This document shows positions 1 to 64,000 of a stretch of DNA of 64,000 bases, in pieces (the stretch's first letter is position 1; the number at the start of each line of letters is the position of its first letter). The position numbers were made by a program, and so were the translations under genes. The notes below the pieces were generated by a model. The model saw only the letters and a list, made by a program, of their open reading frames with translations. It made no database searches and had not been told where the DNA came from. Origin of the DNA: Arthrobacter sp. 9V (GTDB taxonomy: Bacteria; Actinomycetota; Actinomycetes; Actinomycetales; Micrococcaceae); the NCBI RefSeq assembly GCF_902506065.1, contig NZ_LR732912.1, forward strand, positions 4,741,525-4,805,524. The letters run 5' to 3'.

Positions 1-72
1 GAATCGGCGACTGGTGAGGGGACCGTAGTTGCAATCCGGGTGCCCCTGCCCGCGGATGAGGGTGCTGCATGA
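1..72 (+). CDS. Sensor histidine kinase, C-terminal end (partial)
   Basis: The frame is open from the first base and ends at a TGA that overlaps the ATG of the next gene (ATGA). The 23 visible residues include GTVVAIRVPLP, the kind of final beta strand that closes the HATPase domain of sensor kinases. Position directly upstream of, and translationally coupled to, a NarL-type response regulator supports a two-component partner. Only the tail is inside the window, so the sensor domain and signal cannot be told. Confidence 0.6.
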   Translation, partial: ESATGEGTVVAIRVPLPADEGAA

Positions 73-725
73 GTGAGATCCGGGTGCTGTTGGTGGATGA
101 TCATCCCGTGGTTCGGGCGGGACTGCGGGCAATGCTCGCCGATTTCCCGGGGGTAACCGTGGTTGCCGAAGCCGCTGATGGTGATGCTGCGCTGAGCGAA
201 CTCAGCAAACTGCACACCTTGGGTGAGCCCGTGGATTTGGTGCTTATGGACTTGCAGATGGGCAGCGGCATGGATGGCGTGACGGCCACGGAGAAGATCA
301 AGGCGGGTGAGGCCGGTACTCCCCCGCCGCCGGTGCTGATTCTGACCACTTACGACACTGACGCCGACATTCTCGCGGCAGTGGAGGCCGGCGCCAGTGG
401 CTACATGTTGAAGGACGCCCCGCCGGAGCAAATCCGCCAGGCCGTGTTGTCCGCAGCGGCCGGGCAAACTGCGCTGGCACCCGAGGTTGCCGCGCGGCTT
501 ATGGGCCGCATCCGGAATCCATCGCCGGCTTTGAGCGCCCGGGAAGTGCAGCTGTTGGAGCTTCTGGCAACGGGCATGAGCAACCGTGCAATCGCCAAGC
601 AACTCTTCATTTCCGAGGCCACGGTGAAGACTCACCTGGTGCACATCTACTCGAAACTCGGCGTGGACAACCGGACCGCAGCCATCGCTGTTGCCACGCA
701 GCGCAGGATCATCCGCGGGCACTGA
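69..725 (+). CDS. NarL/LuxR-family response regulator
   Basis: A 218-residue two-component response regulator. The receiver domain shows the acidic pair Asp10-Asp11, the phospho-acceptor Asp61 in VLMDLQM, and the conserved Thr and Lys in ILTTYD and MLKDA. The C-terminal LuxR helix-turn-helix lies at about residues 154-210 (LSAREVQLLELLATGMSNR and ATVKTHL). The ATG overlaps the stop of the upstream kinase remnant, so the two are cotranslated. A short insertion (about residues 45-53) in the receiver is slightly longer than usual. Regulated genes cannot be deduced; the penicillin-binding lipoprotein just downstream is one candidate. Confidence 0.9.
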   Translation: MSEIRVLLVDDHPVVRAGLRAMLADFPGVTVVAEAADGDAALSELSKLHTLGEPVDLVLMDLQMGSGMDGVTATEKIKAGEAGTPPPPVLILTTYDTDADILAAVEAGASGYMLKDAPPEQIRQAVLSAAAGQTALAPEVAARLMGRIRNPSPALSAREVQLLELLATGMSNRAIAKQLFISEATVKTHLVHIYSKLGVDNRTAAIAVATQRRIIRGH

Positions 726-840
726 CTCCCCCGGACCGGGTTGGAGTTTTGGTCGTTGCCCGCCAACTCCATCCAGGGTGGCGGACGGCGGCTGTCCGTC
801 TGCTGGCCGGGACAAGAAACTGTCGGGGGAAGCGGGCATA

Positions 841-2853
841 ATGTGGCAAATGGGGAAACTGAAAAAACATGGTCTTGTCCTTGGTCTCGTATCGCTGGTG
901 ATGGCTGGGTCATTGACCGCCTGCGATGACGGCCGCTCCGGTGCGGAAGGGGCAGCCAAGCAGCTGGCCTCCTCGCTGGCGGCGCTCGACGTCGGCCAGA
1001 TCGCCGTTGAGGGTAAGGACGCTGCCGCGGCCAATGATCAACTGAAGGCCGTGTTCGAGGGGCTCGATGCGAAGCCGGCTGTGGAGTCAGGCGAGGTTAA
1101 GCTCGACGGCGATACCGCGACTTTCCCCCTGAAGTACAGCTGGAACATCGGCTCGGCCAAGTGGGAGTACAGCTCCGAAGCCACGCTGAAGAAGGCCGGC
1201 GACAAATGGGCTGTCCAATGGACTCCTGCACTCCTTGCCCCGGAACTCTCTGAGGGTGAGACACTCTCCGTCAAGACCGTTCCCGCCCAGCGCGGCCAGA
1301 TCCTGGGCGCCGGTGATGCCCCCATTGTTGAGGACCGTCCCGTCTTCCGAGTGGGCATTGATAAAACGAAGGTCCCCGCTGAACAAGCCGACGCTTCGGC
1401 ACGAGCCATGGCCGCTCTGCTCGGGCTGGACGCGGAGGAATACGCCAAACAGGTTGCCGCGTCAGGTCCGCAAGCCTTTGTAGAGGGCCTTGTGCTGCGC
1501 GCGTACACGGCGGACATCACTGAAGCGAAAATTGAAGCCATTCCCGGCGGTTCAAGCATCCTGGACTCCATGGCTTTGGCTCCCACGCGGACGTTTGCGC
1601 GGGCATTACTGGGCAGCGTTGGCCAGGCCAGTGCTGAGCAGATTGAAAACTCCAACGGTGCGCTGCGCGCCGGAGACACCACAGGTACCGGCGGACTGCA
1701 GCAGAAGTACGACGCATTGCTGCGGGGTAAAGACGGCGTGGAAGTCCGTGCCACCCCGGAGGTGAAATCTGAAGGTGAGACGCCCGGCACCAAAGTGTTC
1801 TTCTCTTCCCTCCCGGCTCCTGGCACGACGCTCAAAACCACCCTTGACCTAAAACTCCAGCAGTTGGCGGAAGAGACGTTGGCCGGTGTTGGACCGGCGT
1901 CGGCAATCGTTGCACTCAAACCCTCAACCGGCGCTGTCCTTGCTGCCGCCTCCGGACCCGGCAGCAATGGCTACAACACCGCCTTGCTTGGCCAGTACGC
2001 TCCGGGTTCCACGTTCAAGATTGTTGATTCCCTGGCAATGTTCCGCAACGGCGCCACACCGGACTCCAAGGTTGAATGCCCCTCCACGCTGGCAGTGGAC
2101 GGCCGCACGTTCAAGAATGCCGAAGGCTACCCGGAAAGCTCCCTCGGCTCGGTGGCCCTGCGCGATGCTTTTGCACACTCCTGCAACACGGCCTTCATCA
2201 ATGCCCGGGATGCTGTAAGCCAGGACCAGCTTGAATCGGCGGCGCAGGCCCTGGGTGTGGCGGTTGAAGCTCCGAAACTTGGCGCCGATGCTTTCCTCGG
2301 TTCGGTTCCCGGCGCTGCCGAAGGTACCGAGCACGCTGCTTCCATGATCGGCCAGGGCAAGGTGCTCTTTTCCCCGCTCTCGGCCGCGGTCATGGCAGCT
2401 TCCGTCGCCAACGGTGCACCGGTTTCTCCGCAGCTCGTGCTGAACGCCGATGCAGCCCAGGCCTCCGGAGCCAGCCAGAACCCCAGCGCCGGTGCTACGC
2501 CCACCGAAAGTGGCAGCGCACCGCCGTCGTCCGCTTCAGCTTCGGTGAGTGCCGTTCCTGCGTCACCGGCATCCACAAAGCCGATCACCAAGGAAGAAGC
2601 CGCTGCGCTGTCCGACATGATGCGGGCCGTAGTGACCTCAGGCCACGCCGGCTTCCTGGCCGAAGTCCCCGGGACACCTGTCGGGGCCAAAACAGGGACC
2701 GCAGAGTTCGGCAATGACAACCCGCCCAAGACACATGCCTGGATCGTCGCAACACACGGAGATTTGGCCGTTGCTGTGTTCGTGGAAGAAGGCGGGTTGG
2801 GTGCCACGGTCAGCGGACCCCTGCTGAAGACCTTCCTTACCGCGGCGGGATGA
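841..2853 (+). CDS. Penicillin-binding transpeptidase lipoprotein with MecA-N-like domain
   Basis: A 670-residue class B penicillin-binding protein that would cross-link peptidoglycan outside the membrane. The N-terminus has basic residues, a hydrophobic stretch and a lipobox ending at Cys28 (SLTAC), so it is probably lipid-anchored. Residues about 30-140 resemble the NTF2-like MecA-N domain, followed by a dimerisation region and a transpeptidase domain with all three signature motifs: STFK (Ser390), SCN (about 447-449) and KTG (about 617-619). A Ser/Ala/Pro-rich insertion lies at about 545-580. The frame stays open 150 bases upstream, but ATG 841 follows a GGGGGAAG ribosome site and starts the signal peptide, so it is preferred. 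MecA-like architecture alone does not prove beta-lactam resistance. Confidence 0.9.
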   Translation: MWQMGKLKKHGLVLGLVSLVMAGSLTACDDGRSGAEGAAKQLASSLAALDVGQIAVEGKDAAAANDQLKAVFEGLDAKPAVESGEVKLDGDTATFPLKYSWNIGSAKWEYSSEATLKKAGDKWAVQWTPALLAPELSEGETLSVKTVPAQRGQILGAGDAPIVEDRPVFRVGIDKTKVPAEQADASARAMAALLGLDAEEYAKQVAASGPQAFVEGLVLRAYTADITEAKIEAIPGGSSILDSMALAPTRTFARALLGSVGQASAEQIENSNGALRAGDTTGTGGLQQKYDALLRGKDGVEVRATPEVKSEGETPGTKVFFSSLPAPGTTLKTTLDLKLQQLAEETLAGVGPASAIVALKPSTGAVLAAASGPGSNGYNTALLGQYAPGSTFKIVDSLAMFRNGATPDSKVECPSTLAVDGRTFKNAEGYPESSLGSVALRDAFAHSCNTAFINARDAVSQDQLESAAQALGVAVEAPKLGADAFLGSVPGAAEGTEHAASMIGQGKVLFSPLSAAVMAASVANGAPVSPQLVLNADAAQASGASQNPSAGATPTESGSAPPSSASASVSAVPASPASTKPITKEEAAALSDMMRAVVTSGHAGFLAEVPGTPVGAKTGTAEFGNDNPPKTHAWIVATHGDLAVAVFVEEGGLGATVSGPLLKTFLTAAG

Positions 2854-2923
2854 CACCGGAGGCTGGCTCTGCAGGCGAGCAGCGCAGTCGAGTGCCAATA
2901 CCCGGCCATGGGAGGATTGAAAC

Positions 2924-4606
2924 GTGGCCCATATTGACGTTTCCGGCATCGACTACTTCCTCTCCGACGGCACCCAGCTGCTCAACGGGGTGACTTTCAA
3001 GGTCCCCGATGGCACCAAGACGGCGCTCATTGGGCCCAACGGAACGGGCAAGACCACCCTGTTCAAGATCATTTCCGGCGATCTCACCCCTGACGAAGGA
3101 GTGGTGGGCCGTTCCGGAAACATGGGCATCATGCGGCAGTTCGTAGGCCAGGTTCGTGACGAATCCACCGTCCGGGACCTCCTGGTTTCCACTGCGCAGG
3201 CCGGCCTCGCAGCCGCTGCCAAGGCCGTGGAGGACGCCGAGCTGGCCATGATGGAGCACGACGACGAGCCCACCCAGATGAAGTATGCGCAGGCGATCGT
3301 GGACTGGGGAGACGCCGGCGGATACGACGTCGAGACCGTCTGGGACGAGGTCTGCATGGCAGCGCTTGGCATCTCGTTCGACAAAGCCCAGTTCCGCCGC
3401 GCGTCCACGCTTTCCGGTGGTGAGCAGAAGCGGTTGGTGCTCGAGGCCTTGTTTGCCGGCCCCGATGAGCTCCTTCTCCTTGACGAGCCGGATAACTATC
3501 TGGATGTTCCCGGCAAGCGCTGGCTGGAAGGGAAACTCAACGAGTCCAAGAAGACCGTGCTGTTCATCAGCCACGACCGCGAGCTGCTGAACAATGCGGC
3601 GGGTCGCATCGTGACGCTCGAGCCCGGCATCAACGGGGCCGGCGCGTGGATCCACGGCGGCGGTTTCGGCTCTTACGTGGAGGCACGCGCAGACCGCAAC
3701 GCCCGGTTCGAGGAACTCCGCAAGCGCTGGGACGAGGAGCACGTGAAGCTCAAAGAACTCGTCAACATGTACAAGAACAAGGCAGCCTTCCGCTCCGACA
3801 TGGCTAACAGGTACCAGGCTGCGCAAACCCGCCTGGCCAAGTTCCTGGAAGCAGGCCCGCCTGAGGCCTTGCCGATTGAGCAGAACGTCAAGATGCGCCT
3901 CAAGGGCGGACGAACGGCCAAGCGTGCCGTGGTAGCCGAAAAGCTTGAACTGACCGGGCTCATGAAGCCGTTCTCCACCGAGATCTGGTTCGGCGACCGC
4001 GTGGGTGTGCTCGGTTCCAATGGTTCGGGCAAGAGCCACTTCCTGCGCCTCCTTGCCACCGGTGGAACAGACCCCGAACGTGAGCACTTGCCGGTGTCCG
4101 ATGTTGTGATCGCTGAAGTTCCCCATGAGGGCACAGTGAAGCTTGGGGCCCGCATTCGCCCCGGATTCTTTGCCCAGACGCATGTCCGCCCTGATCTGTT
4201 GGGGCGCACCCTGCTGGAGATCCTGCACCGGGGAGACGAACACCGCTCCGGCCTTCCCCGTGAGGCCGCCGCTGGTGCATTGGACTCGTACGGCTTGGCT
4301 GGCCAGTCCGAGCAGAAGTATGAGTCTTTGTCCGGCGGCCAGCAGGCACGGTTCCAGATCCTGCTCCTGCAACTCTCCGGAGCTACTTTGCTGCTGCTGG
4401 ATGAGCCCACGGACAACCTGGACCTGCATTCGGGTGAGGCTTTGGAACGGGCCATCGATGCTTTCGAAGGCACCGTCCTGGCGGTCACGCACGATCGCTG
4501 GTTTGCCAAGTCCTTCGACCGGTTCATGATCTTCGGCTCTGACGGCAAGGTCTACGAGTCGGAGGAACCCGTGTGGGACGAGAAGCGGGTAGAGCGCGCC
4601 CGCTAA
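2924..4606 (+). CDS. ABC-F family ATP-binding protein
   Basis: A 560-residue soluble protein with two ABC ATPase domains and no membrane segments, the pattern of ABC-F proteins that act on the ribosome. Walker A motifs are GPNGTGKT (about 37-44) and GSNGSGKS (about 364), signatures LSGGEQ (about 164) and LSGGQQ (about 469), Walker B motifs LLLLDEPDNYLD and LLLLDEPTDNLD. A charged linker (about 250-330) joins the halves. The start is GTG with GGAGG eight bases upstream. Family members include translation factors such as EttA and antibiotic-protection proteins; the sequence does not tell which. A strong terminator follows the gene. Confidence 0.9.
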   Translation: MAHIDVSGIDYFLSDGTQLLNGVTFKVPDGTKTALIGPNGTGKTTLFKIISGDLTPDEGVVGRSGNMGIMRQFVGQVRDESTVRDLLVSTAQAGLAAAAKAVEDAELAMMEHDDEPTQMKYAQAIVDWGDAGGYDVETVWDEVCMAALGISFDKAQFRRASTLSGGEQKRLVLEALFAGPDELLLLDEPDNYLDVPGKRWLEGKLNESKKTVLFISHDRELLNNAAGRIVTLEPGINGAGAWIHGGGFGSYVEARADRNARFEELRKRWDEEHVKLKELVNMYKNKAAFRSDMANRYQAAQTRLAKFLEAGPPEALPIEQNVKMRLKGGRTAKRAVVAEKLELTGLMKPFSTEIWFGDRVGVLGSNGSGKSHFLRLLATGGTDPEREHLPVSDVVIAEVPHEGTVKLGARIRPGFFAQTHVRPDLLGRTLLEILHRGDEHRSGLPREAAAGALDSYGLAGQSEQKYESLSGGQQARFQILLLQLSGATLLLLDEPTDNLDLHSGEALERAIDAFEGTVLAVTHDRWFAKSFDRFMIFGSDGKVYESEEPVWDEKRVERAR

Positions 4607-4635
4607 CCGTCGCTCACATCCCGTTGGTTTTCGGC

Positions 4636-4666
4636 GAACGCTCTTGCACCTTCTGCAAGAGCGTTC
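4636..4666 (+). terminator. Rho-independent terminator after the ABC-F gene
   Basis: Perfect 13-bp inverted repeat, GAACGCTCTTGCA at 4636-4648 and its complement at 4654-4666, with a 5-base loop. It begins 29 bases after the ABC-F stop. The T tract after it is short (CGCTTTAA), as is common in high-GC actinobacteria. Confidence 0.75.
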
Positions 4667-4708
4667 CGCTTTAAGCCGTGGGACGTGAGAGAGCGTTGGG
4701 TGCGCAAA

Positions 4709-4735
4709 TGATCATTCTAGATGATTAATTGATCA
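4709..4735. promoter_or_regulatory. Candidate operator before the DeoR-type gene
   Basis: The palindrome TGATCA occurs at 4709-4714 and again at 4730-4735, 21 bases apart (two helical turns), and an ATCAT-N5-ATGAT inverted repeat (4711-4725) sits between them. The block is markedly AT-rich against its surroundings and ends 20 bases before the start codon of the DeoR gene. Autoregulation by that protein is inferred. Confidence 0.4.
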
Positions 4736-4755
4736 GACCTTGCTAGGGTAGGACC

Positions 4756-5523
4756 ATGGGAACTGCTGACCGCCACCGGCTCATTGGTGAGCTGCTGCGC
4801 ACCCGCGAGGAAGCCACCGTGGACGAACTCGTACAAGCGACGGGAGCTTCCGGCGCCACTGTCAGGCGAGACCTGGAGATCCTTGCGGCCAACGGAGTGC
4901 TGAAGCGTGTCCACGGCGGTGCCCGCAGCTTGCTGGCACGTGGAGACAACCCCGGCTACGGGCAGCGCGAATTGGAACACCACGAGGCCAAGGTTCGGAT
5001 CGCCAGGGCTGTAGACCAACTGATCAGGGACCGCGAGTACGTGTGGCTGGACAGCGGATCCACGGCGACGGAGATCGCCCGGGGCCTGAGCACCAGGACA
5101 CTCACGGTCATGCCCATGTCCCTGCACGGCGTCGAGGCTCTGACAAGCAACAAGGACGGCCGCGCTCCGGAGCTCATCCTCCCCGGCGGCCGACTCATCC
5201 CGGGGGAACAGTCCTTCAGGGGCCCCATGACAGAAGCCAACGTTCGCTCGCTGAGGTTCGACACCGCCGTCGTGACTCCCTGCGCGCTCAATCTGAAAGA
5301 CGGCCTGCTGGCCCACGATCTTGAGGATGCCGCAGTCAAACGCGTCGGCCTTGAATCGGCGGCGCGGGTAATAGTGGCCTCCGCAGGCAGCAAATGGAAT
5401 GCCAGCGCGGTGGCCTTGGTGGCCGCAATGGAGGCCGTGGACGTCATCGTCACAGACCAGAAACCATCCCCCGAAGATCTTGCCCGGCTCAACAAACTCT
5501 CCGTGGAAGTTGTGATTGCATGA
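4756..5523 (+). CDS. DeoR-family transcriptional regulator
   Basis: A 255-residue DeoR/GlpR-type repressor. Residues about 5-58 form the winged helix-turn-helix (EEATVDELVQATGASGATVRRDLEIL, shown only in part here: TVRRDLEIL then GVLKRVHGGA). The rest is the sugar-phosphate-sensing domain, with VWLDSGSTATEIARGL and an IVTDQ segment near the end, both typical. The gene overlaps the downstream MFS transporter by 4 bases, so it very likely controls that transporter in response to a sugar-phosphate-like ligand. A TAGGGT hexamer 6-11 bases before the ATG could be a -10 box of a nearly leaderless transcript. Confidence 0.88.
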   Translation: MGTADRHRLIGELLRTREEATVDELVQATGASGATVRRDLEILAANGVLKRVHGGARSLLARGDNPGYGQRELEHHEAKVRIARAVDQLIRDREYVWLDSGSTATEIARGLSTRTLTVMPMSLHGVEALTSNKDGRAPELILPGGRLIPGEQSFRGPMTEANVRSLRFDTAVVTPCALNLKDGLLAHDLEDAAVKRVGLESAARVIVASAGSKWNASAVALVAAMEAVDVIVTDQKPSPEDLARLNKLSVEVVIA

Positions 5524-6707
5524 CCACCAACACCAGAAGCACCACCAACGTCAACGCGGCTGCCGTTGCGACGTTCCTGATCTTCGGCATGAACGGTTTG
5601 GTGTTTGCCAGCTGGGCTGCCCGCATCCCGGCCGTGACGGAAGCGCTTAGCCTCACATCGGGCCAGATGGGCACCCTGTTGCTCTGCACGGCCGTGGGGT
5701 CTTTGTTGGCACTGCCATCAGCCGGGTGGGTGGTGGGCAGGATCGGTACAGCCAATACAGTGCGGGTGGCCGGCATCGTAGCGGGTGCCGCCGGCGCAGC
5801 CATTGCTTTCTCGCTCATGGCCGCCTCGGTTCCAGGCACGGCCGTAGCCCTGTTCTTCTTCGGCATTGGCATCGGGCTATGGGACGTGGCTCAGAACATT
5901 GAAGGCGCCGACGTCGAACACCGGCTCAAGCGCACCATCATGCCGCAATTCCACGCTGCCTTCAGCGGTGGCGCTTTCTTGGGTGCGCTGATCGGTGCCG
6001 GCCTGTCCCAACTTGGCGTGGGCTTGCCGGAGCACTTGTTGGTCATCGCGGCAATCGCCGTCCTCCTGGCGCTCACGGTCCCCAGATACTTCCTGCCGCA
6101 TGAGGTTGAAGAAATTAACGACGGCGGTATGGCGGCTGAGAAGGGCCCGACGGCTTGGCGGGATGGCAGGACGCTGCTCATCGGCGTGGTGGTCCTCGGG
6201 GCCACACTCACTGAAGGTGCAGGCAACGACTGGATCGCGAAGGCTGCAGTAGACGGGCTTGGCGCCTCGGAGTCCACCGGCGCGTTGTTGTTTGCGCTGT
6301 TTGTCCTGGCTATGACCGTTATGCGGTTCCTCGGCGGCAAAGCGATTGACAAGTTTGGACGCGTAAACGTCCTCCGGGCCAGCATGGCCGCAGCCGCTGC
6401 TGGTCTCGGATTGTTCGTTTTTGCGGGCAACGTGGTGCTGGCAGGCATTGGTGCGGCGCTCTGGGGCATCGGCGCAGCTTTGGCCTTCCCCATGGGCATG
6501 TCAGCAGCAGCGGACGATCCCAAGCATGCAGCTGCCAGGGTATCCGTGGTTTCCACTATCGGCTACATAGCCTTCCTGGCGGGTCCGCCGCTCCTTGGCT
6601 ACCTTGGAGACCACACCGGAATCCACATGGCTTTGCTGGCCATTGGAGCGCCTATTTTGCTTGCTCTGCTGCTTGCCGGCGTTGCGAAGCCTTTGCCGCC
6701 CAAATAG
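5520..6707 (+). CDS. MFS transporter
   Basis: A 395-residue, very hydrophobic protein with about 12 predicted membrane helices, in the YbjJ/fucose-permease-like branch of the major facilitator superfamily. The N-terminal AAVATFLIFGMNGLVFASW segment with an AARIPAV motif and the cytoplasmic GRIGTANTVR loop are typical. The frame also stays open upstream inside the DeoR gene, but ATG 5520 overlaps the DeoR stop (ATGA) and gives the normal length. Coupling to a DeoR regulator suggests sugar or nucleoside uptake or efflux; the substrate is not evident. Its 3' end overlaps the convergent PAP2 gene by 56 bases. Confidence 0.85.
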   Translation: MTTNTRSTTNVNAAAVATFLIFGMNGLVFASWAARIPAVTEALSLTSGQMGTLLLCTAVGSLLALPSAGWVVGRIGTANTVRVAGIVAGAAGAAIAFSLMAASVPGTAVALFFFGIGIGLWDVAQNIEGADVEHRLKRTIMPQFHAAFSGGAFLGALIGAGLSQLGVGLPEHLLVIAAIAVLLALTVPRYFLPHEVEEINDGGMAAEKGPTAWRDGRTLLIGVVVLGATLTEGAGNDWIAKAAVDGLGASESTGALLFALFVLAMTVMRFLGGKAIDKFGRVNVLRASMAAAAAGLGLFVFAGNVVLAGIGAALWGIGAALAFPMGMSAAADDPKHAAARVSVVSTIGYIAFLAGPPLLGYLGDHTGIHMALLAIGAPILLALLLAGVAKPLPPK

Positions 6708-7356
6708 TTCCTCCATCAACAGAGTCATTCTCCCTGATGCATATATTGCGGAAGCGCCACCAGATCAGGAGGACGACACCAGCGGCGAGACAAGCGCCGC
6801 CTATGACGTCACTGAGCCAGTGGGCGGAGAGGTATGTGCGGCTAAGCATCATGGCTACCACTCCCATTGCAGCTATGAGGCTCATCCACCACCGACCCAT
6901 GAGCAGCGCAAGGACCACCAGGAAAGCAGTGGTGGCAGATACATGCCCCGAGGGGTATGAGCCTGTGTCGCTGAGGACCCGGGCTCCTTCCGGCCGGTCC
7001 CTCCCCACCAAAGCCTTGGCCAGTTGCGTCAGGGCCAGCGCGGAAATCCCGCTTGCAGCGGCGAAGATTGCTGCCTTGGGGCGCTGCCAGATCAGGAGCG
7101 AAATTGCGAGCACTGCGTGGAACACGAGCATTCCGACATAGCCCGCCCAGTTGAGGACATTGTTCACCCCATCCCAGAAAGGGGAGCGGAGGGTGAAGAC
7201 GTAGGACTGCCAGCTGGTGTCCACGCGGTTGAAAGCCGGCTCGCCTTGCCCAGCCATGATCAGTGCCGCCGGAACAGCGAAGGCCATGAGCAGAAGTACT
7301 CCGGGGGTGACCAGCTGCCAGCCGGGACGTGGATGCGGACGGAGTACGCGAATCAT
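6652..7356 (-). CDS. PAP2-family membrane phosphatase
   Basis: A 234-residue membrane protein with about six helices. All three phosphatase motifs of the PAP2 superfamily are present: KALVGRDRP, SYPSGHVSATT and SRTYLSAHWLSD. Members dephosphorylate phosphatidate or polyprenyl pyrophosphate at the membrane. The frame extends upstream to 7485, but ATG at 7356 starts just before the first helix and avoids overlap with the divergent gene at 7413. The two divergent starts share a 56-base promoter region. Confidence 0.85.
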   Translation of the reverse strand: MIRVLRPHPRPGWQLVTPGVLLLMAFAVPAALIMAGQGEPAFNRVDTSWQSYVFTLRSPFWDGVNNVLNWAGYVGMLVFHAVLAISLLIWQRPKAAIFAAASGISALALTQLAKALVGRDRPEGARVLSDTGSYPSGHVSATTAFLVVLALLMGRWWMSLIAAMGVVAMMLSRTYLSAHWLSDVIGGACLAAGVVLLIWWRFRNICIRENDSVDGGTIWAAKASQRRQAAEQAK

Positions 7357-7412
7357 CCATTCATCGTAGCCACCGGCCGATGTGTGGCACCGCCAGGCGT
7401 TAGGGTGATGGG

Positions 7413-8915
7413 ATGCGAGGCTTCTTAGGCAAAGGCCCCAAACGGGTTGCGAGATTCGACCATTTCCTGGTCCGGGCTGTGTCACGGCAGCCCCAAGGTG
7501 ATCACGACGTCTTTTTCCGGAGACTTTCCTCGGCCGCTACCAAGGGGAAGTTGTGGTTCGGCATCGCCGGAGTCATGGCCGCCTTTCCCGGTAAACCCCG
7601 CAGGGCTGCCCTTCACGGGGTTCTCGCCCTGGGCGTTGCCTCGGCGGTGACCAACTTGATCTTCAAGAAGGCACTTCCTCGGACCCGTCCCCTGCCGGAA
7701 CACCTGCCGCTGTTCCGCTTTGTGAATCCCCAACCCACCAGTTCCTCCATGCCTTCCGGTCATTCCGCATCCGCCGTGGCCTTTGCTGTGGGCGCCGGAA
7801 TCGTCTCGCCCGTCGTGGGTGTCGCCCTTGCCCCGATCGCTGCCGGAGTTGCCTACTCGCGGGTGCACACGGGGGCCCACTGGCCCTCCGACGTGGTGCT
7901 CGGTTCTGCTCTGGGTGCCGGAGCGGCGCTGCTTACCCGCAAGTGGTGGCCTGCCAGGCCCCCTGAACCGTCACCCCGTCGGACGGCAGCCCAAGCGCCG
8001 GCAATTTCCGACGGCGAAGGGCTGGGTATCGCGGTCAACGTCATGGGTGGGTCCTATACCCCTGAGACCGGAGAGCTGTTGCGGGGTATATTCCCAAAAG
8101 CGCATATCCGTGAAATTTCAGAGGGCGAAGACGTAGCGGCTGAAATTCAGGCAGTGGCAACGGAGCAGGGCGTCGTTGCTTTGGGTGTCTGGGGCGGGGA
8201 CGGAACGGTGGGCTCTGCAGCAGCTGCCGCCGTCGAACATTCACTGCCACTCCTTGTCCTTCCGGGCGGAACCCTCAACCACTTCGCCCGGGACCTTGGC
8301 ACCAGCTCGATTGATGACGCCATAGACGCAGTGACCAAGGGCCATGCGGCCTCCGTAGACCTGGGTCATGTGGTGGTGCAGAGGGGCCTTCCAGAGGCGC
8401 CCGAGACTACCGAGTTGGCCATGCTCAACACTGCCAGCGTAGGTGTTTACCCCAACCTGGTTCGTCGCCGGGAGAGACTGCAGCCGGCCATGGGTAAACC
8501 GCTTGCAAGCGTGGTGGCCTCCCTGCGCACCTTCGGCGTGAACTCGCCCACCACACTCACTGTTGACGGGGTGAAACACAAGCTGTGGATTCTCTACATG
8601 GGACGCGGGAGGTTCTATCCAAGCGACCATGCACCGCTTCGCCGGCCAGTGTTGGATGACGGTGTATTCGACCTCCGCATGATCACCGCGGATGAGCCGT
8701 TCGCCCGGGCCCGGCTCCTCTGGGCTGTAGTGACAGGCACGGTTGCCGCCTCCAAAGTGACCCACCTGACCGAGGCCTCTACCGTCACCGTGGAGGCGAT
8801 CGGCCAACCACTGGTCCTCGCGGTTGACGGGGAGCCCAAGCCCGGGGTTCGTCGTGCCACGTTTACGGTGAAACCTGGGGAGCTGACCGTCTACTCGCCG
8901 CTGCCGAAGGGCTAG
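7413..8915 (+). CDS. Bifunctional PAP2 phosphatase / diacylglycerol-kinase-like protein
   Basis: A 500-residue fusion. The N-terminal half (about 1-180) is a PAP2 domain with KKALPRTRP, SMPSGHSAS and SRVHTGAHWPSD. The C-terminal half (about 205-500) is a DAGK/sphingosine-kinase-like catalytic domain with the nucleotide-binding GGDGT (about 262) and the LPGGTLNHFARDL segment. This two-domain layout is known in actinobacteria. It could recycle lipid intermediates by dephosphorylating and rephosphorylating them; the lipid is not known. It is divergent from a second PAP2 gene, so the locus looks devoted to membrane lipid phosphate metabolism. Confidence 0.87.
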   Translation: MRGFLGKGPKRVARFDHFLVRAVSRQPQGDHDVFFRRLSSAATKGKLWFGIAGVMAAFPGKPRRAALHGVLALGVASAVTNLIFKKALPRTRPLPEHLPLFRFVNPQPTSSSMPSGHSASAVAFAVGAGIVSPVVGVALAPIAAGVAYSRVHTGAHWPSDVVLGSALGAGAALLTRKWWPARPPEPSPRRTAAQAPAISDGEGLGIAVNVMGGSYTPETGELLRGIFPKAHIREISEGEDVAAEIQAVATEQGVVALGVWGGDGTVGSAAAAAVEHSLPLLVLPGGTLNHFARDLGTSSIDDAIDAVTKGHAASVDLGHVVVQRGLPEAPETTELAMLNTASVGVYPNLVRRRERLQPAMGKPLASVVASLRTFGVNSPTTLTVDGVKHKLWILYMGRGRFYPSDHAPLRRPVLDDGVFDLRMITADEPFARARLLWAVVTGTVAASKVTHLTEASTVTVEAIGQPLVLAVDGEPKPGVRRATFTVKPGELTVYSPLPKG

Positions 8916-9065
8916 CACAACACCTCGAATCATCCGCGAGGACTACCCTGACTGAACCCTGAATCATCCCTGAGACAGGCGATTTACGTCCCTTCCGTGA
9001 GTAGCGTTGTAGCTACATTCGAAACTCACTTGCACACACATGTGCTCCGAGGAGGGAACGCTTCC

Positions 9066-10010
9066 ATGATCGAAGCAAAAGGCCTGACCAAGGTCTACGG
9101 CGAGAAGACCGCCGTGGGCGGCGTCAGCTTTACTGTCCAAGCTGGACGGGTGACGGGCTTCCTGGGCCCCAACGGTGCCGGCAAGTCAACCACCATGCGC
9201 ATGATCATGGGACTGGACCGTCCTACATCAGGCTCTGTCACCGTGAACGGAGAGCCCTTCGTCCAGCACAAGGCGCCGCTGCGCGAGATTGGTGCACTCT
9301 TGGACGCCAAGGCTGTCCACACGAGCCGCACGGCTTACAACCACCTCCTTGCCATGGCGGCCACGCACAGCATCCCCAAGAGCCGGGTCCGGGAAGTCAT
9401 TGAGATGACTGGCCTCGGTGACGTTGCCAAGAAGAAGGTCAAGGGATTCTCACTCGGAATGGGCCAGCGCCTCGGCATAGCCGCCGCACTGCTGGGTGAC
9501 CCTCAAACCATCATCCTGGATGAGCCGGTGAACGGCCTCGATCCGGAAGGCGTGGTGTGGGTCCGCAACCTCGTCAAGTACCTGGCCTCCGAAGGCCGTA
9601 CGGTCTTTCTGTCCAGCCACCTCATGAGCGAGATGGCACTGACGGCAGATCACCTGATCGTGATCGGCCGCGGCCGAATCATTGCCGACGCACCCATAGC
9701 CGAAATCATCACCGGCAAGGGCCACGCACGCACTCGCGTTCGCACTGATCAGCCGGAACGCCTCATGCAGCTCCTCGCCGGAACCGGTGTTTCAGTGGAA
9801 GTCCACGAACGGGAACTGTTGGAGGTTTCAGGGCTCGATCCCCGGGGCATCGCCCGGACGGCCTTGGACAACCAGGTCATGGTCTACGAATTAACCCCGC
9901 TCCAGGCGAGCCTGGAAGAGGCATACATGGAACTGACCAAGGACGAGGTCGAATACCACTCGCACATCACCACCGGGGCCTCGGTTCCCGCTCAGGCCGG
10001 AGGGAAATAG
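9066..10010 (+). CDS. ABC transporter ATP-binding protein (ABC-2 exporter)
   Basis: A 314-residue ATPase with Walker A GPNGAGKST (about 34-42), a signature region in FSLGMGQRLGIAAALLGDP, Walker B IILDEPVNGLDP and the H-loop SSHLMSE. The signature is FSLGMGQ rather than LSGGQ, as in many DRA/Nat-type exporters. A C-terminal extension of about 95 residues is typical of that group. ATG 9066 has GGAGGG ten bases upstream; the frame's earlier starts lie before it. The permease follows after 2 bases, and a two-component system comes next. Confidence 0.88.
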   Translation: MIEAKGLTKVYGEKTAVGGVSFTVQAGRVTGFLGPNGAGKSTTMRMIMGLDRPTSGSVTVNGEPFVQHKAPLREIGALLDAKAVHTSRTAYNHLLAMAATHSIPKSRVREVIEMTGLGDVAKKKVKGFSLGMGQRLGIAAALLGDPQTIILDEPVNGLDPEGVVWVRNLVKYLASEGRTVFLSSHLMSEMALTADHLIVIGRGRIIADAPIAEIITGKGHARTRVRTDQPERLMQLLAGTGVSVEVHERELLEVSGLDPRGIARTALDNQVMVYELTPLQASLEEAYMELTKDEVEYHSHITTGASVPAQAGGK

Positions 10011-10012
10011 AC

Positions 10013-10864
10013 ATGAGCACCACCACTGTGGACCGCAAGTCCATCCGCAATTCCGTCGGTCCCGGACCGGCATTCCACCGCGTACTCAACTCCGAATTCA
10101 TCAAGTTCCGTACGCTGATGTCCACACTGATCCTCTTGGCCTCCACGGCGTTGGTCATGGTGGGCTTCGCCGCCCTCTCAGCATGGGGGACGGGGCAGTT
10201 TGCAGAGCAGGTTGCCAACGATCCGGATACCGCGGCCGCCATGGCCGCCCAGGGTGGGGATCTCGCAGTCAGCATACCCACGTCCGGGATCTCGTTCGCC
10301 CAGCTGATTCTCGGATCCTTGGGCGTCCTGCTCATGAGCTCCGAGTTCACCACCGGCATGGCACGCTCCACGTTTGCCGCCGTACCCAAAAGGCTTTCGC
10401 CGTTCTTGGCCAAGCTGATTGTAGTGATGGTCAGCTCCTTCCTCCTCACCGCGGTGTCCATCTACATCGCCGGGCTGGTCTCGCTCCCTATCGTGGATAA
10501 CTACGACCTCAAGCTGGACCTTGGCAGCTCGCAGTCCGTCAAGCTCCTGGTGGTCAACAGCATCTATGTGGCAGCAGTGGCAGCCATTGGCATGGCCCTT
10601 GGAACGATTGTGCGCAACTCCGCCGGCGGCATCATGAGCCTGGTCGGACTCCTGTTCGTAGCACCCATCGCCTTTCAGCTCATCCCCGGCGATTTCTTCA
10701 AGGAAGCCAACAAGTTCCTCCCCACCAGCACCATTAGTCCGCTGACCGCCGTCGAGCATGTTCCGGAAACGCTGGAAGCTTGGCAGGCAGGACTTGTCCT
10801 GGGTGCCTGGGTAGTTGTTCCGGTTGTGCTGGCCATGATTCTGCTCAAGAAGCGGGACGTCTAG
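10013..10864 (+). CDS. ABC-2 type membrane permease
   Basis: A 283-residue protein with about six membrane helices, the permease partner of the ATPase that ends 2 bases earlier. Visible helices include STLILLASTALVMVGFAAL, a segment around LILGSLGVLLM, and a last helix just before a KKRDV tail that is usual in ABC-2 permeases. Together the pair would form an exporter for a peptide, drug or lipid, and the adjacent sensor kinase and regulator probably control it. Confidence 0.85.
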   Translation: MSTTTVDRKSIRNSVGPGPAFHRVLNSEFIKFRTLMSTLILLASTALVMVGFAALSAWGTGQFAEQVANDPDTAAAMAAQGGDLAVSIPTSGISFAQLILGSLGVLLMSSEFTTGMARSTFAAVPKRLSPFLAKLIVVMVSSFLLTAVSIYIAGLVSLPIVDNYDLKLDLGSSQSVKLLVVNSIYVAAVAAIGMALGTIVRNSAGGIMSLVGLLFVAPIAFQLIPGDFFKEANKFLPTSTISPLTAVEHVPETLEAWQAGLVLGAWVVVPVVLAMILLKKRDV

Positions 10865-10890
10865 GACGGGCTGCCGTCTAGGCTCAATCC

Positions 10891-12180
10891 ATGACTGAAG
10901 TTTCACAGGTGAAGGACGCGTCAGCCACCACGGCCGACGCGTCCTTCGCTGAAATCACCCAGCGGCGCAGGGGCAGGATCCGGCGCTACTTCTACAAGCG
11001 TCCTCGAGCCATGGATGCCGTGGTGATCCTTTGCTACGTCTTGTTGGCGTTGCCCACCATCATTACCTCGATCATGGACGGCAAGTGGCTCGTGGTGGCA
11101 ATCCTGCTGCTGATTGCCGTCGCGTTGATTTTCAGGCGGCAATTCCCGCTTCAGGTTGTGCTCGCGGTCGCCCTTCTGGAAATTGCGGCCACCATCCTGA
11201 ATCCGTGGGGCTCCAACGTTTCCGCGGGTCTTTGGTTTGCTCTTTATGCCGTGGCATCCCTCCGGAAGCGCGGGCCCGCCCTGGTGGTTTTCGCAGCGGC
11301 GAGTCTGCCTTTGAGCTTGCTCTACTTGTTCATGTGGACGAGTCCCAGCCAGATGGACAACTTGCAGGACCTCCCGGAGAACTTCCACCTCATCAACAAC
11401 ATCGCCACGGCGGCGTCCATTATGTTGTCCAATCTCCTTGCTACGGGGATCGGCATCTCGGTACGGCAGCGCAGGGAGCACGAAGCAGAAATCGCGGCGT
11501 GGGCTGCGCGCACAACGCAGCTCGGCAAGGTTACTGAGCGAAACAGGATTGCCCGCGAAATGCACGACGTCGTTGCTCATTCCCTGACTGTGATGATCAG
11601 CCTCTCGGACGGGGCTGCCGTGGTGGTCAAGAAGGATCCGGACAGGGCCGGCGACGTCCTTGGCGAACTGTCCCGCACCGGCAGGGCCGCGTTGGCCGAT
11701 ATGCGACGGGTGCTGGGGGTTCTGCGGGATGATTCCGGGAGGCCGGCGCCGCTGACGCCGCTTGAATCCGGGCAGAACCTGGCGAAACTCCTGGACGGAT
11801 TCCGCACCGCCGGATTGCCGCTGCACTACGCCCACACCGGGCCGGGCCTCCCGGCGGACCCGGCCTTTGAACTTACTGTCTACAGGATCGTCCAGGAGTC
11901 GCTGACAAACGTCCTGCGGTACGGGCGTTCGCTTAGCCGCGTTGACGTTCAGGTGGCTCGCGACGGCGATTTGGTCACCATTGACGTTTACGACGACGGC
12001 CGCGGAACCCGCGAGGGCGGCAGCGAATCCGTGGGCAGCTTGGGGACCGGACAGGGCATTGCCGGAATGAATGAACGCGCTGGAATCTATGCTGGAATCG
12101 TTACTGCCGGTCCGGGAAAGAGGGGAGGCTGGGCGGTCCACGCTGAGCTCCGCTGGAACGGCGAAAAGGGGGAATCATGA
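10891..12180 (+). CDS. NarX/DesK-type sensor histidine kinase
   Basis: A 429-residue membrane sensor kinase. The N-terminal third holds about five or six membrane helices with hardly any extracellular loop, suggesting sensing within the membrane. The HisKA_3 box is EMHDVVAHSLTVM with the phospho-acceptor His225, followed by ALADMRRVLGVLR. The HATPase domain has the N box QESLTNVLRYG and the G-rich GTGQGIAGM. Its stop overlaps the response regulator start (ATGA). The preceding ABC exporter suggests a cell-envelope stress or drug-response function. Confidence 0.9.
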   Translation: MTEVSQVKDASATTADASFAEITQRRRGRIRRYFYKRPRAMDAVVILCYVLLALPTIITSIMDGKWLVVAILLLIAVALIFRRQFPLQVVLAVALLEIAATILNPWGSNVSAGLWFALYAVASLRKRGPALVVFAAASLPLSLLYLFMWTSPSQMDNLQDLPENFHLINNIATAASIMLSNLLATGIGISVRQRREHEAEIAAWAARTTQLGKVTERNRIAREMHDVVAHSLTVMISLSDGAAVVVKKDPDRAGDVLGELSRTGRAALADMRRVLGVLRDDSGRPAPLTPLESGQNLAKLLDGFRTAGLPLHYAHTGPGLPADPAFELTVYRIVQESLTNVLRYGRSLSRVDVQVARDGDLVTIDVYDDGRGTREGGSESVGSLGTGQGIAGMNERAGIYAGIVTAGPGKRGGWAVHAELRWNGEKGES

Positions 12181-12869
12181 CCGAAGAAACCATCAAAGTG
12201 CTGCTGGTGGATGATCAGCCACTGCTACGGATGGGCTTCCGGCTCATTCTTGAGGGCGAAGAGGACTTCCACGTGGTGGGCGAGGCTTCTGACGGAATTG
12301 AGGCCGTTCGCCAGGTAGAGGCATTGCAGCCGGATGTTGTGCTGATGGACGTGCGCATGCCGGGCATGGACGGGATCGAGGCGACGCGCCGAATTTCAGA
12401 TTCGGGCACCGAGGCCCGGGTCATCATCCTGACCACCTTTGACCTTGATGAGTATGCCTTCAGCGGCTTGCAGGCCGGCGCCTCGGCGTTCCTGCTCAAG
12501 GACGTTGCACCCTCGGAACTGGTTCACGCTGTGCGCCTGGTAGCCAGTGGTGATGCCGTGGTGGCACCGCGCGTCACTCAACGCCTGCTGGAAACGTATG
12601 TTCGCGGCGGCGTCGTTCCCGGCCAGTCGCCCAGTCCGCACCGCGATCCGCTCTTGGATGAGCTCACACCGCGCGAGACCGAAATACTCACCACCATCGC
12701 AGAGGGGCTCTCCAATGCGGAGATTGCGCATAAGTTCTTCCTCTCCGAGGCCACGGTGAAGACGCACGTGCGAAGGATCCTGAGCAAGCTCCAATTGCGG
12801 GACAGGGTGCAGGTTGTGGTTTATGCCTATGAAACAGGCCTCGTGGTGCCCAGCAACCCGGATTACTAG
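12177..12869 (+). CDS. NarL/LuxR-family response regulator
   Basis: A 230-residue response regulator coupled to the kinase by a 4-base overlap. The receiver has Asp12-Asp13, the phospho-acceptor Asp58 in VVLMDVRMPG, Thr in ILTTFD and Lys in LLKDV. The LuxR helix-turn-helix lies at about 160-220 (LTPRETEILTTIAEGLSN, ATVKTHVRRILSK). Likely target: the ABC-2 exporter genes directly upstream. Confidence 0.92.
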   Translation: MTEETIKVLLVDDQPLLRMGFRLILEGEEDFHVVGEASDGIEAVRQVEALQPDVVLMDVRMPGMDGIEATRRISDSGTEARVIILTTFDLDEYAFSGLQAGASAFLLKDVAPSELVHAVRLVASGDAVVAPRVTQRLLETYVRGGVVPGQSPSPHRDPLLDELTPRETEILTTIAEGLSNAEIAHKFFLSEATVKTHVRRILSKLQLRDRVQVVVYAYETGLVVPSNPDY

Positions 12870-12890
12870 TCCCTAACCACTCCACCATGT

Positions 12891-12922
12891 GCGTTATATA
12901 CATTCATAAATGCATTTAACGC
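12891..12922. promoter_or_regulatory. Imperfect inverted repeat before the amino-acid permease
   Basis: Arms of 15 bases, GCGTTATATACATTC at 12891-12905 and the reverse complement of GCGTTAAATGCATTT ending at 12922, match at 12 of 15 positions. It sits in an AT-rich patch 22 bases past the response-regulator stop and about 100 bases before the permease start. It could be an operator for the permease; no terminator-like T tract follows. Confidence 0.35.
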
Positions 12923-13025
12923 CCATATGGCGGGATTCTGTGTTACCTTCGTCACTACAAGCGTCCTGGTTTCCTCCAGCAACCACGGCGTACCGTTCGC
13001 ATCTGTCACGTAACGGAGACAAGAC

Positions 13026-14468
13026 ATGGAATCTTCTACACCCCTGAAACTGGAACAGCCCTCGGACGCCTTAGCCACCACGGTGGAAACCGGGCTGCGC
13101 CGCTCAATGGGGCCTCGGCACCTGATTATGATCGCGATGGGCGGAGTGATCGGTTCGGGGCTGTTCCTGAGCTCCGGCTACACCATCTCCCAAGCAGGAC
13201 CCCTCGGAGCCGTGATCGCCTATTTGGTGGGGGCCTTCGTGGTTTACCTGGTGATGGCCTGCCTCGGCGAACTGGCTATTGCCTACCCTGTGTCCGGCGC
13301 TTTTCACATTTATGCCTCCCGTTCCATCGGTCCGGCAACGGGCTTCGCCACAGCATGGCTTTATTGGCTGTGTTGGGCGGTGGCAATCGGATCTGAGTTC
13401 ACAGCTTCCGGATTGCTCATGCAGCGGTGGTTCCCGGACGTTGAGGTGTGGGTGTGGTGCCTCGTTTTCGCCGCCATGCTGTTCGCGTTCAACGCCTTCT
13501 CCTCAAAGTTCTTTGGAGAGTCCGAGTTCTGGTTCTCCATAGTCAAGGTAGGGGCCATCATCGCCCTGATCATCTTTGGCGGGGCAGCCCTGTTCGGTTT
13601 CCACCCCATGTCCGAGTCCACCAACCACCCGTTCCTCTTGGAAAACTTCAATACTTCGGGTGGTCTCTTCCCCAACGGATTCTCCGGCGTGCTTGTAACG
13701 GCTCTGGCTGTCTTCTATGCCTTCTCCGGCTCCGAACTCATTGGCGTAGCCGCCGGGGAAACCAAGGACCCGGCCCGGAGCATCCCCAAAGCAATGCGCA
13801 GCACCGTCATCCGGCTCCTGATCTTCTTTGTGGGCGCCATCGCCGTGATTGCCGCAACCGTACCCTTCGACCAGGTGGGATTGGACGAGAGCCCCTTTGT
13901 CACGGTGTTTGCTTCCGTGGGGATCCCGTTCGCAGCGGACATCATGAACTTCGTCATCATCACCGCACTTCTGTCCGCCGGAAACAGCGGCCTTTTCTCG
14001 TGTGCCCGCATGCTCTACTCACTGGCAGATGAAGGACACGCGCCCAAAGCCTTCAAGCGCCTCACCCGGCGCGGAATACCCCTGATAGCCCTTTCTGTCA
14101 GCATGGTTGGCGGCCTGGCATCGCTGGTCAGCAGCGTCGCTGCGCCGGAGACTGTCTACTTGGCCCTTGTTTCAATCGCAGGCTTCGCTGTGGTGGGGGT
14201 ATGGATGTCCATCACGGCTTCCCACTTCTTCCATCGCAGGGCATTCGTCCGCAATGGCGGGCGCGTGGAGGACCTGGCCTACAAAGCACCGCTCTATCCA
14301 TTGGTGCCCATCCTCGCCTTTGCGCTCTGCTTGGTCTCCCTCATAGGTATCGCCTTTGACCCCTCCCAGATTGCCGCCTTGTACTTTGGAATTCCCTTTG
14401 TGGCTGCTTGCTACCTGTTCTTCCACTTCCGGTATGGTTCGAAGGCCAAGGCAGCGCGGCCTGCCTGA
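13026..14468 (+). CDS. Amino-acid permease (APC superfamily, AAT/GABA type)
   Basis: A 480-residue transporter with about 12 membrane helices. The family's N-terminal pattern RHLIMIAMGGVIGSGLF is clear, as is the FYAFSGSELIGVAAGET region in helix 6 and PKAMRSTVIRLLIFF after it. ATG 13026 follows ACGGAGAC. Transport is probably proton-coupled import of an amino acid; the substrate cannot be read from sequence. A strong terminator follows. A paralogous permease lies at 19980-21386. Confidence 0.87.
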   Translation: MESSTPLKLEQPSDALATTVETGLRRSMGPRHLIMIAMGGVIGSGLFLSSGYTISQAGPLGAVIAYLVGAFVVYLVMACLGELAIAYPVSGAFHIYASRSIGPATGFATAWLYWLCWAVAIGSEFTASGLLMQRWFPDVEVWVWCLVFAAMLFAFNAFSSKFFGESEFWFSIVKVGAIIALIIFGGAALFGFHPMSESTNHPFLLENFNTSGGLFPNGFSGVLVTALAVFYAFSGSELIGVAAGETKDPARSIPKAMRSTVIRLLIFFVGAIAVIAATVPFDQVGLDESPFVTVFASVGIPFAADIMNFVIITALLSAGNSGLFSCARMLYSLADEGHAPKAFKRLTRRGIPLIALSVSMVGGLASLVSSVAAPETVYLALVSIAGFAVVGVWMSITASHFFHRRAFVRNGGRVEDLAYKAPLYPLVPILAFALCLVSLIGIAFDPSQIAALYFGIPFVAACYLFFHFRYGSKAKAARPA

Positions 14469-14484
14469 CCCGGTCCTTTCATCA

Positions 14485-14521
14485 GCTCCGCGGCCGGACT
14501 TCATGTCCGGCCGCGGAGCTT
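14485..14521 (+). terminator. Strong terminator after the amino-acid permease
   Basis: Perfect 16-bp stem, AGCTCCGCGGCCGGAC at 14485-14500 with its complement at 14506-14521 and a TTCAT loop, followed by TGTTGT. It lies 17 bases past the permease stop. Confidence 0.85.
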
Positions 14522-14603
14522 GTTGTGCGAGAACACCCTAATGACCCGGCTCTCACGCCGCCGTGTGAGAATTGCGTGAACGCTTGGTGGAAGGAGCGGA
14601 TTC

Positions 14604-15389
14604 GTGGATGTGTCACCCGAGGCGTCGTCCTTGTCGCAAGGCCTTCGTCTGGTCCGCCTGGTAACGGACCGGGAGAAGCAGGGCCGTCAACTCCTGGGAG
14701 TGTCCCAGCTCGCCGCTGAGCTGGACATGGAACAAAGCCGTGTGTCCCGCTTGGCTCAGGAGCTGTGTGATTTGGGGCTGCTCGAGCGCGTTGACCGCGG
14801 TCCCTTCCGGACCGGCCCACGGTTTTTCAGCCTGGCTGCTTCCCTCAATGCAGGATGGGTCCTTCAATCACGCGCGGAGCTGGAGGAATTGGTGTCGGCC
14901 TTCGGGCTGAGGTCCAGGCTTTCGGTGCGCGACGGCGTCCGGGTTCTCCTGCTTCGCTCGTCAACCAACAACTCGGTGCTGGGTGGGTTTGCCAAGCCCG
15001 GCATGGTGACGCCGGTGTGGTGCACAGGTTCGGGGCGGGCACTCCTGTGGGATCACTCCATCACTGCACTTGAGTCGCTCCTCGCCGAGGTCAACTTCAT
15101 CGGCGTCGGTGGGCCCGCAGCGGCGCATTCGGCTGCGGAGGTCGCAGGACTCATGGAACGTGACCGCCCTCAGGGCTTCGTTTTGGCCGCCGAAGAGTTT
15201 GAGCATGGGGTCTGGGAGCTGGCTGTCCCGGTCCGCGAAACCGGCGGCAGCATCACTGCCGCCCTCAGCGTTTTGGGAAGCCGTTCAACTCTTGAGGCTG
15301 ACGCCCCGGAAATTGCTGCGGTTCTTCAGGCGACTTCACTGCGGCTGGCTGAGGCCGCCCACTTGGGCCTCGAGCCACTCTCGCCATGA
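14604..15389 (+). CDS. IclR-type transcriptional regulator
   Basis: A 261-residue regulator with a GTG start (AAGGAGCGGA upstream). The N-terminal winged helix is LLGVSQLAAELDMEQSRVSR followed by LGLLERVDRGPFRTG. The C-terminal effector domain has PVWCTGSGRALLWD and LAVPVRE, as in the IclR effector fold. It is a clear relative of the next gene, with which it lies tail to tail, the 3' ends overlapping by 54 bases. Its target is unknown; the amino-acid permease upstream is separated by a strong terminator. Confidence 0.78.
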   Translation: MDVSPEASSLSQGLRLVRLVTDREKQGRQLLGVSQLAAELDMEQSRVSRLAQELCDLGLLERVDRGPFRTGPRFFSLAASLNAGWVLQSRAELEELVSAFGLRSRLSVRDGVRVLLLRSSTNNSVLGGFAKPGMVTPVWCTGSGRALLWDHSITALESLLAEVNFIGVGGPAAAHSAAEVAGLMERDRPQGFVLAAEEFEHGVWELAVPVRETGGSITAALSVLGSRSTLEADAPEIAAVLQATSLRLAEAAHLGLEPLSP

Positions 15390-16106
15390 GCCCAGAGCGA
15401 CGGCGAAAGCTTCCCGCTGGGGTTGAATCCGCGCCTTGGGCCCAACAATCTGCAATGCAGCTGCAACCTCTCCCTTGAAGTCCCTGATGGGCGCGGCAAG
15501 CGAGTAGAGTCCGGGCTCGGCCTCTTCATCTACCACTGAATATCCACGGGCACGCGCTTCGTTGAGCCGGCGCAGGAAATCGTCCACTGACACGGGAGTG
15601 TTGGGTCCATGGCTGACGAACTCAACGTCGTCAAAGATTTTCCGTATTTCGGTGTCGTCGGCATCCCAGAGGAGTGCTTGGCCGGCGTCACTGCAGTAAG
15701 CGGGGTAGGGCCGGCCCAACCAGGAACCTACCAGATTGGCGCTTTCGGGAACTTGCTCGCCGATGGTCACCGTACTGTTTCCACTGAGCACGCCCAGAAA
15801 GCAGGCTTCGTTGGTTTCAGAGGCCAAGCCTTCCAGGGCAGTGAGGCCGTCGGTCTTCAGCCGCTGCTCAGTCACCAGTTGGGCATCCGTCAGGATGGAC
15901 CAGTCCAAGCTGTATTCACGCTGCTCGGTGCGCCTCAGGAAGCCTTCCTGCTGCGCACCTTTCAAGCTTCGTGATACTTGACTGCGGTCTTTGCCCAGGC
16001 GACTTGCGACGTCGGCTACCGTGCCGCCGTCGAATCCTTCTGCATGACGTTCGCCGACGGCAAGGAGGGCCAACATTCCACGGCCCATGCTTGAGGTCTT
16101 TGACAT
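15336..16106 (-). CDS. IclR-family transcriptional regulator
   Basis: A 256-residue regulator with an N-terminal winged helix (VADVASRLGKDRSQVSRSLK, then GFLRRTEQREYSLDW) and an IclR effector domain with AYCSDAGQALLWD and YSLAAPIRDFKGEVAAALQIVG as separate segments. It shares the motif order of the convergent regulator at 14604-15389. It lies 52 bases downstream of the cyclase-family gene on the same strand, so it probably regulates that small operon and is part of it. Confidence 0.85.
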   Translation of the reverse strand: MSKTSSMGRGMLALLAVGERHAEGFDGGTVADVASRLGKDRSQVSRSLKGAQQEGFLRRTEQREYSLDWSILTDAQLVTEQRLKTDGLTALEGLASETNEACFLGVLSGNSTVTIGEQVPESANLVGSWLGRPYPAYCSDAGQALLWDADDTEIRKIFDDVEFVSHGPNTPVSVDDFLRRLNEARARGYSVVDEEAEPGLYSLAAPIRDFKGEVAAALQIVGPKARIQPQREAFAVALGSWREWLEAQVGGLSQPQ

Positions 16107-16158
16107 GGGTTGATTCTAGCTACCCGCTTGAGGCATGCGTGCAACAGAGGGGACAGGC

Positions 16159-16899
16159 CTAGTGGATGGCGAAGACCCTGGCCGGAAAGCCGCTGCCCTC
16201 CAGGGGTTTTGCCCAGGTGGCAATCAGCGCAGCCCCTGCCTCGGGAACGTGCTCCAAGTTGGCCATCAGTTCGATTTGCCATTTGTCCTGGGCGAGCACG
16301 TAGGTTTCAAGGCTGAAATCCTGGCGTGAGGTGGCCATACCGGGGTCTGTGTCTGTTTGTTCGTGCCCCACCGCAGTGACTGCGCGCTTTTCCATCAGGT
16401 ACTCCAGAACTTCGCGCGACCACCCCGGAGTGTGGCTTACTCCGGCGTCGTCGCGGTTGGCCATGGCTGCAGTGTCAGGCCATCGGCGGCTCCATCCGGT
16501 GCGCAGGGCCACGAATGAACCTGCGGGGATGTCCCCGTTGCGGGATTCCCACTCCAGGACGTCGCCCATACCGGGGGTGGCATCCGGATCGGCAGTGACC
16601 CGGCGGCTGATGTCCAGGACCACCAACGGCAAAAGCATTTCTTCGACAGGAAGCTCATCAAGAGTCCTCCCGCCACGGACGAAATGCGACGGCGGATCTA
16701 CGTGAGTGCCCCACTGCCCCACTATCGAGTACCTGTGGGCAGTGAATCCATCACCTCTTTCAAGGTCGAAGAGCGTTTCCCTGGTCTCATCGGGAAACGC
16801 GGGAAAGTGGGGCTGGCCGGGATGAAACGCATGGGTCAGGTCCGTGAATGTCCTGTTGAGGAGAAGCGGTGCCAGCTCCGGCCATAGGGGCGAGCTCAT
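16159..16899 (-). CDS. Cyclase-family metal-dependent hydrolase
   Basis: A 246-residue protein of the cyclase/kynurenine-formamidase-like family (PF04199). The metal-site motif H-x-G-T-H-x-D-x-P-x-H-F is seen as GQWGTHVDPPSHF, here without the leading His, and a second His lies in GHEQTDTD. The frame continues upstream, but ATG 16899 overlaps the stop of the preceding gene (ATGA) and starts a normal-length protein. Family members hydrolyse amides or lactones in aromatic or amino-acid catabolism. The gene is flanked by a small CutA-like protein and an IclR regulator, suggesting a compact catabolic operon. Confidence 0.82.
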   Translation of the reverse strand: MSSPLWPELAPLLLNRTFTDLTHAFHPGQPHFPAFPDETRETLFDLERGDGFTAHRYSIVGQWGTHVDPPSHFVRGGRTLDELPVEEMLLPLVVLDISRRVTADPDATPGMGDVLEWESRNGDIPAGSFVALRTGWSRRWPDTAAMANRDDAGVSHTPGWSREVLEYLMEKRAVTAVGHEQTDTDPGMATSRQDFSLETYVLAQDKWQIELMANLEHVPEAGAALIATWAKPLEGSGFPARVFAIH

Positions 16900-17345
16900 G
16901 ATGCCATCCTTGATTCGGCGTGAGCTGCTGCGGCGCTGCTGGAAACGCTGAGTGGTCCTGAAACCTCGATGACGGGAACCTCCCACGGGTGGATATCCAC
17001 AATTCGCTGAACCAGTGCTTGAACCGTGCATTGATCCAGGGAGTCGTCAAAGTAGGTGGTGAACACGAATGTGGGCGAGATGGTCCGCTGCCCCACAGTA
17101 CCGAGGGTGGGGTTGGCGCCTTCGGCTACGGTGAACCCCTCATATCCTGCCGAGGACTCGAAGACGTGGTGATAATTACCGAAGCCGCCCAGTTCCGGCG
17201 TGGACTGCAGCGCATCCAGCAGTGAAGCGATGCCTGGGTCGGAGTTCAACGCCTGGAGGTCGCCACTTGCGAGCTGAGTCATGGTCTCCGTGGAAATGGG
17301 CCAGTGGATGCGAAGCTTGCGCACCGCTTTAAGTTCGATATTCAT
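16896..17345 (-). CDS. Hypothetical protein with CutA/NIF3-like C-terminal motif
   Basis: A 149-residue protein not recognised as a whole. Its C-terminal part, ALVQRIVDIHPWEVPVIEV (about 111-129), resembles the HPYEVPEI region of CutA1 and of the NIF3 insert domain, so a ferredoxin-like trimeric fold is possible. It is the first gene of the operon and overlaps the cyclase gene by 4 bases, so it may help that enzyme or bind the same ligand. The 176-base gap upstream to the divergent lipoprotein gene is AT-rich and contains GTCAC-GTT-GTGAC, a possible operator. Confidence 0.6.
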   Translation of the reverse strand: MNIELKAVRKLRIHWPISTETMTQLASGDLQALNSDPGIASLLDALQSTPELGGFGNYHHVFESSAGYEGFTVAEGANPTLGTVGQRTISPTFVFTTYFDDSLDQCTVQALVQRIVDIHPWEVPVIEVSGPLSVSSSAAAAHAESRMAS

Positions 17346-17521
17346 GTCAGGGACCCTTCCGTCAGTGTGTCTGCGAGATATCGTGTCACGTTGTGACGAG
17401 CATTACAAGCATATAGAAATGTTTATATTGCACACGAAGCGCCAAGCAGCCGCTAAGCGTTCACAGTCAGGTCACAGTCTCCCCATATACAAGCCCTAGG
17501 CTGGACGCGTTTCATGGAGGC

Positions 17522-18409
17522 ATGACTACGCCACACCCCAACCACGATCGCGGCCTGGAGTTTGACCTGTCCACACTCTTGAGCCGGCGCCGCAGCTTGG
17601 GGATCCTGTTCGGCGCAGGCACCGCAGCAGCCCTGGCGGCCTGCACGCCAAATGCGGGAGGCAGCGCCGCATCGCCGTCGAGCGCTGGCGGTTCTACTGT
17701 GGCCGCCACGGCAAGCACGGCGGCGGCAGCGTCACCTTCCCCGTCTCCCACGAGCACCGTAACCCGCGCTTTCGCAGAATGTGGGGTGGAGATTCCGGAG
17801 GAGACGTTGGGACCGTACCCGGCCGACGGTTCCAACGGTCCCAACGTCCTCGAGGCAAGCGGGGTGGTTCGTCGGGATATCAGGTCCAGTTTTGGCGCAT
17901 CCACCACCAAAGCCGAGGGCGTGCCGTTGACCGTCACCTTGACCCTTCTGGACAATTCCAACGGCTGCGCTCCCTTGGCCGGCGCAGCGGTGTACGTCTG
18001 GCATTGTGACCAGGATGGCAAGTACTCGCTCTACGATTCGGGGCTTGAGAACGAGAACTATCTCCGCGGTGTGCAGGAGGCCGATGCGAACGGTCAACTC
18101 ACTTTCAGCACTGTCTATCCAGGCGCCTATAACGGGCGCTGGCCTCATATTCACTTTGAGGTGTTTGAATCCATGAGCAACACAACGGCCGCCGGCCAGG
18201 TCCTGGCAGTCTCGCAGATCGCCCTTACTGAGTCTGCCTGCGAGGAGGTCTATGCCAGCCCGGGCTATGAGTCCAGTGCCCGGAACTTCCCCAAGACCAC
18301 TCTGACCTCGGATAACGTTTTCGGGGACGATGGAGGAATCTACCAACTGGCCACTATGTCCGGCTCGGTGGCGGGTGGATACACGGCCGCGCTGAACGTC
18401 ACCGTTTAG
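17522..18409 (+). CDS. Exported intradiol-dioxygenase-like lipoprotein
   Basis: A 295-residue protein. The N-terminus has SRRRSLGILFGAGTAAALAAC, a twin-arginine-like signal with a lipobox ending at Cys41 or so, then a Ser/Ala/Thr-rich linker. The mature part resembles protocatechuate 3,4-dioxygenase beta subunits: ETLGPYP carries the first Tyr, and YNGRWPHIHF supplies the second Tyr and both His of the Fe(III) site. An export signal is unusual for a ring-cleaving enzyme, but such secreted homologues are known in actinobacteria. GGAGG lies only one base before the ATG, too close, and a TAGGCT box about 20 bases upstream suggests a nearly leaderless message. Confidence 0.8.
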   Translation: MTTPHPNHDRGLEFDLSTLLSRRRSLGILFGAGTAAALAACTPNAGGSAASPSSAGGSTVAATASTAAAASPSPSPTSTVTRAFAECGVEIPEETLGPYPADGSNGPNVLEASGVVRRDIRSSFGASTTKAEGVPLTVTLTLLDNSNGCAPLAGAAVYVWHCDQDGKYSLYDSGLENENYLRGVQEADANGQLTFSTVYPGAYNGRWPHIHFEVFESMSNTTAAGQVLAVSQIALTESACEEVYASPGYESSARNFPKTTLTSDNVFGDDGGIYQLATMSGSVAGGYTAALNVTV

Positions 18410-18449
18410 CCTGCCCGGCTACTACAGAAGCAAGGCTAGACTCGGGGGC

Positions 18450-19757
18450 ATGCCTTCGAATGCCTCCGCCGCAATTGACCACATCAATGACCTCGGTGCG
18501 TACGTGTCGGCGTCCCCGTCCAGCTTTCACGCCGTGCACGAGGCCGCGCGACGTTTGGATGCCGTTGGCTTCACCGCGTTGGACGAACTGCAGCCCTGGG
18601 ATGGCGGAGCAGGCAAGTTCTACGTGATCCGCGACGGTGCACTCATCGCTTGGGTGACGCCGGAAAACGCTGGACCCACCACTGGTTTCAACATTCTTGG
18701 TGCGCATACCGATTCTCCGTCGTTCAAACTGAAGCCGAAACCCACCACCGGGAAATTCGGGTGGCTGCAGGCGGGGGTGGAGGTTTACGGTGGTCCGCTG
18801 CTTAACTCCTGGCTGGACCGCGAACTGCAGTTGGCCGGCCGGCTGGTGCTCCGCGACGGCACTGAGCACCTGACTGCGACCGGTCCGCTTCTTCGTTTCC
18901 CGCAGCTTGCCATCCACTTGGACCGCGGGGTCAATGACAACGGGCTCCACTTGTCCAAACAACAGCATATGAACCCCATCTTTGGCCAGGGTGATCCGGC
19001 TGGTGAGGATCTTCTGGCCCTGCTCGCGGGTCGCGTGGAGGGCACCACTGTTGATGCCGCGGACATCGGCGGTTACGACGTCGTTGTGGCGGACACGCAG
19101 GCACCTGCGGTTTTCGGGGCCAAGGGTGAGTTCTTCGCCTCCGGCCGTCTGGACAACTTGTCCTCCACCCACGCGGGCCTGCAGGCTCTGATAGCGCACG
19201 CATCGGCGGCTCCGGCAAGGGGCCCGATCGCGGTCCTCGCAGCGTTCGATCATGAGGAGATCGGTTCAAATTCCCGCTCCGGCGCGTGCGGACCTATCCT
19301 CGAGGACATTCTGGTGCGTATTTCCGACGGGCTTGGCGCTTCGGTGAGCCAGCGGCGGCAGGCCATAGCGGCGTCGTTCTGTGTTTCCGCGGATGCCGGC
19401 CACGCTGTCCACCCGAACTACGCGGAAAAGCACGATCCCGCCAACAGGCCGGTGCTGAACGGTGGTCCACTGCTCAAAATCAATGCCAACCAGCGCTACG
19501 CCACAGATGCTACGGGAGCCGCATTCTGGGCCAGGCTGTGCGATGAGTCCGGCGTCCCGTACCAGGAATACGTTTCCAACAACGATCTCCCGTGCGGTTC
19601 CACGATCGGGCCTCTGACTGCAACCCGCCTTGGGATCCGGACCGTGGACGTGGGCATCCCGCTGCTGTCCATGCACTCTGCGCGGGAGCTGTGCGGAGTG
19701 GAGGATGCGAAGAGCCTGGCGGCAGTAGCTGAGCTCTTCTTCCGCACGGGAGCGTAG
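18450..19757 (+). CDS. apeB: M18-family aminopeptidase
   Basis: A 435-residue metallo-aminopeptidase of the M18 (aspartyl aminopeptidase/ApeB) family. Visible motifs include FHAVHEAARRL near the start, the zinc-ligand segment LGAHTDSPSFKLKP, GRLDNLSS and FDHEEIGSNSRSGA with the catalytic Glu, and VSADAGHAVHPNY toward the C-terminus. Cytoplasmic peptide degradation is the expected role. The ATG follows CTCGGGGGC. It is a stand-alone gene between the dioxygenase-like lipoprotein and an amino-acid permease. Confidence 0.92.
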   Translation: MPSNASAAIDHINDLGAYVSASPSSFHAVHEAARRLDAVGFTALDELQPWDGGAGKFYVIRDGALIAWVTPENAGPTTGFNILGAHTDSPSFKLKPKPTTGKFGWLQAGVEVYGGPLLNSWLDRELQLAGRLVLRDGTEHLTATGPLLRFPQLAIHLDRGVNDNGLHLSKQQHMNPIFGQGDPAGEDLLALLAGRVEGTTVDAADIGGYDVVVADTQAPAVFGAKGEFFASGRLDNLSSTHAGLQALIAHASAAPARGPIAVLAAFDHEEIGSNSRSGACGPILEDILVRISDGLGASVSQRRQAIAASFCVSADAGHAVHPNYAEKHDPANRPVLNGGPLLKINANQRYATDATGAAFWARLCDESGVPYQEYVSNNDLPCGSTIGPLTATRLGIRTVDVGIPLLSMHSARELCGVEDAKSLAAVAELFFRTGA

Positions 19758-19795
19758 AAGAAGCGTCAAGCAGTCATTTCAGGGCTGTAACAAAA

Positions 19796-19811
19796 GTTTC
19801 CAATAGGAAAC
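19796..19811. promoter_or_regulatory. Palindrome before the second amino-acid permease
   Basis: GTTTCC-AATA-GGAAAC, perfect 6-base arms, in an AT-rich region between the aminopeptidase stop and the permease start. It lies 169 bases upstream of the start codon, so it would act on a distal promoter if it is an operator. Confidence 0.35.
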
Positions 19812-19979
19812 ATTGGATGCTTTATGGTTTACATTTTGTGCACACTTCTGATTTCGGAATGCTCGAAATGTTCGCATGCACAGTCGGCATGCTGCTGTAG
19901 CAGGTTAGCGTGAGTTAGTCATGTGGCCCGTGGCACACCATCGAGGCCAACCCTAAAACCTAAAGGACGGCGCCGAACC

Positions 19980-21386
19980 ATGCACGCTGACCAACAGCTT
20001 TCCAAGTCCCTGAAGCCACGACACCTCTCCATGATCGCCATTGCCGGCGTCATCGGAGCCGGGCTGTTCGTTGGCTCCGGGGCCGCCATCCAGCAGGCGG
20101 GCCCCGGCATCCTCGTGGCCTACCTTGCTGCCGGCCTCGTGGTCATCCTCGTCATGCGCATGCTTGGTGAGATGGCTGCGGCCAATCCTGAGACGGGATC
20201 CTTCTCCACCTATGCAGACAAGGCACTCGGCCGTTGGGCCGGATTCAGCATCGGCTGGCTCTACGCCTGGTTCTGGATCATCGTCCTTGGCATCGAAGCC
20301 ACGGCCGGTGCCGCCATTATGCATCGCTGGGTTCCCGGCGTGGATCAGTGGATCTGGGCACTCGTTCTCATGGTGCTCCTCACGCTGACCAACCTGGGAT
20401 CCGTGAAGTCCTACGGTGAGTTCGAATTCTGGTTCGCCTCCATCAAAGTGGCGGCAATCGTCATCTTCCTGCTCGCAGGCATCGTTGCCATCCTCGGCTT
20501 CATGCCAGGTGTCTCCGCCCCCGGCGTCGCCAACCTGCTGGACCAGGGCGGGTTCATGCCCAACGGCCCCGGCGCGGTCCTTGCAGGCATCCTCGTGGTG
20601 GTCTTCTCCTTCTTCGGCGCCGAAATCGCCACCATCGCCGCCGGCGAATCCGAAAACCCCGTGGACGCCGTCAAGAAGGCAGTGAAGTCCACCGTGTGGC
20701 GCATCCTGATCTTCTACATCGGCTCCATTGCCATCGTAGTGACCCTGCTCCCCTGGAACGATGCTTCCGTGGCCAAGAGCCCCTACGTCGCCGTCATCGA
20801 GCTCTACGGAATCCCGGGCGCCGGCACCATCATGGACATCGTTGTCCTCACCTCGGTGCTCTCCTGCCTGAACTCGGGCCTCTACACCGCCAGCCGCATG
20901 CTCTTCTCGCTCTCGCAACGCGGCGATGCACCCCGGGCCTGGATGAAGATCTCCAAGCGCGGCGTTCCGGCTGCGGCAGTACTTGCATCCACCGTGGTGG
21001 GATTCCTCACCGTTGGGGCCAACTACATCGCCCCGGACACCGTGTTCCTGTTCCTCGTGAACACCTCGGGTGCCATTGCGCTGTTTGTGTGGTTGGTCAT
21101 TGCCACCTCGCAGTTGATCCTCCGCAAGCGAATGGGGGCCGCCGCCAAGGATCTTGAGCTCAAAATGTGGCTCTTCCCTTACCTCACGTGGGTCACTATC
21201 GGCGCCATCGTGGCACTGATCATCGGTATGGTCGTCATCGAATCCACGCGCGAATCGCTGTTCCTGTCGCTGGCTTTGGCCGCCATTGTGGTGGGCATCG
21301 GCGTGCTTCGGTACCGCCGAAAGGGCGCTACTCCTTCAAACCCGGTGCTTGGAGGGGAAGCCGAACGCACCAAGATCGGTTCCTGA
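19980..21386 (+). CDS. gabP: Amino-acid permease (GABA-permease type)
   Basis: A 468-residue APC-superfamily transporter with about 12 membrane helices. It has the AAT-family start LKPRHLSMIAIAGVIGAGLF and the FFGAEIATIAAGESENP region. The open frame begins at 19923, but the ATG at 19980 has an AAAGGA site upstream and begins directly before the conserved start; this is chosen. Strong likeness to GabP-type permeases favours GABA or a similar amino acid, though this is not proven. A terminator follows. Confidence 0.82.
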   Translation: MHADQQLSKSLKPRHLSMIAIAGVIGAGLFVGSGAAIQQAGPGILVAYLAAGLVVILVMRMLGEMAAANPETGSFSTYADKALGRWAGFSIGWLYAWFWIIVLGIEATAGAAIMHRWVPGVDQWIWALVLMVLLTLTNLGSVKSYGEFEFWFASIKVAAIVIFLLAGIVAILGFMPGVSAPGVANLLDQGGFMPNGPGAVLAGILVVVFSFFGAEIATIAAGESENPVDAVKKAVKSTVWRILIFYIGSIAIVVTLLPWNDASVAKSPYVAVIELYGIPGAGTIMDIVVLTSVLSCLNSGLYTASRMLFSLSQRGDAPRAWMKISKRGVPAAAVLASTVVGFLTVGANYIAPDTVFLFLVNTSGAIALFVWLVIATSQLILRKRMGAAAKDLELKMWLFPYLTWVTIGAIVALIIGMVVIESTRESLFLSLALAAIVVGIGVLRYRRKGATPSNPVLGGEAERTKIGS

Positions 21387-21429
21387 CCGGCGTCGTTCTT
21401 TCCCAAAGCGCCGCTACTGCTTAACCAGG

Positions 21430-21474
21430 ACAGCCGCCGTCAGTCTTCGACGGCGGCTGTGCTGTTTCGTTTTT
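21430..21474 (+). terminator. Terminator after the GABA-type permease
   Basis: Perfect 12-bp stem, ACAGCCGCCGTC at 21430-21441 with its complement at 21449-21460, loop AGTCTTC, followed by a T-rich tail ending in TTTTT. Confidence 0.88.
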
Positions 21475-21507
21475 AGGGCACCCTCGTTTTGGGCATCCGA
21501 CGCGCTG

Positions 21508-22167
21508 CTACTGGGCCAGGCCGATGACCAGGTTGATGGTGACGGCCAGGATGACGGTTCCGAACAAGTAGGACAGCAAGCTATGCTTCAGCGCCTCCAG
21601 CCTGATGGTGTGATTGCCAAGGTTGGTGTCCGATACCTGGTAGGTCATACCCAAACTCGTGGCCAGATATGCGAAATCCGTGTACTGCGGAGGGCGGTCC
21701 TGGTTGAAACTGATGCCGCCCACCTCTCCGCCCGCATGGGCGTCCCGACTGTAGTAAAGCTGGGCATAACGCAGAGTGAAAAGCGTTTGGACCAACATCC
21801 AGGACAAACCCACGCAGGCCAGGGCGAGTGCAGCAGCGGAAAGGCGGGAGCCGGTTCCCTGCATGTGCGAATCGACGATTACAGCGGCCACAGCCGCAAG
21901 ACTGGCCAGGTTTGCCACGAGTATCAGCACGTCCGTAACGCCCCTGGACGGGTCCTCGGAGGTGGCGTGGTGCTCTGTTTCGGCGGGATCAAGCCGCGCG
22001 ATCACCAACCACACCCACGCTACGTACACCAGGGCGGCCACGGCCCATCCCACCGCAGGAGCGTCCACCCAGCTGCTTGAGGCGCCGGTCGCCGCGAAGG
22101 CCGACGCGCCGGCCAGAACCATCACCACAAAGCGCAGCCGGCTCCGCTTCACCCTGACGTTGTGCAT
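21508..22167 (-). CDS. DUF1345 family membrane protein
   Basis: A 219-residue membrane protein with about five helices, recognised as DUF1345 by the pattern FTLRYAQLYY, the following DFAYLATSLGMTYQVSDT, and the last hydrophobic helix after LEALKHSLLSYLFGT. The function of the family is not known. The gene faces the permease terminator and lies 35 bases downstream of another small membrane protein on the same strand. Confidence 0.8.
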   Translation of the reverse strand: MHNVRVKRSRLRFVVMVLAGASAFAATGASSSWVDAPAVGWAVAALVYVAWVWLVIARLDPAETEHHATSEDPSRGVTDVLILVANLASLAAVAAVIVDSHMQGTGSRLSAAALALACVGLSWMLVQTLFTLRYAQLYYSRDAHAGGEVGGISFNQDRPPQYTDFAYLATSLGMTYQVSDTNLGNHTIRLEALKHSLLSYLFGTVILAVTINLVIGLAQ

Positions 22168-22193
22168 GTGTTCACCCTAGCCAGTGGGGGAGC

Positions 22194-22358
22194 TTATAAG
22201 TCCGGCTGGCGTGACATTTCCGCTTGCTGACTGCGCTTCTTGTCAGCCTGCAGAATGCCGTCGCGTACGCCGGCGCGGATCACGAAGTACAAGAAGTAGA
22301 GCGCGATAGCGGAGAAGGTGACCGCCAGAACCAAGGCGCTTAGGGGTGTGGCATCCAT
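22194..22358 (-). CDS. Small membrane protein
   Basis: A 54-residue protein: one hydrophobic helix (about residues 5-25, LSALVLAVTFSAIALYFLYF) followed by a basic tail ending in KKRSQQAEMSRQ. The frame is open up to 22442, but that would place an Arg/Lys-rich stretch without a ribosome site in front; the ATG at 22358 gives a tidy small membrane protein. Function unknown. It lies between DUF1345 and the tRNA gene. Confidence 0.55.
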   Translation of the reverse strand: MDATPLSALVLAVTFSAIALYFLYFVIRAGVRDGILQADKKRSQQAEMSRQPDL

Positions 22359-22476
22359 GGCCTCAACCCTAGCCGGTGGCTTCCAAAGCAACAGGAATCC
22401 ACGAATCGGCATCCTTCGTGTTAGTGTCTTTGACGCTGTCAAGGAGAAAAACGAAACATCTTCTCCTGATCACCTT

Positions 22477-22559
22477 GCGCGGGTGGCGGAATGGCAGACG
22501 CGCTAGCTTGAGGTGCTAGTCCTCGAAAGGGGGTGGGGGTTCAAGTCCCCCTCCGCGCA
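22477..22559 (+). tRNA. tRNA-Leu (anticodon GAG)
   Basis: An 83-base type II tRNA. Acceptor 5' strand GCGCGGG pairs with TCCGCGC at 22552-22558 (last pair G-U), discriminator A22559. The anticodon stem CTAGC/GCTAG closes loop TTGAGGT with anticodon GAG at 22510-22512. A long variable arm and the T arm GGGGG-TTCAAGT-CCCCC follow. CCA is not encoded. Confidence 0.95.
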
Positions 22560-22564
22560 CAAAG

Positions 22565-22593
22565 AACCCCCGGAAGTTGATCTTCCGGGGGTT
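22565..22593 (+). terminator. Terminator after tRNA-Leu
   Basis: Perfect 12-bp stem, AACCCCCGGAAG at 22565-22576 and CTTCCGGGGGTT at 22582-22593, with a TTGAT loop and then TCGTCG. It starts 6 bases after the tRNA. Confidence 0.88.
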
Positions 22594-22636
22594 TCGTCGT
22601 GTTCGGGCCGGCTTCCGTGCCTCAGGCGCCTGTTCC

Positions 22637-22975
22637 TCAACTGCCCGTGCGCGGCGCAAACATAATGACGCCAACACCCACAATGCAGATCGCGGCACCG
22701 ATCACGTCCCAGCGGTCCGGCCGGAAGCCATCCATGAGCATTCCCCAGGCCAGCGAACCGGCAATGAACACGCCGCCGTATGCCGCAAGGACGCGGCCGA
22801 AGTGGGCTTCGGGTTGGAAGGCTGCGAAGAATCCGTAAATGCCCAGCGCAATGATGCCGAGGCCTGCCCACCACCAGGCTTTACCTTCGCGCACGGACTG
22901 CCAGATCAGCCAGGCTCCGCCGATCTCTGCGATGGCGGCGAAAACGAAGAGCACGATTGACTTCAGTACGGTCAT
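22637..22975 (-). CDS. YnfA family (UPF0060) membrane protein
   Basis: A 112-residue protein with four predicted helices, at the usual length of YnfA/UPF0060. Diagnostic segments are [15 protein letters not shown] and [18 protein letters not shown] and [15 protein letters not shown]. It is an SMR-like small membrane protein; transport function in this family is not settled. Convergent with tRNA-Leu. Confidence 0.9.
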
Positions 22976-23151
22976 AACCCCAGTATTCCGTGCTCAAGGT
23001 ACCGGGTTATCCACATACGTAACCTGGCGGGTTCCGGCCGGAGACTAGGCCGAATAGCTTTGAGTGCAGGAGATGCACTAAGATATTGAAGTCTGTGTTA
23101 CGCCTTCTTGCCGTGTTTTAGGCCGGGGAGCGCCAACGCAGCATCGCAAAT

Positions 23152-23204
23152 GAACCTCCTGTTACGGAAATACCGTAACCGCTTAGCCCAAAGGAGGTGG
23201 GTTC
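23152..23204 (+). promoter_or_regulatory. rpsF leader: candidate S6:S18 autoregulatory structure
   Basis: CCTCCT at 23155-23160 and AGGAGG at 23192-23197, the rpsF ribosome-binding site, can pair directly (7 bp including A23154-T23198). Inside this lies a perfect hairpin GTTACGG (23161-23167) and CCGTAAC (23173-23179) with an AAATA loop, and a one-sided bulge CGCTTAGCCCA. Known rpsF leaders bind the S6:S18 complex through a CCG in a similar structure; the match here is by shape and CCG, not by a scored model. Confidence 0.5.
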
Positions 23205-23208
23205 ACAT

Positions 23209-23514
23209 ATGCGTCCTTACGAATTGATGGTAATCATCGACCCCGAGGTCGAAGAGCGTACCGTAGAGTCGTCGCTTCAGAAGTTCCTCAATGTCATCAC
23301 CACAGATGGTGGAACCATCGAAAAGGTTGACATCTGGGGCCGTCGCCGTCTGGCGTACGACATCAAGAAGAAGTCCGAAGGTATCTACGCCGTGGTGAAC
23401 TTCACCGCAGCACCGGCTACCGCCAAGGAACTTGATCGCCAGCTGTCTCTCAACGAGACGATCATGCGCACCAAGATCATCCGCCCTGAAGACCAGAAGG
23501 TCGTTGCTGAGTAA
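23209..23514 (+). CDS. rpsF: 30S ribosomal protein S6
   Basis: A 101-residue S6 with the family start [19 protein letters not shown] and the segment [21 protein letters not shown] 23209 has an excellent AAGGAGGTGG site; the in-frame GTG at 23197 lies within that site and is rejected. First gene of rpsF-ssb-rpsR-rplI. Its upstream leader may shut off translation when S6:S18 is in excess. Confidence 0.98.
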
Positions 23515-23564
23515 TCAGCCCCTTCCAAGTCTTTACCCCGAAGGAACGAACAAGGAGGCAGTAG

Positions 23565-24146
23565 ATGGCAGGCGAAACCACTATTACGGTCATCGGTAAT
23601 CTCACCAATGACCCCGAGCTGCGGTTCACACCGTCTGGCTCAGCAGTAGCGAACTTCACCATCGCTTCTACGCCCCGGACCTTTGACCGCCAGTCCAATG
23701 AGTGGAAGGACGGGGAAACCCTGTTCCTCCGCGCATCGGTATGGCGCGAAGCAGCTGAGAACGTGGCCGAGTCCCTCACCAAGGGCATGCGCGTCATTGT
23801 TTCCGGCCGTTTGAAGAGCCGTTCTTACGAAACAAAAGAAGGCGAAAAGCGCACCGTAATCGAGCTTGAGGTCGATGAAATCGGTCCGAGCCTGCGTTAC
23901 GCAAACGCCAAAGTCAACCGTACCCAGCGCTCCGGCGGTGGCCAGGGTGGCTTCGGTGGCGGTAACGCCGGTAATTCCGGTGGCTTTGGGGGTGGCGCTC
24001 CTGGTGGAAACCAGGGCGGCGGCAACTCCGGTGGAACCTGGGGCGGCAACCAGCCCGCACAACAGCAGGATGACCCTTGGGCTACGCCCGGTGTCAGCAA
24101 TGCTGGCGGTTGGGGCAACGGCCCGGATTCCGAACCTCCCTTCTAA
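23565..24146 (+). CDS. ssb: Single-stranded DNA-binding protein
   Basis: A 193-residue SSB. The OB fold occupies about 1-115 ([37 protein letters not shown]). A long Gly/Asn-rich linker (about 120-175) leads to the short acidic tip that ends in EPPF, the partner-binding tail (DDDIPF type in E. coli, less acidic here). AAGGAGG lies 8 bases before the ATG. Located between rpsF and rpsR as in most bacteria. Confidence 0.97.
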
Positions 24147-24199
24147 ACACCAAATAAACGTCCGACGCCGGACACTCACCGGAACTGCCGAAAGGCACC

Positions 24200-24259
24200 A
24201 TGGTGACAACCGCCGTCGAACACCACCATCCCGTGGATCAATATCCACGGGCTCCATAG
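24200..24259 (+). CDS. Possible leader peptide before rpsR
   Basis: A 19-codon frame with AAAGG 4 bases before its ATG, containing three consecutive His codons and overlapping the 24230-24251 hairpin. It could be a leader peptide that couples ribosome movement to the hairpin. It may equally be chance; conservation in relatives is the deciding test. Confidence 0.2.
   Translation: MVTTAVEHHHPVDQYPRAP
24230..24251 (+). promoter_or_regulatory. Hairpin before rpsR
   Basis: Perfect 9-bp stem CCCGTGGAT/ATCCACGGG with a CAAT loop, 24 bases before the rpsR start. No T tract follows, so it is not a standard terminator; it could be an RNA-processing or regulatory element between ssb and rpsR. Confidence 0.4.
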
Positions 24260-24274
24260 AAAAGGAGCTCCACG

Positions 24275-24514
24275 ATGGCTAAGGCTGAACTCCGTAAGCC
24301 CAAACCAAAGTCCAACCCCTTGAAGGCCGCTGACATCACTGTCATCGACTACAAGGACGTAGCACTGCTGCGCAAGTTCATCTCCGACCGCGGAAAGATC
24401 CGCGCTCGTCGCGTCACTGGCGTTACCGTTCAGGAACAGCGCAAGATCGCTCAGGCAATCAAGAACGCCCGCGAAGTTGCTCTGCTGCCTTACTCCGGCG
24501 CTGGCCGCGGCTAA
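24275..24514 (+). CDS. rpsR: 30S ribosomal protein S18
   Basis: A 79-residue S18 with the conserved [20 protein letters not shown] and [20 protein letters not shown] segments. It lacks the four-Cys motif, as in the zinc-free paralogue usual for this operon. AAAGGAG lies before the ATG. Third gene of the ribosomal block. Confidence 0.97.
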
Positions 24515-24532
24515 GGGAAGGGATTAACTAAC

Positions 24533-24985
24533 ATGGCAAAGCTCATTCTGACCCACGAAGTAACCGGTCTCGGTGCTGCTGGCGATGTTGTGGAGGTCAA
24601 GGACGGTTACGCACGTAACTTCCTTCTGCCCCGCGGCTTCGCTCTGACCTGGTCCAAGGGTGGCGAGAAGCAGGTTGAGTCCATCAAGGCTGCCCGCGCC
24701 GCTCGTGCGCACGCTTCTGTTGAAGCTGCACAGGCACAGGCCCAGGCTCTGTCCTCCAAGAAGGTCAAGCTCGAGGTGAAGGCCGGCGAGTCCGGTCGTC
24801 TCTTCGGCACCGTCAAGCCTGCTGATGTCGCTGCTGCTGTTGAGGCCGCAGGCCTCGGCGCGATCGACAAGCGCAACGTTGAACTGCCGAACCACATCAA
24901 GTCTGTCGGTTCGTACACGGCCAACGTTCGCCTGCACGAGGATGTTTCTGCTGTCATCGACCTCGAGGTCGTTGCAAGCAAGTAG
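24533..24985 (+). CDS. rplI: 50S ribosomal protein L9
   Basis: A 150-residue L9 with the N-domain signature [24 protein letters not shown] and the C-domain [20 protein letters not shown], joined by a long helix, both partly quoted. It follows rpsR after 18 bases and ends the block; a terminator lies 17 bases past the stop. Confidence 0.97.
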
Positions 24986-25002
24986 TCTCTGACTGCACTT
25001 TG

Positions 25003-25035
25003 GGCCCCCACTGCCGGTTTCCGGTGGTGGGGGCC
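25003..25035 (+). terminator. Terminator after rplI
   Basis: GGCCCCCACTGCCGG at 25003-25017 pairs with CCGGTGGTGGGGGCC at 25021-25035 (one mismatch/wobble), followed by TTTTGCTT. Confidence 0.85.
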
Positions 25036-25064
25036 TTTTGCTTCCCCAGGCCTCCCGCCGAGTT

Positions 25065-25109
25065 GGCACTTAACGACGGTCCGGAGCGAAAACATGGTCA
25101 TTAAGTGCC
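25065..25109. repeat. Inverted repeat between rplI and the DUF1801 gene
   Basis: GGCACTTAACGAC at 25065-25077 and GTCATTAAGTGCC at 25097-25109 are reverse complements at 12 of 13 positions, 19 bases apart. It sits between two convergent genes beyond the rplI terminator. It may be the DUF1801-gene terminator, or a dispersed REP-like element; a genome-wide count would decide. Confidence 0.4.
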
Positions 25110-25124
25110 TTCTGGGCGCGAGCA

Positions 25125-25547
25125 CTAGGGGGTATGGAGCGACTCCATGACGTGCTTGTAGCCGGTACGGATCATCTCGGCCAGGATGACCCGGTCCACG
25201 TCATCGAGCTTGTTGACGTACAGGCAAGCGGCACCGGTCTTGTGTTTACCCAGTTCGGGAAGCAGGCGGTCCGCGTCCGGACCGTAAGTCAATCCGTAGA
25301 GTGCCAGGTTGGCCTTCCGCGGTGAAAATCCGACGGCGGCTGAGTCACCTTCGCGGCCGGTCTCGTACTTGTAGTGATAGCTGCCGAAGCCAACGATTGA
25401 CGGGCCCCACATCACGGCTTCCTGTCCGGTGATGTGGCGCATCATTTCCAGCAACTCGAAGCCGTCCTCGCGCCGTTTAGGGTGCTCCACGGCGGACAGG
25501 AATTCTTGCACGGAAACATCCGTGGGCTGGGTCTTGTTCTCTGCCAT
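25125..25547 (-). CDS. DUF1801 domain protein
   Basis: A 140-residue protein matching DUF1801 (a YdhG-like fold) in TGQEAVMWGPSIVGFGSYHYKYETGREGD, seen as a continuous block with the typical SPRKANLALYGLTY strand following, quoted in part. Function unknown; the fold binds metals or small ligands in some relatives. ATG 25547 is chosen over an earlier in-frame ATG because it begins the conserved part. Convergent to rplI. Confidence 0.78.
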   Translation of the reverse strand: MAENKTQPTDVSVQEFLSAVEHPKRREDGFELLEMMRHITGQEAVMWGPSIVGFGSYHYKYETGREGDSAAVGFSPRKANLALYGLTYGPDADRLLPELGKHKTGAACLYVNKLDDVDRVILAEMIRTGYKHVMESLHTP

Positions 25548-25619
25548 AGGGGTAGTTTCGCAGACGCGGCACGGATGCGTCAGCAAGAACCGGTCTACGC
25601 CCGGTGATAGCCTTCAGCG

Positions 25620-26471
25620 GTGACTTCAGAAGCCCCGCGTATCCGCCCGTTCCACCAAGTGGACGTCTTCTCCGAGGTGCCTTACCTCGGCAACCCGCTT
25701 GCCGTCGTCGTTGATGCCGAAGGCCTCAGCACCGAGACAATGCAGCACTTTGCCAATTGGACCAACCTCTCCGAGACCACGTTCCTGCTCGCGCCCACCC
25801 ATCCCCAGGCGGACTACAAGGTGCGGATCTTCACGGGCAGTGAAGAGTTCCCTTTCGCCGGCCACCCGACCCTTGGCTCAGCGCATACATGGTTGCAGGC
25901 CGGGGGAGTGCCCAAGACTGAAGGCGTCCTGGTCCAGGAATGCGGCGCGGGTTTGGTGCGGGTTAAGCACGACGCCGGGCGCCTGGCTTTCGCTGCGCCG
26001 CCGCTGACCCGCTTCGGTCCGGTGGATGACAACACCCGGGCGCAGCTCGCTGCCGGACTCCGACTCCCCGAAGATGCGTTGCTCGACGCTTCGTGGTTGG
26101 TTAATGGCCCTCAGTGGATCGGCGTGCTTCTTGGATCAGCGGAGCAGGTCTTGGCCATCGAGCCCGATCTCGCTGCCATGGGTGACCTCAAAGTGGGTAT
26201 CATCGGCCCGCACGAGCCAGGTGCCGCCGTCGACTTTGAGGTCCGTACCTTCATCCCGGGAGATGCCATGGTGGAGGACCCCGTGACAGGCAGCTTCAAC
26301 GCCGGCGCGGCACAATGGCTGATCGGCAGCGGGCGGGCTCCTGGGGAGTATGTAGCAGCTCAGGGTACTGTCCTGGGCAGGGCGGGCCGCATTCATGTCA
26401 AAGTGGAGGATGGCGAGATCTGGGTTGGCGGAGCTTCGGCGACCTGCATCGAAGGAACAGTGGTTCTCTAA
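25620..26471 (+). CDS. PhzF-family isomerase-like protein
   Basis: A 283-residue PhzF/YddE-type protein with a GTG start. Motifs: PYLGNPLAVVV near the start, NLSETTFLL with the catalytic-type Glu, PFAGHPTLGSAH, and EDPVTGSFNAGAA toward the end. It has two similar halves as in diaminopimelate epimerase. No phenazine genes are nearby, so the role is probably an unrelated isomerisation. A possible -10 (TAGCCT) lies about 13 bases before the GTG, suggesting a leaderless or short-leader message. Confidence 0.85.
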   Translation: MTSEAPRIRPFHQVDVFSEVPYLGNPLAVVVDAEGLSTETMQHFANWTNLSETTFLLAPTHPQADYKVRIFTGSEEFPFAGHPTLGSAHTWLQAGGVPKTEGVLVQECGAGLVRVKHDAGRLAFAAPPLTRFGPVDDNTRAQLAAGLRLPEDALLDASWLVNGPQWIGVLLGSAEQVLAIEPDLAAMGDLKVGIIGPHEPGAAVDFEVRTFIPGDAMVEDPVTGSFNAGAAQWLIGSGRAPGEYVAAQGTVLGRAGRIHVKVEDGEIWVGGASATCIEGTVVL

Positions 26472-26494
26472 GGGTTAGGTGGTCCTCTAACGGG

Positions 26495-28027
26495 TTAGTT
26501 GCCTTTGGCGCGGGTCAGGACCACCAGCAGGCAGATGCCGGCACTGAAGACGGCCTGCATGGCCACCACGAACATCGGAACGTAGCCAAGGTACAGCGCC
26601 GCCAGCAGCGGAACCATAGCCAGTATGGTCACGTCCAGTCCGCGCATCAGGGATCCCAGCTGCGCCCGTGGTACCGGACCGAACGGGGTTTCAACCGGCG
26701 GGGCAGTCCAGTCCGGCGGGGTCCTGGTGGCTGCGCGGAGAGTTCCTGCGCCCATGCCCACCCCGGCGAGGACGCCAACTCCCACCAACAGGGGATCCGC
26801 CGCACCCAGGAAAACCAGCGCCCCTGAGAGTAAGGCCATCCACAAGGACATGGCCAGGCACGGCATGAGCGTCCGACTCGTTCGCACCAGCGCCTGATGC
26901 AGCGGGAGCATGGCATCGAGTTCAGGGACCAGCGCGGTCTTGCGGGCCACACCGCCCATTCCGGAGGCAGTTGCGCATCCGGCGATCACGATCACCGCCA
27001 ATTGGGCGAACTCGGGCAGGCCACCTTCCACCAGCAGTATGGCGATGCAGGCCGCGAGCCAAAGAACCGGTGGCATCAACGGGGGGTTGAGCCTGAGGAA
27101 GGCCACCACATCGGCGCGGATCAGCGCCCTCAGCGGCCCCCGTGCAGGGCGGGCGTAGAAGCTGGCCGCGCGGCCGCCGTCCACCCTTTTGCGGTTGCTG
27201 CCAAGAGCCCTAAGCGCCTCGTTGGAGTCCATCATGAACAGCGAGGCACCGGCGTGCCCGGCAACAGCGCCACCACGGACCAGCTCGTCACCCCGCACCT
27301 GACCGGCGCGCGGTACCACCACGGCAAGGAGTCCGACGGCGGCAATCGCCAGTAGCGCCGGAGGCCACGGGGAGGATGACAGCATCGGAAGGACAGAGCA
27401 CGCAATAAGGACAGCGGCAGCAATCACTTTGCCAAGCCGCGGACCCAGGAAGGCAAGCTGTTGCAGGGCCGCCAGGATCACAGCGATGGCCCCTGCAATG
27501 CCGAAGATGACCGAAGCAAGAAGGTGCTCCAAGGGAGTGCGGTCAACAGCGGTGACCATGCTGAAGGGCAGGTAGATGACAGCTGAGCCAGCGGCAGTGA
27601 GCGCAACCCTGCGGACAAAGGGCGGCAGAACCATGGGCCGCCGATCAACGGGAAGCGTGAGCCACCAAGTGTTCTCTGCTCCGTTCACGGACATTGGTCC
27701 AAGCTTCCGGGCGAGGTTGCTGACTGCGAGGAGGGCCGCCAGGGTCACGGACGTCCACAACACGGGCTCCGGCAGCACGAGCCATTGTGCCCGGATGATG
27801 CCGTTCTGCCCGGATGCACTGTTTGCGATTTCGTTGCGCAACGCCAGGACGAACGAGGCCGCAATAGCCAGGGAAACACCAATGCCCAGCCCCCAACTGT
27901 AGGCATCAACAAAGCGGGTTCCCCACGAGATCCGGCTGCGTTTGTAGCGTCGGGCGGATCGACGGGTGAACCGGACAATCTCTGTGGCCAGCTCCCGGTT
28001 CTGCGGGGCGTGTTCAAGGGCGAGCAT
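26495..28027 (-). CDS. Large membrane protein, ABC-type permease (DUF6297-like)
   Basis: A 510-residue membrane protein with about 12 helices in clusters, preceded by a basic N-terminal stretch (RRSARRYKRSR). It begins one base after the stop of an ABC ATPase on the same strand, so it is almost certainly that ATPase's permease. The resemblance to DUF6297 is by architecture and context. The frame extends to 28135, but that part lies within the ATPase gene; ATG 28027 is chosen. Substrate unknown. Confidence 0.7.
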   Translation of the reverse strand: MLALEHAPQNRELATEIVRFTRRSARRYKRSRISWGTRFVDAYSWGLGIGVSLAIAASFVLALRNEIANSASGQNGIIRAQWLVLPEPVLWTSVTLAALLAVSNLARKLGPMSVNGAENTWWLTLPVDRRPMVLPPFVRRVALTAAGSAVIYLPFSMVTAVDRTPLEHLLASVIFGIAGAIAVILAALQQLAFLGPRLGKVIAAAVLIACSVLPMLSSSPWPPALLAIAAVGLLAVVVPRAGQVRGDELVRGGAVAGHAGASLFMMDSNEALRALGSNRKRVDGGRAASFYARPARGPLRALIRADVVAFLRLNPPLMPPVLWLAACIAILLVEGGLPEFAQLAVIVIAGCATASGMGGVARKTALVPELDAMLPLHQALVRTSRTLMPCLAMSLWMALLSGALVFLGAADPLLVGVGVLAGVGMGAGTLRAATRTPPDWTAPPVETPFGPVPRAQLGSLMRGLDVTILAMVPLLAALYLGYVPMFVVAMQAVFSAGICLLVVLTRAKGN

Positions 28028-28028
28028 G

Positions 28029-28706
28029 TCAGGAGCCGGCAATGATGGAGGCCCCCTGCTCAGGCTCGAACTCCTGGACTTCCTCATCAATGACCAAACA
28101 GGTGGTGGCTGTGGCGAGTAGCAGCTGGGGATCATGGGTCACCAGGACTACGGCACCGCCGTCCTGGGCGTGTGCGGCGATTCGCTCACCCATGGCCGCA
28201 CGCATCCGGGGATCGAGCCGCTGTTCCGGTTCGTCCAGGATGAGGAGCGACGACGGGCGGATAAGCCCGGCGGCCAGCAGCAATCTGCGGCGCTGCCCGG
28301 AAGACAAAGCGTCCGGGATGGCGTGGGCCCTGCCCAGGAGCCCAAAGAATTCCAGCTCTTCCTCAACGCGGGCTTCGGGGTCATCCAAAGAGTGTCCGCG
28401 GGCGATCAGGAGCAAGTGCTCGCGGACAGTAAGGGATGGGAAGAAGAGGTCGTCGTCGAAGACCGCAGAAACCTGCCGGCGGAATGGCACGGTATCAGGA
28501 TCGATGAGGAGGCCGTGGACCTTCACGTCTCCGGCCAGGGCAGCCTGACGTCCCGCAATAGTCCGGGCTACCGTGGATTTCCCGGCACCGTTGATTCCGA
28601 CGATTCCCAGGACTTCACCGGTTTCAACCGCCGTGGTAACTTCCCCGCAAACCGGAGCCCCGGCATAGCCAACCAACAGCCCTTCGGCTTCCAAAACTGT
28701 CCCCAT
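28029..28706 (-). CDS. ABC transporter ATP-binding protein
   Basis: A 225-residue ATPase with Walker A GINGAGKSTVA (about 37-47), a signature in DALSSGQRRRLLLAAGLI, Walker B LLILDEPEQRLDP and the H-loop VTHDP. Directly upstream of, and 1 base from, the large membrane protein, forming a two-gene exporter or importer. The signature LSSGQ differs from LSGGQ by one residue. The transported substrate is not evident. Confidence 0.85.
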   Translation of the reverse strand: MGTVLEAEGLLVGYAGAPVCGEVTTAVETGEVLGIVGINGAGKSTVARTIAGRQAALAGDVKVHGLLIDPDTVPFRRQVSAVFDDDLFFPSLTVREHLLLIARGHSLDDPEARVEEELEFFGLLGRAHAIPDALSSGQRRRLLLAAGLIRPSSLLILDEPEQRLDPRMRAAMGERIAAHAQDGGAVVLVTHDPQLLLATATTCLVIDEEVQEFEPEQGASIIAGS

Positions 28707-28790
28707 GGTGCAACCCTACCGGCGGGATTGGCGCCACCGTGCTGCAGTGGAGCACATGAGCAGGCTCATCGCGCAAACCTGAGTCCTTGC

Positions 28791-28994
28791 TCAGCGGTTA
28801 CGAGCTCTTCTGGTCCGCTTTACGGTCCGGGCTGCGGCAATAAATGGCCGCAGAGCATCCCTGAGTTCCTTGTTGTGGGAACTGTTGAGGTCAATTTCGT
28901 AATTATTTCCGTCAACGGAAAATACGACAGTCTCCTCGGCATCAGTGCCGTCCAAGTCATCATGCAGAGTAACAATTCTTCGCGTAGCCACCAT
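28791..28994 (-). CDS. Short Lsr2-like protein (oligomerisation domain only)
   Basis: A 67-residue protein matching the N-terminal oligomerisation domain of Lsr2: a VTLHDDLDG motif, then DAEETVVFSVDGNNYEIDL, then a helix with LRDALRPFIAAART, and a basic tail KRTRRARNR. Full Lsr2 has about 110 residues with a C-terminal RGR DNA-binding domain; that half is absent. The frame is also open from ATG 29051, adding 19 residues not seen in Lsr2, so ATG 28994 is preferred though its ribosome site is poor. It might modulate full-length Lsr2 by mixed oligomers. Confidence 0.65.
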   Translation of the reverse strand: MVATRRIVTLHDDLDGTDAEETVVFSVDGNNYEIDLNSSHNKELRDALRPFIAAARTVKRTRRARNR

Positions 28995-29143
28995 AAAACC
29001 GTAGTGCGCGGCGGCCTGCAGATCATGGCCGCCGATCCATTTGTCCCACATCCCTGAAACGGGACAACCTACTTATAAACGAACTCGGGTTGCTTCTTCG
29101 GTGCAGGGATTGCTTGAACATTCCAACGAGCTCCGGGTGCTCT

Positions 29144-30235
29144 TTAGCTCTCAACGGCCTTTGCCAGGTACCGGCCTCGCGCACGCCTTGGGGAGGATGT
29201 AAGCCGCTTTCCGATGCGAATCAGAGGCTGTTCGACGACGCGGGAGAGTACCTCCGCAGTGCCGATTGACAAGGCTGCGGCCAGCAACAGTCTGACAATT
29301 GCAAGCCCAAAATTCCGCTGGTCAGCAGGGATAACCATGCTGACAACGTCAATGCAGAAAGGATGGAAAAGGTATATGGCATAAGTCCTGGTCCCCAAAA
29401 ATACGATGGGCTTCCAACTCAGTACTTTCGTTAGGGGCGACGTAGCGAGGATCACGGAAGGGAAAAGAAGCGCAACGCTAAACGAAAACAAGACGTGCGC
29501 ATGGCCGCTCTCGAAGCCGCCGGGGAGGACCGGGTCAAGGATGTAGGCGGTGATTGCCACAGGTATGAGCGCAGCTGCTACCCGGGGCCGGGCGAGCCTT
29601 GACACCACCCTGAATCCCCGGTGAGTGTGCATGGTGATGCCAAGGACGCAACCGGCGAGAATGGCGGTGTAAATACCGAAGTAACGCGCCCCCTCGATGT
29701 AGCCGGCCGCGGAAGCGAGGGCGAGCAAAACGCTGGCCGTCGCCAACCGGTGCGTTTTTATCAGGGGTATGGCGAACATGAGGAACGGCCACACTATGTA
29801 GAACTTTTCCTCGATGCCAAGCGACCAGCTATGGACGAAGGTACCGCCGCTGGCGAGATCGCCATTGAACGTTGCCAGGAGCGGTAGCCGCTCCGCGAAA
29901 TTGCTTGGGCCTTCACCCAGGCCGAACACAAAGACGCCCACAGCGGCCGTGGACAGCGCAACATAATAAAGCGGCAGGATGCGGAAGGCACGCCTGATAT
30001 AGAACTGAAAGATTGAGACGCGGCCTCGTCGGCGTTCCTCGCGGATGAGGAGCGATGTAATCAGGAAACCGCTGATGACGAAGAAGAGCGTCACACCCAT
30101 GGGCCCGTTGAGAAATCCCCAGATGTGGGGGTCGCTCATGTGTGAGATGAGGACTATCGCGATGCTGACTGTTCGGAGCCCGTCCAGCTGAGGCCAGTAG
30201 CGGGCGGACAAGAAGGACGACTCAAGCTTTTCCAC
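29144..30235 (-). CDS. Membrane acyltransferase (OafA/YrhL family)
   Basis: A 363-residue protein with about ten membrane helices. The acyltransferase-3 pattern is LDGLRTVSIAIVLISHMSD with the catalytic-type His, then GVTLFFVISGFLIT and FYIRRAFRILPLYY. It starts with GTG and only a weak AGAG upstream. Such enzymes acetylate or acylate polysaccharide, peptidoglycan or lipid. The gene has no evident partner; the EPS locus is over 20 kb away. Confidence 0.85.
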   Translation of the reverse strand: MEKLESSFLSARYWPQLDGLRTVSIAIVLISHMSDPHIWGFLNGPMGVTLFFVISGFLITSLLIREERRRGRVSIFQFYIRRAFRILPLYYVALSTAAVGVFVFGLGEGPSNFAERLPLLATFNGDLASGGTFVHSWSLGIEEKFYIVWPFLMFAIPLIKTHRLATASVLLALASAAGYIEGARYFGIYTAILAGCVLGITMHTHRGFRVVSRLARPRVAAALIPVAITAYILDPVLPGGFESGHAHVLFSFSVALLFPSVILATSPLTKVLSWKPIVFLGTRTYAIYLFHPFCIDVVSMVIPADQRNFGLAIVRLLLAAALSIGTAEVLSRVVEQPLIRIGKRLTSSPRRARGRYLAKAVES

Positions 30236-30551
30236 AAATCTCTTTTCAGGCTTCCCCGCCTGCCTTGAGAGATCACGGCAGGTTCATGCCAATCGTCTAA
30301 GTAGTCTGACCGTGAGCGGTGGTTTGCCCTGATCACCCCATCTATTTGGTCTACACAATGCGGTGGTGTGGAATCTTCTCAAATGCGTGGTGGGTGCCCG
30401 ACTTCTCCGTGGCGGGCTATCGTGACAAACTCAGAGAGCTGGACGAGCAAATGAGAGCTGGCCGCCCCTGCATGGCTCACTCCACCCGGCACCTGATTGA
30501 CGCCCAGCGCATTGGGTAGAAGTTAAGCGGGCGCACCTAGGAGGAGCACGT
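30236..30551. other. Gap between the acyltransferase and lipid-kinase genes
   Basis: This 316-base gap holds the upstream regions of two divergent genes. The only feature seen is a 53-codon open frame (30358-30519, plus strand) listed separately. An AGGAGGAGC ribosome site for the next gene is at its right end. Confidence 0.5.
30358..30519 (+). CDS. Possible small hypothetical protein
   Basis: A 53-residue frame rich in Trp near its start (MRWCGIFSNAWWVP) and with a charged helix-like stretch (GYRDKLRELDEQMRAG). About 70 percent of third codon positions are G or C, as in real genes here, but no ribosome site is seen before the ATG. It is 32 bases before the lipid-kinase gene. No family recognised. 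Confidence 0.25.
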   Translation: MRWCGIFSNAWWVPDFSVAGYRDKLRELDEQMRAGRPCMAHSTRHLIDAQRIG

Positions 30552-31451
30552 ATGGATTCTGCACGGACCTTTGAGTCGATTGTCATCATTTTCAATCCCA
30601 ACAGCACCGGGGACGCACCTGAGCTGGCACAGCAGCTGCACGACAAGCTGAAGGAGCTGCTCACGTATCAGCCCGAAATCACGCTCCAGCCCACTGAGCA
30701 CGCCGGGCATGCCGTGGACCTGGCCCGGGAAGCTGCCTCCAAGGGCGGCGATGTCCTGGTGGTCTCCGTGAGTGGCGACGGCGGCTACAACGAGGTGGTC
30801 AACGGTGTGATGCAGGCCGGGAACCCGAACGCTGTCTGCGCGGTCAGGGCCGCCGGCAATGCCAACGACCATAGCCGGATCATCGGGACAAAACCGTTGG
30901 AAGAGGCCATTGCGGAAGGGCGGGTCCATAACATCGACCTCCTCCGGATACATACCGGGCAAAAAGAGAATGAGCCCCTGGAGTACGCGCATTCCTACAT
31001 CGGGTTCGGCCTCACTCCGGTGGTGGCAACCGAACTCGAAAAGGGGAGCAAGGGAGCCCTCAAAGAGATGGTCACCGTGATTCAGACCTTCTCTAAATTC
31101 GAGCCCTTTGGCATTCGCATGGCAGATGGGAAGCGCCGCAAGTTCGACAGCCTTGTCTTCGCCAACATCAAGGAAATGGCCAAGTACGCCACGTTGAGCG
31201 AAGCTGAGGATCACCCGTCGGATGGGAAGTTCGAGGTGATCGTTTTCCCTCACATGCCCAAGTGGCGCACGCTCCTGACAGCGCTGAAGGCCACCACGCA
31301 GGGTTTGGGCGATCAGCCGAGCGTGAGCAGCTACGAATTCACCACGCTCAAGCCGCTGCCGTATCAAATGGACGGCGAAGTGAAGTCCGTGGAGGCCAAC
31401 GTCAAGGTGCGGGTGGAGTGTGCCCCCCAAGCCTTGGCCACCCTCGGCTAG
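30552..31451 (+). CDS. Diacylglycerol-kinase-family protein
   Basis: A 299-residue lipid-kinase-like protein. The DAGK fold begins IVIIFNPNSTGDAPELAQQL and has the nucleotide motif SVSGDGGYNEVVNGV, where GDGG replaces the usual GGDGT, and AAGNANDHSRI in place of GTGNDFAR. These changes are consistent with a distinct substrate or altered ATP use. AGGAGGAGC lies before the ATG. A single gene, not linked to the PAP2 locus at 6.6-8.9 kb. Confidence 0.78.
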   Translation: MDSARTFESIVIIFNPNSTGDAPELAQQLHDKLKELLTYQPEITLQPTEHAGHAVDLAREAASKGGDVLVVSVSGDGGYNEVVNGVMQAGNPNAVCAVRAAGNANDHSRIIGTKPLEEAIAEGRVHNIDLLRIHTGQKENEPLEYAHSYIGFGLTPVVATELEKGSKGALKEMVTVIQTFSKFEPFGIRMADGKRRKFDSLVFANIKEMAKYATLSEAEDHPSDGKFEVIVFPHMPKWRTLLTALKATTQGLGDQPSVSSYEFTTLKPLPYQMDGEVKSVEANVKVRVECAPQALATLG

Positions 31452-31457
31452 GAACGT

Positions 31458-32363
31458 CTAGCCCGCCGGAGCGCAGGCGGCCGTGACAAAGTCGTAAATC
31501 CGGCCACGCAGTTCATTCGGCGCCGCAATCTTCAGCAAACCCTTCCGGTCGCCGACTCCCACCCTCAGCGGTAAGAGGGTGCCCACCTTGTCTTCGGCAA
31601 CAGCATGCGGATCGCAACGGGCAGGTCGGATGGTCAGTGGGAGTTCCTGAGGGGCTGAGCCTACGGTGACATTTTGGGGCCATGGAGCTGCGGGAGATTG
31701 AGCCAGCAACGTAGTCTCCTCGAACGATTCGATGGTGAAGCTTTCCGGGTGGTTTCCCGGCGTGGCCGGCTTAATGACAAGGCGTACGACGGCGGTGCCC
31801 CCGTCCGCGGCCACCTCAAGTCCAGGATCCAAGGCCAAGCTTGCGACGGCGGCCGCTTCCGCTGCGATGCACAGCTCGTCAGCGTTTCGGGGGAGGACGC
31901 CGAAGGGATCGGAAGCACTGGCACTCTCCTCAACAGGAGACTTATCCGATGCCGAGTAGTTGATCCTGGCATTGGGTTCGGGTGAGGCTTTGTCTGTTGT
32001 TTTACAGGCGGCCGCGGGCAAAGCAGCGGGAAGGCTTTTAGGCTGACGGGGTGGCAACTCAAGGCTGCCCCCGGATGGTTCCCAGGAAATGTCCCCTTGG
32101 AACAGCGCGGAATGCAGCCGTGCGCCCGTCACGGTTACTGGTGAGTCCGTGGTGTTGGTGAGCTGGAGCAGGATGGCTTGTTTGCCGTATTGGTCTCGGG
32201 ATTGGTTGACCTCAAGGGTGATGGGGCTCGAAGTTCCGCTGTTGGCCGGCGAGCTGGAGGCTTCGGAGGGGCCGGTCCCGCTGGAGTTACAGGCGGCCAC
32301 AAGCGGGAGCGTTACAACCAGGGCCATGCCAGCCACCAACGAATGCCACGTCCTGCTCATCAT
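31458..32363 (-). CDS. Hypothetical lipoprotein
   Basis: A 301-residue protein with a lipoprotein signal: a hydrophobic stretch (LVAGMALVVTLPLVAAC) ending in a lipobox Cys, then a Ser/Thr/Gly-rich linker. The rest looks like beta-rich, DUF4232-like secreted domains, with no catalytic motif. The frame opens at 32399, but the ATGs at 32363/32360 start the signal peptide and lie 6-10 bases from a TACACT box, consistent with a leaderless message. Convergent with the lipid-kinase gene. Confidence 0.68.
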   Translation of the reverse strand: MMSRTWHSLVAGMALVVTLPLVAACNSSGTGPSEASSSPANSGTSSPITLEVNQSRDQYGKQAILLQLTNTTDSPVTVTGARLHSALFQGDISWEPSGGSLELPPRQPKSLPAALPAAACKTTDKASPEPNARINYSASDKSPVEESASASDPFGVLPRNADELCIAAEAAAVASLALDPGLEVAADGGTAVVRLVIKPATPGNHPESFTIESFEETTLLAQSPAAPWPQNVTVGSAPQELPLTIRPARCDPHAVAEDKVGTLLPLRVGVGDRKGLLKIAAPNELRGRIYDFVTAACAPAG

Positions 32364-32517
32364 GCGATCAGTGTAGGGTGCAGGGCCTATGCGCGGCATG
32401 AGCTGGCGCGTTCAGCCGATAGCAAGCCAACGCCCTGATGCAATGGTGGCGGGCCAACACTAAGCATGCTTAGCTTAGTGTCAAGCCCACTTCCGAGTGC
32501 ATGCAGAGAGGAACACC

Positions 32518-32967
32518 ATGTCCACTATGACGCAACTGTTCAAGTCCCCTGCCGCTGACGTCTGGAAGGTCATCGAAGATGGTTGGCTCTATTCCGGCTG
32601 GGTGGTGGGTGCCTCCAGAATCCGCGACGTGGACCAACAATGGCCACAAGTTGGTGCGAAGCTGCACCATTCCGTTGGCTCCTGGCCTTTCCTCATTGAC
32701 GACAGCACCCGTGTGACAAGCATGGAACCCGGCCAAAAACTGGAGCTCCTCGCCAGGGGCTGGCCGCTGGGCGAAGCCAAGGTATTGATCACGCTGGAGG
32801 ACCTCGGCGGCTCCCAATGCAGGGTCTCCATTTCAGAGGACGCCGTACGTGGGCCGGGAAAAGTAGTGCCCAAAGCCCTGCGGGATCCCATGATTTCCGT
32901 CCGGAACCGTGAGACCTTGAGGCGACTGGAACTCATGGCTGCGGGCGGAGCCGGACGCAAAAACTAG
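32518..32967 (+). CDS. SRPBCC-family protein
   Basis: A 149-residue START-like ligand-binding protein. The pattern is an N-terminal beta strand followed by PAADVWKVIEDGWLYSGWV, an internal beta sheet (LELLARGWPLGEAKVLITLE) and a final long helix (VRNRETLRRLELMA). Such proteins bind hydrophobic ligands or act as cyclases. ATG 32518 follows AGAGGAAC. The 3' end overlaps the convergent lyase gene by 4 bases. Confidence 0.72.
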   Translation: MSTMTQLFKSPAADVWKVIEDGWLYSGWVVGASRIRDVDQQWPQVGAKLHHSVGSWPFLIDDSTRVTSMEPGQKLELLARGWPLGEAKVLITLEDLGGSQCRVSISEDAVRGPGKVVPKALRDPMISVRNRETLRRLELMAAGGAGRKN

Positions 32968-33917
32968 GCGCCAGGCATGACCCACTCAAAAGCTTCGGCT
33001 TTGGACCGCGCTCCCTGAGCTGCCTTGGAGCGGTTCGGCTCACCCAGTTCGGCCAGCAACTTTTCAGAAAGCGCAACGAGTTCCCCGAAGATACCCGGAG
33101 TGAGCCATTGAGGGCGGGTGGCGAAGAGGATGTCCTCGCTGGAGGTGTTGCCGCTGGCGCCGGGTGCGAACGGACATCCGCCCAGCCCGCCGAGGGCACC
33201 GTCCACCATGGCAGCACCGGCCTGGATGGCGGCGAGGGTGTTTGCCACACCCAAACCCCAGGTGTCGTGGCCGTGATAGACGATTCGCCGAGCCGGGGAT
33301 TCGTCCCGTACACGGGTGATCAGCCGGGAGACCTGCGCGGGAATTGCCTGGCCCAGGGTGTCGCAGATGACGATGTCCGTGGTGCCTTCCGCCCGGGGAT
33401 CGTTGGCAATGGCGAGGATGCGCTCCTCAGGAACGTAGCCCTCAAAGGGACAAGTGAAGGACGTTGCTATGCAGAGCTGGATTTGTCCGTTCACTGCTCG
33501 CGCGTACTCAATGGCCTCGGGCAAAGCGGCCAGGCTCTCATCTGTGGTCCGCCCGATGTTGGCCTTGTTATGTGAATCCGAGGCTGACAAGCAGTATTGG
33601 AAATTCCGTGCACCAGCGGCGGAAGCTTTGGCGACGTGGCCAGGTGTTGCTACCCAGATCCAGCACTTCTCCAGTTCCTCTGGTGTAAGGGCCCGGACCA
33701 CTTCCAGGGTGTTGGCCATGGTTGGGACCAGGTCCGCGCGCGCCATGGAGCCCAGCTCAATGGCTGGCACACCCAGCCGCAGCAGCTCCCGCACGGTCTC
33801 AATTTTCTGCTCTGCGGGCAGGAGTTTTCCAGTGAGTTGGAGCCCGTCGCGCAGCGTGACGTCCCTGAGGATGACGCTGCCGAGGGTTGCGGCCAGGGGG
33901 CTTTCAAAGCGGGTCAT
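32964..33917 (-). CDS. Hydroxymethylglutaryl-CoA lyase-family protein
   Basis: A 317-residue TIM-barrel enzyme of the HMG-CoA lyase family. Motifs are VILRDVTLRDGLQ with the catalytic Arg and Asp, CPFEGYVPEER, HGHDTWGLGVANTLAAI with metal-ligand His residues, and GLGGCPFAPGASGN with the active-site Cys loop. It cleaves a 3-hydroxy-3-methylacyl-CoA-like substrate to an acyl-CoA and a keto product. It overlaps by 4 bases the CoA-transferase gene that precedes it, which would supply its CoA-ester substrate. Confidence 0.9.
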   Translation of the reverse strand: MTRFESPLAATLGSVILRDVTLRDGLQLTGKLLPAEQKIETVRELLRLGVPAIELGSMARADLVPTMANTLEVVRALTPEELEKCWIWVATPGHVAKASAAGARNFQYCLSASDSHNKANIGRTTDESLAALPEAIEYARAVNGQIQLCIATSFTCPFEGYVPEERILAIANDPRAEGTTDIVICDTLGQAIPAQVSRLITRVRDESPARRIVYHGHDTWGLGVANTLAAIQAGAAMVDGALGGLGGCPFAPGASGNTSSEDILFATRPQWLTPGIFGELVALSEKLLAELGEPNRSKAAQGARSKAEAFEWVMPGA

Positions 33918-35164
33918 GATCGGTGGGCCTCCTCGCGGCCGGAAGCCGCATTGATCTGTGCGGCGTCCATGTTCAGCAGTCCGCCAAGGATTTCTTGCGT
34001 GTTCTCGCCTAAATCCGGGCCGAGGTTTCGGATGGGTAAGGACTGGTCCCCGATCACCGGAACAATGCCCGGGAAACCTACGCCATGGAGGATTTCCTCG
34101 CCTGTGGAAACGTCGAACTTCTGGATCATGTTGCGGGCAGCGTATTGGCTGTCCGTGCTGATGTCAGCCGCGGTGTAAATAGGACCGGCGGGAACACCTG
34201 CGGCTTCAAGGGCTGCGAGGGCGTCGGCAGCTGAAAGCGTCGCTGACCATTCGCCGATTGCCTGATCAAGTTCTTCCCGCTGTGCCCAACGCCCGGCATT
34301 CGATTGGAGGAATGGGTCCTCCGCGAGGTCCGGACGCCCGATGGTGTGCATATACCGCTGGTAGATCGAGTCGCCGTTTCCGGCCACCACAATGCTCGCG
34401 CCGTCCTTGCACACGTAGGCGTTCGATGGGGCAATGCCTTCCATCCGGCCACCCACGCGCTGCCGGTCCACGCCGTACGCCTGGTAGTCAGGAATCAGCG
34501 ATTCCATCATGGAGAACATGGCTTCGTTCAGCGCGACGTCAATGATCCGCTCGCTGAGCGGAACAGCGCCCGCCGAGTCCCGGCGTCGTGCTTCACGTTG
34601 GTAGAGGCTCATCACGGAGCCGAAGGCGGCGTAGAGGCCTGCGATCGAGTCTCCAATGGAGACGCCAACGCGAACGGGTGCACGGTCCGGGTCACCCACC
34701 AGATTGCGGAACCCGCCGTAGGCTTCGGCGACGGCGGCGAAACCGGGCCGCTCGGACAGTGGACCCGTCTGTCCGAAGGCAGAAATGCGCGTGACGATCA
34801 GGTCCGGGTTGGCTTGGTTGAGGACTTCCGGGCCAAGGCCCCACTTTTCCAGCGTGCCCGGGCGGAAGTTCTCCAGCAGGATGTCGCACTTGGCCACGAG
34901 CTCCAGCACCGCCTGTTTGCCGGCATCCGTGCGCAGATCCAGGACCACGGACTTCTTATTGCGGTTCAACGTGCGGTACAGCATGGAGGTGTTGCCCTTA
35001 TGCAGGCGCCAGTTACGCAGTTCGTCGCCGGTCCCCGGCCGCTCCACCTTGATAACCTCTGCACCGAAGTCCGCCAGGAGCCTGCCGGCCGTGGGAGCGG
35101 CAATGTAGTTGCCGAGTTCCAGGACCCGGACGCCGTCCAGTGGGGAGATTGTTTGGTGTGTCAT
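33914..35164 (-). CDS. CaiB/BaiF (family III) CoA-transferase
   Basis: A 416-residue family III CoA-transferase. Recognised by PLDGVRVLELGNYIAAPTAGRLLADFGAEVIKVE at the start (quoted in part: VRVLELGNYIAAPTAGR), LLENFRPGTLEKWGLG, and the catalytic-type Asp in GVSIGDSIAG (about 170). It would transfer CoA to a carboxylic acid, which the overlapping lyase then cleaves. The pair resembles routes for branched or hydroxylated dicarboxylic acids, but the acid is not known. A palindrome 118 bases upstream may be its operator. Confidence 0.9.
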   Translation of the reverse strand: MTHQTISPLDGVRVLELGNYIAAPTAGRLLADFGAEVIKVERPGTGDELRNWRLHKGNTSMLYRTLNRNKKSVVLDLRTDAGKQAVLELVAKCDILLENFRPGTLEKWGLGPEVLNQANPDLIVTRISAFGQTGPLSERPGFAAVAEAYGGFRNLVGDPDRAPVRVGVSIGDSIAGLYAAFGSVMSLYQREARRRDSAGAVPLSERIIDVALNEAMFSMMESLIPDYQAYGVDRQRVGGRMEGIAPSNAYVCKDGASIVVAGNGDSIYQRYMHTIGRPDLAEDPFLQSNAGRWAQREELDQAIGEWSATLSAADALAALEAAGVPAGPIYTAADISTDSQYAARNMIQKFDVSTGEEILHGVGFPGIVPVIGDQSLPIRNLGPDLGENTQEILGGLLNMDAAQINAASGREEAHRS

Positions 35165-35281
35165 GGTCTTCTTTCGTGCGTGGGGTGGGCGGTTGGCGGG
35201 ACCGTCCGAACAGAATGACGGACAAAGTTACAGACCCAATCGCCAAGGGAACACAGCGGCGATGGCCACTGCCGCCATGTT

Positions 35282-35297
35282 ATGAGTTGTAACTCAT
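35282..35297. promoter_or_regulatory. Palindrome upstream of the CoA-transferase/lyase pair
   Basis: ATGAGTT-GT-AACTCAT, 7-base arms with a 2-base centre, in the 335-base gap between the divergent CoA-transferase (start 35164) and hydrolase (start 35500). Compact symmetric sites of this type bind GntR- or IclR-type dimers. No regulator gene is adjacent. Nothing else is seen in the gap apart from short non-conserved frames. Confidence 0.45.
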
Positions 35298-35499
35298 GGT
35301 GCAAGCCCTATCCGAAATTAGGCTCAGAAGATGACGTTGGCGATTCGCCCGGGCACTACCTCGGAAGTGCCGCCATGCGGCGGGTTTTCGACGGCGGCGA
35401 GGGGTCCTGCTGAAGGCGGCACGGCTGCTGTCCTGATCGCCGCGGACGCCCTTCCGCCATAGCATGGTCCAGAGATGCGCCTAACCGGGGGAGTGTGTG

Positions 35500-36576
35500 A
35501 TGGGGCCGTTGGAATCAATCCAAGCCAGCACGAAGCAGAGCGACCCAGCCCAAAGGGGTTTGTCTGCCAAGGCCCCGCGAAAGCGGACTACGCGGGAGCG
35601 GAAGCTTGAGCTGGCGATCCTGCTGGTGCTGGTGGTCGCGCTGGCACTGTCTGCCACGCCGTGGCCCTCTGCCATGCTGATCCGTAGTGTTTTTGAGCGC
35701 GGGGCGCAGGCAACAATCGATGAAATGACGCCGTACGTCCCGGATACTCCGCTGCTGACGCAGGAGGGCGTGGTGTACAAGCCGGGTTCCACTTTTGATG
35801 TGTTCAGCCCTGCAGGCACCACAGCCCCGCTTCCAACTGTGGTGTGGATCCATGGAGGTGCGTGGATCTCAGGGGCCCAACGCGATGTCAATCCTTATCT
35901 GAAGATCATCGCCGCAGAGGGCTACACCACCATCGGCATGAGTTACCCCATTGCCCCCGAGGCCACGTACCCCACCGCAGTGCGGGACATCAACGAAGCT
36001 CTCGGCTACATCAAGGCCCATGCCGCGGAGTTGAACGTGGACACCAGCCGGATCGTCCTGGCCGGTGACTCCGCCGGCGCGCAGCTCGCCAGCCAGATGA
36101 CAACGCTCACTGTGAACCCCGAATACGCCAACTTAATGGGAATTGAGCCCGCGCTCCAGAAGTCTGATTTGGTGGCCACCATTCTGCATTGCGGCGTGTA
36201 CGACCTCCGGGCCATGGCAGATCTCAGCGGAATCGTGGCCTGGGGCTTCAAGACATCCCTGTGGGCCTATACGGGCACCAAGGACTGGTCCGCTACCTAC
36301 GCCGGGGCCACCATGTCCACTATCGACTTTGTGACCGATGACTTCCCTCCCACCTTCATCAGCGGCGGCAATGGCGACGGGCTCACGTGGCTCCAGTCTG
36401 TTCCCTACAGCAACCGGCTAAAGGACGCGGGCGTTCCCGTGACCGAGCTGTTCTGGCCAGCCACCCATGACCCCGAACTCCCTCATGAGTACCAGTTCCA
36501 CCTGAACTTTGCCGAGGCTCGTGAGGCGCGGGACAAGACCTTCGACTTCCTGGCCGCTCACGCTCCGAGGCGGTAA
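35500..36576 (+). CDS. Membrane-anchored alpha/beta hydrolase (BD-FAE/HSL-like)
   Basis: A 358-residue alpha/beta hydrolase. After a basic start (KAPRKRTTRERKLE) comes one hydrophobic helix (LAILLVLVVALALSATPW), so it is probably membrane-anchored with an outside catalytic domain. Oxyanion motif HGGAW in VVWIHGGAWISGA, nucleophile Ser in AGDSAGAQLA, Asp in FISGGNGDGLTWL and His in PATHDPELPH. GGGGGAG fits ATG 35500 better than the GTG at 35497. Esterase or lipase activity is likely. Confidence 0.82.
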   Translation: MGPLESIQASTKQSDPAQRGLSAKAPRKRTTRERKLELAILLVLVVALALSATPWPSAMLIRSVFERGAQATIDEMTPYVPDTPLLTQEGVVYKPGSTFDVFSPAGTTAPLPTVVWIHGGAWISGAQRDVNPYLKIIAAEGYTTIGMSYPIAPEATYPTAVRDINEALGYIKAHAAELNVDTSRIVLAGDSAGAQLASQMTTLTVNPEYANLMGIEPALQKSDLVATILHCGVYDLRAMADLSGIVAWGFKTSLWAYTGTKDWSATYAGATMSTIDFVTDDFPPTFISGGNGDGLTWLQSVPYSNRLKDAGVPVTELFWPATHDPELPHEYQFHLNFAEAREARDKTFDFLAAHAPRR

Positions 36577-36636
36577 GGCTGGCATTGGGAAACCCGGGAA
36601 TACAATTTATCTCCATGATGGAACTATTATTGGGGT

Positions 36637-37596
36637 ATGACTTCCTCTGCGCCGGTAAGCGCGCATAAGCGCCGTCCCGTTCTCTTCTGGGTTTCGGGAG
36701 TATGTGCAGTCGCATTGGTCCTTGTTCCCCTGTGGATGTTGCTGGGGAACCCGGCAGTCCTCCGCGGGCACCCGCTTTTGCCGGTCCTGCTGGTGACAGC
36801 CGCCGTCGTCGGACTTCTTTGGGGCGTCCTGCTGTGGCGTCGACGCGATAGGTCCGTGAAGCGGGCCGTAGCCAGGGCTGTTGGCGCATGGACGGCGAGG
36901 GTGGCCGTATTGGCGCTGGTTGCCATGCTGGTGTGGCTGAATCCCTTCGCCTACCAGGCGTCCGGCACGGCTGAGGCGGGATCGGGCGCGGGGTTTACCT
37001 TGGCAGATTCGCCGACGTCCATCACTATGAAGCCGGCGGGGGCAACTCCCACCAGAGGGCTGATTTTCTACCCGGGCGCTCGCGTGGAAGCGCGGGCGTA
37101 TGCGGACATCCTTAGCCCGGCAGCGGATGCCGGGGTCCTGGTGGTGATCCTCAAGACACCCTTGAATATCAGCCTCCTGGACGGAAACCAGGCCCGCGGC
37201 GCCATGGCTGAGCATCCCGGGATCTCCACGTGGACCGTTGGCGGCCACTCTCTGGGCGGAGTCAGTGCGAGCTCTTTTGCCCTAGGAAACCGGGACGTCG
37301 ACGGACTGTTGCTTTACGCCTCCTACCCTTTGGACTCCCTGCGCGACCGGTCAGGGCTTCAGGTCCTGTCCGTCTCGGGCTCGGAAGACGGACTCAGCAC
37401 GCCTGCCAAGATTGACGCCTCCCGCGAGCTCCTGCCCGCTGATGCCGCCTTCGTCGAGATCCAGGGCGGGAACCATGCCTTCTTCGGAAACTATGGTGTG
37501 CAGCCCGGCGACGGCGAACCCTCCGTGGATCGCGGCGTTGCCCAGGAGCAGATCTCTGAGGCAACTGTGGCGTTTCTGACGCAACTCAAGGGGTAG
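36637..37596 (+). CDS. Membrane-anchored alpha/beta hydrolase
   Basis: A 319-residue protein with three predicted N-terminal helices (about 15-105) and an extracytoplasmic alpha/beta hydrolase domain. The segments RGLIFYPGARVEARAYADIL, GGHSLGGVSAS with the nucleophile, and the GGNHAFFG region are visible. It resembles the alpha/beta hydrolases found beside cell-envelope genes. No clear ribosome site beyond TGGGG just before the ATG. An 11-base sequence (CCCGGGAATAC) occurs both at 36593 and at 37605, just outside this gene. Confidence 0.75.
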   Translation: MTSSAPVSAHKRRPVLFWVSGVCAVALVLVPLWMLLGNPAVLRGHPLLPVLLVTAAVVGLLWGVLLWRRRDRSVKRAVARAVGAWTARVAVLALVAMLVWLNPFAYQASGTAEAGSGAGFTLADSPTSITMKPAGATPTRGLIFYPGARVEARAYADILSPAADAGVLVVILKTPLNISLLDGNQARGAMAEHPGISTWTVGGHSLGGVSASSFALGNRDVDGLLLYASYPLDSLRDRSGLQVLSVSGSEDGLSTPAKIDASRELLPADAAFVEIQGGNHAFFGNYGVQPGDGEPSVDRGVAQEQISEATVAFLTQLKG

Positions 37597-37690
37597 TCGG
37601 GACTCCCGGGAATACTTCCGCACGGCTCCCTGTTCATTGAAATAGATGCAAATGCATGTAAGCTGGATGAACGAGCAACAGGAGAATGCC

Positions 37691-38317
37691 ATGGAAACCC
37701 GCCGCATCACCGTACTTTCCGCCGGACTCGGTGTCCCGTCGTCGAGCCGCTTGCTGGCCGACCAGCTGGCCGCCTCCGCCGAACGACAACTACGCGCGGC
37801 AGGCTACGAAGCGAAGATCGACGTCGTCGAACTGCGCGACCTCGCGGTGGATATCGCCAACAACTTCGTCACCGGCTATGCGGCGCCGCGCCTCGCGGAC
37901 GTGATTGCCGGCGTCGAGGATTCTGACGCCATCATCGCGGTCAGCCCCGTCTTCAGCGCCTCTTACAGCGGCTTGTTCAAATCGTTCATTGACGTCCTGG
38001 ACCCCAAATCGCTGGACGGAAAGGCGGTACTGCTGGGCGCCACAGGCGGCACCGACCGCCACCAGATGGTCCTCGACTACGCCATGCGTCCCCTGTTCAG
38101 CTACTTGCGCACCAGGATTGCTGCCACCGGAGTCTTCGCGGGGCCTCAGGACTGGGGAAACACTGACGACGGCGGATCACCCCTCTCGGTGCGCGTTGAC
38201 CGGGCCGCAGGTGAACTCGTGCAGCTTTTGAGCGGATCCCAGCCCGGGCGTAAGGCTCCGGTTCTGGAGTCGCTGCCTTTTGAACAGCTCCTGGCTGGCA
38301 TTTCAGCGGGCAGGTAG
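37691..38317 (+). CDS. NAD(P)H-dependent FMN reductase-like flavoprotein
   Basis: A 208-residue flavodoxin-fold reductase of the MsuE/CE1759 type. It begins RRITVLSAGLGVPSSSRLLAD with the phosphate-binding loop, and has ISPVFSASYSGLFKSFIDVL-type FMN-binding text (seen as VSPVFSASYSGLFKSFID) and LGATGGTDRHQ. These enzymes supply reduced FMN to monooxygenases. The frame is open from 37646, but ATG 37691 with GGAGA upstream is preferred. No monooxygenase gene is adjacent. Just upstream, ATGCA-AA-TGCAT (37645-37656 region) is a possible operator. Confidence 0.85.
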   Translation: METRRITVLSAGLGVPSSSRLLADQLAASAERQLRAAGYEAKIDVVELRDLAVDIANNFVTGYAAPRLADVIAGVEDSDAIIAVSPVFSASYSGLFKSFIDVLDPKSLDGKAVLLGATGGTDRHQMVLDYAMRPLFSYLRTRIAATGVFAGPQDWGNTDDGGSPLSVRVDRAAGELVQLLSGSQPGRKAPVLESLPFEQLLAGISAGR

Positions 38318-38374
38318 CCCTCCCGCCTCCCTTGCCTGCGGGATCCTCGCCAATCGGCCATGGACAATGGGGGC

Positions 38375-38695
38375 ATGGACATTGCAACGCTGCACCACCT
38401 GGACGAGTTGCTGGAGGATGGCGAGTCCCTGACTGTGGCGAGGATTTCGGTATATCTCGCCACGCATCGCTTGGCCACCGCCAATTGGTTTGGTCGGACC
38501 GGCCGCGCAGAAAGGTCGGCATGGATCGAACGCGAGGGCACGGGCTGGCGGGTGTGGGAGACCGATGAGCGCGCCGGGATCATGGATCACTGCATCCTCC
38601 GCACGGAGTCGGAGACAGAGGCGCTGGACAGCTTTCTTCGCCGGGCGCGGAGGCATCTCAAGGCAGACGGTACGGCGGTCCGGCGCATTTCTTGA
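38375..38695 (+). CDS. Hypothetical protein
   Basis: A 106-residue soluble protein with no recognised family. It starts MDIATLHHLDELLEDGESLTV and is rich in charged residues with a Trp-rich centre (AWIEREGTGWRVWETDERAG). An earlier in-frame ATG is 15 bases upstream; GGGGG near the second ATG decides weakly for the later one. It sits between the FMN reductase and a zinc-ribbon protein. Confidence 0.5.
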   Translation: MDIATLHHLDELLEDGESLTVARISVYLATHRLATANWFGRTGRAERSAWIEREGTGWRVWETDERAGIMDHCILRTESETEALDSFLRRARRHLKADGTAVRRIS

Positions 38696-38741
38696 TGCGG
38701 GCTTAACGAACTAATTGGCGGGGCTGATCGTTGGGCCAAGC

Positions 38742-39110
38742 ATGAAATGTCCTGTGGATTCCATTGACCTGGTGATGAGCGAACGAAGCGGTGTGGAGAT
38801 CGACTACTGCCCGCAGTGCAGAGGTGTGTGGCTGGACCGTGGGGAGCTGGACAAGATCATTGACCGCGTCGCGGTCGAAACTGTTCCCGCCCCTGCCAGG
38901 CCTGCCGCCGCACCGCCCCAGCCGCCCATCGCGCCGCCACCCATCTACAACCCCTTCGAGTCACGGCCCCAGCAGCCGCGCTATGACGACAGGGACAGGC
39001 GCGACTACGACCGCAGGGACAATGATCGCCGCGACGGTTACGATCGCGAGCAGTACGGACGTAAGCGCAAGAAGAAGGAAGGCTTTCTGGGCGACTTGTT
39101 CGACTTCTAG
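38742..39110 (+). CDS. Zinc-ribbon (TFIIB-like) protein
   Basis: A 122-residue protein that starts with a compact zinc ribbon: MKCPVDSIDLVMSERSGVEI, then YCPQCRGVWLDRGELDKII. This is the zf-TFIIB family pattern with the CxxD..CxxC ligands. The second half is Pro-rich and then Arg/Asp-rich (a tract with RRDYDRRDNDRR) ending in a basic tail KRKKKEGFLGDLF, a probable nucleic-acid or protein docking surface. Convergent with the next gene (3 bases between stops). Confidence 0.75.
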   Translation: MKCPVDSIDLVMSERSGVEIDYCPQCRGVWLDRGELDKIIDRVAVETVPAPARPAAAPPQPPIAPPPIYNPFESRPQQPRYDDRDRRDYDRRDNDRRDGYDREQYGRKRKKKEGFLGDLFDF

Positions 39111-39113
39111 TCT

Positions 39114-39689
39114 TTAGTCGTCCAGGAGTTCGATGAACTCCCGGGCCTGCTTGATGTTGATGTCTGAGTGGCGCGTCAAAGCAAGTGCCGCGCCTTCAAC
39201 GTCGCCGCTTTTGGCTAGGGTGCGGATCCGTCCGTAAATCTCGTCGTTGAGCATATTGCTGCTCACTTCCCTGGTGACGTCACCCTTGCTCACGATTGCC
39301 CTGTACCTGTAGGGGAAACGTTCGGGCTCGTCATCATCGTCAGCCAGCAAGTCCCTGGGAGGTGCTTCCGGCGTGAACGGCTGGGGATGCGCAGCCAGTG
39401 CACCGACGGCGTTACGCGATGCCCGCAGGCCCTCTCCCGTCGCCTGCAGGTAAAGTTTGATGGCCGCCATGCCCTGTCCTTGGGCAATGAGGGAGTAGAG
39501 CTGCCTGTGCTGCTCTTGGTTGAGCTTGGCTGCCGATTCTTTCGCCAACTCCACCGGGTCCTTGGGTGCATTCGCCGCCGCGAAATCGGCTTTGCTCTCG
39601 GCCGAGCGTTTGGTGAAGGAACGAATAAGCAGGAGCACGCCCGCGATGACCGCAACGAGGATCAGGAGCGGGATGAGGATGGAATCCAT
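39114..39689 (-). CDS. Membrane protein with L7/L12-tail-like motifs
   Basis: A 191-residue protein with an N-terminal membrane helix (LIPLLILVAVIAGVLLLI). It holds a motif like the C-terminal domain of ribosomal protein L7/L12 at about 73-97 (AAIKLYLQATGEGLRASRNAV), and a second partial one at the C-terminus (KQAREFIELLDD). L7/L12 has IKVVREITGLGLKEAKDLV in this position. The gene lies 7 bases downstream of a shorter relative with the same motif, so the two were probably made by duplication. Confidence 0.6.
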   Translation of the reverse strand: MDSILIPLLILVAVIAGVLLLIRSFTKRSAESKADFAAANAPKDPVELAKESAAKLNQEQHRQLYSLIAQGQGMAAIKLYLQATGEGLRASRNAVGALAAHPQPFTPEAPPRDLLADDDDEPERFPYRYRAIVSKGDVTREVSSNMLNDEIYGRIRTLAKSGDVEGAALALTRHSDINIKQAREFIELLDD

Positions 39690-39696
39690 GGCGTCG

Positions 39697-40176
39697 TCAG
39701 AGCCGATCTACGTAGTTCTTGGCAGTAAGCAAATCTGAGTGGGTGGCTTGGCGAAGGACCTTGATCGCTTCGATCTTTTTCCCGCTACGGACCAGGTTCT
39801 GTAACTCGAAGGCCAGTTGCGGGTTCAGCTGACCATTGGGCAGCACGGCGGGCTGGTGTCCCGTCTGGCCGGCAGCCTGAGACCGGGCAACTTGTGCCTG
39901 AATGGCCGTCCTGCTGTTCTCCGCCTGTTCCCTGTGGCTGGCCTCGTTTTGGCTCGGCTTGGTGGTGGCGTCGATCCGGGCGCGAAGGGCCAGTGCTTCC
40001 CGGACTTGGGACGCTTGATGGGCCGCGGAACGTGCCGCCAGTTCGCGCTGATACCTCTCAGCATCAGACATGCCGGTATCGCGCGGCTTGAAGGCCGCTG
40101 TGAGCGCCCATAGAAGGCCTACGAGGACAAGAAGCGGAAGGACAATCGTCAGTACGTCACCAAAGTTCATCCCCAT
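39697..40176 (-). CDS. Membrane protein with L7/L12-tail-like motif
   Basis: A 159-residue protein with an N-terminal membrane helix (VLTIVLPLLVLVGLLWAL), a central charged coiled-coil-like stretch and a C-terminal KKIEAIKVLRQATHSDLLTAKNY motif that matches the C-terminal helix-turn of L7/L12. It may dock a cytoplasmic protein on the membrane. It is the upstream member of a two-gene unit, and its start is 24 bases from the first DnaA box. Confidence 0.6.
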   Translation of the reverse strand: MGMNFGDVLTIVLPLLVLVGLLWALTAAFKPRDTGMSDAERYQRELAARSAAHQASQVREALALRARIDATTKPSQNEASHREQAENSRTAIQAQVARSQAAGQTGHQPAVLPNGQLNPQLAFELQNLVRSGKKIEAIKVLRQATHSDLLTAKNYVDRL

Positions 40177-40201
40177 GCTTAGAGCTTATGCCAGAACTTG
40201 G

Positions 40202-40637
40202 TTATCCACAGCACATTCCACTTCCGGCATAGGCTTCTGAGAGACCTCTGTCAAATTAAGCCAGCTTTTGTAAGATGCATCACATTTTGGGCATGTACAG
40301 CGAAGTTTTCGTGTGGTCAGAGACCTTGGAGGCGGCGTTGTCTGTGGATTAATCGCTTCCAAAACTTTCTTCCCTCCACAGGATGTGAAGAGCGTTTTCC
40401 CACGTCAGAGCATGATTTCCGATAAAAGAATTTCTCTATCCACAGGGTAACGCACAGTCTGTGCACAACGTACGGCTGGTATTCCACAGGTTATCCACAG
40501 GGGCTATTTGGCACCTGCTGTAACGTGTCTGAAGTGTCCATTTTGGACACGAATATCCCGCGACGTGTTTCTTGGCTCCCAAAAAGTCACCGCTTGTGAC
40601 GGGTTCACGGAATCGTCTGTGGATAACTTGTGGATAC
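40202..40637. promoter_or_regulatory. DnaA-box cluster upstream of dnaB
   Basis: Three perfect TTATCCACA boxes (40202-40210 plus, 40491-40499 plus, 40618-40626 minus as TGTGGATAA) and three one-mismatch boxes (40343-40351 minus, 40436-40444 plus, 40629-40637 minus) lie in 436 bases. The stretch 40360-40440 is AT-rich. The cluster ends 123 bases before the dnaB start. It may regulate dnaB through DnaA or titrate DnaA; origin activity is not shown. Confidence 0.75.
40534..40550. promoter_or_regulatory. Palindrome in the dnaB upstream region
   Basis: GTGTCCA-TTT-TGGACAC, perfect 7-base arms, between two of the DnaA boxes. It may be an operator or a hairpin in the dnaB leader. Confidence 0.35.
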
Positions 40638-40759
40638 GGCTATTCTGTCGGACCCGCCTGACATCGTGGGATGCATCAGGCGGACCCGTAGCCACGCACC
40701 GCGCTTTACGGGCCGCCAGGGAATACATCCCTGCAGCGGCACACAAATGGAGGACGGCT

Positions 40760-42148
40760 TTGTCAGTTACGCACTTGGACTCAATCGAGGGCTCACGCGC
40801 TTCGGACTCGAGCCGCAAACCTCCCCAGGACATCCCCGCTGAGCAGTCCGTGCTCGGCGGCATGATGCTGTCCAAGGACGCCATTGCCGACGTCGTGGAG
40901 ATCGTTCGTGGACACGACTTCTACCGTCCCGCGCACGAGACCATCTACGAGTCCATCATTGACCTCTACGGCCGGGGCGAACCCGCGGACGCCGTCACTG
41001 TCTCGGATGAGCTGACAAAGCGCGGTGAGATCAACCGGATCGGTGGCCCCGCCTATCTCCACGAGCTCATTCAGACGGTGCCCACCGCGGCCAACGCCGG
41101 CTATTACGCTGAGATCGTTGCGGAGCGTGCGGTGCTGCGCCGCCTTGTGAATGCCGGTACCAAAATTGTCCAGATGGGCTACGGCCAGGACGGCGAAGTG
41201 GAAGACCTCGTCAACCAGGCCCAAGCCGAGGTGTACGCAGTGGCTGAAAAGCGTACTGCCGAGGACTACGTGGCGTTGAAGGACGTCATGGAATCCACCG
41301 TGGATGAGATCGAAGCTTCCGGTCACCGCGGTGAAGGCATGACCGGCGTCCCCACGGGCTTCTATGAACTGGACGAACTGACGCACGGACTCCACCCGGG
41401 CCAGATGATCGTTATCGCCGCCCGTCCTGCCGTGGGTAAGTCCACGTTCGCACTGGACTTTGCCCGTTCCGCGGCCATCAAGAACAACCTGGCTACAGTC
41501 ATGTTCTCCTTGGAAATGGGCCGGAACGAGATCGCCATGCGTCTTCTCTCCGCAGAAGCGACCATTGGCCTGCAGGATCTCCGCAAGGGAACCATCAAGG
41601 ACGAGCAGTGGTCCAAGATCGCCACCACCATGGGCCGCATGAACGATGCTCCGCTGTTCATTGACGACAGCCCCAATATGTCCCTCATGGAAATCCGTGC
41701 CAAGTGCCGCCGCCTGAAGCAGCAGCACGACCTCAAGCTGGTGATCCTCGACTACCTCCAGCTCATGAGCTCCGGTAAAAAAGTTGAGTCCCGCCAGCAG
41801 GAAGTTTCCGAGTTTTCCCGTGCCCTCAAGCTGCTTGCCAAGGAACTGCAGGTTCCCGTCATCGCACTGTCGCAGCTGAACCGTGGTTCCGAACAGCGCC
41901 AGGACAAGCGCCCCATGGTCTCAGACCTCCGTGAATCCGGCTCCATCGAGCAGGACGCGGACATGGTCATCCTGCTCCACCGTGAAGACGTGTATGACAA
42001 GGAATCGCCGCGCGCCGGCGAGGCCGACATCCTCATTGCCAAGCACCGTAACGGTCCCACCAAGGACATTGTGGTTGCCTTCCAGGGCCACTACTCACGC
42101 TTTGCCAACATGGCCGGTGAAACGGGTGCCGGTGGCGGCGGCTTCTAG
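40760..42148 (+). CDS. dnaB: Replicative DNA helicase DnaB
   Basis: A 462-residue DnaB. The N-terminal domain begins IPAEQSVLGGMMLSKDAI; the RecA-like C-terminal domain has Walker A RPAVGKST, LKLVILDYLQLM (Walker B region) and the DnaB motif SQLNRGSEQRQDKRPMVSDLRESGSIEQD, quoted in part. The open frame starts at 40508, but the TTG at 40760 has GGAGGA five bases upstream and gives the standard length, so it is chosen; the earlier part covers DnaA boxes. No intein is present. dnaB in this position is usual near rpsF-rplI. Confidence 0.95.
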   Translation: MSVTHLDSIEGSRASDSSRKPPQDIPAEQSVLGGMMLSKDAIADVVEIVRGHDFYRPAHETIYESIIDLYGRGEPADAVTVSDELTKRGEINRIGGPAYLHELIQTVPTAANAGYYAEIVAERAVLRRLVNAGTKIVQMGYGQDGEVEDLVNQAQAEVYAVAEKRTAEDYVALKDVMESTVDEIEASGHRGEGMTGVPTGFYELDELTHGLHPGQMIVIAARPAVGKSTFALDFARSAAIKNNLATVMFSLEMGRNEIAMRLLSAEATIGLQDLRKGTIKDEQWSKIATTMGRMNDAPLFIDDSPNMSLMEIRAKCRRLKQQHDLKLVILDYLQLMSSGKKVESRQQEVSEFSRALKLLAKELQVPVIALSQLNRGSEQRQDKRPMVSDLRESGSIEQDADMVILLHREDVYDKESPRAGEADILIAKHRNGPTKDIVVAFQGHYSRFANMAGETGAGGGGF

Positions 42149-42193
42149 CCGCGGAGGGCCAGCAACTCCAGAGGAGCTCAGCACCTGAATACC

Positions 42194-42733
42194 TTGATTC
42201 CGCCCGGCGCACACGTTTTCGTCGACGAGTCCAAGTCCAAGGCCTATTACGTTGCCGCATCGGTGATAGCGCCGGCGGACCTTGCAGGCGCTCGGCGGTC
42301 GATCTTGGCCCTTCGCCGACCAGGACAACGGAGAGTCCATTTCAAAAGCGAAAGCGATAGCTCCAGGAACGCATTTCTCAATGGCGCTGCGCGGCTCGGA
42401 CTCTCCACAACGCTGTACGTTGCTCGAAACATGCCGGACAAGAAGGCCCGCCCTTTGTGTCTGGAGCGCTTGTTGGAGGATTTGGTGGCCGGAGGAGCGA
42501 GCAAACTTGTGCTCGAAAGCGACGAATCACTACAACAGTCAGACCGCCGACTCATCGCTCAGCACCTAAAGGCGCTCGGCGGCGCGGACGGCTTTCAATA
42601 CATGCATTGCAAAGCCCACGAGGAGCCCCTGCTCTGGGTCAGCGATGCCGTGGCCTGGTGTCACCAAAAAGGTGGCGACTGGATACGGAAAGCGTCTCCG
42701 CTGGTTCAGAAGATCGTTTTCTGCGAGCGTTAA
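42194..42733 (+). CDS. DUF3800-like hypothetical protein
   Basis: A 179-residue protein with the start HVFVDESKSKAYYVAASVI, the FVDES sheet strand of DUF3800, an RNase-H-like fold with Asp/Glu. Later acidic residues in LVLESDES and a His/Asp in HKxxxDA-like text (WVSDAVAWCHQKGGDW) agree. Nuclease-type activity is possible but unproven. The start is a TTG; a GAGGAG site is 17 bases before it, and a CTG at 42185 would fit that site better. The gene follows dnaB closely. Confidence 0.55.
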   Translation: MIPPGAHVFVDESKSKAYYVAASVIAPADLAGARRSILALRRPGQRRVHFKSESDSSRNAFLNGAARLGLSTTLYVARNMPDKKARPLCLERLLEDLVAGGASKLVLESDESLQQSDRRLIAQHLKALGGADGFQYMHCKAHEEPLLWVSDAVAWCHQKGGDWIRKASPLVQKIVFCER

Positions 42734-42895
42734 ACAGCGCAGACCCGGCTCGTCATACCATCCGGAAGACTGCCAGGCCCACTTCTCAGGACTATTGCCC
42801 TTTGCATCACTGAGCCTACCGCAAAGAGAAGATTCGGAATACTGCCTGTGAGGGACGTAACGTACTCCTGCGAATCCGTGTTTGTGCTGATGGGT

Positions 42896-43354
42896 TCAGC
42901 AGCCCTCGAAGTCGCTGAGCACCTTCACTTTCGCTGCTGATCCGGACGAGGGATCGAACGCGTAGCCGATCCACTCCTTGGCCAGCCGGCGGGCCAACTC
43001 CACGCCCACTACTCGCTGACCCATGGTCAAAACCTGGCAGTCGTTGGACAGGATTGACCGCTCTACGGAGAACGAGTCGTGCGCAGCTGTGGCCCTGATC
43101 CCCGGTACCTTGTTGGCAGCAATGGCCACCCCGATTCCTGTGCCGCAGAACAGGATGGCACGGTCGGCTTTGCCGTCGCGGATCATCTCACCGGCCGCAA
43201 TCCCTACGTAGGGGTACGGCCGGGTGAAGTCCTCGTCCGCCCGGTTCACGCCTATATCTATGACCTCCGTGATGCGGGAGTCAACCTTGAGGTCGGCCAG
43301 GATCCGGTCTTTGTAATCAACACCGGCTTCGTCGGCGCCCACAATGATGCGCAT
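42896..43354 (-). CDS. RpiB/LacAB-family sugar-phosphate isomerase
   Basis: A 152-residue RpiB/LacAB isomerase. The start MRIIVGADEAGVDYKDRIL resembles GxDHAG of RpiB but has Glu in place of the His, a change that may reflect a different sugar phosphate. The catalytic Cys lies in ILFCGTGIGVAIAANK and the His in AAHDSFSVE. AGGAG precedes the ATG. It is last in the minus-strand arm of the catabolic locus. In mycobacterial C4-polyol routes a paralogue converts erythrulose 4-phosphate to erythrose 4-phosphate; a similar role here is inferred. Confidence 0.82.
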   Translation of the reverse strand: MRIIVGADEAGVDYKDRILADLKVDSRITEVIDIGVNRADEDFTRPYPYVGIAAGEMIRDGKADRAILFCGTGIGVAIAANKVPGIRATAAHDSFSVERSILSNDCQVLTMGQRVVGVELARRLAKEWIGYAFDPSSGSAAKVKVLSDFEGC

Positions 43355-43363
43355 GAAATTCTC

Positions 43364-45106
43364 CTAGTTACTTGCTGCGGCGGGAACGGGAACAGCGGTG
43401 AAATGAGGCCCGACGGCGGCGAACACCATCGCGAGCGACGTCGCCCCGGGATCCGGCGTGCCAAGGCTCTTCTCGGCCAACGGCCTGGCGCGTCCCTTGA
43501 GGGGGCGAAGACCTGCGGTGGAAGCAGCGGCTGAGGTAGCGTCGGCAGCCGCGGCAAGCCAGGCCTGTTCCAGGTGAGTACCGGAAGCGACGTGTTCCTC
43601 AAGCGAGGAGGCGAACGGCAACAGCGCGTCCATCATTGTTTTGTCGCCGATCTCGGCCTTTCCCAGGCTTGCGATTCGGTCCGCGAAGGCGCGAACAGAC
43701 TCGGCGAGGACATCCGGCGTCGGGGTTTCCGCGTCACCCAACCGCTCACCAAAGGCGCGAAGTCCGGCACCCCAAAGGACACCTGAGGTGCCGCCGGCTT
43801 TGTCTGCCCACGCGTCCCCGGCGGCGGCGAGCAGTGACCCGGCACCCGCGCCACGTTCAAAAGCAAGGGATGCGGCGTGCTGGGCCGCAGCGGATCCGCG
43901 AACCATGCCGCGGCCGTGATCGCCGTCGCCTGCGATTGCATCCATGTCGCCCAGCATCGCCTCGGAGGTCCGCAGCAAGGCCGCGGTGGTGTCCAAAGCT
44001 TTGAGGCACTGTGCGGCGTAGGACCGGGAGTTTTCCGTGGAGGAGTACTCGGCCGCAGTGACGGCCTCCAACTCCGCCTCCGTTGCGGTTGAAGTAGGAA
44101 CGTCGAACCCACCGGCACCCCGACGGTACGCCGGTGTCAGGGCGGGTGCTGTCCAGTACTGCTCCAGCTCCTCGTCCAGCCAGGTCAGTGTCAACGATGC
44201 CCCGGCCATGTCCAGGCTGGTGACCAGCTCGCCCACCTCGGGCATCACCAGGGTGTATCCGGCCTCGCGGAGCAGTGGAGCGATGGTGCGCCAGAGGACG
44301 AACAGTTCCTCGTGCTTGGTGGAGCCCAGGCCGTTGAGGATAACGGCCAGCCGCTTCGACGTGGAAGAAGGCGTCTCAGCCAGCACGCGTCGGACCAGCT
44401 CTTTGCCAAGTTCGACGGCGGAGGGCAGCTCAGTATCGAACAATCCAGGCTCGCCGTGGATACCCAGGCCCAGGCCCATCTGTCCCTCGGGAAGACGGAA
44501 CAAGGGCTGGTCGGCGCCGGGGAACGTGCAACCGCTGAAGGCCGTCCCGATTGTTTTCGTGAGGCTGTTGGCCTTGCGTCCCAGGCGAACCACGGAGTCG
44601 AGGTCCAGGCCGGCCTCGGCAGCGGCTCCCATGACTTTGAACACCACGAAGTCCCCTGCAATGCCCCGGCGCTTCTCAGCCTGGGACGGGGATGCGCTGG
44701 CAATGTCGTCAGTGACCAGCACGTTCTCCGTCGGGATGCCCTCGGCGGTCAGCCGTTCGCTGGCCATGCCGAAGTTCATGACATCGCCCGCGTAGTTGCC
44801 GTAGGTGAACACCACTCCTGCTCCGGAGTTGGCGGCTTTGGCCACGGAGTACGCCTGCTGCGCCGAGGGGGAGGTGAAGATATTGCCCACCACGGCACCG
44901 TCAGCGAAGCCCGGCCCGATGATGCCGGCGAAGGCCGGGTAGTGCCCGGAGCCGCCGCCCGTAATGACGGCCACCTTCGGCATTGCCGGGCGGCTGCGGC
45001 GGACAGCGCCACCCTCCACCCGGCGGACAAGGCCGGAGTGGGCGTCGCAGAAACCGGCAAGGGCTTCGTCGGCGAAGTCGGCGGGGTCGTTGAAGATTCT
45101 GGTCAT
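43364..45106 (-). CDS. Dihydroxyacetone-kinase-family ketose kinase (DhaK-DhaL fusion)
   Basis: A 580-residue single-chain ATP-dependent kinase. The DhaK half has ITGGGSGHYPAFAGIIG and the substrate-binding His in LGLGIHGEPG; the DhaL half has the nucleotide-binding AGDGDHGRGM and a Gly/Ala-rich TSGVLWGAGLRAFG. This is the length of fused dihydroxyacetone or erythrulose kinases. In mycobacteria, DerK and LerK of this family phosphorylate D- and L-erythrulose. Linked SDR and two isomerases fit a C4 or similar ketose substrate; dihydroxyacetone itself would not need them. Confidence 0.88.
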   Translation of the reverse strand: MTRIFNDPADFADEALAGFCDAHSGLVRRVEGGAVRRSRPAMPKVAVITGGGSGHYPAFAGIIGPGFADGAVVGNIFTSPSAQQAYSVAKAANSGAGVVFTYGNYAGDVMNFGMASERLTAEGIPTENVLVTDDIASASPSQAEKRRGIAGDFVVFKVMGAAAEAGLDLDSVVRLGRKANSLTKTIGTAFSGCTFPGADQPLFRLPEGQMGLGLGIHGEPGLFDTELPSAVELGKELVRRVLAETPSSTSKRLAVILNGLGSTKHEELFVLWRTIAPLLREAGYTLVMPEVGELVTSLDMAGASLTLTWLDEELEQYWTAPALTPAYRRGAGGFDVPTSTATEAELEAVTAAEYSSTENSRSYAAQCLKALDTTAALLRTSEAMLGDMDAIAGDGDHGRGMVRGSAAAQHAASLAFERGAGAGSLLAAAGDAWADKAGGTSGVLWGAGLRAFGERLGDAETPTPDVLAESVRAFADRIASLGKAEIGDKTMMDALLPFASSLEEHVASGTHLEQAWLAAAADATSAAASTAGLRPLKGRARPLAEKSLGTPDPGATSLAMVFAAVGPHFTAVPVPAAASN

Positions 45107-45138
45107 GAGGGTCCCGGGTTTCCTTCGAGCAGCTCGAA

Positions 45139-45912
45139 TTAGTGGATGTGGCTGCCGCCGTTGATGTCGATGGTGGTGCCGGTGAGGTAAGCGGAGTCCT
45201 CGGAGGAGAGGAACGTGATCACAGCGGCCACTTCCTCCGTGGTGGCGTTACGGCCCAGGGGGATGCCTGCGTTGATGGCGGCTTCCTGCTCTTCGGTGCT
45301 GCCTACGCGGATGTTGGTGTCCACGGCGCCGGGGGTGATGGCATTGACCGTCACGCCCGTATCCCCGATTTCGCGGGCGAGTGCCTTGGTGAAGCCGAGG
45401 ATGGCTGCCTTGGCTGCCGAGTAGGGGACCTTACCGAACACGCCGCCGCCGCGCTGGGCAGAGACAGATGACATGTTCACGATGCGGCCCCAGCCATTGG
45501 CAATCATGTCCGGCAGGAAGGCTCTGGTGACCAGGTAGGTGCCCGTGGCATTGACGTCCATGACCTTGTGCCACAACTCAAGAGTGGTTTCCAGGAACGG
45601 AACGGGGGAGGTGATGCCCGCGATGTTGGCCAGGGCGCCGACGGGCGGAAGGTTTCCGGCGGCAACTTCAGCGGCGACGGCGGCCTGGGCTGCAGTGACG
45701 GAAGCTTCGTTGGCCACGTCGATTTCGTAGCCAAAGGCCGGAACGTTGAATTCGTTGGCGATTTCGGCAGCAACTTTGGCGGACTTCTCGCCGTCGAGGT
45801 CCAGGATAACGACGCCCCAGCCCTGGTTGGCGTAGCGGCGGGCGGTGGTGAGGCCGATGCCGCGATCGGAGGTAGCTCCGGTAAGGACGGCGGTGCGCTG
45901 GATGGTGGTCAT
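45139..45912 (-). CDS. Short-chain dehydrogenase/reductase
   Basis: A 257-residue classical SDR with the cofactor motif TGATSDRGIG (about 12-21), NIAG, the catalytic Ser in NMSSVS and YSAAK for Tyr/Lys. Length and motifs are those of polyol dehydrogenases. Its start overlaps the stop of the upstream TIM-barrel gene by 4 bases and the kinase gene follows after 32 bases. Probable role: oxidation of a polyol to the ketose that the kinase phosphorylates. Confidence 0.87.
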   Translation of the reverse strand: MTTIQRTAVLTGATSDRGIGLTTARRYANQGWGVVILDLDGEKSAKVAAEIANEFNVPAFGYEIDVANEASVTAAQAAVAAEVAAGNLPPVGALANIAGITSPVPFLETTLELWHKVMDVNATGTYLVTRAFLPDMIANGWGRIVNMSSVSAQRGGGVFGKVPYSAAKAAILGFTKALAREIGDTGVTVNAITPGAVDTNIRVGSTEEQEAAINAGIPLGRNATTEEVAAVITFLSSEDSAYLTGTTIDINGGSHIH

Positions 45913-46784
45913 GGTGCTCCTTGAATATGAGGTGATGCGGTTTGGATGAGGTCCGTGATGAAGCTGGCCGCCTTGGCGGCAGCCGCGGGGCGTTCGTCAT
46001 GCGTGACGTCCCGGGTTTCGAGTTCGAGGGAAAAGTGGCCGGTGTAACCGGCGCCCCGCAGTGCCGCTAAACCGGCTGCGAAGTCGGCCTTGCCGCTGCC
46101 GATGCTGAGGTTGATGTTTCCGGGTTCGGTTTCCGTGGCTGGGAGGGCGTCCCGCAGATGGACGTGCTTGACCCGTGATGCGAAGCGGTTAACGAAGTCC
46201 ACCGGATCGCCGCCGGAGGCAATGATGTGGCTGAAGTCCATGACGATTCCGACGTCGGAACCGGCCAGGCGGTCGGCGAGCAACTGCGCGCGTTCCGTGT
46301 CCCGGCACAGCCGGTAGTAGTGCAGGGACTCGGTCCAGAGCTCAACGCCGAACTCCGCCGCGCGTCCGGCGGCGTGGATCAGCTGGGCTGCAACCAGGTC
46401 CACGTCCTCTTCGAGGCTCCGGACGGGATCGTCATCGATGGCGCCGCAGGGTAGAACCAAGGCTTGCGCACTGGTTTTGGCCGCCAAGGCGAGCAGCATC
46501 TCAAGGTGCCTTTCGCGCTGGTCCTGAGCGTCGGCGTCGAGCGTTGCGTTCAGATCGCCGACGTCGCCATTGACCGAGCGAACCCGCAAGCCTGATTCAC
46601 GCACGACGGCGGCAACCGCCTCCACTGCCTCGGCGTCCAGTACGTACGGAACATGGTCGCAGACGCCCGGGAGCGCGCCGAGATCGATTTCCTCGAAGCC
46701 GAGCCCTTGCATGGTGTGGAGTGCAGCGCCCAGTTCCTGATGGCGGAAGCTGATGGACGAACAGCCCAGTCGTTGATGAAACAT
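45909..46784 (-). CDS. Sugar-phosphate isomerase/epimerase (xylose-isomerase-like TIM barrel)
   Basis: A 291-residue TIM-barrel protein. Key strands are LGFEEIDLGALPG, ALVLPCGAIDDD, VELWTESLHYYRLC with the metal Glu, GIVMDFSHIIASGGDP with Asp and His, VKHVHLRDA and HFSLELETRD, which bring the usual Glu/Asp/His metal site. AGAGGATC precedes ATG 46784. In L-threitol and erythritol routes a relative (LerI) isomerises erythrulose 1-phosphate; here it is the first gene of the minus arm, transcribed from the shared operator region. Confidence 0.82.
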   Translation of the reverse strand: MFHQRLGCSSISFRHQELGAALHTMQGLGFEEIDLGALPGVCDHVPYVLDAEAVEAVAAVVRESGLRVRSVNGDVGDLNATLDADAQDQRERHLEMLLALAAKTSAQALVLPCGAIDDDPVRSLEEDVDLVAAQLIHAAGRAAEFGVELWTESLHYYRLCRDTERAQLLADRLAGSDVGIVMDFSHIIASGGDPVDFVNRFASRVKHVHLRDALPATETEPGNINLSIGSGKADFAAGLAALRGAGYTGHFSLELETRDVTHDERPAAAAKAASFITDLIQTASPHIQGAP

Positions 46785-46856
46785 GGTCGTTGATCCTCTA
46801 CATCGAAGCCTCATCGGTGAGGACTTCTAGTGATGCAAGCCACTTTAGATGCGTTA

Positions 46857-46943
46857 ACTGTCAACAGTCAACCTTCTAAGTCGACTGTTGACATTGCTGG
46901 TGCTCTGCGTCACAGTTGTCGTATTATGTTGACTGTCGACAGT
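46857..46943. promoter_or_regulatory. Divergent promoter region with ACTGT-N2-ACAGT operators
   Basis: Three sites of one palindrome: ACTGTCAACAGT (46857-46868), ACTGTTGACATT (46884-46895) and the perfect ACTGTCGACAGT (46932-46943). They lie between the divergent arms. On the minus strand, TTGACT and TAAAGT with an 18-base spacer form a promoter overlapping the first site; on the plus strand TATTAT (46922-46927) is a -10 candidate beside the third site. Most likely bound by the GntR protein encoded at 50424. Confidence 0.65.
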
Positions 46944-46989
46944 GAGGTCGCCGAAGAAGCGCCGCACTCTTCGAAAGGGAAAAAGACAG

Positions 46990-48327
46990 ATGAGCAATGA
47001 AGCTCTGACCATGCGTGGTCCGGTTCACGGAACCAAGGAAGCAAAGCGCGTCGCCGTCGGCTCAGGCGTTGGCGCAGTCATCGAAACCTATGACTTCATC
47101 GGTTTCGGCACGGCGGCCGCACTGTACTTCGGCACCGCGTTCTTCCCGGGCGCTGACCCGGTGACAGGCACTCTGGCCTCCTTCGCGACCCTCGGCGTCG
47201 GCTTCGCCGCCCGTCCCCTGGGCGGCATCATCGGAGGGCACCTCGGCGACAAATTGGGACGCAAACCCGTTCTGGTGGCATCACTGATCCTCATGGGCCT
47301 GGCCACGTTCGCAATCGGCCTGCTCCCCACCTACCAGCAAGTGGGCCTCCTGGCCCCGGCGCTCCTTGTGCTGGTCCGTGTTATCCAGGGCCTTGCGTTC
47401 GGCGCGGAATGGGGCGGTGCCATTCTGATGAGCTATGAGCACGCCCCATGGCGGAAGAAGGGTCAGTTCACGGGAATCGTGCAGGCCGGCTTCCCCGTTG
47501 GCCTCCTGCTCGCAAACCTTGTCTTCCTCAGCAGCGTTGGCCTCGGCAGCGAATGGGCCTGGCGTGTACCGTTCCTCGCCAGCATCATCCTGGTGGCTGT
47601 TGGCCTCATCATCCGTTCAAAGGTCCCTGAGTCCCCGGTGTTTGAGGACGTCAAGTCCAAGGGCGACATCGTCAAATCCCCCATCGTGGAGGTCATCAAG
47701 ACCGACTGGCGCAACATTGTCCGGGGAATCGGCCTCCGCATCGCTGAAACGGCCGGCTACGCAGTTTCCGTGACGTACATGATCTCCTACCTGCATACCA
47801 ACAAGCTCGCGGACAAGACCGAGACTTTGGTGGCTCTGTGTGTCGCAGCAGGAATCGGTATCTTTGCCACCTACTTCTGGGGCAAACTGACCGACCGCGT
47901 TGGCCGCCGGCCCGTCTATATCTGGTCCACAGCGTTCGCAGTGCTCTTCGGAGTTCCGATGTTCATGCTGGTCAACACCGGCCTGTTCTTCCTGATCATC
48001 GCCACGATCGTGATCGCCTACGCTGTATGCCAGAACTCCCTCGCCGGGGCCCAGGGCGCATGGTTCCCGGAACTGTTCCAAGCCAAGACCCGCTCCTCCG
48101 GCGCTTCGCTGTCCTACCAAATCTCCGCCATGGTGTCCGGCTTCACGCCCTTCATCACCACGCTGCTGTTCGTCAGCATGGGCTGGATGGGGCCGGCACT
48201 GCTCTTCAGCATCTACGCAGCCATCGGCCTGTGGGCCGCGCTGATCACCAAGGAAACCTGGGGCAAGCGTGAGCGTGCTTTCGCCGAAGAAGCCGCCAGC
48301 AAAACACCCCAGTCGGTAAACGCCTAA
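46990..48327 (+). CDS. MHS-family MFS transporter
   Basis: A 445-residue transporter with about 12 helices. It has the metabolite:H+ symporter (MHS) traits GAVIETYDFIGFGTAAALYF, RPLGGIIGGHLGDKLGRKPVL and GLAFGAEWGGAILMSYEHAP. The ATG at 46990 follows AAAGGGA; the frame's earlier start overlaps the operator region. It heads the plus arm and is the likely importer of the substrate of this locus, probably a polar sugar acid or polyol. A 9-bp hairpin follows before the transketolase. Confidence 0.88.
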   Translation: MSNEALTMRGPVHGTKEAKRVAVGSGVGAVIETYDFIGFGTAAALYFGTAFFPGADPVTGTLASFATLGVGFAARPLGGIIGGHLGDKLGRKPVLVASLILMGLATFAIGLLPTYQQVGLLAPALLVLVRVIQGLAFGAEWGGAILMSYEHAPWRKKGQFTGIVQAGFPVGLLLANLVFLSSVGLGSEWAWRVPFLASIILVAVGLIIRSKVPESPVFEDVKSKGDIVKSPIVEVIKTDWRNIVRGIGLRIAETAGYAVSVTYMISYLHTNKLADKTETLVALCVAAGIGIFATYFWGKLTDRVGRRPVYIWSTAFAVLFGVPMFMLVNTGLFFLIIATIVIAYAVCQNSLAGAQGAWFPELFQAKTRSSGASLSYQISAMVSGFTPFITTLLFVSMGWMGPALLFSIYAAIGLWAALITKETWGKRERAFAEEAASKTPQSVNA

Positions 48328-48342
48328 AGTACCCATCGACGT

Positions 48343-48373
48343 CGGGCGCGTTCTCCCCATCGGTACGCGCCCG
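48343..48373 (+). promoter_or_regulatory. Hairpin between transporter and transketolase
   Basis: CGGGCGCGT (48343-48351) and ACGCGCCCG (48365-48373) form a 9-bp stem with a 13-base loop, and no T tract. It lies in the 63-base gap within the presumed operon and could lower downstream expression or mark an mRNA end. Confidence 0.4.
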
Positions 48374-48390
48374 GCACCGGAAGGAAAGCT

Positions 48391-49290
48391 GTGACTCTCT
48401 CATCCACCGAAGCCAAACCCGCTTCTGTTCCCTCTCACCCGGAGCCCGAGCGCGTGGACAGCATCCGCGCTGCCGCGTACCGCATCCGCCACCACGCCCT
48501 GAACATGGGCGAAGTCCAGGGCCAAGGCTACGTCGGCCAGGCTCTCGGCGCAGCGGACATGCTCGCCGCCGTTTATGCCGACCAGTTGACGTACCGCGCT
48601 GATGACCCGCACTGGGAAGGCCGCGACCGTTTCCTGCTCTCCACCGGCCACTACGCAATCGGCCATTACGCAGCCCTGGCCGAAGCGGGAATTGTGCCCG
48701 TCTCTGAACTTGAGACCTACGGTTCCGACGATTCCCGGCTTCCCATGTCAGGCATGTCCACCTACACCCCGGGCATGGAAATCTCCGGTGGCTCGCTGGG
48801 CCATGGCCTCACTATCGCCGTCGGAATGGCGCTGGGACTCCGGGCGCAGGGCTTGCCCAACCGTGTGATCAACTTCCTCTCGGATGGCGAGCTGGACGAG
48901 GGCTCCACCTGGGAGGCGGCCATGGGCGCGCACCACCATCAACTGGGCAAGCTGACGGCGTTGGTGGACATCAACGCCCTTCAAGCAGATGGCGCCACGG
49001 ACACCGTGCTCCGCACCGAACCGGTCACGGAAAAGTGGGAATCGTTCGGCTGGTACACCCAACGCGTAGACGGGAACGACGTCGGTGCGCTGCTGGCAGC
49101 GTTCGACAACATCGCCGCCGTCGCGGCGCCAGTCGGACGGCCCTCGGTGATCCTTTGCGACACCAAGGTCGGGCGCGGTGTGCCGCTCCTGGAAACCCGC
49201 GAAAAGGCGCACTTCATGCGCATCGAAGAACACGAGTGGCAGATCTGCCGCGAACAGCTGACCGCAGGATACGAAGGGAGGGCTGCCTGA
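48391..49290 (+). CDS. Transketolase, N-terminal subunit
   Basis: A 299-residue split transketolase subunit with thiamine-diphosphate motif LSDGELDEGSTWEAAMGAHH followed by LTALVDIN, and the loop LLSTGHYAIGHYAALAEAG. GTG start with AAGGAAA upstream. Its partner gene overlaps by one base. Split enzymes are typical of sugar-catabolic loci, such as the apulose-4-phosphate and sulfosugar transketolases, as well as ordinary pentose phosphate metabolism. Confidence 0.9.
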   Translation: MTLSSTEAKPASVPSHPEPERVDSIRAAAYRIRHHALNMGEVQGQGYVGQALGAADMLAAVYADQLTYRADDPHWEGRDRFLLSTGHYAIGHYAALAEAGIVPVSELETYGSDDSRLPMSGMSTYTPGMEISGGSLGHGLTIAVGMALGLRAQGLPNRVINFLSDGELDEGSTWEAAMGAHHHQLGKLTALVDINALQADGATDTVLRTEPVTEKWESFGWYTQRVDGNDVGALLAAFDNIAAVAAPVGRPSVILCDTKVGRGVPLLETREKAHFMRIEEHEWQICREQLTAGYEGRAA

Positions 49291-50309
49291 TGAGCGCCAC
49301 CACTGAGGCCCCCGAAACCACCACCGCCGTGAAGCCTAAACTCAAGACTTCGGCCATGATCGCGTCCTTCGCGGATCCCGGGCAGAAGACCGCGTCGGCC
49401 CCGTTTGGCCACGCATTGGTTAAAGCCGCCGAGGCTGATTCCCGCATTGTTGGCTTGACCGCCGACCTTGGGAAGTACACGGACATGCACATCTTCGCCA
49501 AGGCCTTCCCGGAACGGTTCTTCCAGATGGGCATGGCCGAGCAACTTCTGTTCGGCGCTGCCGCCGGCATGGCTGAAACAGGTTTGATTCCCTTCGCTTC
49601 CACATACTCGGTTTTCGCCGCCCGCCGCGCCTACGACTTCCTCTGCCTGGACATTGCCGAGCCGAACTTGAACGTCAACATCATTGGCGGCCTTCCGGGC
49701 TTGACCACCGGATACGGTCCCAGCCACCAGGCAACGGAGGACATGGCGATCTTCCGCGGAATGCCAAACCTGACAATCGTTGACCCGTGCGACTCCGTGG
49801 ACATCGAGCAAGCCGTTCCGCAGCTTGCTGCCTCGGAGGGACCCACATACCTGCGCCTGCTGCGCGGCAATGTGCCTACTGTTCTGGACGAGTATGACTA
49901 CACGTTCGAACTCGGTAAGGCGAAAGTCCTGCGCGGCGGCAACGATGTGGTGTTCGTTTCCTCAGGTTTGATGACCATGCGTGCGCTGCAGGCTGCCGAT
50001 GCCTTGGCGAAACACAACGTTGATGTAGCCGTAGTGCACACTCCCACCATCAAGCCGTTCGACGCCGCCACCGTGCTCGCAGAGCTGAATACCGACCGCC
50101 TCGCCGTGACGCTTGAAAACCACACCGTTGTTGGCGGCCTGTTCGAAACTGTTGCCTCCGCCGTCGTCACCTCAGGTCTGGGCAAGCGCGTGGTTCCCAT
50201 TGCGCTGCCGGACCAATTCCTCGACGCCGGTGCCCTGCCAACTCTGCACGAACGGTACGGACTGTCCGTGGACCGGATTGTGGCCAAGGTGTTGGCGGAA
50301 CTTAGCTGA
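49290..50309 (+). CDS. Transketolase, C-terminal subunit
   Basis: A 339-residue subunit holding the pyrimidine-binding domain, with the cofactor-activating Glu in MGMAEQLLFGAAAGMA, the ARRAYDFL helix, the HxxxED text in SHQATEDMAIF, and a transketolase C-terminal domain. ATG 49290 overlaps the TGA of the N-terminal subunit (TGATG), so translation is coupled and equal amounts are made. Its N-terminal 40 residues are Thr/Ala-rich and probably flexible. Together with the neighbours it would feed the ketose phosphate into the pentose phosphate pool. Confidence 0.9.
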   Translation: MSATTEAPETTTAVKPKLKTSAMIASFADPGQKTASAPFGHALVKAAEADSRIVGLTADLGKYTDMHIFAKAFPERFFQMGMAEQLLFGAAAGMAETGLIPFASTYSVFAARRAYDFLCLDIAEPNLNVNIIGGLPGLTTGYGPSHQATEDMAIFRGMPNLTIVDPCDSVDIEQAVPQLAASEGPTYLRLLRGNVPTVLDEYDYTFELGKAKVLRGGNDVVFVSSGLMTMRALQAADALAKHNVDVAVVHTPTIKPFDAATVLAELNTDRLAVTLENHTVVGGLFETVASAVVTSGLGKRVVPIALPDQFLDAGALPTLHERYGLSVDRIVAKVLAELS

Positions 50310-50365
50310 CGTATGGTTTCGGGTGCGGGGCCGGCACTTGCTGCCGGTCCCGTAGTCATGCCCGT

Positions 50366-50398
50366 AGTATCAACAGTTAACACCGGACTGTCAGCAGT
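50366..50398. promoter_or_regulatory. Operator-like sites before the GntR gene
   Basis: AGTATCAACAGT (50366-50377) and ACTGTCAGCAGT (50387-50398) match the ACTGT-N2-ACAGT palindrome of the divergent promoter in 10-11 of 12 positions. They end 26 bases before the GntR start codon and imply that the regulator controls itself. Confidence 0.55.
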
Positions 50399-50423
50399 CG
50401 CCCTAAGAACCGAGGACACACCC

Positions 50424-51080
50424 ATGGCTATCACCGCCTCCCTGCTGGGCTTGGAGAAGAAAAGCCTGCGTGAACAAGCGCTGGCAGCCCTGCGCAGTGC
50501 GATCACCAGCGGCGAACTCGAGCCAGGCAGGCACCTCGTTGAAACCGAACTTTCCGAGATGCTCCAGATCAGCCGGGGCACCCTCCGCGAGGCCCTCAGG
50601 CAGTTGGAGCAGGAAGGCCTGATCTCTGCCGGGGCACGCGGCCGCATGTCCGTGCGGCACCTGGACGTCAAGGAAATTCGGGACATCTTTGCCGTGCGTG
50701 GAGTCCTGGAGTCCCTCGCGGCCCGAACCCTGAGCGACATGCCTGACAAGGAGGCCGCGCTCGCAGAGCTGCGCGCCGCCGTCGACGCTATGGACAAAGC
50801 CTCGAAGTCTTCGCTGGAGGAGCGGATCGAATCCGACCTCGAGTTCCACCGCACCCTTTGCCGCCTGTCCGGCAACGAAACGCTGCTCCATTCCTGGGAG
50901 TCCCTGGAAGGTTCCATTCGCATGTCCATTATGTTCGCCGGGCTGGAACGCGCCACCCGGAACATGAGCGTCGGGCGGCACCACGACATTGTGGCTGCCA
51001 TCGAAACCGGGAATGCCGCGAAAGCGCGGGAGACAATAATTGCTCACATGGACGTCGCCGCCGAAAACCTGGTGGGCTAA
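50424..51080 (+). CDS. GntR-family (FadR subfamily) regulator
   Basis: A 218-residue regulator. The winged helix lies at about 15-75 (SGELEPGRHLVETELSEML, then SRGTLREALRQLEQEGLI). The C-terminal all-helical FCD domain has the metal-type Asp/His text in ESDLEFHRTLCRLSGNETLL and GRHHDIVAAIETG. ATG 50424 follows GAGGAC; the frame opens earlier but those starts lie over the operator sites. It ends the plus arm and is the likely regulator of the whole locus. Confidence 0.9.
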   Translation: MAITASLLGLEKKSLREQALAALRSAITSGELEPGRHLVETELSEMLQISRGTLREALRQLEQEGLISAGARGRMSVRHLDVKEIRDIFAVRGVLESLAARTLSDMPDKEAALAELRAAVDAMDKASKSSLEERIESDLEFHRTLCRLSGNETLLHSWESLEGSIRMSIMFAGLERATRNMSVGRHHDIVAAIETGNAAKARETIIAHMDVAAENLVG

Positions 51081-51376
51081 GTACTTTTCCTTTCAGCTGA
51101 AAAGAAAGACTGAATTCCCTTTCTGCGTCGGTGAATCCAGAACCTGACTATATGTTTTCCCGGCCCGATGTCAGTGGTCATCTTCTTCCGCGTCTACGTG
51201 GTGAAAGATATTGCCATTGATCAGTGGCTCCACATGGCCGGCAGCATTTAGTGATATTGATTGCAAACAAACAAGGACGTCGATGTGCCATTTGGCCACG
51301 CCGGCCCCGGCGCAATCAGTGGTCTCTTGGGCTGAGAACTTCGGCAAGGACCACGTTCAGGAAGAGGAGCACAACC

Positions 51377-52675
51377 ATGACCACAGGGTCGGCGGCGAGC
51401 GTTCATGGAGGGACCAAAGGGCTTGGGTTTGCGGAAGAATCAGTAAAATTTGAGGGACCGCGCGAATTAAAACTCCGTGTTCTGGGTGCAGCTGTCTCAG
51501 TGGTGCTGCACGCGGGAGTGACTCCGGACCTTCACGCGGAGCTGCGGCGGGCATGGTTACGCTGCCTTGACCGGCACGGGGAGGCCGGTCAGCCGGGAGA
51601 GTTGGAGCCGCGTGAGGGGACTACCCCCGTAACCCCAGCGGTTCCTTTGGAAGAACGGCCCTTTCAGGCCACAGTCTCCTCGGTGGTTGGCACGGCCCTG
51701 GTCACCGGCCGCACTTTCAGGGAATTCGCATCGGACCTGACAAGCGCCATCACCCTGGCGGGCATCACCGCCGGCCGCGGGAACCTGGTCATGTTGCACG
51801 CCGCCGCGCTGGCGGATGAAAAATCCGGCAGGGCAGTGGCCCTTGTAGGCCGTTCGGGTATGGGTAAGACCACCGCAACGAGACTTCTCGGGACTGGTCT
51901 GGGTTATGTCACTGATGAGACTGTTGCCGTTGACGGTTCGGGCAGCATCGTCCCCTACGCAAAGCCACTATCCCTGATAGTTGACGGTCCTGAAATGCCC
52001 AAGCACCAGAACGGCCCGGATGACCTCGGATTAATGGTGGCGCCGCCTGCGACTACTCTGGCGTTGATCGTCCTGCTGGACCGAAAACCGGACGCAGCCG
52101 GCCCCATAGTCACTCCGCTTCCCCATGCCGAGGCGATTATTGATCTGGCACCTCATACGTCCTCGCTGGGTGAGCTCCCCCTGCCACTGACCCGCCTTTG
52201 CGGGATTCTTGATGCCACCGGTGGTGCCGTCCGGGTGACCTACCGCGAGGCAGGAGACCTGGCCGACGTTCTTCCGGCCCTCCTTGGAAGACCGGCCATC
52301 CCAAAGACGTGGACGTCAGTCCTGGGTGAGGGGACGTGGCCGTCTGAAGCCCATCAAAGTTCCGATGCCGCACGATCCTCGGTTCTCAGGAGAGCCGATC
52401 TCCTCGACGCCGTAGAGATTCCGCTGCCAAGCGGACAAAGCACCGAACTCGTCGTCATGACAGGTCAGGGCGTAGTGCGGCTAACCGGCATCGGGCCTGC
52501 GATCTGGCACGCACTGGACACTCCTGGTGACCTGAACACCATTGCCCACCGGATCGCACCTCACATCGGTCTTCCGGCTGGCTACGAATCCCTTTTGCTG
52601 AGCAGTGTGGACGATCTTAAGTCGCACGGAATTCTGCTGGACTCCTCGTCATTGGAACCAGTCAATCTTGCATAG
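51377..52675 (+). CDS. HPr-kinase-like P-loop protein fused to a PqqD-like domain
   Basis: A 432-residue protein. The middle part has the P-loop GRSGMGKTT (about 157-165) preceded by LVMLHAAALADEKSGRAVAL, as in HPr kinase/phosphorylase-related proteins. The C-terminal part (about 350-428, VVRLTGIGPAIWHALDTPG and VDDLKSHGILLD) has the winged-helix pattern of PqqD, the RiPP precursor chaperone domain. HprK-related and PqqD-like proteins are known to occur together near EPS genes. No radical SAM enzyme or precursor peptide is seen. GAGGAG before ATG 51377 sets the start. The 296 bases upstream hold TTTCAGCTGAAA at 51091 and little else. Confidence 0.75.
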   Translation: MTTGSAASVHGGTKGLGFAEESVKFEGPRELKLRVLGAAVSVVLHAGVTPDLHAELRRAWLRCLDRHGEAGQPGELEPREGTTPVTPAVPLEERPFQATVSSVVGTALVTGRTFREFASDLTSAITLAGITAGRGNLVMLHAAALADEKSGRAVALVGRSGMGKTTATRLLGTGLGYVTDETVAVDGSGSIVPYAKPLSLIVDGPEMPKHQNGPDDLGLMVAPPATTLALIVLLDRKPDAAGPIVTPLPHAEAIIDLAPHTSSLGELPLPLTRLCGILDATGGAVRVTYREAGDLADVLPALLGRPAIPKTWTSVLGEGTWPSEAHQSSDAARSSVLRRADLLDAVEIPLPSGQSTELVVMTGQGVVRLTGIGPAIWHALDTPGDLNTIAHRIAPHIGLPAGYESLLLSSVDDLKSHGILLDSSSLEPVNLA

Positions 52676-52797
52676 TACATCCCATGCAGCAAAAAATGTG
52701 GCAAATGAGCGCGATGATAAGTTCCGATTGCATCGATATTTCCACGAAAGATTTACTTCAGTCAGCTAGCGCGCTGACTGGCTTGAAGGAGCAAACC

Positions 52798-53349
52798 ATG
52801 ACCTTGGATAAAGGTAAAGCAAAAAGTTCGACCATTGACCGGCGCAAGGTGGTTATTGGTACGGCATGGAGCATTCCCGCAATTGCCATAGCTGCCGCAA
52901 CTCCGGCGCTGGCAACTTCAGTCCCGCCCGTCGTTGTGACGCCGGGAACCGGATCAGTCATCAGCAACTGGAAGGGCGACCACCACTACGGGAGCTTGGA
53001 AGACGATTTGGACCAAAGGTCCTATGACTTCCCCGTCACCGTCAAGGATGTGAACGGTAACCCGGTTGTCGGTGCTACCGTCACCGTCACCGTATCCGGA
53101 CAAAACGACGACGGCGACGTCCTGGGTGTCTACGCGTACCCGGCACCGGACAATGGTGGCCCTGAGTCGGATCCCTCGCCGAGCGCCACCCTTGTCACAG
53201 GTGCTGATGGCGTTGCTTTCTTTGCCGTCAATACACAGAACCTGAGTTCCAGCGAGCGGCCGTCTTATGCCACGATGACTGTGACGGTGACCTACAACGG
53301 CGTCTCTACGGTGTCCGTCATTCAGGTTGTTTTGACCGAATCAGACTAG
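52798..53349 (+). CDS. Tat-type secreted protein with Ig-like domain
   Basis: A 183-residue secreted protein. The start has a twin-arginine-like signal (TIDRRKVVIGTAWSIPAIA and an AxA cleavage pattern near ALATS). The mature part, about residues 50-183, is a bacterial Ig-like/invasin-type beta domain: FPVTVKDVNGNPVVGATVTV, the ATLVTGADGVAFFAVNTQN segment and MTVTVTYNGVSTVSV. AAGGAG fits ATG 52798; the frame opens at 52684 but without a ribosome site. It may be an EPS-linked surface or adhesive protein. It follows the HprK/PqqD protein closely and may be cotranscribed with it. Confidence 0.72.
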   Translation: MTLDKGKAKSSTIDRRKVVIGTAWSIPAIAIAAATPALATSVPPVVVTPGTGSVISNWKGDHHYGSLEDDLDQRSYDFPVTVKDVNGNPVVGATVTVTVSGQNDDGDVLGVYAYPAPDNGGPESDPSPSATLVTGADGVAFFAVNTQNLSSSERPSYATMTVTVTYNGVSTVSVIQVVLTESD

Positions 53350-53449
53350 TAGTCCAAACGTCGGCTGCCGCGCTTATGGACGGTGGCCGCGTTTGCAGTG
53401 CCGGTCTTACCGGGCGGTGGGTGTTTGAGCCCAGCCCGAAAAGAGCGCA

Positions 53450-53536
53450 GCCTACGGGTTCGACCCTGTTCGTCGAGCCCGTAGGCCGTGTTCCACAATT
53501 TTTGGATAGAGCCTCGGCGTCAGCGCCTGGGGCTCT
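53450..53536. terminator. Two hairpins in the gap between the Ig-like gene and the LuxR gene
   Basis: GCCTACGGGTTCGAC (53450-53464) pairs with GTCGAGCCCGTAGGC (53472-53486), 15 bp with one G-U, followed by a T run (AATTTTTGG); this is a terminator for the Ig-like gene. A second stem AGAGCC...GGCTCT with inner GGCG/CGCC (53508-53536) follows and may end the convergent regulator's message. The rest of the 379-base gap shows nothing else. Confidence 0.65.
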
Positions 53537-53728
53537 TCTCTGTTTCGGGGACCGCTCCGTAAAACCCTCCGCACCGCGCCCTTTACGCCACGCATGTCAG
53601 TGCTCACCGGCGGTGATACCGCCGGCTCTACTCCGCTGCTCCGCCACCCGGAGTGGCTCATTCCTGGTCCGTTGATCTCAGTGGTGAATCCCGGACCCGT
53701 ACGTGGCGGATGCCCCCCCTGGAACAAT

Positions 53729-54490
53729 TCACCATCGCCCCGCGGCATGCCATTGAGCGTCAGTGTGGCTGTATCCGATCTCCTGAAGCGCATTGGCCAG
53801 CTCCCCGCGTGTAGCACATTTGAATCCTGCGGCAGCGAGCTTCCGGCGGCCACGGAAGAGGTGGCCCCGCACGGTGGTGGTACGCAGTCCAAGCCCTGCA
53901 GCCAAGGAGGACGCTGTTAGTGCGCGGCGTTGTGCGAAGAGTTCCAGAACCTGGATTTCACGGTCCGTGAGCCTGGTGCCCACGCTTGGCTGTGGTGGAA
54001 GCGTGGGGGCCGCGCCGATCACCACCGCTTCAATGAGGCGGGGAAGCTCCGCAGCTGTGGAGTCAGCCTCCAGAATTGCAACAGCGCCCTCTGCGGCCAG
54101 TGCAGACCGCTGAGCTGGACTCACGCTTCCCAACACAATGCAGCGTCGGCCGGTTGCCGCAATAGTGCGGACCTTGAGCGGAAGAGGAATTTCATCATCA
54201 AAAAAGGCGTCCAATGCTATCCAGTGGGCAGCTCTTGGATGATCCTGCGAAAAGGAAGCCCACGAATTGTAGGTCTTACCTAGTGTTGTTGCTTTAGCGC
54301 TGCCTGCCCATTCAGACATTACTGCGCTGTTGAGCACCGGATTCCTATGAATGAAATCGACATCAAAGGTGTATGCAATAGTTCCCAATTTGCCCTCCGA
54401 TCGATGAACAAGCCGAAGCCAGTCCCGCGTCAGCCATAAGTAAATGTCGATCTGACACATGAGTAAATTAGCCCGACGACTGTGCCCCAT
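53729..54490 (-). CDS. LuxR-type regulator with degenerate receiver
   Basis: A 253-residue regulator. The C-terminal LuxR helix-turn-helix is clear: RLTDREIQVLELFAQRRALT, then LRTTTVRGHLFRGRRKL. The N-terminal half has a receiver-like order (HWIALDAFFDD, CIVLGSVSPAQR, GAVAILEADSTAAEL) but lacks the usual Asp-Asp pair and Lys, so phosphorylation is doubtful. AGGAAAGG supports ATG 54490; earlier in-frame starts lack one. It lies inside the EPS locus, opposite to the sugar-phosphate transferase, and may control the locus. Confidence 0.72.
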   Translation of the reverse strand: MGHSRRANLLMCQIDIYLWLTRDWLRLVHRSEGKLGTIAYTFDVDFIHRNPVLNSAVMSEWAGSAKATTLGKTYNSWASFSQDHPRAAHWIALDAFFDDEIPLPLKVRTIAATGRRCIVLGSVSPAQRSALAAEGAVAILEADSTAAELPRLIEAVVIGAAPTLPPQPSVGTRLTDREIQVLELFAQRRALTASSLAAGLGLRTTTVRGHLFRGRRKLAAAGFKCATRGELANALQEIGYSHTDAQWHAAGRW

Positions 54491-54792
54491 CAGTGGCCTT
54501 TCCTGCAGGGAGTCAGTGCCGGAGAGCACGGCCGGATAACAGGGTGTACCCGCGAGGTCCGGTCCGCCCTAGTACTTTGGGAGCAGTCAGATGGGGCTGT
54601 GTCACGGGCCCTTTCATAATCAGACAGGCGGAGCAACTCCGCTTTCTGTCGGGAATGACAAAGATATGACCGAACACGAGAGGCCTCGATGCCAACATTC
54701 CTTGCCTGTTCCGGCCATTCAAACGGGATCTCCGACCCCACTCCTTCCGGAACCATCAGCTAGCCACATGGGATTTTTTGGTGTTGACATTG
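54491..54792. promoter_or_regulatory. Intergenic region before the glycosylphosphotransferase
   Basis: A 302-base gap between divergent genes. It includes a CATAAT -10-like box near 54615 and the hairpin GCGGAG-CAA-CTCCGC (54628-54642), then TTTCTGT. This suggests a long leader before the glycosylphosphotransferase gene, whose own ribosome site is weak. No other feature is seen. Confidence 0.35.
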
Positions 54793-56271
54793 ATGAATAA
54801 ACCCACCCAAAGTGCCAGCAACTCACGGCAGACAAATGGCAAGCTGGACATGCTCGAGCACGACGGCCGGATAAAGGTCCTCCTGGTTGATTTCCTCTGC
54901 ATCACGTGGGCTGTTGCGTTCGCCGAGCTCCTTCGTTTTGGTCTGGAGCGACCATCCTTGGGCATAGGGACCGTTCAGACGCCCTACCCTCTGGTGAGCC
55001 TGGTTCTCGACGTCCTGTGGTTGATCACCTTGGGAGCCCTGGGAACACGTGAGCCTCGAATCCAAGGCTTCGGCACGGATGAGTACCGGCGGGTCGCAAC
55101 TGCCTCGCTATGGCTATTCGGCGGAATAGCCATCTTCTCTTACGTGTTCCAGCTCGACACCGCTCGAGGCTACGTAGCGGTGGCTTTGCCATTGGGCACC
55201 GTCAGCCTGCTCATCGGCCGTTGGGCCTTGCGGAGAGACTTGATCCTCCGGCGGAAGTCCGGGCAGCATCTGCGCCGTGTTCTTGTCATCGGAGGGGCGC
55301 CGAGTGCAGCCCACCTGGCCCGGCAACTTCGCGCTCACCCAGAGGCGGGCTACCAGCCTGTGGCAGCGTACTTGACTACCGCCGGCGCCAGCGGACCTTG
55401 GCCGGAGGGCCTGGAGTTGCCGGTCATCGGCAGGGGCAAGGACCTGGAAGGGATTTTGTCGGCGGTGGAAGCCGCAGAGGCGGACTCTGTGGCTATATCC
55501 GGCGCGGATGTTGACCCTCCCACATTGCGTCAGCTGGGGTGGACTCTGACTGCCCGCGACATCGGCATGTTCATGGCACCGGCTTTAACAGACGTTGCAG
55601 GTCCACGTATTCACATGCAGCCCTTGTCAGGCTTGCCGCTGATCCACGTGACTACGCCCAACCTTGAGGGCCTCAAGGCCTTAGCCAAGCGTGGATTCGA
55701 TATGTGTGCGTCACTGGTCTTACTCATGATTCTGGCCGTCCCCATGTGCTTCGTTGCCCTTTTGGTAAAGCTCGACAGCTCTGGCCCCGCGATGTTCCGC
55801 CAGACGCGCATCGGTCGCTCCGGTGAGGTCTTCAGCATGCTTAAGTTCAGATCCATGGTGGTCGATGCCGAGCAGCAACTGTCCCGGCTCGCCGAACTCA
55901 ACGAGGGCAATGGCGTCCTCTTCAAGTTGAAGGAAGATCCCCGCGTCACCAAGGTGGGCCGGTTCATCCGCCGGTATTCCATTGACGAGCTGCCCCAACT
56001 CTTCAACGTCCTCCTGGGCGATATGAGTTTGGTGGGTCCCCGTCCTCCGCTTCCAGTGGAAGTGGAGACCTATGACGACTTTGCCCACCGCCGGCTCTTG
56101 GTTAAGCCCGGCCTGACGGGCCCTTGGCAGGTAAGCGGGCGCAGCGATCTCTCCTGGGACGATTCCATTCGTTTGGACCTCTACTACGTGGAGAACTGGT
56201 CCATGTTCCAGGACATGATCTATCTCCTGCGAACCGTCAAAGCAGTTTTTGCCAAAGACGGGGCCTACTAA
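54793..56271 (+). CDS. EPS polyprenyl glycosylphosphotransferase
   Basis: A 492-residue membrane enzyme that starts EPS repeat-unit synthesis by moving a sugar phosphate onto undecaprenyl phosphate. It has several N-terminal helices, a CoA-binding-like middle domain (RRVLVIGGAPSAAHLARQLR) and a C-terminal bacterial sugar transferase domain with FRQTRIGRSGEVFSMLKFRS, SIDELPQLFNVLLGDMSLVG and GRSDLSWDDSI. ATG 54793 is chosen over TTG/GTG starts just upstream; no good ribosome site is seen. It heads the plus arm of the EPS locus. Confidence 0.9.
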   Translation: MNKPTQSASNSRQTNGKLDMLEHDGRIKVLLVDFLCITWAVAFAELLRFGLERPSLGIGTVQTPYPLVSLVLDVLWLITLGALGTREPRIQGFGTDEYRRVATASLWLFGGIAIFSYVFQLDTARGYVAVALPLGTVSLLIGRWALRRDLILRRKSGQHLRRVLVIGGAPSAAHLARQLRAHPEAGYQPVAAYLTTAGASGPWPEGLELPVIGRGKDLEGILSAVEAAEADSVAISGADVDPPTLRQLGWTLTARDIGMFMAPALTDVAGPRIHMQPLSGLPLIHVTTPNLEGLKALAKRGFDMCASLVLLMILAVPMCFVALLVKLDSSGPAMFRQTRIGRSGEVFSMLKFRSMVVDAEQQLSRLAELNEGNGVLFKLKEDPRVTKVGRFIRRYSIDELPQLFNVLLGDMSLVGPRPPLPVEVETYDDFAHRRLLVKPGLTGPWQVSGRSDLSWDDSIRLDLYYVENWSMFQDMIYLLRTVKAVFAKDGAY

Positions 56272-56717
56272 AGAAGTCGCCTCACCGCCACGCGACAGGG
56301 GCGGTAGTACGCGGAGGCCGCGGCCAGGACGACTCAGGAGTCCAGCGCGAGTCACGTCCTGCGCTCATGATCAACCGCTTCCAAGCAGCAAATTGCCGTG
56401 GGTGGCTAGCCATGGCCGGTGCAGCAGACTCAGCAACCCCAGCTCCCTCAGTACCGCCCAGCGGATCACACAGCCCCCGGGAAAGACAAGTTCCAGCCCG
56501 GAAGGGTACGAAGGCGACGAGGTGCCCCTTGCCCTTGGAACTGACGGCAGAAAGCCGAGTACGCCTGGGCTGCACGGCAGAAAGCCGAGCACCCCCGGGC
56601 TGACCTTACAGCGCCTGGACCGGGTTGGAACCGGATCATACGCAAGGTACAGCCTGGGGGTAGCTCGACTCGGGAGCAGGCAGGGGTCTGCCGGTAGCTT
56701 TGGGCTGGCAGGACAAC
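56272..56717. other. Gap between convergent EPS genes
   Basis: The 446 bases between the glycosylphosphotransferase and the BY-kinase show no convincing gene; open frames here lack ribosome sites and look like low-complexity Pro/Ser/Gly text. The stretch holds a tandem 30-base repeat (listed separately). No clear terminator was found for either gene. Confidence 0.5.
56542..56600 (+). repeat. Tandem direct repeat (2 x about 30 bases)
   Basis: CTGACGGCAGAAAGCCGAGT and following bases at 56542-56570 recur at 56571-56600 with about 5 differences (CTGCACGGCAGAAAGCCGAG). The shared core is ACGGCAGAAAGCCGAG. It lies in the gap between convergent EPS genes. Confidence 0.7.
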
Positions 56718-58337
56718 CTAGTTGGGAGGTGCTGAACGCCTGCCCCGGGACCCATCCTGGGGAGCGCGCCATCGGCTTGCGGGATCCAGAAACGTCGTAG
56801 CTTCCCGTGGTTCAGGCAAGGGACTCACGGAGTGTTCCTTCGAAGCACCGGCCGCCGCTGACACAGGGGTGGCGACCGGCACCAGAGGATTGGGGTCCTG
56901 GGGGTCAGTTACGCTGCCATACGCTCCGTAGTAGCCGTAGTTGACGTCTCCGGGTCCGTTGGTGGCCACGCAGTTGAGGATGACACCCAGCACTCGTCCG
57001 CGAACCCGACTGAGGTTGCCGAGAGCCCGGTACAGGGTGTCCCGCGTTGTCTTGCGTGCCCTCGCAACCACAAGTGTGCCGTCTGCGACGCGGGAAAGCA
57101 CAGCTGCATCCGTGACAGGTAGCAGCGGCGGCGCATCAATGAGCACAATTGCTCTCTGCGAAAGTTCATTAAGAAGGTGTTCCATGGCCCGGGAACCAAG
57201 GAGCTCTGACGGATTTGGGGGGATGCGACCCGCGGTGAGGATCCGGAGGTGGGGATTCGGACCCCATTCCTGAAGTACGTCATCGATTGCCGCCCGGCCT
57301 GAGAGGATGTCTGTCACGCCGACATCCGGCAAGACACCGAAGACCTGGTGAACTGTGGGCCGGCGAAGGTCAGCATCCACAACAATGACATCCCTGCCTG
57401 CAGCGGCGATGGTGGCGGCCAGATTGCTGGTAACTGTGCTCTTGCCCTCGGAAGGTAGCGAACTGGTAATCAGCAGGATTCGTGGAGGGTTGTCTACATC
57501 AATGAAGTCCAAGTTAGTGCGCAGTTCCCTCAACGCTTCAGCCATGGCATGGCCGCCTGGAACCCGGTTATGTTCCGCAGTATTTTCCAGTACGCTCGAC
57601 TTTTCGTTAAGCCGTTTGTCCAGAGGCAACGTACCCACGACTGCCAGGCCGAATAGTCGCTCAATCTCGCTGGCCGCGCGAATCCTACGGTCCAGGTGGT
57701 TCCGTGCGAGTGCGTAACCAAGACCGATGAGCAATCCTGCGGCCAGTCCAATCCCAAGCGTTGCCGTGAGAAGCGGTGAAACGGGGGCCGAGGGCAGGCT
57801 CGCCTTGGCCAGCGGGACGATCTTGGTGACAGGCTCTGTGCCGGGGCTCGAGTTTCCTTTGTCCAGTTCGTAGACCTGCAAGGCCAAGGCAGTCACCCAC
57901 GCATCCGCCACATTCTGGGCGGTCTGCGGATCAGATGATCGTGCGCTGACCCTGATTTCCACTGAATCGAGGGGGACACTGACGCTGATCGATCTGGTGA
58001 TGTCCGGGGCGGATTCCTTCAACCCCAACGTCCTGATCACGCTTTCAGCTACCAAAATGGACTCGCCAACAGACTGATAGCCCTTGGCTTTGGACTTGGC
58101 CAGGTTGTCTCCGGCGAGGGACATGCCAAGGTTTTCGGCCCCTGCTGTTACCACTATGCCGCTTGATTCAGCGGAGTAGACCTTGGGCTGGAGGATGTAC
58201 CATCCCAAGGATCCTCCCACCATGAGCACTGTGATGATAAGGATCCCGAGCCAACGTGAGCGGACTACGGAAAGGAGGTCATTGCCTGACATCCCTTGAG
58301 GTTTATCGTCCTGCAGCAATTGTGTGGTCCTCTCCAT
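56718..58337 (-). CDS. Polysaccharide co-polymerase / BY-type tyrosine kinase
   Basis: A 539-residue fused Wzz and bacterial tyrosine kinase. Residues about 20-215 form the Wzz domain between two membrane helices (about 31-48 and 190-210). The kinase has Walker A LPSEGKST (about 294-301), Walker A' VVDADLRRP (about 319-327) and Walker B in VLIDAPPLLP, then a Tyr cluster (YGYYGAYG) and a long Pro/Ser-rich tail with little order. It controls EPS chain length and export. It is the last gene of the minus EPS arm. Confidence 0.92.
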   Translation of the reverse strand: MERTTQLLQDDKPQGMSGNDLLSVVRSRWLGILIITVLMVGGSLGWYILQPKVYSAESSGIVVTAGAENLGMSLAGDNLAKSKAKGYQSVGESILVAESVIRTLGLKESAPDITRSISVSVPLDSVEIRVSARSSDPQTAQNVADAWVTALALQVYELDKGNSSPGTEPVTKIVPLAKASLPSAPVSPLLTATLGIGLAAGLLIGLGYALARNHLDRRIRAASEIERLFGLAVVGTLPLDKRLNEKSSVLENTAEHNRVPGGHAMAEALRELRTNLDFIDVDNPPRILLITSSLPSEGKSTVTSNLAATIAAAGRDVIVVDADLRRPTVHQVFGVLPDVGVTDILSGRAAIDDVLQEWGPNPHLRILTAGRIPPNPSELLGSRAMEHLLNELSQRAIVLIDAPPLLPVTDAAVLSRVADGTLVVARARKTTRDTLYRALGNLSRVRGRVLGVILNCVATNGPGDVNYGYYGAYGSVTDPQDPNPLVPVATPVSAAAGASKEHSVSPLPEPREATTFLDPASRWRAPQDGSRGRRSAPPN

Positions 58338-58422
58338 GCATGCCAGGTGCGTACTATTCCAAGACTTGTAGTGTCAGTCTCGGTACTGCCTTAGGGCACT
58401 GAGAACCCCGAAAGTGTTGCGA

Positions 58423-59436
58423 CTAAGTATTTTCTGCAGAGGGAGTACTGCTTCTCTCAGCGAGGCCATGGAATGAGAGTCCGGTCAGGAAGCTGCTCAC
58501 TTGCTCTGCCATGGACGGTTCATCCGCTCCCGAATAGGCGCTCAGCAGCTCGTTGAGAATGTCCGCTTCAGTGTGTGTTCCGTCAATGAGTTCCCAGATC
58601 GCTGTCGCGGACCCCAAAAGGACGAGGGGCGAGCCGCGCTCCAGATTTAGGACGACCAAGCGGTCTTCACCGAAGGCCGGGACTTCAGCCACGGCTTTCA
58701 TCCTGTGCCAGAACCCATTCGCATCATCGCATCCGTGTTGTGGCCGAGGTGGTTCTGCGTAGTCGCCTCCCGCTTTGTCAGTAGCTTTTGGGGGATCCCC
58801 CTTTCTCCCCATCAGACGCTCCATGGAGGAATGCGGCCGTTCCCCGGCGGGGCCGGTAAGACTCTGATAAACGCCCTCGAGCTGACTGGTGACCGCGTAC
58901 ATTGAGAATCTGTCCCTTGCCAGTGCGAGGGCGGCCTGGGCGGAGGAAGCTCGCAGCCCTGGTTCTACCACAAAGCGGCGCATGGCTGCGGAAAGAGCCT
59001 CCACGCTTGAGTCGACCACAATCCCCGCGCCGGACTCGGCAATAAAGGGCGCCAGCCCGCAGCTGTCGGTCACGATAACAGGGACTCCCACGGACATGGC
59101 TTCAAGGACGCTCATGGGAAATGGCTCATCAACTGAGGGCAGCACATACACGGACGCTTGTCGCATACGGTCAAGAGTGCTGCCGGGTGCCAACGGCCCT
59201 TCAATCCGGATCCAGTCCGAAGTTTCCGTGGACTGAATCAGCCCCCGCACTTTGGAAACTTCGCCTTCGTCCGGCCCCACAAAAGCCACCTCCACGGGCT
59301 TGTCAATTGTTTTGGCCAGCATGGCAGCCGCGTCGACAAGAACAGCCGGCCGTTTTCGACTGTGCAGCCGGGCCAGGTAAAGAAATTGGATGGACTTCGT
59401 CTCCTTATCCACGGTGACCCTCAACCGCTGCCACAT
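58423..59436 (-). CDS. Glycosyltransferase C-terminal half with PqqD-like domain (split by frameshift)
   Basis: A 337-residue frame whose first 205 residues are the C-terminal Rossmann domain of a GT4 enzyme (FLYLARLHSRKRPAVLVDAA, EPFPMSVLEAMSVGVPVIV). Then, after a charged linker, a PqqD-like domain fills about 250-330 (LVLLGSATAIWELIDGTHTE and MAEQVSSFLTGLSFHGLAE). The N-terminal half is in the overlapping frame at 59405-60004. Removing one G from the GGG at 59418-59420 (complement CCC) would give one continuous protein. Real mutation or sequence error cannot be told apart here. Confidence 0.75.
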   Translation of the reverse strand: MWQRLRVTVDKETKSIQFLYLARLHSRKRPAVLVDAAAMLAKTIDKPVEVAFVGPDEGEVSKVRGLIQSTETSDWIRIEGPLAPGSTLDRMRQASVYVLPSVDEPFPMSVLEAMSVGVPVIVTDSCGLAPFIAESGAGIVVDSSVEALSAAMRRFVVEPGLRASSAQAALALARDRFSMYAVTSQLEGVYQSLTGPAGERPHSSMERLMGRKGDPPKATDKAGGDYAEPPRPQHGCDDANGFWHRMKAVAEVPAFGEDRLVVLNLERGSPLVLLGSATAIWELIDGTHTEADILNELLSAYSGADEPSMAEQVSSFLTGLSFHGLAERSSTPSAENT

Positions 59437-60004
59437 CGTTCAACATGACCTTGGCCAAGGGCACTCCGTTGACGAGCCGTTCGAGTGTTTGGGGACTATC
59501 GCCCAGAAGTTCGCCCAAGGATGTCTGCTCTTCGGGCGTCAGCCAAAAGCACCGTCGACTGGCCCGCAGCACTCGAAGAGTAAGCAGCCTGTCCAGGATC
59601 TTTGCCAGCATCTTCTCCGATTCGTCGATCATGCCATGGGTTTGGACTACAAAGGGTGTGCCTCGAACCAGGCAAAGGAGGGCCGCCGGAAGCACTACCA
59701 AGTCACGTGCAAGGTGGAGGTGGACGACGTCTGCGTTCTTCAGTGTCCGCCACAGCGACGGCAGCATTGCCGGAGCGCAGAGTCCGGCGAACCCGGTACC
59801 GGGAATGATGCGCAGGGCCCTGAAAAGCCGGGTTCGCACCTCCGGACCAAAGTACGCCCCGTCCACGTCCCCGCGTGCACCAGCGAATATCTGGACCTGG
59901 TGTCCACGCTTTGAAAGTTCCGTCGCCTGGTTTTGCGCAACCCGAACGGGGCCGCCGTAGGCTCCATCCGGACTTACCAGGGTTACTACCTGAACAATTT
60001 TCAT
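59405..60004 (-). CDS. Glycosyltransferase N-terminal half (GT4, split by frameshift)
   Basis: A 199-residue frame that is the N-terminal domain of a GT4 enzyme: KIVQVVTLVSPDGAYGGPVR, then VHLHLARDLVVLPAALL and a PFVVQTHGMIDES strand. It stops at about the linker, where a GT4 enzyme would continue into its sugar-nucleotide-binding half; that half is encoded in the overlapping frame at 58423-59436. ATG 60004 begins at the first strand; the frame's upstream ATG is less likely. It follows the next glycosyltransferase after 7 bases. Confidence 0.72.
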   Translation of the reverse strand: MKIVQVVTLVSPDGAYGGPVRVAQNQATELSKRGHQVQIFAGARGDVDGAYFGPEVRTRLFRALRIIPGTGFAGLCAPAMLPSLWRTLKNADVVHLHLARDLVVLPAALLCLVRGTPFVVQTHGMIDESEKMLAKILDRLLTLRVLRASRRCFWLTPEEQTSLGELLGDSPQTLERLVNGVPLAKVMLNDVAAVEGHRG

Positions 60005-60011
60005 GGGGTTC

Positions 60012-61100
60012 CTAGTGATTCCTGCCATGACCGGTCTCCGCTAGAGTGCGTTCGATCGCCGCATAGTAGCGCTCCACCATGACGCTTTCTTTATGTCGGT
60101 CAGCGTGGGCTAAGGCGTCTTTCCGCCGGGCAGCGACGTTCTCCGGATTGCTGAGCAGTGTCCGGAGGTGGCTGCTCAACGATGCCGGGTCGAGTGGTGT
60201 GAAGGCAATTGCTTGCTCTCCGGCGGCATCAGGCAGCCCGCCATGATTCGCATAAACCACCACGCAGCCCGCGGCGGCCGCTTCCAGAGCCACGGTTCCG
60301 AAAGGTTCAGGCATCCGGCTTGGTATGACGACGATGGAATTCCGGTTCAGAATGCGGTTGGCCTCCTCAGGTCCCAAAGAGCCCAGGAATTTCACCGCGC
60401 CGCCCAAACCGCTCTTTTCGGCGAGGGTTTCAAGCGCCTCACGTTCGGTGCCATCACCCACGATTGTCAGTGTGAAGCCATCTATTTCTCCTACGAGCTC
60501 AGCTGTTGCCTGGATTAACAGGTCAACGCCCTTGTCTTGGCTCAGACGACCCAAGTACACGATTCCCAGCGGAGCGCGCACCTCGTCGTCGAGGACGGAG
60601 AAGAACTCGTCCCGATAGCTGTTCGGGATGACTTCAACGTCACCTTTTACGTGATTTGCCAGCACCTTGCTGTTTGCCACAAGGACATCCGCCCGCTCGA
60701 TGATCCGATACTTGGCGGCATACTTCAGCCGTTGGAAGCGGGACAGTTTTTCACCCGGCATGGTCACCCACATTCTGAGGGTGACCATCCAGGGCTTTCG
60801 GATCAGCACCAGCGGCCACCACAAGGAGATGGCCGGGTTGTTATGGAAAACGACGTCGGCCCTGCGCACCAACGCCAACAGGCGCCATGGGGATGGCCGC
60901 CTGAAGACGTCGTAAGGGAAAACCCGTGTAGGGCGGTCTTCCGGTGTATTGGTGATGACGGTTACTTCAGCCCCGTGCCGCATGAATCCACGCGCAAGGA
61001 TGTCGGACGTAATTTCCACTCCTCCGACGCTCGGATGGAACACATGCGCCACCAAGACGATTCGCGGTGGTCGCTGGCCGGTTTTCAGCTCATTGGCCAC
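60012..61100 (-). CDS. GT4-family glycosyltransferase
   Basis: A 362-residue GT4 enzyme. The N-terminal domain begins PPRIVLVAHVFHPSVGGVEI; the C-terminal one has LGIVYLGRLSQDKGVDLLIQ and MPEPFGTVALEAAAAGCVVV with the EX7E-like pattern. The frame opens at 61244 within the next gene, but a GTG at 61100 with GGGGGTGG upstream lies just after that gene's stop region and is preferred. It would add a sugar to the EPS repeat unit. Confidence 0.85.
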   Translation of the reverse strand: MANELKTGQRPPRIVLVAHVFHPSVGGVEITSDILARGFMRHGAEVTVITNTPEDRPTRVFPYDVFRRPSPWRLLALVRRADVVFHNNPAISLWWPLVLIRKPWMVTLRMWVTMPGEKLSRFQRLKYAAKYRIIERADVLVANSKVLANHVKGDVEVIPNSYRDEFFSVLDDEVRAPLGIVYLGRLSQDKGVDLLIQATAELVGEIDGFTLTIVGDGTEREALETLAEKSGLGGAVKFLGSLGPEEANRILNRNSIVVIPSRMPEPFGTVALEAAAAGCVVVYANHGGLPDAAGEQAIAFTPLDPASLSSHLRTLLSNPENVAARRKDALAHADRHKESVMVERYYAAIERTLAETGHGRNH

Positions 61101-62370
61101 GTACGCCACCCCCAATCTGTTGGAGAAATTGCGCTGTTCCCTCGCGGAAAGGCCCCCACCCGGATGCTCTGGCAATTTCCAGCGCTTTGGCACTTCGCTC
61201 TTCAACCAGTCCGGGATCGTCCAGGAAGCGGTGGAGTTCGGCAATGATCTGCTCAGGCGCGAAGCGTTCCACTACAGTTCCCGCACCTTGGGCCACCAGG
61301 TCCTCTACTCCGCTTCCTGCTGTAACCACCTCCGGCAGTCCTTGGCTCAATCCTTCCAACGCTGCAAGGGAACGGCCTTCAACAAGGCTCGGTAGCAACA
61401 GCACGTGATGCCTGCGCATTTCCTGGAGAATCTCGCTCCTGGGCATCGTCCCGCGGTAATCCACCGCTCCCAGCATGTCCTCAAGGGCAGGGAACGTCTC
61501 GCCAGGCAACTGGCCAATGGCAGTAACGTGCACGGCAGAAGAAAGGGCCTTGGCCGCAGACACCACGTCCGCGATCCCCTTCATGCCTACGATCCGGCCC
61601 ACGAACAACACCTTCAGAGGCCCCTTGCCGTCCCAGTTCAGCGGGGTTTGCCCGGGGCTAACATCAGGACAGCCGTAAGGTATCTCCACGATGTGACTGT
61701 TCACCCCAGCCGCACGCAAGCTCTTGGTTACTTGGGCGGACGGTGAGATCAGCCGGGTCGCCAACGAAAGCTCGAGGTCTTCCATAGCGTGGACCTTGTT
61801 CCGGACCAGGTCCTGGCGTGCCGTGACCGCCCAGCCGGGTGCCCGGCTTTCGAGTTGAGCGGCCCAGCTCCTGGTGGTGGCCCAGTGAACGTGCGGAACT
61901 TCCAGGATGGTTTCCATGTCGCGTTCCCTGGCCGCTTTGAACACCCTTGAAGCGAAGGTTGAGTATCCGTAGACCGCTGTGGGCTGATTCAGGCGACCGA
62001 GCGACTGGACCGCCTTGGTCTGCACCTGCTCTGCGACCCAGTGGGCGGAAAGAGGACCTGATCCTGATCCAAGCCGCCGGATGGCTGGCGGCTGCGCACG
62101 CAGAAGAAGATTGCGGACCAGCTCACTCGCCGGCGTGACGTGCAGCTGATGGTCTTCGATCATGGGAAACAGCCGGCGTTCAACCAGAGACCTTGCGGAC
62201 CGAAGCCAAGGCAATGCCTCCGAATCTGTCCAGCCGATCGCGGTGACAAAAGCAGACAACTGGCCGTGTTCGCTTAGCGCCGTCAGGGTCTGCCGGACGT
62301 TTTCGTTGCCAAAGGGGTGTACAAGGACCGTCCTCATGGCGTCGATATATGTACTTGGCGTGCTTCCCAT
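61090..62370 (-). CDS. GT4-family glycosyltransferase
   Basis: A 426-residue glycosyltransferase of the GT4 group. The C-terminal domain has KVLFVGRIVGMKGIADVVSA and LLLPSLVEGRSLAALEGLSQ, the usual GT-B text. The ATG at 62370 shares a base with the stop of the upstream gene (TAATG), supporting coupled translation; an alternative start is the ATG at 62337, right before the first strand TVLVHPFGNENVR. No ribosome site is seen for either. EPS assembly role. Confidence 0.83.
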   Translation of the reverse strand: MGSTPSTYIDAMRTVLVHPFGNENVRQTLTALSEHGQLSAFVTAIGWTDSEALPWLRSARSLVERRLFPMIEDHQLHVTPASELVRNLLLRAQPPAIRRLGSGSGPLSAHWVAEQVQTKAVQSLGRLNQPTAVYGYSTFASRVFKAARERDMETILEVPHVHWATTRSWAAQLESRAPGWAVTARQDLVRNKVHAMEDLELSLATRLISPSAQVTKSLRAAGVNSHIVEIPYGCPDVSPGQTPLNWDGKGPLKVLFVGRIVGMKGIADVVSAAKALSSAVHVTAIGQLPGETFPALEDMLGAVDYRGTMPRSEILQEMRRHHVLLLPSLVEGRSLAALEGLSQGLPEVVTAGSGVEDLVAQGAGTVVERFAPEQIIAELHRFLDDPGLVEERSAKALEIARASGWGPFREGTAQFLQQIGGGVRGQ

Positions 62371-63266
62371 TATGGTGTGTTGGCCAGGTCTGCGGCCACC
62401 GATGCGATGTCATCCGGACCAAAGACCGCAGCCAATTGGGTGTCGTTCTTGCCTTCGCTCACGTTCTCGTTGTGCAGGGCTTGTTCCTGTGATCGCGGGT
62501 AAATCGTGAGGTGTTGCCCGGCCGCGCCAATTACATGGCGTCGATAACCGTTGCGGATCGCCAGGGCATTCAGCCAGATGTCATCCGCTCGAGGAGTCAC
62601 TGCCATGAACGAAGTGCCGCAATCTCTCAACACGGTCTGAAACCGGGGTGGAAGAAGCATTCCTCCGACTCCGGTCATGAAATTGGCGTGGCTAATTGAA
62701 TCTACTGGTGCCGGTTGCCACGTGTTGTAGGGCGTTATGCCTTCGGAAGTGGAATCGGTGGTGATTCTGTGTGCCCGGTAACCCGGAATCTGTTCCTGTC
62801 CAGCGGCGTTCATGAGGCCCTCAAGCCAATGGTGCGGATACATGATGTCGTCATCGGCTACAGCGAGCGACAAGCCTTGGTCAGCGAAATCGCGGCAGTA
62901 CGGGAAGTACTTATTGTGCGGCCCAAGCTTTTCGCAATGGAGAATTTCAAGTCCTCTATTTTCCAGACGCTGGAGCATGGGATATGCGGACACGTCGAAG
63001 TCAGGCTCGTCGACCCAGAGAATCAAGCGGGATGGGCGGATCGAGCCGGCCGCAATGGATTCCAACGCATGGGCCACGATTCCCAGTCGGCGCCCATACG
63101 AGGTCATGCTTACGGCGACTCCGGCCGTACCGGTGACTAGTCGTCGGGAGAAGCGGTTACGGAGCCGTAGCCCGGAGATCAGCGCTGACTTGTAGAGCAG
63201 CCGAGGCACCCTGGGTAGCGCAATGTCCAGCGTGAGATGACGTCCTGGACTAGTTGGAAAGCGCAT
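62370..63266 (-). CDS. GT2-like (GT-A) glycosyltransferase
   Basis: A 298-residue GT-A-type enzyme. It has VAVSMTSYGRRLGIVAHALE, RPSRLILWVDEPD and a metal-binding Asp triplet in LAVADDDIMYPHHWLEGLM, with ADDIWLNALAIRNGY as a later helix. Such proteins are found among LPS/EPS glycosyltransferases. Its start overlaps the flippase gene's end by 17 bases, and its stop overlaps the next glycosyltransferase start. Confidence 0.78.
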   Translation of the reverse strand: MRFPTSPGRHLTLDIALPRVPRLLYKSALISGLRLRNRFSRRLVTGTAGVAVSMTSYGRRLGIVAHALESIAAGSIRPSRLILWVDEPDFDVSAYPMLQRLENRGLEILHCEKLGPHNKYFPYCRDFADQGLSLAVADDDIMYPHHWLEGLMNAAGQEQIPGYRAHRITTDSTSEGITPYNTWQPAPVDSISHANFMTGVGGMLLPPRFQTVLRDCGTSFMAVTPRADDIWLNALAIRNGYRRHVIGAAGQHLTIYPRSQEQALHNENVSEGKNDTQLAAVFGPDDIASVAADLANTP

Positions 63267-64000
63267 GTACTTTCTTCTTTCTTATTGTTCTTGTTAACGT
63301 TTTCAAGACCAGCTGAATGTCTTGGGACCTAAGCCCGTAGAAGCCTTGGATGCCCATCCCGAAGTGTGCGCGCAGCCAGACAATATTCATGGTCCCCGCA
63401 ACGATGCTGCCCACCAGAGTGGACAGGGCTGCTCCCATTGCACCCATCGTTGGTACCGTAATGAAGAGGACTGCCGTGTTGGCTACTGCTCCGATCACCA
63501 TTCCCCAACTCCGGAGGCCGGGACGCCCGCGGGCACTCAACCCAGCGCCGGCTACTGAGCCGGGGGTCCCCAAAGTGACCGCCGTCAGGATCACCCAGGT
63601 GACAGCGACCGCGCTCACAAAAGATGCTCCGAAAAACATTGGAATTGCCCATGGCAGGAGCACACCAATTCCGATACTCGCCAAGCCCGCGGCGGCTGAA
63701 GTTAGACGGGCTGTCTGTTGAAGGCGGCGCATGTCCTCGCGATCGTGGGAGCTTCCCGCATCTGCGGAAAATACGACATTGCGTACTGCTCCCGCCAGCG
63801 CTGCTGGAACCTCGCCAACACTGACTGCAACCGCATAGAGTCCCAGCTGCACCGGGCCCGCCAGTGGAATCATCAGTAGTTGATCCAGCCGCAGCAGCAC
63901 GACGCCCGCCAAGGAGCCAACCCATAGTCGACTCCCATAGTGGAACAGCCGGACTCTCTTTGCGGTGGCGTTCGTGGATCCTCGCCGGTATTCGATGAGA
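63250..64000 (-). CDS. Polysaccharide flippase (Wzx-like), partial
   Basis: The frame is open to the right edge, so only about the last 250 residues are visible. The text has several membrane helices with GSLAGVVLLRLDQLLMIPL, GPVQLGLYAVAVSVGEVPAA and LLPWAIPMFFGASFVSAV, matching Wzx/MATE-type lipid-linked oligosaccharide flippases. The apparent start at 63912 is a TTG inside a continuing reading frame and is not real. It would flip the lipid-linked EPS unit across the membrane. Its start and promoter lie outside the window. Confidence 0.85.
   Translation of the reverse strand, partial: LIEYRRGSTNATAKRVRLFHYGSRLWVGSLAGVVLLRLDQLLMIPLAGPVQLGLYAVAVSVGEVPAALAGAVRNVVFSADAGSSHDREDMRRLQQTARLTSAAAGLASIGIGVLLPWAIPMFFGASFVSAVAVTWVILTAVTLGTPGSVAGAGLSARGRPGLRSWGMVIGAVANTAVLFITVPTMGAMGAALSTLVGSIVAGTMNIVWLRAHFGMGIQGFYGLRSQDIQLVLKTLTRTIRKKKVHALSN

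Follow-up and report, generated by a model that had tools for sequence, protein, structure and literature searches.

The locus occupies positions 42896-51080 of the window, the 64,000-nucleotide stretch of DNA analysed here, in Arthrobacter sp. 9V (Micrococcaceae), a soil bacterium. Two divergent operons, tim-sdr-dhaKL-rpiB on the minus strand and mhs-tktN-tktC-gntR on the plus strand, are separated by palindromic sites, and all eight genes listed by the original prediction were confirmed as open frames:

42896..43354, minus strand: rpiB, RpiB/DerI-like sugar-phosphate isomerase (accessory; TIGR02133, CGTGIG motif)
43364..45106, minus strand: dhaKL, fused DhaK-DhaL kinase (accessory; NF011049, Dak1+Dak2, GIHGEPG motif)
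45139..45912, minus strand: sdr, classical SDR dehydrogenase (core; PF13561/PF00106, YSAAK motif)
45909..46814, likely start 46784, minus strand: tim, PF01261 TIM-barrel isomerase/epimerase (accessory; PF01261 at 7.8e-25)
46857..46868, no strand: operator-like site 1, perfect ACTGTNNACAGT
46884..46895, no strand: operator-like site 2, matching at 9/10 positions
46932..46943, no strand: operator-like site 3, perfect ACTGTNNACAGT
46990..48327, longest ORF from 46942, plus strand: mhs, MHS-family proton symporter (core importer; TIGR00883 below cut-off)
48391..49290, plus strand: tktN, ThDP-binding half of a split transketolase-like enzyme (core; PF00456, 6yak)
49290..50309, plus strand: tktC, pyrimidine and C-terminal half (core; PF02779+PF02780, 6yaj)
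50313..51080, start uncertain, plus strand: gntR, GntR/FCD regulator (core; PF00392+PF07729)

The gene spacings fit an arrangement as two divergent operons, as tim and sdr overlap by 4 bp, 32 bp separate sdr from dhaKL and 9 bp dhaKL from rpiB, and the ATG of tktC at 49290 shares 1 bp with the stop codon of tktN. Three starts were revised: tim to about 46784, tktC to 49290, and mhs to the ATG at 46990 because the GTG at 46942 falls inside an operator-like site. The gntR start is uncertain because annotated relatives are mostly ~218-225 aa long compared to 255 aa here. Searches with TktC used positions 49284-50309, a query two residues longer than TktC from 49290.

The perfect palindrome ACTGTNNACAGT is found at two places in the 5.1 Mb genome, both between the two operons, and a reversed control pattern likewise at two places. 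Near-perfect copies are conserved in 98 of 100 intergenic regions versus 0.38 in shuffled regions, a count that is circular in that the pattern was defined on the same regions. While the conservation itself is observed, the pairing with a regulator is inferred: the palindrome is likely the operator of GntR, and GntR likely the regulator of both operons.

TktN (PF00456) and TktC (PF02779 and PF02780) have 6yak (2.2e-53) and 6yaj (1.5e-63), respectively, as best solved relatives. These domains and the SDGE and MAEQ motifs place the pair in the ThDP transketolase superfamily, and Glu 86 of TktC is invariant in 11 aligned TktC; the ThDP motif presumably binds the cofactor and the conserved Glu is presumably catalytic. 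The donor site, however, departs from that of canonical transketolase (EC 2.2.1.1). Across 156/156 related loci (147 distinct tktN and 146 distinct tktC sequences), the donor-site His of GHPG is replaced by Tyr, the GHPE motif is lost and THD..GEDG is replaced by LPG.T.GYG, and the phosphate-binding Arg (ATR) is missing at its position in 153/156. The LSxGH histidine, PSH, the Arg of RxxRG and the H66- and H473-type histidines are retained. Among the best 60 of 223 plasmid matches, identity falls from 97% to 57% and then drops to <40%, a gap that separates this transketolase subfamily from others. Judged by these residues, TktN-TktC forms a distinct transketolase subfamily. At one plasmid locus of lower identity (L158), the transketolase is accompanied by methylthioribose genes and a RuBisCO-like protein. 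This locus was excluded from the locus counts, as was L147, a second kinase locus of the 9V genome that contains a TPI-family protein and no transketolase.

The 156 related loci comprise four sets: 40 tim-bearing loci of Micrococcaceae, 15 Micrococcaceae loci with tktC only, 21 plasmid loci and 80 loci from named genomes. They share ancestry, include repeated genomes and were all found via this tktC or tim. Their constant part is tktN and tktC; 155/156 have a dehydrogenase nearby, and 152/156 an importer (MHS, TRAP, ACS-MFS or GntP) no more than 5.5 kb away. At L169, GntP lies at ~6.5 kb and outside this count. SDR relatives were found within 5.5 kb of tktC in 40/40, 15/15, 19/21 and 73/80 loci of the four sets, respectively. 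As sdr, tktN, tktC and gntR all lie within 8 kb of tktC in 40/40 tim-bearing loci, drawn from 47 other tim-bearing genomes of the family and containing tim by selection, the gene set is more than a chance association. The same four genes recur within this distance in all 15 tktC-only Micrococcaceae loci, together with mhs in 13, and relatives of tim, dhaKL and rpiB in none of them (0/15). In each of the 21 plasmid loci (20 proteobacterial, one Arthrobacter), a dehydrogenase and an importer accompany tktN and tktC. dhaKL is present in 46/48 tim genomes versus 4/15 genomes that have tktC without tim (Fisher p 1.5e-7, a statistic that ignores kinship). This lower frequency is not above that in genomes without tktC (60/232), and therefore the kinase alone is not tied to the transketolase in Micrococcaceae, in a survey that scored up to four candidates per genome and may miss a few distant kinases. 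The recurring core thus consists of importer, dehydrogenase, split transketolase and regulator, while tim, dhaKL and rpiB are accessories, of which dhaKL goes with tim. The "complete" small-sugar route originally predicted shrinks to this core, and a reading of the eight genes as one indivisible pathway was rejected because the accessories drop out across genomes.

The layout around the core also varies. In Actinopolyspora (L242), tim-sdr-GntP-dhaKL-rpiB-tktN-tktC lie on one strand, and in Agrococcus (L232) one transketolase pair stands between two feeder modules. Importers are swapped within one family, with TRAP in L074 and GntP in L057, L165 and L169. A HIBADH/threonate-dehydrogenase-type enzyme (208 bits against the threonate-dehydrogenase model, missing its cut-off of 350) adjoins the transketolase in Pantoea, Klebsiella, Plantibacter, Agromyces and others, sometimes in place of the SDR. 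In 3/80 named loci the next gene after tktC encodes a DUF1537 kinase, which scores 74.2 bits against the D-threonate kinase model, far under the cut-off of 450.

The MHS importer does not reach the TIGR00883 cut-off (352 bits versus 443), and NCBIfam names for the SDR were all sub-cut-off among the best 25 of 226 matches. The domain, the predicted fold (AlphaFold model, mean pLDDT 95.6) and the residues E152, D183, H209 and E254, which are invariant in 51 aligned sequences and which we take to be metal ligands, place tim in the PF01261 sugar isomerase/epimerase superfamily. In a fold search the model was closest to ketose 3-epimerases, IolI and Art22; as a common fold is not a common reaction, this predicted fold leaves the reaction unfixed. 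By sequence, tim gave five weak matches to solved structures and only sub-cut-off NCBIfam matches. Against the model of OtnI (2-oxo-tetronate isomerase, NF043033), itself of the PF01261 family, it scored 21.8 bits (curated cut-off 325), and the names OtnI and OiaC were absent among the best 50 matches listed in each of two fold searches, which does not imply exclusion. An assignment of tim as LerI was rejected, since mycobacterial LerI belongs to the triosephosphate-isomerase family; profile searches gave no match to this family among the eight locus proteins. dhaKL exceeds the NF011049 cut-off (752 bits versus 492) and by sequence is probably a tetrulose or dihydroxyacetone kinase. The tetritol route of Mycolicibacterium smegmatis likewise uses a DhaK-DhaL kinase, and LerK and DerK belong to the dihydroxyacetone kinase family. 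rpiB passes TIGR02133 (RPI_actino, 172.4 bits, curated cut-off 168.2) and misses NF051858 (D-erythrulose-4-P isomerase, DerI; 141.9 bits, cut-off 240). The name of NF051858 suggests a rhizobial type, and an actinobacterial DerI may fall below its cut-off as well. Of the likeness to tetritol catabolism that had been noted for this locus, the part based on kinase and RpiB is retained, as a tetrulose branch is suggested by the DhaK-type kinase together with the DerI-like RpiB; the part based on the TIM barrel falls away.

By all appearance this is a catabolic locus, as had been predicted. The C4-C5 polyol or ketose substrate suggested with it finds less support: the importer families, the dehydrogenase that can replace the SDR and the DUF1537 kinase point to a small sugar acid more than to a polyol, a ketose or a sulfosugar. 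That GntR controls the locus and that its genes break down a small sugar acid, a tetronate or pentonate being the likeliest, is in our estimate an evenly balanced call, and the substrate class rests on importer and dehydrogenase families that can be promiscuous. The rarity of the DUF1537 kinase, the sub-cut-off scores of this kinase and of the HIBADH-type enzyme, and the sugar ABC transporters near some plasmid loci weigh against this reading. Building on the observed gene content, operon layout, conserved palindromes, core/accessory split and active-site differences, we infer this class, the order of the steps and every reaction. The acid would enter via the MHS symporter, and the SDR would oxidise a hydroxyl to give a keto acid. 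TktN-TktC, with ThDP, would then split a C-C bond of the keto acid and transfer the fragment to an acceptor, be it an aldose phosphate or some other compound, so that a small aldehyde or keto acid is set free. In genomes that carry tim, the keto acid could also be isomerised or epimerised and, as beta-keto acids lose CO2, yield tetrulose or dihydroxyacetone; DhaKL would phosphorylate either, and RpiB would turn tetrulose phosphate into erythrose 4-phosphate. GntR would sit on the palindromes between the operons until the substrate or an intermediate causes it to dissociate. Tentatively, and with somewhat less confidence than the substrate class itself, we propose that TktN-TktC is a new ThDP enzyme acting on an oxidised sugar acid rather than a sugar phosphate, within a widespread, unrecognised sugar-acid route of actinobacteria and proteobacteria in which importers and dehydrogenases can be exchanged and the tetrulose-phosphate branch is optional. 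The altered donor site counts in favour of the sugar-acid reading, and PMC7661550 reports that activity with pyruvate rises when His100 is replaced. Loss of this histidine would, however, suit a donor that lacks a hydroxyl at C1, unlike an oxidised aldonate ending in HOCH2-CO-, and this counts against a tetronate or pentonate.

Alternatively, the locus could serve a neutral C4 route for threitol, erythritol or erythrulose, in which the SDR yields erythrulose, DhaKL and RpiB lead on to erythrose 4-phosphate and the transketolase disposes of erythrose 4-phosphate or erythrulose. PMC10733421 describes how L-erythrulose 1-P is converted via D-erythrulose 4-P to erythrose 4-P, and both the below-cut-off resemblance of RpiB to DerI and the family of the kinase are consistent with it. 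Many genomes, however, have the core without kinase and RpiB, the importer families are mostly anion carriers, and a TPI-type LerI is found in the second kinase locus rather than among the eight genes, so that this route seems unlikely. Slightly less likely again appears a route for a branched C5 compound, either the acid D-apionate or the sugar apiose; here oxidation and cleavage would give hydroxypyruvate or erythrulose, the latter taken on by DhaKL and RpiB. Erythrulose features in apiose routes, as do a split transketolase and a kinase of the DUF1537 type. A sugar ABC transporter lies near the module in 7/21 plasmid loci, six of them also with an amidohydrolase, a possible lactonase, and the substrate there could be a sugar or lactone. 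Against an apiose-type route, the plasmid gene tables consulted, which are incomplete, name no FGGY-type kinase.

The other explanations are far less probable. A xylulose monophosphate formaldehyde route, with the transketolase making dihydroxyacetone from formaldehyde, DhaKL phosphorylating it and RpiB recycling pentose phosphates, fits the names of the three enzymes on paper and is very improbable: DhaKL and RpiB are optional partners, the residues for holding xylulose 5-phosphate are replaced and a known formaldehyde producer is absent among the eight genes. Still more doubtful, and rejected here, is the sulfosugar pathway (SqwGH with the isomerase SqwI) to which the split transketolase had originally been likened for its company with an RpiB-like isomerase. 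According to PMC11659671, SqwGH has the head-group motif RAFDR (RSFHR in ordinary transketolase) with both arginines kept and the sugar-orienting residues conserved. In TktN-TktC this motif is absent, its first Arg position is non-Arg in 153/156 loci and the sugar-orienting His/Asp are replaced; none of the matches listed for the eight genes is named as an SQ isomerase or sulfoacetaldehyde enzyme. Least probable of all is that these are spare pentose-phosphate enzymes. The transketolase and RpiB names would allow it, and the original prediction had itself named a transketolase needed only for the pentose phosphate pathway as an outcome against it. The genome encodes a full-length transketolase with the usual motifs and a third RpiB at other places, palindromes of its own mark the locus and the TktN-TktC donor motifs are altered; an ordinary pentose-phosphate role was rejected.

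The core of the proposed sugar-acid route is widely distributed. At least 551 tktC relatives were found in a scan of named genomes, of which 80 were kept, all actinobacterial by title, and 192 plasmid records contain tktC relatives at E 1e-60, most of them proteobacterial by name. It thus occurs in at least two phyla, with many bearers from soil and plants. Paenarthrobacter aurescens TC1 (L175) has a tktC of 97% identity. Despite this wide occurrence we found no description of the core in the open-access literature, and none of a matching gene set in its papers on split transketolase, transketolase and fitness data, threonate/erythronate, DUF1537 or erythrulose/DhaK; papers on apulose were absent from it, and PMC12540250 alone dealt with threonate in Arthrobacter. 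As far as this weak evidence of absence goes, the mixture matches no known set exactly, as predicted. If true, the proposal would assign an activity to a large protein group whose sole annotation is "transketolase family protein". It would also extend the ThDP reactions by one whose donor site is altered, of use in carboligation chemistry, and account for how these bacteria may live on acids formed when plant material and ascorbate are broken down.

Several known systems share parts of this locus. AptAB, the apulose-4-phosphate transketolase, is a split transketolase in a plant-sugar catabolic locus in which a sugar kinase acts before the transketolase; the 9V locus shares the split enzyme and has a core without a sugar kinase. 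SqwGH (PMC11659671) is likewise a split transketolase whose catabolic gene cluster includes a sugar isomerase; it differs in the residues given above, and no locus gene is named as a sulfosugar enzyme. Carboxydothermus hydrogenoformans has a split transketolase (6yaj/6yak; PMC7661550) of the same two-gene architecture, which is the best solved relative of both chains but keeps ordinary donor residues, several of which are replaced in TktN-TktC. The D/L-threitol and erythritol route of M. smegmatis, with LerK, LerI and DerI (PMC12780249 and PMC10733421), has an RpiB-like isomerase in common with the locus, which differs in its PF01261 TIM barrel in place of a TPI-type LerI, in its MHS importer and in that related loci always contain the split transketolase, kinase and RpiB being optional. 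The L-threonate and D-erythronate pathways (LtnD, OtnI, OtnK and OtnC) and a three-step variant in Arthrobacter sp. ZBG10, from strain work cited there, are described in PMC12540250. In contrast to these pathways, the eight genes include a split transketolase-like ThDP enzyme instead of the OtnC decarboxylase, and DhaKL instead of a DUF1537 kinase. Like them, however, the module has a hydroxy-acid dehydrogenase, a PF01261-type isomerase, a DUF1537 kinase and an acid-type importer recurring beside it in other genomes.

All eight genes named in the original prediction were found at their predicted positions as uninterrupted reading frames, and its parts list was right. They form a divergent pair of operons, tim-sdr-dhaKL-rpiB (PF01261 TIM barrel, short-chain dehydrogenase, fused DhaK-DhaL kinase, RpiB-type isomerase) on the minus strand and mhs-tktN-tktC-gntR (MHS importer, split transketolase-like pair, GntR regulator) on the plus strand, and the stretch between them carries a palindrome three times. 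The locus is real and conserved and is very probably under control as one unit. Judged by tktC, the genome has as close relatives, among the named matches listed, Paenarthrobacter aurescens TC1 (97%) and P. nicotinovorans (95%).

Features of the locus and of the second kinase locus, L147, in the same genome (G000, contig C137)
C137:4741525-4805524, the window within the 5.1 Mb genome G000
46990, plus strand, improved start of the MHS importer gene
about 46784, minus strand, improved start of the TIM-barrel gene
49290, plus strand, improved start of tktC
46857, palindrome copy 1, ACTGTCAACAGT
46884, palindrome copy 2, ACTGTTGACATT
46932, palindrome copy 3, ACTGTCGACAGT
L147:5588-12949 (G000:C137:3523587-3530948), one strand, L147 operon

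The perfect palindrome ACTGTNNACAGT occurs at two places genome-wide, both between the two operons. As a reversed control pattern likewise gave two matches per strand in the genome, it is the location of the palindrome and not its rarity that counts. The motif was derived from the intergenic regions surveyed (that of the window and those of 99 loci in which mhs runs divergently from tim or sdr), and the counts therefore describe conservation and are not an independent test: at least one site at 9/10 positions was present in 98 of 100 regions and at least two in 84, shuffled regions gave a mean of 0.38 for such sites, and 15 of 17 regions taken as non-Micrococcaceae carried a site. The likely reader of these palindromes is the locus's own GntR protein.

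The genes probably do not constitute the single complete pathway originally predicted, and the minimal recurring unit is importer, SDR, split transketolase and GntR. Among 295 Micrococcaceae genomes, tim was found in 48 (E 1e-30), tktC in 63 (E 1e-100) and fused DhaKL in 110 (E 1e-140), and all 48 tim genomes fall within the 63 with tktC. DhaKL accompanies tim and not tktC alone within the family, being present in 46 of the 48 tim genomes (exceptions G122 and G148), in four of the 15 with tktC only (G078, G086, G095, G277) and in 60 of the remaining 232 (Fisher p = 1.5e-7 for tim versus tktC-only and 1.0 for tktC-only versus remaining genomes, which are related and hence non-independent). No dhaKL was found in the whole G148 genome, which is 91% complete and in 430 contigs. 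All 15 tktC-only loci contain sdr, tktN, tktC and gntR, with mhs in 13 and GntP in two, and no relatives of tim, dhaKL or rpiB lie within 8 kb in them. Of the 47 tim loci besides that of Arthrobacter sp. 9V, 40 were fetched, and 29 of these have dhaKL locally, about 9-10 kb off in one of the 29 (L074). Ten of the 11 tim genomes without local dhaKL encode it at full length elsewhere, with rpiB less than 1 kb away in nine and the two separate in G031.

A tktC-profile scan of named genomes returned at least 551 relatives; the best 80 were retained and surveyed for genes up to 8 kb from tktC. They carried tktN (80), mhs (74), gntR (73), sdr (72, and one more SDR closest to that of L147), tim (53), dhaKL (35), rpiB (30 window-type, 6 L147-type), a HIBADH-type dehydrogenase (7), GntP (5) and a DUF1537 kinase (3), the labels being best matches to a small reference-protein set and not curated annotation. 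At E 1e-60, 192 plasmid records match tktC; 22 loci were inspected, and 21 belong to the transketolase subfamily (20 proteobacterial, one Arthrobacter). All 21 have tktN and tktC, with TRAP (12), ACS-MFS (6) or MHS (3) importers and SDR (18), HIBADH-type (2) or both dehydrogenases (1) within 5.5 kb. Across all 156 loci (40 with tim, 15 tktC-only, 21 plasmid and 80 named-genome, the window excluded), one of four importer families lies within 5.5 kb in 152 and a dehydrogenase in 155. The importer is missing at that distance in L062, L169 (GntP about 6.5 kb off), L220 and L248, and L220 lacks the dehydrogenase as well. The importer is exchanged even inside the Micrococcaceae, since TRAP genes replace MHS in L074 (L074:11208-14000; 47% identical to Shinella TRAP) and GntP with a HIBADH-type enzyme replaces it in L057.

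TktN-TktC was compared with the full-length transketolase of Arthrobacter sp. 9V and the split enzyme of Carboxydothermus, at residues whose functional roles we in part assume. In the subfamily the ThDP motif and the catalytic Glu are intact, as are the LSxGH-type histidine and the RxxRG arginine, while the GHPG histidine is replaced by Tyr, the GHPE motif has lost its histidine (PMS) and THD..GEDG reads LPGLTTGYG or a close variant. Strict patterns for these three changes match 154, 155 and 154 of 156 loci; as the five exceptions (in L065, L231, L247 and L152) have, by eye, the Tyr kept, GHPE absent or one GYG-segment residue different, the donor-motif change extends to 156/156. The ATR arginine is missing at its position in 153 loci and there in three, and eight have an Arg one residue before it. 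Among the 156 loci, 147 tktN and 146 tktC sequences are distinct. From the kept ThDP and catalytic residues, TktN-TktC should perform transketolase-like ThDP chemistry, and from the replaced donor residues the usual transketolase donors are probably not its donors. One transketolase study names H66, H100, G114 and H473 as donor residues and reports higher activity with pyruvate when H100 is changed (PMC7661550), and another gives the head-group motifs RSFHR and RAFDR (PMC11659671). At L158:3675-9099, a related, distinct split transketolase (32-38% identity) lies between genes for methylthioribose kinase/isomerase and one for a RuBisCO-like protein; this enzyme, too, aligns with a Tyr in place of the GHPG histidine and without GHPE.

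The small, possibly new sugar originally proposed as substrate is probably not the right class. An acid is favoured by three observations: the importer families, whose usual cargo is organic anions, the HIBADH-type enzyme in place of the SDR, and the DUF1537 kinase. The HIBADH-type enzyme replaces the SDR on plasmids of Pantoea and Klebsiella, as it does at six of the 80 named loci, including Plantibacter and Agromyces; the Pantoea enzyme best matches L-threonate dehydrogenase, below the cut-off (208 vs 350 bits). The DUF1537 kinase directly follows tktC in Plantibacter, Agromyces and one MAG, and two of these three were scanned, with D-threonate kinase as best match (74.2 and 70.9 vs a cut-off of 450 bits). 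In Agrococcus, a HIBADH+MHS module stands on one side of a single transketolase pair and a gntR+mhs+tim+sdr module on the other, which looks like two entry routes converging on one transketolase substrate. A sugar or lactone as entry compound is possible, because a sugar ABC transporter (one an arabinose-type set) is also present at seven of the 21 plasmid loci, six of them with an amidohydrolase (L145:11879-16365, L142, L143, L151, L155 and L157). The amidohydrolase, which in L145 belongs to PF04909, is possibly a lactonase. Elsewhere in the Arthrobacter sp. 9V genome, a lone DUF1537 kinase (G000:C137:4321397-4322167) is perhaps a member of a threonate route.

By analogy with L147, tim, dhaKL and rpiB may form a side branch in which a keto acid would become a tetrulose (or dihydroxyacetone) and then erythrose 4-phosphate. 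In the TIM barrel, four metal-ligand-type residues are invariant and the predicted fold is confident (mean pLDDT 95.6); its nearest folds among the matches listed, none above 22% identity, are ketose 3-epimerases, IolI and Art22. In Actinopolyspora (L242), tim-sdr-GntP-dhaKL-rpiB-tktN-tktC lie on one strand, and the side branch is therefore tied to the transketolase there. In Shinella (L137:332-4220), the transketolase module adjoins separate dhaK and dhaL genes and a gene annotated as a fusion of DhaK with a sugar-binding regulator.

The locus does not fully fit any known family. The L147 operon, which is outside these counts, has the order PF01261 TIM (336 aa)-dhaKL-rpiB-3HCDH-type dehydrogenase-SDR-MFS-TPI-like, with another GntR upstream and no 9/10 palindrome site in the 20-kb stretch holding it. 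It looks like another acid-to-erythrulose route, with putative LerK-, LerI- and DerI-like functions.
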